A stretch of 12,390 nt of DNA from Clostridia bacterium. Its GTDB lineage: Bacteria; Bacillota; Clostridia; RGIG8785. The notes under the pieces were generated by a model. That model saw only the letters and a program-made list of their open reading frames with translations. It did no database searches and was not told the origin of the DNA. Every line of letters begins with the position of its first letter. Within the stretch, counting starts at the first letter, position 1. The position numbers were made by a program, and so were the translations under genes. The DNA is taken from positions 1-12,390 of the forward strand of contig JAGAUM010000082.1 of the NCBI GenBank assembly GCA_017620795.1. The letters run 5' to 3'. Of this stretch, positions 1 to 12,390 are shown piece by piece.

Positions 1-1302
1 AAAGCAACAGACTTTCGTTACAACACAGGTGCAACCCGTGTGCCGTGGGCTGCAGTAGGCGAAAACTATAACGTGCACGACTTAATGGAAATCATCAAGT
101 TCCTAATGCAGGGCGAGGGCGCAGAATATGACGCCGCCTTAGAAGCAGTCTGGCAACAGGTAAAGAAGCTGGATGCTCTGGCAACTCCTCCTGGAAAACT
201 GTCCTTGGGCAGTAAGGTTGAAGAGGCGGAGCAGGCTTGTAACGAGTACCTGGGCACCACTTCTTCCACCTTTGTGACCAATGCAACTGCAGGCTTTGAA
301 ATTGCTTATAAGTATGCCAACTTAAAACCAGGCGATGAGGTTATCGTTCCTGCCATTACCTTTGTGGCGACCATGGCTTATCCTTTGGCAGTGGGTGCAA
401 AGCTGGTCTTTGCGGACGTTGACCCCAGAACCATCAACATGGACCCTGCAGATGTTGCCCGTAAGATTACCGACAAAACCAAGATGATTGTTCCTGTCCA
501 TATCGGTGGATACCCCGTGGACATGGACCCCATCATGAAACTGGCAAAAGAGCATGATATCTTGGTTCTGGAAGACGCTGCACACGCATTCGGCGCCATG
601 TATAAAGGTAAGAAAATCGGTACTATCGGCGACTTTGCGGCTTTCTCCATGCACGAAGTCAAGAACATCACCTCCTTCGGTGAGGGTGGTATCGCCACCA
701 CCAATATTCCCGGTTTCGAATCGGAGCTGAAGCGCGCCCGTTTCTTGGGTCTGGACTTCTCCTGTCCCATCAAAGACTGGTTGTATAACATCACCCCCAT
801 TCAAGGCAAAGAAGCTCCCTTCGTTCCCGGTAACGCTTCTACCACCGAGATTCAGGGCTTGGGTCTTACTTTGCAGGTCTCCCGTAATGAAGAAATCATT
901 GCCGAAAGAGCTCGCGCAGCCGCTTATCTGACCCAACGCTTTGCTGAAAACGACGCCCTGATTCCTCAGGATTTGGGCAACGAGGATATCAAACCCACCT
1001 TCCACCTCTACCTGTTACAAATCGACCCGAAAAAAGCAGGCGGTGACATTCAGGTCTTAAAGAAGAAACTGGAAGAAAAGGGCGTTACCCAGATTGCACA
1101 CTTCGGACCGTTGTATCGGTTTAAGATTGTTCAGGACATGGGCTACGATTCGGACGAAATCGCCAAGACCTGCCCCAACTGTGAAGAGGTCTTCTACAAG
1201 CGCTTCACCCATCTGCCTTTGTATGGACTGAGCCAGGAACAGCTGACCTACATGGCTGACGCTGTTTTGGAATCGGTCAAGGAAATGCAGAACGGACAAT
1301 AA
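1..1302 (+). CDS. DegT/DnrJ/EryC1/StrS family PLP-dependent aminotransferase, 5' end outside window
   Basis: Fold-type I PLP enzyme of the sugar aminotransferase family, which usually moves an amino group from glutamate or glutamine onto a keto-sugar nucleotide for surface polysaccharides. The reading frame is open from base 1 and no ATG appears before the GTG at 40, which has no convincing ribosome binding site, so the true start probably lies left of the window. Counting from GTG 40: NATAG (81-85) fits the cofactor phosphate-binding turn; LEDAAHAFGA (177-186) carries the Asp (179) that contacts the pyridine nitrogen; HEVKNITSFGEGG holds Lys208, the expected Schiff-base lysine. About 50 residues precede the usual family N-terminus. 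It ends 21 bases before the Gfo/Idh/MocA gene, so the two are likely one operon. Family assignment is firm; the sugar substrate cannot be told from sequence. Confidence 0.9.
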   Translation, partial: KATDFRYNTGATRVPWAAVGENYNVHDLMEIIKFLMQGEGAEYDAALEAVWQQVKKLDALATPPGKLSLGSKVEEAEQACNEYLGTTSSTFVTNATAGFEIAYKYANLKPGDEVIVPAITFVATMAYPLAVGAKLVFADVDPRTINMDPADVARKITDKTKMIVPVHIGGYPVDMDPIMKLAKEHDILVLEDAAHAFGAMYKGKKIGTIGDFAAFSMHEVKNITSFGEGGIATTNIPGFESELKRARFLGLDFSCPIKDWLYNITPIQGKEAPFVPGNASTTEIQGLGLTLQVSRNEEIIAERARAAAYLTQRFAENDALIPQDLGNEDIKPTFHLYLLQIDPKKAGGDIQVLKKKLEEKGVTQIAHFGPLYRFKIVQDMGYDSDEIAKTCPNCEEVFYKRFTHLPLYGLSQEQLTYMADAVLESVKEMQNGQ

Positions 1303-1323
1303 AACAGAGAGGAACCGATTGCT

Positions 1324-2357
1324 ATGAAAGTCAAATGGGGTGTCATCGGATGCGGCGGCATTGCGGACAGACGTACCCTACCGGGTATGATGCTGGCAGA
1401 GAATGCCGAATTGGTTGCGGTCATGGACACCAACTTAGATGCCGCTACCCGTTGTAAAGACAAATACCATGCCAAGTACGCCTTTAATCGGGCGGAGGAC
1501 CTATTGGCGTTAGACGAGATTCAGGCGGTTTATATCGCCTCCCCCGTCTTTTGCCACAAGGACCAATGCGCTCTGGCGGCAAAGGCAAAGAAACATATTC
1601 TGTTAGAGAAGCCCATGGGCCTTACCACGACCGAGGCGTCAGAAATTGCCGCCCTCTGTAAAGAAGAAGGGGTCCTTTTGGGCGTCGCATTCATGATGCG
1701 CTTCCACAGCTACCATCAGAAAATGAAGGAGCTGATTCAATCGGGGCATTGGGTGAAATTGTCTCGGCAAGAGCACAGTTTACCTGCTGGTATCCCGAAA
1801 TGGAGCACTGCTGGAGACAGGACAGAACCCTCTCGGGAGGCGGTGCAATGCTGGACATGGCAATCCATGCCATCGACCTGATTCGCTACATCACCGACCT
1901 TGAAATTACCGAAGCGACAGGCTTTACAGGCAACCAGATTTTCAAGTATGACGCAGACGATGCAGGCATCGGTGTCTATAAGCTGGAAAATGGCGCCCTC
2001 TGCGTAGTGGAAGCCGCTTTCAACATCCCTGACGATATCTCGGTCAGCAAGCTGGAGCTCTATGGCACCAAAGGTTGCATCATCGCAAAAGGCACTCTCT
2101 CGCAGGAAGAGGGTGGCACCGTCGAAGTTCTCACCATTGACGAGGCAGGGGGCTACGACGCACAGCAAAACCGCAGTACCGTTACCCCGATTCCTCTTTC
2201 TGTTACCTTTGGTAATATGTATACCAAAGAAATTGAAGGCTTCGGCAGAGCGGTACTGGGTGAGGGGAAAATCCCCGTTACGGCGGAGGATGCAATACAA
2301 TCCCAAAAAGCCATCGAAGATGTTTACCGCGTCAACGGCATAGCCTTGAACGAATAG
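1324..2357 (+). pseudogene. Gfo/Idh/MocA family oxidoreductase, split by a one-base frameshift
   Basis: NAD(P)-dependent dehydrogenase of the Gfo/Idh/MocA family, typically acting on sugars or inositols, here next to a sugar aminotransferase. The N-terminal part (from ATG 1324, GAGAGG upstream) has the Rossmann motif GVIGCGGIADR (6-16), LLEKPMG with Glu95-Lys96-Pro97, and MMRFHSYHQ. After codon 141 the homology moves to another frame: IGEIVSARAQFTCWYPEME, then GGGAMLDMAIHAID with the expected Asp and His of the substrate site, and the C-terminal sheet domain to the TAG at 2355. The switch falls in a run of four Gs (1743-1746). One extra G would give a continuous protein of about 344 residues, normal for the family. 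In the present reading the first part runs into a stop at 1881. Both halves are otherwise intact, so this is a very recent mutation or a base-calling error. A TTG at 1749 could only start a fragment without the NAD site. Confidence 0.88.
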
Positions 2358-2367
2358 GAGCAACAAC

Positions 2368-3291
2368 ATGAAAAAAGCGTATTTTTACATTGACGATACC
2401 CTGTGGGTCTTACGGGATCTTACCCGTCAGAAGCCTGCGCAACTATTTGACAATCCTTTCATGGACATGTTAAAACAAGCCCATGACCGATACGGACTGA
2501 AGGTGCAATTAAACCTCTTTTACAGAACCGACTCTTTCTACGGCTATGACGAGTTCTGTCTGGCAGACGTAACCGACGCTTATAAAGCCGAATTTTCTGC
2601 CAATGCCGACTGGTTGAAATTCGCCTTCCACGCCATGGAAGAATTCCCCGACTATCCCCATGTCAATGCAACCTATGAGGATACCAAGCTCCTCTTTTCT
2701 CGGATTGAAAAAGAGGTATTCCGTTTTGCAGGGGAACAAAGCTTTTCTTACACCGTCTGCCCCCACTGGCTCCCCATGAGCAAGGCTGGCGTCCGCGCAC
2801 TGGCGGACTGCGGTGCTAAAATGGTCGACTGTACTTGGGGCGACGTTTCGGACTATGACGGCAACCCCGACAGTCTCCCCTACGGACACGCATTACGGCT
2901 TTTAAACAACCGTCAGCCCGAAACCAAGGTCTTTACCCGTGGTGGTCGGGATGTTGCCATCAGCCGTTCTGTCTGTGGCTATAACCACCTGTCCCCTGCA
3001 GAGAATGACCTCATCTACAAAAACAGTGGCACCGTTTATAACGAGGAGTGTGGCATCTACTTCAAGGTCTATAACTCCATCTGCTTAAACACCATCCCCT
3101 ACGATGAAATCGCATCGGATATTGCCCCTTTCTTGGATGGGGAGTACATCGGCATCTGCGACCATGAACAGTATTTCTATTCCGATTATCTGGCTTACCA
3201 ACCGGACTATGACAAAAAGATTTACAAAATGTGCGAGGTTTTGACCGAAAACGGATTCGAGTTCATCGAAGGCGCACAAATTTTATATTAA
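2368..3291 (+). CDS. Putative polysaccharide deacetylase-like (NodB/glycoside hydrolase-deacetylase fold) protein
   Basis: A 307-residue cytoplasmic-looking protein without signal peptide. I do not recognise it by name, but its pattern resembles the glycoside hydrolase/deacetylase superfamily. The first strand ends in FYIDDTLW (Asp9-Asp10), as in the DD motif of metal-dependent deacetylases. FAFHAMEEFPDYPH offers His88 and His98 as possible further metal ligands, CPHWLPMSKAG (131-141) resembles the strand-helix step where the chain is sampled by age or length, and ICDHEQYF lies near the C-terminus. The ATG is supported by AGGAG at 2356-2360, which overlaps the stop codon of the preceding oxidoreductase, so the three genes look translationally linked in a sugar operon. 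A terminator follows directly. The fold is a moderate inference from motif spacing; the metal ligands and substrate are guesses. Confidence 0.55.
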   Translation: MKKAYFYIDDTLWVLRDLTRQKPAQLFDNPFMDMLKQAHDRYGLKVQLNLFYRTDSFYGYDEFCLADVTDAYKAEFSANADWLKFAFHAMEEFPDYPHVNATYEDTKLLFSRIEKEVFRFAGEQSFSYTVCPHWLPMSKAGVRALADCGAKMVDCTWGDVSDYDGNPDSLPYGHALRLLNNRQPETKVFTRGGRDVAISRSVCGYNHLSPAENDLIYKNSGTVYNEECGIYFKVYNSICLNTIPYDEIASDIAPFLDGEYIGICDHEQYFYSDYLAYQPDYDKKIYKMCEVLTENGFEFIEGAQILY

Positions 3292-3294
3292 AGT

Positions 3295-3321
3295 AAAAGA
3301 CACCCAAAGGGTGTCTTTTTT
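3295..3321 (+). terminator. Intrinsic terminator of the aminotransferase operon
   Basis: GACACCC (3299-3305), loop AAA, GGGTGTC (3309-3315), flanked by AAAA on the left and at least six Ts on the right. It starts four bases after the stop codon at 3291. The stem is identical to that of the terminator at 10066-10092. Confidence 0.93.
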
Positions 3322-3333
3322 CTTTTAAAGTCC

Positions 3334-3362
3334 TTTTTATTGTACTCTAACTATGCTATAAT
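3334..3362 (+). promoter_or_regulatory. Extended -10 promoter for the WYL operon
   Basis: TGCTATAAT (3354-3362) is a perfect extended -10 element. The best-spaced -35 candidate, TTTTTA at 3334-3339 with a 17-base spacer, is weak, which fits an extended -10 promoter. It lies 25 bases before the TTG start of the first WYL gene. No clear inverted-repeat operator was seen. Confidence 0.65.
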
Positions 3363-3387
3363 AAAATTAGAAAGAAGGTGAGGGCAA

Positions 3388-4641
3388 TTGTCGTCCTATA
3401 GCGAATTGATTAAGAATTTCGAAAAAATCCGTGCCTATATGCGCGAATTTTATGTCTATGGCTTTAAGAGCCGTGAGGAATATGACCAAAAAAGTGCCCG
3501 TTCTTATGACGACGAACGAAGGAGAATTGAGAGCTGGTTAGGGGATTATATGAGTTTCATCCGCACTCCGGAAGGAAAAACGACTTTTATTTCTATTGAT
3601 AGCCGCGTTTCTCACCATAATCCTTTCTACAAAGCCCTTAAAGCCAAAAGCTTCACCGACGGTGACATTACCCTGCACTTTATTCTATTTGATATTCTTC
3701 ACTCTCCAGAGGTGGTTTTATCCTTGCCCGAACTATTGGAGAAACTGGATGAATACTTATCAGAATTTGAACATCCCATGGTCTTTGATGAATCTACGGT
3801 TCGAAAAAAACTAAAAGAATACATTGCCCAAGGTATCATCATCGCCGAAAAAGAAGGCAAAAGGCTGTTTTATCGTCGTGCGGATGATTTGGTTTTGCCC
3901 GATATCACCGATGCGTTGAGTTTTTATTCCGAGATCTCTCCCTGTGGTGTTGTCGGCTCGTTTTTGCTAGACAAGCAGGAACAAAAAAGAGACTACTTCA
4001 GCTTTAAACATCACTATATTACCTCTGCCATAGACAGCAATGTGCTGGCTATGTTATTCCATGCCATGCATCAAAAGTCTGCCGTTACCGTTACTAACCT
4101 AAGCCGTCGTTCCAACGAACCCCGAAAAAATCGTATCATTCCCTTGCGAATTTTCATCAGCGTACAAAGCGGACGACAGCATTTACTTGCCTATCAGCCC
4201 GAGCTCAATACGATCAAATCTTTCCGCATCGACTACCTATCAGATGTGAAAATTGAGGAGCCTTCGCCCTGTTTTGACGAATTACGTGCCAGACTAGATA
4301 ACATGCAAGGGAAAATGTGGGGCGTTACCACGAAACAAAATCGTCATGGAGAGGATCATACTGAACAGGTATCCTTCACCATAAAAGTAACTGAAAACGA
4401 GGAGCATATTGTACAACGTCTGGAGCGAGAGAAAAGAATCGGTCGGATAGAACAGTTAGACGAGAACACTTATCGGTTTACGGCAACGATTTACGATACC
4501 AGTGAAATGATTCCCTGGATTCGCACCTTTATTTGTCGAATCACTGATCTGCACTTTTCTAATCACTCCTTGGAAAATCAGTTTAAAAAGGACATCAAAG
4601 CGATGTATCGAATGTACGGAATCGAGGAGGTGGAAGCATGA
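3388..4641 (+). CDS. WYL domain-containing transcriptional regulator (first of pair)
   Basis: A 417-residue regulator of the WYL family. These proteins combine a DNA-binding winged helix with a WYL domain, a small barrel thought to sense nucleic-acid or nucleotide-like ligands, and a WCX extension. Here the N-terminal 180 residues are helical with a winged-helix-like stretch near 95-165 (LPELLEKL ... STVRKKLKEYIAQGIIIAEKEGKRLFYRR). The WYL core is about 210-290 (HLLAYQPELNTIKSFRIDYL, with the LAY/FR positions of the family), and a WCX-like tail spans 325-410. The start is TTG 3388, chosen because AAGGTGAGG sits 5-7 bases before it; the next in-frame ATG (3439) has no such site and would cut the first helix. 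It overlaps the second WYL gene by four bases (ATGA), so the two are translationally coupled and may act as a heteromer, as PafB and PafC do. Its position suggests control of the RNA-array/rtcB unit downstream; that is inference. Confidence 0.87.
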   Translation: MSSYSELIKNFEKIRAYMREFYVYGFKSREEYDQKSARSYDDERRRIESWLGDYMSFIRTPEGKTTFISIDSRVSHHNPFYKALKAKSFTDGDITLHFILFDILHSPEVVLSLPELLEKLDEYLSEFEHPMVFDESTVRKKLKEYIAQGIIIAEKEGKRLFYRRADDLVLPDITDALSFYSEISPCGVVGSFLLDKQEQKRDYFSFKHHYITSAIDSNVLAMLFHAMHQKSAVTVTNLSRRSNEPRKNRIIPLRIFISVQSGRQHLLAYQPELNTIKSFRIDYLSDVKIEEPSPCFDELRARLDNMQGKMWGVTTKQNRHGEDHTEQVSFTIKVTENEEHIVQRLEREKRIGRIEQLDENTYRFTATIYDTSEMIPWIRTFICRITDLHFSNHSLENQFKKDIKAMYRMYGIEEVEA

Positions 4642-5546
4642 TTTTTAATGAAATTTATTCTGCCTATTACAACACTGTCGCCAAAATTATTTCCAGCATC
4701 CTAAAAGGAGACGGGGACGAAAAAAGCTTGTCTCGCATCGTTTGCGAAAACGCCTTCGGGGAAAGTATCCTCAGCGTACTGCCAGCTCTTAAAAGTCAAA
4801 AATGGCAGTTGATCAAGGCAGACGGTTCAACCCCCATAAAACAGATTCCAACAATGCCGTTGACGTTGGTACAAAAACAATGGTTGAAAGCAATCTCCCT
4901 TGATCCTCGCATGTCGTTGTTCGGCATCACGTTGAATGGTCTGGAGGAAACAGACCCCCTTTTCACTGCAGAAGATTATCTCATTTATGACCAGTATAGC
5001 GATGGAGACCCCTATGAGGATAAACAATACCAAAAGCATTTCCAAACCATTTTGTATGCTTTAAAACACGAAAAAAACTTAAAAATCGAAATGATTAATC
5101 GCAAGGGTCGACTGGTCTATTCCCGCTGTGTTCCCAAACGATTGGAGTATTCTGAAAAGGATGACAAATTCCGCTTGGTGACCTGCGGGTGCCCCTTCAT
5201 CCGCACCATCAATATTGCCCGCATCACCAAATGCAAGCTTTACAACGGTGACACCGAAATTTCGTCCCCTGAACCCGAAAGAAAAACTGAAACACTCACC
5301 CTAAAGATTAGTGACAAGCGAAACACCTTAGAACGGTGCATGCTCCATTTTGCTCATTTTGAAAAGCGTGCCGAAAAGGTAAAGGACCATTATCTTTTGC
5401 ACCTATGCTTTTCTCAGGATGATGAACGGGAGCTGGTCATCCGCGTCCTCTCCTTTGGTCCAACTGTTGAAGTGGTGGCACCAGAAGCCTTTCGAACCAA
5501 AATGATCGAAAAGCTAAAAAGTCAAAAAAGCTGTGAACTTTTATAA
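4638..5546 (+). CDS. WYL domain-containing protein (second of pair)
   Basis: A 302-residue WYL protein. The N-terminal 140 residues are helical and carry no obvious helix-turn-helix, so it may depend on its partner for DNA binding. The WYL domain spans about 145-202 (LKIEMINRKGRLVYSRCVPK, then FRLVTCG and RTINIARITKCKL), with the typical series of strands and the Arg-Ile-x-x-Cys/Ile ending. A WCX-like region fills 215-300. The ATG at 4638 overlaps the TGA of the preceding gene, with GAGGAGGTGG at 4624-4633 as a strong ribosome binding site. The last codons and the stop lie inside the terminator hairpin at 5524-5561. With its partner it is a candidate ligand-responsive regulator of the following RNA-repair unit; the target promoter is not proven by sequence. 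Confidence 0.85.
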   Translation: MIFNEIYSAYYNTVAKIISSILKGDGDEKSLSRIVCENAFGESILSVLPALKSQKWQLIKADGSTPIKQIPTMPLTLVQKQWLKAISLDPRMSLFGITLNGLEETDPLFTAEDYLIYDQYSDGDPYEDKQYQKHFQTILYALKHEKNLKIEMINRKGRLVYSRCVPKRLEYSEKDDKFRLVTCGCPFIRTINIARITKCKLYNGDTEISSPEPERKTETLTLKISDKRNTLERCMLHFAHFEKRAEKVKDHYLLHLCFSQDDERELVIRVLSFGPTVEVVAPEAFRTKMIEKLKSQKSCELL

Positions 5547-5561
5547 GTTCGCAGCTTTTTT
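5524..5561 (+). terminator. Intrinsic terminator overlapping the end of the second WYL gene
   Basis: Long hairpin: GCTGTGAACTT (5530-5540), loop TTAT, AAGTTCGCAGC (5545-5555), one G-T wobble, with six As before and seven Ts after (5556-5562). The left arm encodes the last residues of the WYL protein and the stop codon (5544-5546) begins in the loop. The A and T tracts would allow termination in both directions, but no opposing gene is seen. Confidence 0.92.
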
Positions 5562-5564
5562 TCC

Positions 5565-5593
5565 GTGATAAAGGGAAACATTGGCAGTACAAT
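5565..5593 (+). promoter_or_regulatory. Candidate promoter for the small-RNA array
   Basis: GTGATA (5565-5570), 17-base spacer, TACAAT (5588-5593). A start about seven bases on (near 5600) would fall at the 5' edge of the first RNA (AAAG at 5604). The preceding terminator separates it from the WYL operon. The -35 matches the consensus at four of six positions, so the call is moderate. Confidence 0.5.
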
Positions 5594-5603
5594 GAAATCA
5601 CCA

Positions 5604-5688
5604 AAAGGCTCTTACAGCCACCTTCACCGAATGCCGTCAGGTAATCCTTACGGAGGTCGTGGACCGAAAGGTTTAAAGAAGAGCCTTG
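5604..5688 (+). ncRNA. Y-like small RNA, copy 1 of 6
   Basis: 85 bases. The closing helix pairs AAGGCTCTT (5605-5613) with AAGAGCCTT (5679-5687). It has the features shared by all six copies: AAAG at the 5' edge, C at base 8, RCAGC starting exactly ten bases after the first base (ACAGC, 5614-5618), and CTTG at the 3' edge. Inside are ACCTT/AAGGT (5620-5624/5668-5672) and a hairpin CCGT-C-AGG, loop TAAT, CCT-T-ACGG (5634-5653). It lies just downstream of the candidate promoter, and six bases before copy 2. Calling it Y-like rests on the Ro-like and RtcB neighbours. Confidence 0.78.
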
Positions 5689-5694
5689 TGTATG

Positions 5695-5758
5695 AAAGAT
5701 GCAAGCAGCAGACTCTCGAAATTCCTTGTCAGCGAAGATCTGACCCGCCCGCATCTTG
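5695..5758 (+). ncRNA. Y-like small RNA, copy 2 of 6 (shortest)
   Basis: 64 bases. The closing helix pairs AAGATGC (5696-5702) with GCATCTT (5751-5757). In column 5 the C-G pair of the other copies is T-A here, and column 6 is G-C, so pairing is kept while the bases change. GCAGC (5705-5709) is the RCAGC motif at the fixed offset of ten. One internal hairpin is seen: GTCAG (5728-5732), loop CGAAGAT, CTGAC (5740-5744). Only four bases separate it from copy 3, which suggests processing from a common precursor. Confidence 0.75.
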
Positions 5759-5762
5759 AGCA

Positions 5763-5849
5763 AAAGACACCTACAGCAGAATTTCAGAACTATGAGCTCG
5801 GTCTTTAAGGGCAGAGCTGGTAATCGCGGTGTATTCCGTGGGTGTCTTG
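5763..5849 (+). ncRNA. Y-like small RNA, copy 3 of 6
   Basis: 87 bases. The closing helix is AAGACACC (5764-5771) with GGTGTCTT (5841-5848). ACAGC is at 5773-5777, offset ten. Internal hairpins: AGCTC (5795-5799) with GAGCT (5814-5818), and CGCGG with CCGTG (5826-5830/5836-5840) stacked directly on the closing helix. GAGCTGGTAAT within it is reminiscent of a tRNA D arm, but no T arm is present. Confidence 0.78.
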
Positions 5850-5859
5850 CACTTACTGC

Positions 5860-5905
5860 TGGCAACTGTCCAGTCAGCAATTGTAGCTGACATGAACGGT
5901 TGGCA
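5860..5905 (+). other. Long imperfect hairpin between RNA copies 3 and 4
   Basis: Arms 5860-5878 and 5886-5905 around the loop AATTGTA. The core GTCAGC/GCTGAC is perfect; outward come one bulged A, one C-A mismatch, one T-G wobble and one G-G mismatch, giving about 17 pairs in all. It lacks the AAAG, RCAGC and CTTG signals. It ends two bases before copy 4, so it may be a processing stem for a double-strand-specific RNase or a separate RNA. GTTGGC on its right arm (5900-5904 and neighbours) could also pair with GCCAAC at the start of copy 4. Confidence 0.5.
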
Positions 5906-5907
5906 TT

Positions 5908-6015
5908 AAAGACGCCAACAGCAAACCTCTGTGCATTAGCTTCAAAGGGAAGCATCTGCCTTATACGCAGAGGAGTACGGGTTCGAATCCCGTATGCAGT
6001 AAAAAGCGCGTCTTG
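5908..6015 (+). ncRNA. Y-like small RNA, copy 4 of 6, with tRNA-like domain
   Basis: 108 bases, the longest copy. The closing helix pairs AAGACGC (5909-5915) with GCGTCTT (6008-6014); ACAGC is at 5918-5922, offset ten. The body contains a tRNA-like cloverleaf (5932-5998, listed separately). An alternative helix, CCTCTGTG (5926-5933) with CGCAGAGG (5966-5973), would enclose the D-arm hairpin but destroy the anticodon-like arm and the acceptor-like stem, so two folds are possible. Known bacterial YrlA RNAs also join a Ro-binding stem to a tRNA-like module; that parallel supports a Y RNA role. Confidence 0.82.
5932..5998 (+). other. tRNA-like cloverleaf inside RNA copy 4
   Basis: Acceptor-like stem TGCAT/ATGCA (5932-5936/5994-5998), linker TA, D-like arm GCTT/AAGC with loop CAAAGGG (5939-5953), one linker A, anticodon-like arm TCTGC/GCAGA with seven-base loop CTTATAC (5955-5971), variable loop GGAGT, T arm ACGGG/CCCGT with loop TTCGAAT (5977-5993). 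Lengths of linker, anticodon loop, variable loop and T arm are those of a class I tRNA, and the T at position 33 is kept; the loop would read TAT as anticodon. Against a working tRNA: acceptor stem of five pairs (the next two positions are T-T and G-G), a seven-base D loop without A14, no CCA, and closure by the outer helix. Confidence 0.75.
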
Positions 6016-6020
6016 TGTAC

Positions 6021-6043
6021 TGTCAAGGGAGCGTCCCTTGACA
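6021..6043 (+). other. Perfect ten-pair hairpin between RNA copies 4 and 5
   Basis: TGTCAAGGGA (6021-6030), loop GCG, TCCCTTGACA (6034-6043), no mismatch. It begins five bases after copy 4. No T tract follows, so it is not a standard terminator. It could be a processing stem, an RNA stabiliser, or an operator-type palindrome at the DNA level. Confidence 0.6.
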
Positions 6044-6044
6044 T

Positions 6045-6116
6045 AGAGAATGGTATCAATGAAAACTTACAGAAGCTCATTGCTTAAGGGTCTCCCTTAA
6101 AATCTTACCATTCTCT
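6045..6116 (+). ncRNA. Structured RNA with a three-way junction, between copies 4 and 5
   Basis: P1 is eleven perfect pairs, AGAGAATGGTA (6045-6055) with TACCATTCTCT (6106-6116). P2 is CAATGA/TCATTG (6057-6062/6077-6082) with a 14-base loop that contains CTTACAG, a string also present in copies 1 and 5. P3 is TTAAGGG/CCCTTAA (6084-6090/6094-6100) with loop TCT. It lacks the AAAG...CTTG closing helix, so it is not a seventh copy. TTTT follows P1. It may be a distinct RNA of the same unit. Confidence 0.62.
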
Positions 6117-6127
6117 TTTCATCCACC

Positions 6128-6215
6128 AAAGACACTTACAGCAAAGCCTCTATCCGTAACACGAAGACAAAAGTACTCGCACTTGGCGAGTATCGTGAAA
6201 ATGAACAGTGTCTTG
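6128..6215 (+). ncRNA. Y-like small RNA, copy 5 of 6
   Basis: 88 bases. The closing helix pairs AAGACACT (6129-6136) with AGTGTCTT (6207-6214). ACAGC is at 6138-6142, offset ten. An internal arm is formed by TACTCGC (6174-6180), loop ACTTG, GCGAGTA (6186-6192), continued outward by CACGA (6160-6164) with TCGTG (6193-6197) across a nine-base bulge on one side. Seven bases separate it from copy 6. Confidence 0.8.
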
Positions 6216-6222
6216 ACCCCCT

Positions 6223-6307
6223 AAAGGCACAGACAGCCAACATTCTAGGACCTACTTCTGTTAAGGAAGATGATTTCCCCAAACGGAAATTCCAACCATG
6301 TGCCTTG
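6223..6307 (+). ncRNA. Y-like small RNA, copy 6 of 6
   Basis: 85 bases. The closing helix pairs AAGGCACA (6224-6231) with TGTGCCTT (6299-6306); ACAGC is at 6233-6237, offset ten. Like copy 1 it has G-C in helix column 4 where copies 2-5 have A-T. Internal hairpins: ATTTCC (6273-6278), loop CCAAAC, GGAAAT (6285-6290), and a weak CTTC/GAAG (6255-6258/6266-6269) with a seven-base loop. It ends 18 bases before the ribosome binding site of the Ro-like gene, and no terminator lies between. Confidence 0.78.
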
Positions 6308-6339
6308 TAATTTTATCAAAATAAAAAGGAGTGAGCTTC

Positions 6340-7806
6340 ATGCTACAGTATTTAAAAGAAGAATCCAACACCACCCTGACCGAAAACGGTGCCACAACCT
6401 TAAAAACCACCTTTTCAGACTGCTTAGACTTGTTTGCCACCATCGGCGCCCTTCGTCATCGCAAAGACGAGGAAATCATTTTACGGTTCTCCCGCGCCTT
6501 TGCTGAGAATAGCGACCTGGCTATGAAGCTCCTGTTTTTCGCACGGGATATCCGCGGTGGATTGGGCGAACGGAGAGTGTTTAAAACCATCCTGCAATGG
6601 CTGGCAATCAATGCACCCCAAAGCCTTCGCAAAAACCTTGCCCACATTGCCGATTACGGGCGTTTTGACGATTTGCTGGTTTTAATCGGCACCCCGTTAG
6701 AGGACGAGGTCTTTGCTCTGTTCCAACTGCAACTGACCCAAGACCTCAAGGCGTTAGACGCAGGAGAAGAAGTGTCTTTGCTTGCCAAGTGGCTCCCCTC
6801 TATTAACGCCTCCAACTCCCAAACGAGACAGTTAGGAAAGAAAATCGCTCGGTTTTTGGGTATGGACGATGCCACTTATCGTAAAACCTTAGTTCGCTTG
6901 CGTGCCCAAATACGCATCATTGAAAACAATCTTCGAACAAAAGACTATACATTTGACTATGCAAAACAACCTTCCAAAGCCATGTTCAAATATCGCAGCG
7001 CTTTTATCCGTAACGATGAGGAGCGATATAACGAGTTTTTAAACCAGGTTTCTACGGGCGAAGCGTCTCTTCACACAAGCGCACTTACCCCTTATGAAAT
7101 CATTACTCCCTTTTTCAAGAAACAGGTAAGTGACGAGGAGCGTAAAGCCATCGACACCACCTGGAATGCCTTGGAAGGAGATATGGGGACTGAAAATGCT
7201 CTTGCGGTTATTGACGGATCGGGATCCATGTATGGCTGTCGCGACCCCATTCCAGCAACGGTCGCCCTTTCTCTTGGCATTTTCTTCGCCGAACGAAACC
7301 AAGGTGCCTTTAAAAACCACTTTATCACTTTTTCGGAAAACCCACAGTTGGTTGAAATCAAAGGCGACGATATCTTGAGTAAAATCCAATATTGCGTCCG
7401 TTTTGACGAAGTTGCCAACACCAATCTCCAAAAAGTGTTTGAACTGATTCTCTCTACTGCCCAAAAGCACCAAGTTCCGCAAGAAGAACTTCCTAAGCGG
7501 TTGTATATCATTTCCGACATGGAGTTTGACTGTTGTACCACAGACGCTTCTTTGACCAACTTTACATATGCCAAGAAGCTTTTTGAGCAGGCGGGATATC
7601 AACTACCCGAAGTAGTCTTTTGGAATGTAAATAGCAGAAACAGACAACAACCGGTCACCAAAAACGAGCAAGGCGTTGCCCTGGTATCGGGTTGCACCCC
7701 ACAGATATTCAGTCAGGTGCAAAACAACACCCTTACTGCACTAACACCTTACGAGTTTATGCTGGATGTCCTGCAAGGCGAGCGCTACGAGAAAATCGTA
7801 GCATAA
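6340..7806 (+). CDS. DUF2828-family TROVE-like helical repeat plus vWA protein (Ro60-like)
   Basis: A 488-residue protein with the two-part plan of Ro60/Rsr, the ring-shaped protein that holds Y RNAs and damaged RNAs. Residues 1-280 are all-helical repeats (for example LLFFARDIRGGLGERRVF, AHIADYGRFDDLLVLIG). Residues 285-470 form a von Willebrand A domain with an intact MIDAS: Asp292-x-Ser294-x-Ser296 in VIDGSGSM, Thr361 in VANTNLQ, Asp393 in ISDMEFD. The strings SDMEFD, GYQLPEVVFWNVNSR and GVALVSG are typical of DUF2828, not of classical TROVE proteins. The start is ATG 6340, because AAGGAG (6326-6331) lies eight bases before it; an in-frame GTG at 6331 would sit inside that site. It follows the small-RNA array and precedes rtcB. 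RNA binding by this protein is inferred from the architecture and the neighbours. Confidence 0.85.
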   Translation: MLQYLKEESNTTLTENGATTLKTTFSDCLDLFATIGALRHRKDEEIILRFSRAFAENSDLAMKLLFFARDIRGGLGERRVFKTILQWLAINAPQSLRKNLAHIADYGRFDDLLVLIGTPLEDEVFALFQLQLTQDLKALDAGEEVSLLAKWLPSINASNSQTRQLGKKIARFLGMDDATYRKTLVRLRAQIRIIENNLRTKDYTFDYAKQPSKAMFKYRSAFIRNDEERYNEFLNQVSTGEASLHTSALTPYEIITPFFKKQVSDEERKAIDTTWNALEGDMGTENALAVIDGSGSMYGCRDPIPATVALSLGIFFAERNQGAFKNHFITFSENPQLVEIKGDDILSKIQYCVRFDEVANTNLQKVFELILSTAQKHQVPQEELPKRLYIISDMEFDCCTTDASLTNFTYAKKLFEQAGYQLPEVVFWNVNSRNRQQPVTKNEQGVALVSGCTPQIFSQVQNNTLTALTPYEFMLDVLQGERYEKIVA

Positions 7807-7815
7807 GCGAAAAGG

Positions 7816-7839
7816 GGGAAGAGTGGTTATACTCTTCCC
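7816..7839 (+). other. Hairpin in the gap between the Ro-like gene and rtcB
   Basis: GGGAAGAGT (7816-7824), loop GGTTAT, ACTCTTCCC (7831-7839), nine perfect pairs. A run of five Ts follows only after five more bases (7845-7849), so it could be a weak attenuator or an mRNA processing and stability element. It lies ten bases after the stop of the Ro-like gene and 24 before the rtcB start. Confidence 0.6.
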
Positions 7840-7863
7840 TTCCGTTTTTAATGAGGAAAAACC

Positions 7864-9072
7864 ATGATAGAAATAAAAGGAACTTACAACACAGCGATTT
7901 GCTATGCCAATACTCTGGAAGAAACTGCCGTCGCACAAATAAAAGCCGTTTGCAATGAATCGGCATTTCAAAACGAAAAAATCCGTATTATGCCTGATGT
8001 CCACGCCGGAAAAGGCTGCACCATCGGCACGACTATGACAGTTACTGACAAAGTCGTGCCCAATATGGTGGGGGTAGATATCGGTTGTGGAATGTACACC
8101 ATTTATTTGGGAAAAGCAGAGATTGACTTAGACGCCTTTGATCAAGCTGCACATTTAATTCCTTGCGGTAGAGATGTATGGGAAGGAATACAGGCGCGAT
8201 TTGATTTAACCCGTCTGCGTTGTTACCGCAACTTAAAGCATACTCGCCGTCTGGAAAAAAGCATCGGGACTTTAGGCGGCGGAAACCATTTTATCGAAAT
8301 TGATAGTAACTCTCGGGAAGAAAAGTATCTCGTTATCCATTCAGGAAGCCGCAACTTAGGAACACAAGTCGCAGAGTATTACCAGGGTCTGGCAATTGAT
8401 TTGAATTTGGGCAAAGAAGAATATTTTAAACAACGTGAAGAAATCATCCGCACTTACAAGGCTCAAGACAGACGTCAAGAAATTCAACCGACACTGATTG
8501 CCTTGGAAAAAGAATTTGCCGCCAAAGAAACAACTGTTCCGCCTGCCCTGTGTTATCTGTATGGAACTTTTATGGAAGACTATTTACACGATGTGAACAT
8601 TTGCCAACAGTTCGCGCAGCGTAATCGAGAAAAAATAGCAGAAATCCTGCTGGAAAGAACGGGGCTAACCGCTATATCCTCTTTTCAAACCATCCACAAT
8701 TATATTGATGTAAAAGAGCGAATTCTTCGCAAAGGTGCAGTTTCCGCAAAAGCTGGCGAAAAGCTGTTAATTCCCATCAATATGCGAGATGGGAGCTTAA
8801 TTTGTATCGGTAAGGGGAATCCGGATTGGAATGTTTCCGCACCCCACGGGGCAGGACGCTTAATGTCCCGTTCTGCCGCTTTTGAAACCCTCACCTTGGA
8901 CGAATACAAACAACAAATGAGCGGCATTTACTCCACTTGTGTAAATTCTTCCACCTTGGATGAGTCGCCCATGGCATATAAAAGCATGGACGAAATTGTT
9001 GCAAATATCACCCCCACCGCAGAAATCCTTGAACACATCAAACCGATTTATAACTTTAAAGCGGCAGAATAA
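7864..9072 (+). CDS. rtcB: RtcB family RNA-splicing ligase
   Basis: GTP- and Mn-dependent RNA ligase that joins a 2',3'-cyclic phosphate or 3'-phosphate end to a 5'-OH end, through a guanylated histidine. At 402 residues it matches the length of E. coli RtcB. The catalytic set is complete: MPDVHAGKGC (43-52), VDIGCG with Asp72 and Cys75 as metal ligands, GGGNHFIEI with Asn141-His142, VIHSGSRNLG with His159, HNYID with His278, RKGAVSAK (289-296), and SAPHGAGRLMSR with His328 as the expected guanylation site. GAGG at 7853-7856 precedes the ATG. It lies 57 bases after the Ro-like gene and 20 before the next gene, so one operon is likely. No rtcA, archease or prfH is present in the window. Likely role: repair of cleaved tRNA or joining of RNAs presented by the Ro-like protein, or of the array RNAs themselves; the substrate is inference. 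Confidence 0.96.
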   Translation: MIEIKGTYNTAICYANTLEETAVAQIKAVCNESAFQNEKIRIMPDVHAGKGCTIGTTMTVTDKVVPNMVGVDIGCGMYTIYLGKAEIDLDAFDQAAHLIPCGRDVWEGIQARFDLTRLRCYRNLKHTRRLEKSIGTLGGGNHFIEIDSNSREEKYLVIHSGSRNLGTQVAEYYQGLAIDLNLGKEEYFKQREEIIRTYKAQDRRQEIQPTLIALEKEFAAKETTVPPALCYLYGTFMEDYLHDVNICQQFAQRNREKIAEILLERTGLTAISSFQTIHNYIDVKERILRKGAVSAKAGEKLLIPINMRDGSLICIGKGNPDWNVSAPHGAGRLMSRSAAFETLTLDEYKQQMSGIYSTCVNSSTLDESPMAYKSMDEIVANITPTAEILEHIKPIYNFKAAE

Positions 9073-9092
9073 CTCAATAAGAAGGTGTTTTT

Positions 9093-10064
9093 ATGAAAAA
9101 CAAACTGACCGTCCACATCCATCCGATAACCCAGTATCTGAAATCCCAAAAATGCGATTATACCCTTTGTCGCATTGATTTTGATTTCAATTACCACGGT
9201 CCTGTAGAACATTTCGAGGCGGAGTGCAACAACCTTTGTCTACAAAAGATGATAAAGAATTTGGACACGTTTCTCTCGGGGAAAAGAGAGCCAAAAGAGT
9301 TTCATTATGAAATCCCCTGGATTATTGGCGAGGACTGCGTATATCGTTATTCGTTTAAACCGGTTTCTAAAGACTGTTTGGCATTTTTATTCAAGCTAAA
9401 CGAATACATGGAGTTTAAGTGCCATTTAAACAAAGACGAAGTATTATCCCTTCGGAATCAACTACAAGAAGAGTTGAAAAAAGCCGATTGGGACTCTTTT
9501 GGCAAAGCCCCTCTTTACACCTTTTCTTTTCCGGAAAAACCCTTTTCATGGTGCTATTCTGCACAAGAACTGTGCGAGAACTTAAAATCTTTCTGCTCTG
9601 GCAAATGCATCCGAGGGTTATATGTCAGCGCTCAAAACTATAGCGATCCCGTCCAAACTCATGAAAACTGGGTGGACTATTATCTCGGCTCGGAGGTCAT
9701 CGTTCAATTAGACGATGTTCTGCTGGATCTTATGATCCATGCCGAGGGTTTGGTGGAGTGGCGCTCATTTGCCACCTCGGAATATACGCTAAATGGCCCC
9801 ACCGTTAAACAGGTTAATGATTGGGATGAAGAGTTCTGCAAACTCGGCAATGCCTGGGGCGTTTTCACCTCGAACTATACAGATACCCCAATCCTGGATA
9901 TCCGCATTACAGAAACCAAATGTTTCCCTTGGTATGCAAAAGGTTTTGATGAGTCTAAAATCAAATCACTTCCCAAAGAGATTGCATTTCTTTTGTCTAA
10001 TGACCATTCACTGACTCTCTATGGTGTGGACGATGACTTTGTAATTGAACTAAAACCACAATGA
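9093..10064 (+). CDS. Unrecognised 323-residue protein in the rtcB operon
   Basis: I do not recognise this protein. It has no signal peptide or membrane segment and looks like a soluble mixed alpha/beta protein. The N-terminal half has alternating strands (YTLCRIDFDFNYHG, KEFHYEIPW, CVYRYSFKP) followed by a helix-rich part, NKDEVLSLRNQLQEELKKADW. The C-terminal half contains VDYYLGSEVIVQLDDVLLDL and ends in two strands, HSLTLYGVDDDFVIEL. It is rich in aromatic residues and holds about ten cysteines, but no CxxC pair that would suggest a zinc site. GAAGGTG (9081-9087) stands five bases before the ATG, only 20 bases after rtcB, and a terminator follows the stop, so it is the last gene of the unit. 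An accessory or ligand-binding role in the RNA module is possible; nothing in the sequence fixes a function. Confidence 0.8.
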   Translation: MKNKLTVHIHPITQYLKSQKCDYTLCRIDFDFNYHGPVEHFEAECNNLCLQKMIKNLDTFLSGKREPKEFHYEIPWIIGEDCVYRYSFKPVSKDCLAFLFKLNEYMEFKCHLNKDEVLSLRNQLQEELKKADWDSFGKAPLYTFSFPEKPFSWCYSAQELCENLKSFCSGKCIRGLYVSAQNYSDPVQTHENWVDYYLGSEVIVQLDDVLLDLMIHAEGLVEWRSFATSEYTLNGPTVKQVNDWDEEFCKLGNAWGVFTSNYTDTPILDIRITETKCFPWYAKGFDESKIKSLPKEIAFLLSNDHSLTLYGVDDDFVIELKPQ

Positions 10065-10065
10065 G

Positions 10066-10092
10066 AAAAGACACCCCAACGGGTGTCTTTTT
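10066..10092 (+). terminator. Intrinsic terminator of the RNA array/Ro-like/rtcB unit
   Basis: GACACCC (10070-10076), loop CAAC, GGGTGTC (10081-10087), with AAAA before and five Ts after. It follows the stop of the unknown gene by one base. The stem is identical to that at 3299-3315. Confidence 0.93.
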
Positions 10093-10094
10093 AC

Positions 10095-10123
10095 TTGCTT
10101 ATTTTTGCAAAGCAGGGTATAAT
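10095..10123 (+). promoter_or_regulatory. Sigma-A-type promoter of the SLH protein gene
   Basis: TTGCTT (10095-10100), 17-base spacer, TATAAT (10118-10123). It lies 27 bases before the ATG at 10151 and directly after the terminator. Confidence 0.8.
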
Positions 10124-10150
10124 GGACTTAACAAAAGACGAGGTGAGCCT

Positions 10151-12390
10151 ATGAAAAAGCTTCTTATTTGTTCCATTCTCTGCATCCTGATTTCCCTGCT
10201 GGGCGTTTCTGCGTCGGCAGAGTATTCCTATGCTGACGGGGTCATGACCTTTTATGGACAGGAGACCATTCAATATTCCTTCTTGCCAAAAGTGCCTGAA
10301 GGGGAGAAAGTCCATACCATCGTCATTGATGAAGGGGTCAGGTATGTCCAGTTTGGCAACACCTTTGACGGCGGGACGAAAACGCTGGTGCTCCCCTCTA
10401 CTTTAGAGAGCATCAACGACAATCTTTTCAACTGTCTGTTGGGTCTGGAAGAAGTAAAGATGCCCAAAAGCGGCAAATTCCATGCGGAGAACGGTGTCTT
10501 GTTCCGTGGCAAAGAGCTTTGGCACTATCCGGTCAGAAAGCAGGACAAGACTTACGCCGTCCCTTCAGACACCGAAAAAATCCACCGTTACGCCTTTTCG
10601 GTCTCTAATGCTTTTGAGAACCATCGTACATTGGAGTCCGTCACCGTTTACGGCGATATTGAAGAGCATGCCTTTGCCGGATGCGAAATCAAAACCGCTA
10701 CCATTTACAGCAAAAACATCGGAGACTATGCGTTCCGCTCCTCGGGTTTGGAGAAAGTCACCTTCCACGAAGGACTTGAATCCATCGGCAAGCGTGCCTT
10801 TTATATGTGCCAAAACCTGACCGAGCTGTCCTTGCCCGCATCGCTTAAGACCATCGAAGAAGAAGCGTTTGGTGTTTGCAGCAAGCTGAAATCCGTCACG
10901 ATCTTGGGCGAGCTTTTCCTCCCGCAAAGCGTCTTTATCTCCTGTATTGAAATGGAGACCTTACACGCCAAGGGCACCCATTGGGATATTTCACCCTTTG
11001 GCAGTACCTTTAAGTTAAAAGACATTTATATCGGCAAACTGACAGGCCCCATCCGCAACCTGCCCCCTTACAGTGAAAACATCTTCTACGGCGGTAGCGA
11101 GGAAGAGTGGAATTCCCTGTCCACCGCCACCCGCACCGTCTATATGTTCTATAACAAAACGGGGATTGAAAAAGTCACCATCGAACCTGTTGCCCTGATG
11201 GAAGGCTATCCCGGCGGATACTTAAACCAACAAAAAACCGCCGCTTGGTACACCGATGAAAATTACATTTTGCACGTCTATGGAACGGGCAAGGCAGACC
11301 ACAACGGTTATGCTCCTTGGTCGAACACCGGTGAAGACCCTTACGTCATGCACCTAAAAGGACTGGTGGTCCATGAGGGTATCAGCGAATTGGGCTCCAA
11401 CTTCGGTGCCAAGTTCCGCTATGACTTTATCGACCTGCCCAAGTCCTTAAATAAAATCCACGGTGGGTGCTTTAAACAGATTTTTGCCGACTATGTCATC
11501 ATCCGCTCCAACTGTTTAGAAGCCCTATCCTTCTTAAATGCCAAACCCGAGGCGATTATCTTTACCGAGGATGTCACCTACATTCCTACAGGCGCTTTTC
11601 AGGCGGTGACGGGAATGTATCGGGTCACTATTCCCAAAAACATCACCTATATCGGTTCCACCAACTTCTCGGCGGCAGGGTCTGCGAATTCTCTCTTCTC
11701 GTTTATGAGACACATCTACTACACCGGCACCGAAGAAGAGTATAACCAAATCGAAAACCACATCAAGCATGAAAACGTTTACAGCCGTTATGCCATCCAC
11801 TACAATGCCCTACCCTTTGTGGATGTGTACCCCGAAATGTGGCATCACGATTATGTCAAAGCCCTTTATGAAAAAGAAATCATCAAAGGTACGTCCGTAG
11901 GCCTTTTCGAGCCGGACGGCACCCTCACTTGGGGTCAAGCCATGAAGATTTTGGTCTTAGCATCGAGCGAGCCTGACCAAGCCCCCACCGCTACCCATTG
12001 GGCTTCGGGCTATCTGTCCCACGCCCAAAGTTTGGGTTGGATTTCCACCCTGCCCGACCCTGATGCAAGCATCACCCGACTGGAGTTCTGTCAGGTGGCG
12101 GCAAAGGCAAAGAAGCTCACCGACCAACCCGACGCCAACCCCTTTTATGATACTTCTGACCCGTCGGTTCTGGCACTGGTCAAGGCAGGGGTCATCAGCG
12201 GTACTTCTGCCAGCACCTTTGAACCCAACGGCACCTTAACCCGTGGGCAGATTGCCAAGATTGTAACCTTGCTGGGCACCCTCGGCTGTGACCATAACCA
12301 TCTGGCAACCGTAATTGAGCCCCTCTACGATGTGGACGGCTACACCCTCCACACCTGCAAAAAGTGCGGACATTTCTATAAAGATACCTA
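10151..12390 (+). CDS. Secreted leucine-rich-repeat (BspA-like) protein with SLH domains, 3' end outside window
   Basis: Surface protein, 746 codons visible and still open at the right edge. Signal peptide: MKKLLICSILCILISLLG, with likely cleavage after ASA at 23. Residues about 40-250 hold LRR_5/BspA-type repeats (IGKRAFYMCQNLTELSLP, LKTIEEEAFGVCSKLKSV), and a second group with the same look lies near 400-530. Three SLH motifs follow: about 555-610 (FVDVYPEMWHHDYVKALYE ... FEPDGTLT), 615-655 and 662-712 (FEPNGTLTRGQIAKIV). SLH domains bind pyruvylated cell-wall polymer, so the protein is probably anchored to the wall. The tail begins a Cys/His motif (CDHNH ... TCKKCG) often seen as repeats in clostridial surface proteins. 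The start is supported by GAGGTGAG at 10140-10147. It has its own promoter and is not part of the RNA module. Confidence 0.9.
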   Translation, partial: MKKLLICSILCILISLLGVSASAEYSYADGVMTFYGQETIQYSFLPKVPEGEKVHTIVIDEGVRYVQFGNTFDGGTKTLVLPSTLESINDNLFNCLLGLEEVKMPKSGKFHAENGVLFRGKELWHYPVRKQDKTYAVPSDTEKIHRYAFSVSNAFENHRTLESVTVYGDIEEHAFAGCEIKTATIYSKNIGDYAFRSSGLEKVTFHEGLESIGKRAFYMCQNLTELSLPASLKTIEEEAFGVCSKLKSVTILGELFLPQSVFISCIEMETLHAKGTHWDISPFGSTFKLKDIYIGKLTGPIRNLPPYSENIFYGGSEEEWNSLSTATRTVYMFYNKTGIEKVTIEPVALMEGYPGGYLNQQKTAAWYTDENYILHVYGTGKADHNGYAPWSNTGEDPYVMHLKGLVVHEGISELGSNFGAKFRYDFIDLPKSLNKIHGGCFKQIFADYVIIRSNCLEALSFLNAKPEAIIFTEDVTYIPTGAFQAVTGMYRVTIPKNITYIGSTNFSAAGSANSLFSFMRHIYYTGTEEEYNQIENHIKHENVYSRYAIHYNALPFVDVYPEMWHHDYVKALYEKEIIKGTSVGLFEPDGTLTWGQAMKILVLASSEPDQAPTATHWASGYLSHAQSLGWISTLPDPDASITRLEFCQVAAKAKKLTDQPDANPFYDTSDPSVLALVKAGVISGTSASTFEPNGTLTRGQIAKIVTLLGTLGCDHNHLATVIEPLYDVDGYTLHTCKKCGHFYKDT

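What the first reader, a model, noticed from the sequence alone, without database searches (positions are those of the whole stretch)
5604..6307. Array of six tandem small RNAs with a covarying closing helix
Six segments (5604, 5695, 5763, 5908, 6128, 6223) start AAAG and end CTTG, and their ends form a helix of at least seven pairs. The first pairs (AAG/CTT) and the C-G at base 8 are constant, while the three central columns change in a compensated way: column 4 is G-C in copies 1 and 6 and A-T in 2-5; column 5 is T-A in copy 2 and C-G elsewhere; column 6 is T-A, G-C or A-T. The bodies between are unrelated in sequence and vary from 64 to 108 bases. Paralogous covariation in one locus is strong evidence for functional RNA. 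With a Ro-like gene and rtcB downstream, a Y RNA role is likely. Known bacterial loci have one or a few Y RNAs, so a six-member cassette is unusual.
Basis: partly seen in the sequence, partly recalled or inferred. Interest (0 to 1): 0.97.

Follow-up and report, generated by a model that had tools for sequence, protein, structure and literature searches.

The report
Ro-bound RNA decoys mimicking tRNA, rRNA
A bacterial genome carries six side-by-side segments predicted to make small RNAs that share one covarying stem but have different bodies, one shaped like a tRNA and one copying a piece of ribosomal RNA, beside genes for a Ro-like protein and an RNA ligase; they likely act as decoys that shield the real RNAs from cutting enzymes.

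Summary
The six AAAG...CTTG units are at the stated coordinates and far beyond chance. Homologous loci carry the same units: 231 in 75 of 81 loci, against 3 in a downstream control. With a pairing-blind detector, the five most covarying of 104 column pairs are helix pairs. The neighbour gene (DUF2828/DUF7788) is not TROVE by sequence, but its model matches Ro60 structures best. RtcB follows.

Some bodies imitate known RNAs. Unit 4 is a tRNA cloverleaf with the handle in place of the acceptor stem. Unit 2 equals 23S rRNA helix 70/71 at 29 of 32 bases; nine loci carry this mimic, five in circularly permuted order. Many phages with the gene also have ACAGCAA handles.

Best reading: a Ro-handle RNA array of the Y RNA kind, but a distinct variant, likely decoys for tRNA- and rRNA-cutting nucleases. 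Expression, binding and function are untested; units 1, 3, 5 and 6 remain unexplained.

The parts
3388..4641 (+). WYL-domain regulator gene (PF13280)
   Evidence: E 3e-6; WYL models; relatives upstream on the same strand in 35 of 66 loci with enough flank
4638..5546 (+). second WYL/WCX-type regulator gene
   Evidence: WCX E 7e-6; relatives upstream in 36 of 66 eligible loci
5525..5560 (+). terminator-like hairpin ending in a T run, at the end of the regulator gene; suggests that the array has its own transcript
   Evidence: fold (16-bp stem, -22.2 kcal/mol for 5525-5575); the scanner did not list it
5604..5688 (+). unit 1: handle helix (AAGGCTC/GAGCCTT, 9 bp in the fold) + ACAGC; body unexplained
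   Evidence: fold z -3.2
5695..5758 (+). unit 2: handle + GCAGC; body mimics 23S rRNA helix 70/71
5717..5748 (+). 23S rRNA mimic inside unit 2: 29 of 32 bases equal to LSU 1879-1910 of L244 (E. coli 23S from 1933); holds TTCCT at 5722-5726
   Evidence: sense strand
5763..5849 (+). unit 3: handle (8 bp in the minimum-energy fold, 11 in the centroid) + ACAGC; body unexplained
   Evidence: z -3.7
5850..5907 (+). spacer with a stable hairpin (z -3.8), no handle; role unknown
5908..6015 (+). unit 4: handle + ACAGCAA; body is a tRNA cloverleaf with the handle in place of most of the acceptor stem
   Evidence: 77 bits; part of the training set of model R1
5930..6001 (+). tRNA-like domain of unit 4 (anticodon-position triplet TAT; no CCA; outer acceptor pairs missing)
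6016..6127 (+). spacer with very stable hairpins (z -7.0); no second copy in the assembly (63% complete)
6128..6215 (+). unit 5: handle + ACAGCAA; body unexplained
6223..6307 (+). unit 6: handle + ACAGCCA; body unexplained; ends 32 nt before the ATG of the Ro-like gene
6340..7806 (+). Ro-like protein gene (DUF2828 + DUF7788, DGSGSM metal-site motif); GTG start at 6331 also possible
   Evidence: phrog_850 RNA-binding protein
7864..9072 (+). RtcB RNA ligase gene
   Evidence: E 1.3e-54; downstream on the same strand in 50 of 67 eligible relatives

Best explanation
The segment holds six tandem units that are predicted to be made as separate small RNAs, each a constant covarying helix plus RCAGC handle that would be bound by the Ro-like protein encoded next to it, and each with a different body, of which unit 4 is a tRNA cloverleaf and unit 2 copies 23S rRNA helix 70/71; the bodies likely act as decoys for enzymes that cut tRNAs and ribosomal RNA, while RtcB likely re-joins the cut RNAs. 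Shown by sequence and comparison: the units, the covariation, the handle element, the tRNA and rRNA mimicry, the neighbour genes, the Ro-type fold of the model. Inferred: separate transcripts, binding by the Ro-like protein, the decoy role, and regulation by the WYL proteins. An array would let one handle present many baits; the fast change of bodies (185 of 231 are singletons) fits a changing set of attackers.
Confidence: 0.45

Rival explanations
1. The RNAs are tethers and gates, as in the Deinococcus RYPER complex: the handle holds the Ro-like ring and each body recruits a different partner or substrate (PNPase, rRNA, tRNA modification enzymes), so the array widens what the ring degrades or repairs.
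For: Bacterial Y RNA tethers Rsr to PNPase, and YrlA is modified by tRNA enzymes (PMC8394870, passages). A Ro-like gene and rtcB adjoin here. rRNA pieces as bodies would fit a role in rRNA handling.
Against: No PNPase among the eight window ORFs scanned. Bodies vary far more than a tether to one fixed partner would need (204 clusters of 231).
Confidence: 0.27
2. Tripwires: nucleases cut the mimic bodies and the cut RNAs, held by the Ro-like protein, signal to the WYL regulators that switch on the operon; RtcB resets the wire.
For: In Salmonella, tRNA fragments with cyclic phosphate ends switch on the rsr-yrlBA-rtcBA operon through RtcR (PMC7790460, passages). Two WYL genes precede the array, and relatives precede the TROVE genes of L090-L092.
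Against: WYL relatives upstream in only 36 of 66 eligible loci and in none of 80 viral stretches. YrlA fragments were not detected in Salmonella.
Confidence: 0.12
3. A cis-acting leader: one long structured 5' region that controls the Ro-like and rtcB genes, with the units as stems of a single RNA.
For: The array lies just upstream of the gene on the same strand; the last unit ends a median 38 nt before the start.
Against: Unit number varies from 1 to 8 and spacing is irregular; in L034, L061 and L077 units lie about 1.3-1.8 kb upstream; in phages Whirlwind and wV8 handle motifs lie downstream of the gene; many members are whole tRNA mimics.
Confidence: 0.07
4. Decayed tRNA genes or a chance repeat with no function.
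For: ARAGORN calls a tRNA in unit 4; Rfam calls tRNAs in other arrays.
Against: Handle covariation, D, T and anticodon arms with compensated changes, ACAGCAA strand bias, presence in 75 of 81 loci.
Confidence: 0.02

Closest known systems
Bacterial Y RNAs of TROVE Rsr loci (YrlA/YrlB; rsr-yrlBA-rtcBA of Salmonella; tandem RNAs before TROVE genes in Clostridia L090-L093)
   Same: Tandem small-RNA segments beside a Ro-fold gene, 5' and 3' ends paired, a member with a tRNA-like domain; WYL relatives upstream in L090-L092 as here; rtcB in the Salmonella operon
   Different: Handle differs: AAAGRYRC-NN-ACAGCAA/GYRYCTTG here; in L090-L092 GRGCAGTGCAG...AGAGNTACTTC with TCTCCC-like ends (by eye). The tRNA-like domain here is a whole cloverleaf in normal order with an anticodon arm and no proper acceptor stem; there it is permuted (T arm, closed acceptor, D arm; by eye). 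Up to 8 units; some copy 23S rRNA. No match to RF02553.
Ro60/TROVE proteins (Xenopus Ro 1YVR, Deinococcus Rsr 2NVO, Thermus phage Ro60 9L5Y)
   Same: Predicted helical part plus vWA domain with DGSGSM; best structural matches
   Different: No TROVE HMM match, no sequence match to any PDB chain up to E 1; Pfam DUF2828 + DUF7788
Phage 'Ro-like RNA binding protein' / phrog_850
   Same: Same protein family (E 6.9e-129); 682 of 50,697 phage records carry a relative; ACAGCAA handle motifs near it in FADO, LMTA-57, Whirlwind and wV8 (helices judged by eye)
   Different: Their handle helices have other sequences; some phage tRNA-like genes carry the handle as a hairpin in the anticodon region
Toxin cut sites in tRNA anticodon arms and 23S helix/loop 70
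   Same: The mimicked sites include this class of target (PMC5408214, passages)
   Different: Here the site sits in a predicted small RNA; cutting of it is untested

Membership tests
Bacterial Y RNA (YrlA class) | Encoded beside a Ro60 orthologue | tested here: inconclusive
   Neighbour has a Ro-type fold in the model but no TROVE match
Bacterial Y RNA (YrlA class) | 5' and 3' ends pair into a conserved stem | tested here: met
Bacterial Y RNA (YrlA class) | Stem is bound by the Ro protein | not testable with these tools
   needs binding assay
Bacterial Y RNA (YrlA class) | tRNA-like domain in at least one RNA of the locus | tested here: met
   unit 4; among relatives 46 of 75 loci by motif or ARAGORN, 59 of 81 by model R1 at 45 bits or more (hand count; 30 of these 59 supplied training sequences)
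Bacterial Y RNA (YrlA class) | Permuted tRNA-like fold without anticodon arm, as in YrlA (recalled; PMC8394870 passage names D, T and acceptor arms) | tested here: not met
   unit 4 and relatives have the order D, anticodon, T; TROVE arrays show the permuted order (by eye)
Bacterial Y RNA (YrlA class) | Match to Rfam RF02553 (YrlA) | tested here: not met
   no match in the window at E<=1 or in the array at E<=10; none in 12 loci at gathering; none in the own genome
Ro60/TROVE protein | Pfam TROVE PF05731 | tested here: not met
   none in the own genome, present in 4 of 291 genomes of the class; 0 of 32 family members
Ro60/TROVE protein | Helical ring plus vWA fold | tested here: met
Functional tRNA gene (unit 4) | 7-bp acceptor stem | tested here: not met
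   two outer pairs fail in unit 4; no acceptor stem in the consensus
Functional tRNA gene (unit 4) | Charging and decoding | not testable with these tools
   needs experiment

The most novel reading that the evidence does not exclude
A general RNA decoy-library system of bacteria and phages: one Ro-like ring and one handle (helix + ACAGCAA) carry an exchangeable set of RNA baits that mimic tRNAs and sites of 23S rRNA, each aimed at a different RNA-cutting toxin or defence nuclease, and the bodies turn over quickly under that arms race; mimicry is kept by fold, so that both tRNA and rRNA modules occur in normal and in circularly permuted order.
Probability: 0.3. Interest if true: 0.95.

Novelty: new variant of a known kind. 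Interest (0 to 1): 0.82.

Why it matters
What bacterial Ro proteins and Y RNAs are for is largely open, and this locus turns one idea into a direct test. Some bodies show what the RNAs imitate: tRNAs with many different anticodon triplets, and the helix 70/71 region of 23S rRNA. If they are decoys, a bacterial and phage counter to RNA-cutting toxins can be read off sequence and used to predict the attacked sites. The ACAGCAA handle also gives a way to look for such RNAs beside the relatives of this gene in 682 phage records, listed under names such as hypothetical, RNA-binding, vWFA or Ro-like protein, including phages of laboratory hosts such as M. smegmatis mc2 155 and B. subtilis BEST7003.

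Tried and rejected
Rfam YrlA search over 199 genomes of the phylum: matches in 133 genomes, none over the family's cut-off; I judge them ordinary tRNAs; no use. Rfam with permissive cut-offs on the array and on six loci named tRNA, tRNA-Sec below cut-off and chance-level families. The AAAGRYRC..CAGC motif is not in L090-L092; one degenerate site in L093. The 'inverted handle' count in phages (64; 23 with a T-loop motif downstream) is not above mononucleotide shuffles as a total (8-18 per 20 loci), and the same detector gave 73 in the 80 genome loci; the fairer test is (inverted helix only at 29 of 220 viral ACAGCAA sites, null 10; minus strand 0 of 32; genome loci 2 of 285, null 8). A spliced-insert reading of one phage tRNA in L157 was considered and not pursued. 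The LSU 358 pile-up (7 loci) is probably a T-arm look-alike. A second rRNA region (LSU about 900-945, helix 39 by recall) recurs in 8 loci, but the wider probe also hits the minus strand (9 vs 3 at score 26), so it is given as likely only. The helix 70/71 probe also hit one place outside an array (L018 9901) and weakly five viral stretches (26-28). One of the sense matches to L245 (L032_u4) lies outside the rRNA genes. PADLOC's RT_UG31 match to RtcB is taken as chance. No promoter beyond chance. No second array copy in the own assembly, which is 63% complete. Array DNA against phages: the 15 listed of 37 records all match unit 4, 14 of them at annotated tRNAs. One search read the unnamed loci L105-L119 on one strand only and was replaced. 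Helix numbers 39 and 71 are recalled; helix/loop 70 is from PMC5408214.

Papers: PMC7790460, PMC7824862, PMC8394870, PMC11277228, PMC11208441, PMC13148394, PMC9583779 and PMC5408214 were seen as passages only; others as search listings. Searches listed no paper whose title or shown abstract describes DUF2828-linked RNA arrays or Y RNAs that mimic rRNA; the papers most likely to hold them are not in the library, so earlier description cannot be excluded.

Full report
1. Observation. The column changes are as described. Each unit folds better than the mean of its shuffles (z -1.8 to -4.5), unit 2 only weakly.

3. Relatives. Of 390 chromosomal relatives found, 80 loci were returned, by their titles mainly Clostridia (Oscillospiraceae, Lachnospiraceae) with some Synergistaceae. 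Including the window, 231 units lie in 75 of 81 loci, against 3 in the downstream control. Of the six loci without units, four (L033, L035, L036, L051) have upstream matches to model R1, L023 has only 252 nt upstream, and L079 has none. Where present, there are 1 to 8 per locus; ten loci have six or more. In 391 genomes of the class, 17 have a DUF2828 match; same-strand handle motifs within 3 kb of each other occur in nine genomes, all among those 17 (read off the list by hand); single motifs are scattered in many genomes without the gene. From 11 of the 17 genomes I took the upstream stretch (left out: the own genome, two whose loci are identical to L002 and L064, two partial matches, one distant): all 11 have units, 27 in all, eight stretches with a T-loop motif unit. 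Ten of these 11 had already shown the motif, so they test the bodies rather than the presence of handles.

4. Covariation. To avoid circularity the 5' motif and the first CTTG were taken without regard to pairing: 237 cases, 218 distinct. Of 104 column pairs the five with the highest corrected G statistic are helix columns 4, 6, 5, 8 and 9 with their partners; column 7 is mostly C-G (178 of 218). Columns 4-6 keep nearly fixed purine/pyrimidine classes, as expected if a protein reads the groove (inference). At columns 4, 5 and 6, 40 of 73, 40 of 74 and 40 of 74 loci show at least two different Watson-Crick pairs among their own units.

5. The handle. ACAGCAA is the most strand-biased of 16,367 7-mers in the 80 genome loci (285 vs 71) and the fourth of 16,382 in 52 distinct viral loci (220 vs 32), after the T-loop word and two A-rich words. 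A six-pair helix next to it is found at 231 of 285 genome sites (null 89) and 136 of 220 viral sites (null 73); on the minus strand there is no excess (26 of 71, null 28; 9 of 32, null 8).

6. tRNA mimicry. Unit 4 holds a complete cloverleaf. In 33 aligned units from 30 loci RNAalifold finds the handle, D, anticodon and T arms, with double changes in 15 of 22 pairs, and no acceptor stem: the handle stands where the acceptor stem would be. Of 33, 29 have 7-nt anticodon loops, with U33 in 23, a purine at 37 in 26 and 17 different triplets. By ARAGORN or T motif 55 of 231 units in 46 of 75 loci are tRNA-like (the T motif alone, 51 units, turns up in about 1 per set when shuffled). With model R1, 59 of 81 loci have an upstream match of 45 bits or more (counted by hand; 30 of these supplied training sequences). 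A tRNA-like match downstream in L069 was left out of that count.

7. rRNA mimicry. A plasmid search with the array hit unannotated DNA at unit 2; in the Vescimonas plasmid this is a ribosomal RNA operon. Unit 2 equals its 23S at 29 of 32 positions from LSU 1879, E. coli 1933. Over all 231 bodies, 14 score 28 or more against sense rRNA of that operon, none against antisense and none when shuffled; with a Paenibacillus stretch added, 16 sense and 1 antisense, or 11 and 0 at 30. Among 176 bodies without a T motif, pile-ups reach 10 loci at LSU 1888 and 8 at LSU 904 and 943; antisense reaches 3, shuffles 3-5. Native order: window, L003, L004, L047. Permuted order (hairpin first, GAAAT later): L007, L010, L028, L056 (30-34 nt) and L002; only 15 of 231 units hold GAAATT at all. 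Weaker cases L022 and L032 lack GAAAT. The window, L003 and L004 units share their 5' handle letters and may be orthologous. Permutation with both parts kept suggests that the fold is what counts (inference). The site holds UUCCU in the window, the cut site of two MazF toxins in helix/loop 70 (PMC5408214, passages), but other mimics change or split it. None of the 27 further units has this mimic.

8. Against the known kind. In four of 291 genomes of the class TROVE is present; there two or three tandem RNA-like segments precede the gene, after WYL relatives in L090-L092, but with another handle and a permuted tRNA-like domain (segments judged by eye). So the same genetic layout exists with two protein families and two handles. 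The window's RNAs work like Y RNAs in outline; by the tests above they are not YrlA.

9. Phages. A relative of the protein is encoded in 682 of 50,697 phage records. ACAGCAA sites with flanking complementary letters (by eye) lie near the gene in FADO, LMTA-57, Whirlwind and wV8; in Aeh1 there is no such site on the gene's strand within 4 kb. Model R1 gives a full-length 71.7-bit match in viral stretch L211. In several metagenomic phages the handle sits as a closed hairpin in the anticodon region of tRNA-like genes: the reverse topology of unit 4. A Subdoligranulum plasmid carries an array like the window's.

10. Mechanism. I judge decoy or competitor most likely: one platform protein, one handle, bodies that copy tRNAs and a 23S site, next to RtcB. 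A competitor role for YrlA's tRNA-like domain was suggested for Salmonella (PMC7790460, passages). Tether and tripwire rivals remain open. Expression and binding are untested.

Noticed in passing
window 6016-6127: Spacer between units 4 and 5 with very stable hairpins, fold z -7.0, no second copy in the assembly; it holds no handle.
   Followed up: partly
window 5850-5907: Spacer hairpin (z -3.8) that contains TCAGCAA; perhaps a degenerate unit.
   Followed up: no
L157 4230-4480, L164, L175, L229: Phage tRNA-like genes with the handle as a hairpin insert near or in the anticodon arm; in one tRNA-Asn-like gene of L157 the halves on either side look, by eye, like a whole tRNA, so a spliced insert is conceivable.
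   Followed up: partly
L090-L092: Clostridial TROVE loci have WYL relatives upstream and, by eye, three tandem RNA-like segments with a shared, different handle.
   Followed up: partly
L002, L012, L013, L047 arrays: Bodies like 23S LSU 900-945 (CTGAATNGG...CCNTATCAA) with what looks like a covarying stem.
   Followed up: partly
L233 (Listeria phage LMTA-57): DUF2828 gene, tRNA genes and an annotated tRNA-splicing ligase within 9.5 kb, i.e. a gene set like the bacterial one on a phage.
   Followed up: no
window 1324-2357: A Gfo/Idh-type oxidoreductase gene (1324-1881, Pfam match) is followed by an overlapping frame (1749-2357, not scanned) that may be its continuation: frameshift or assembly error.
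   Followed up: no
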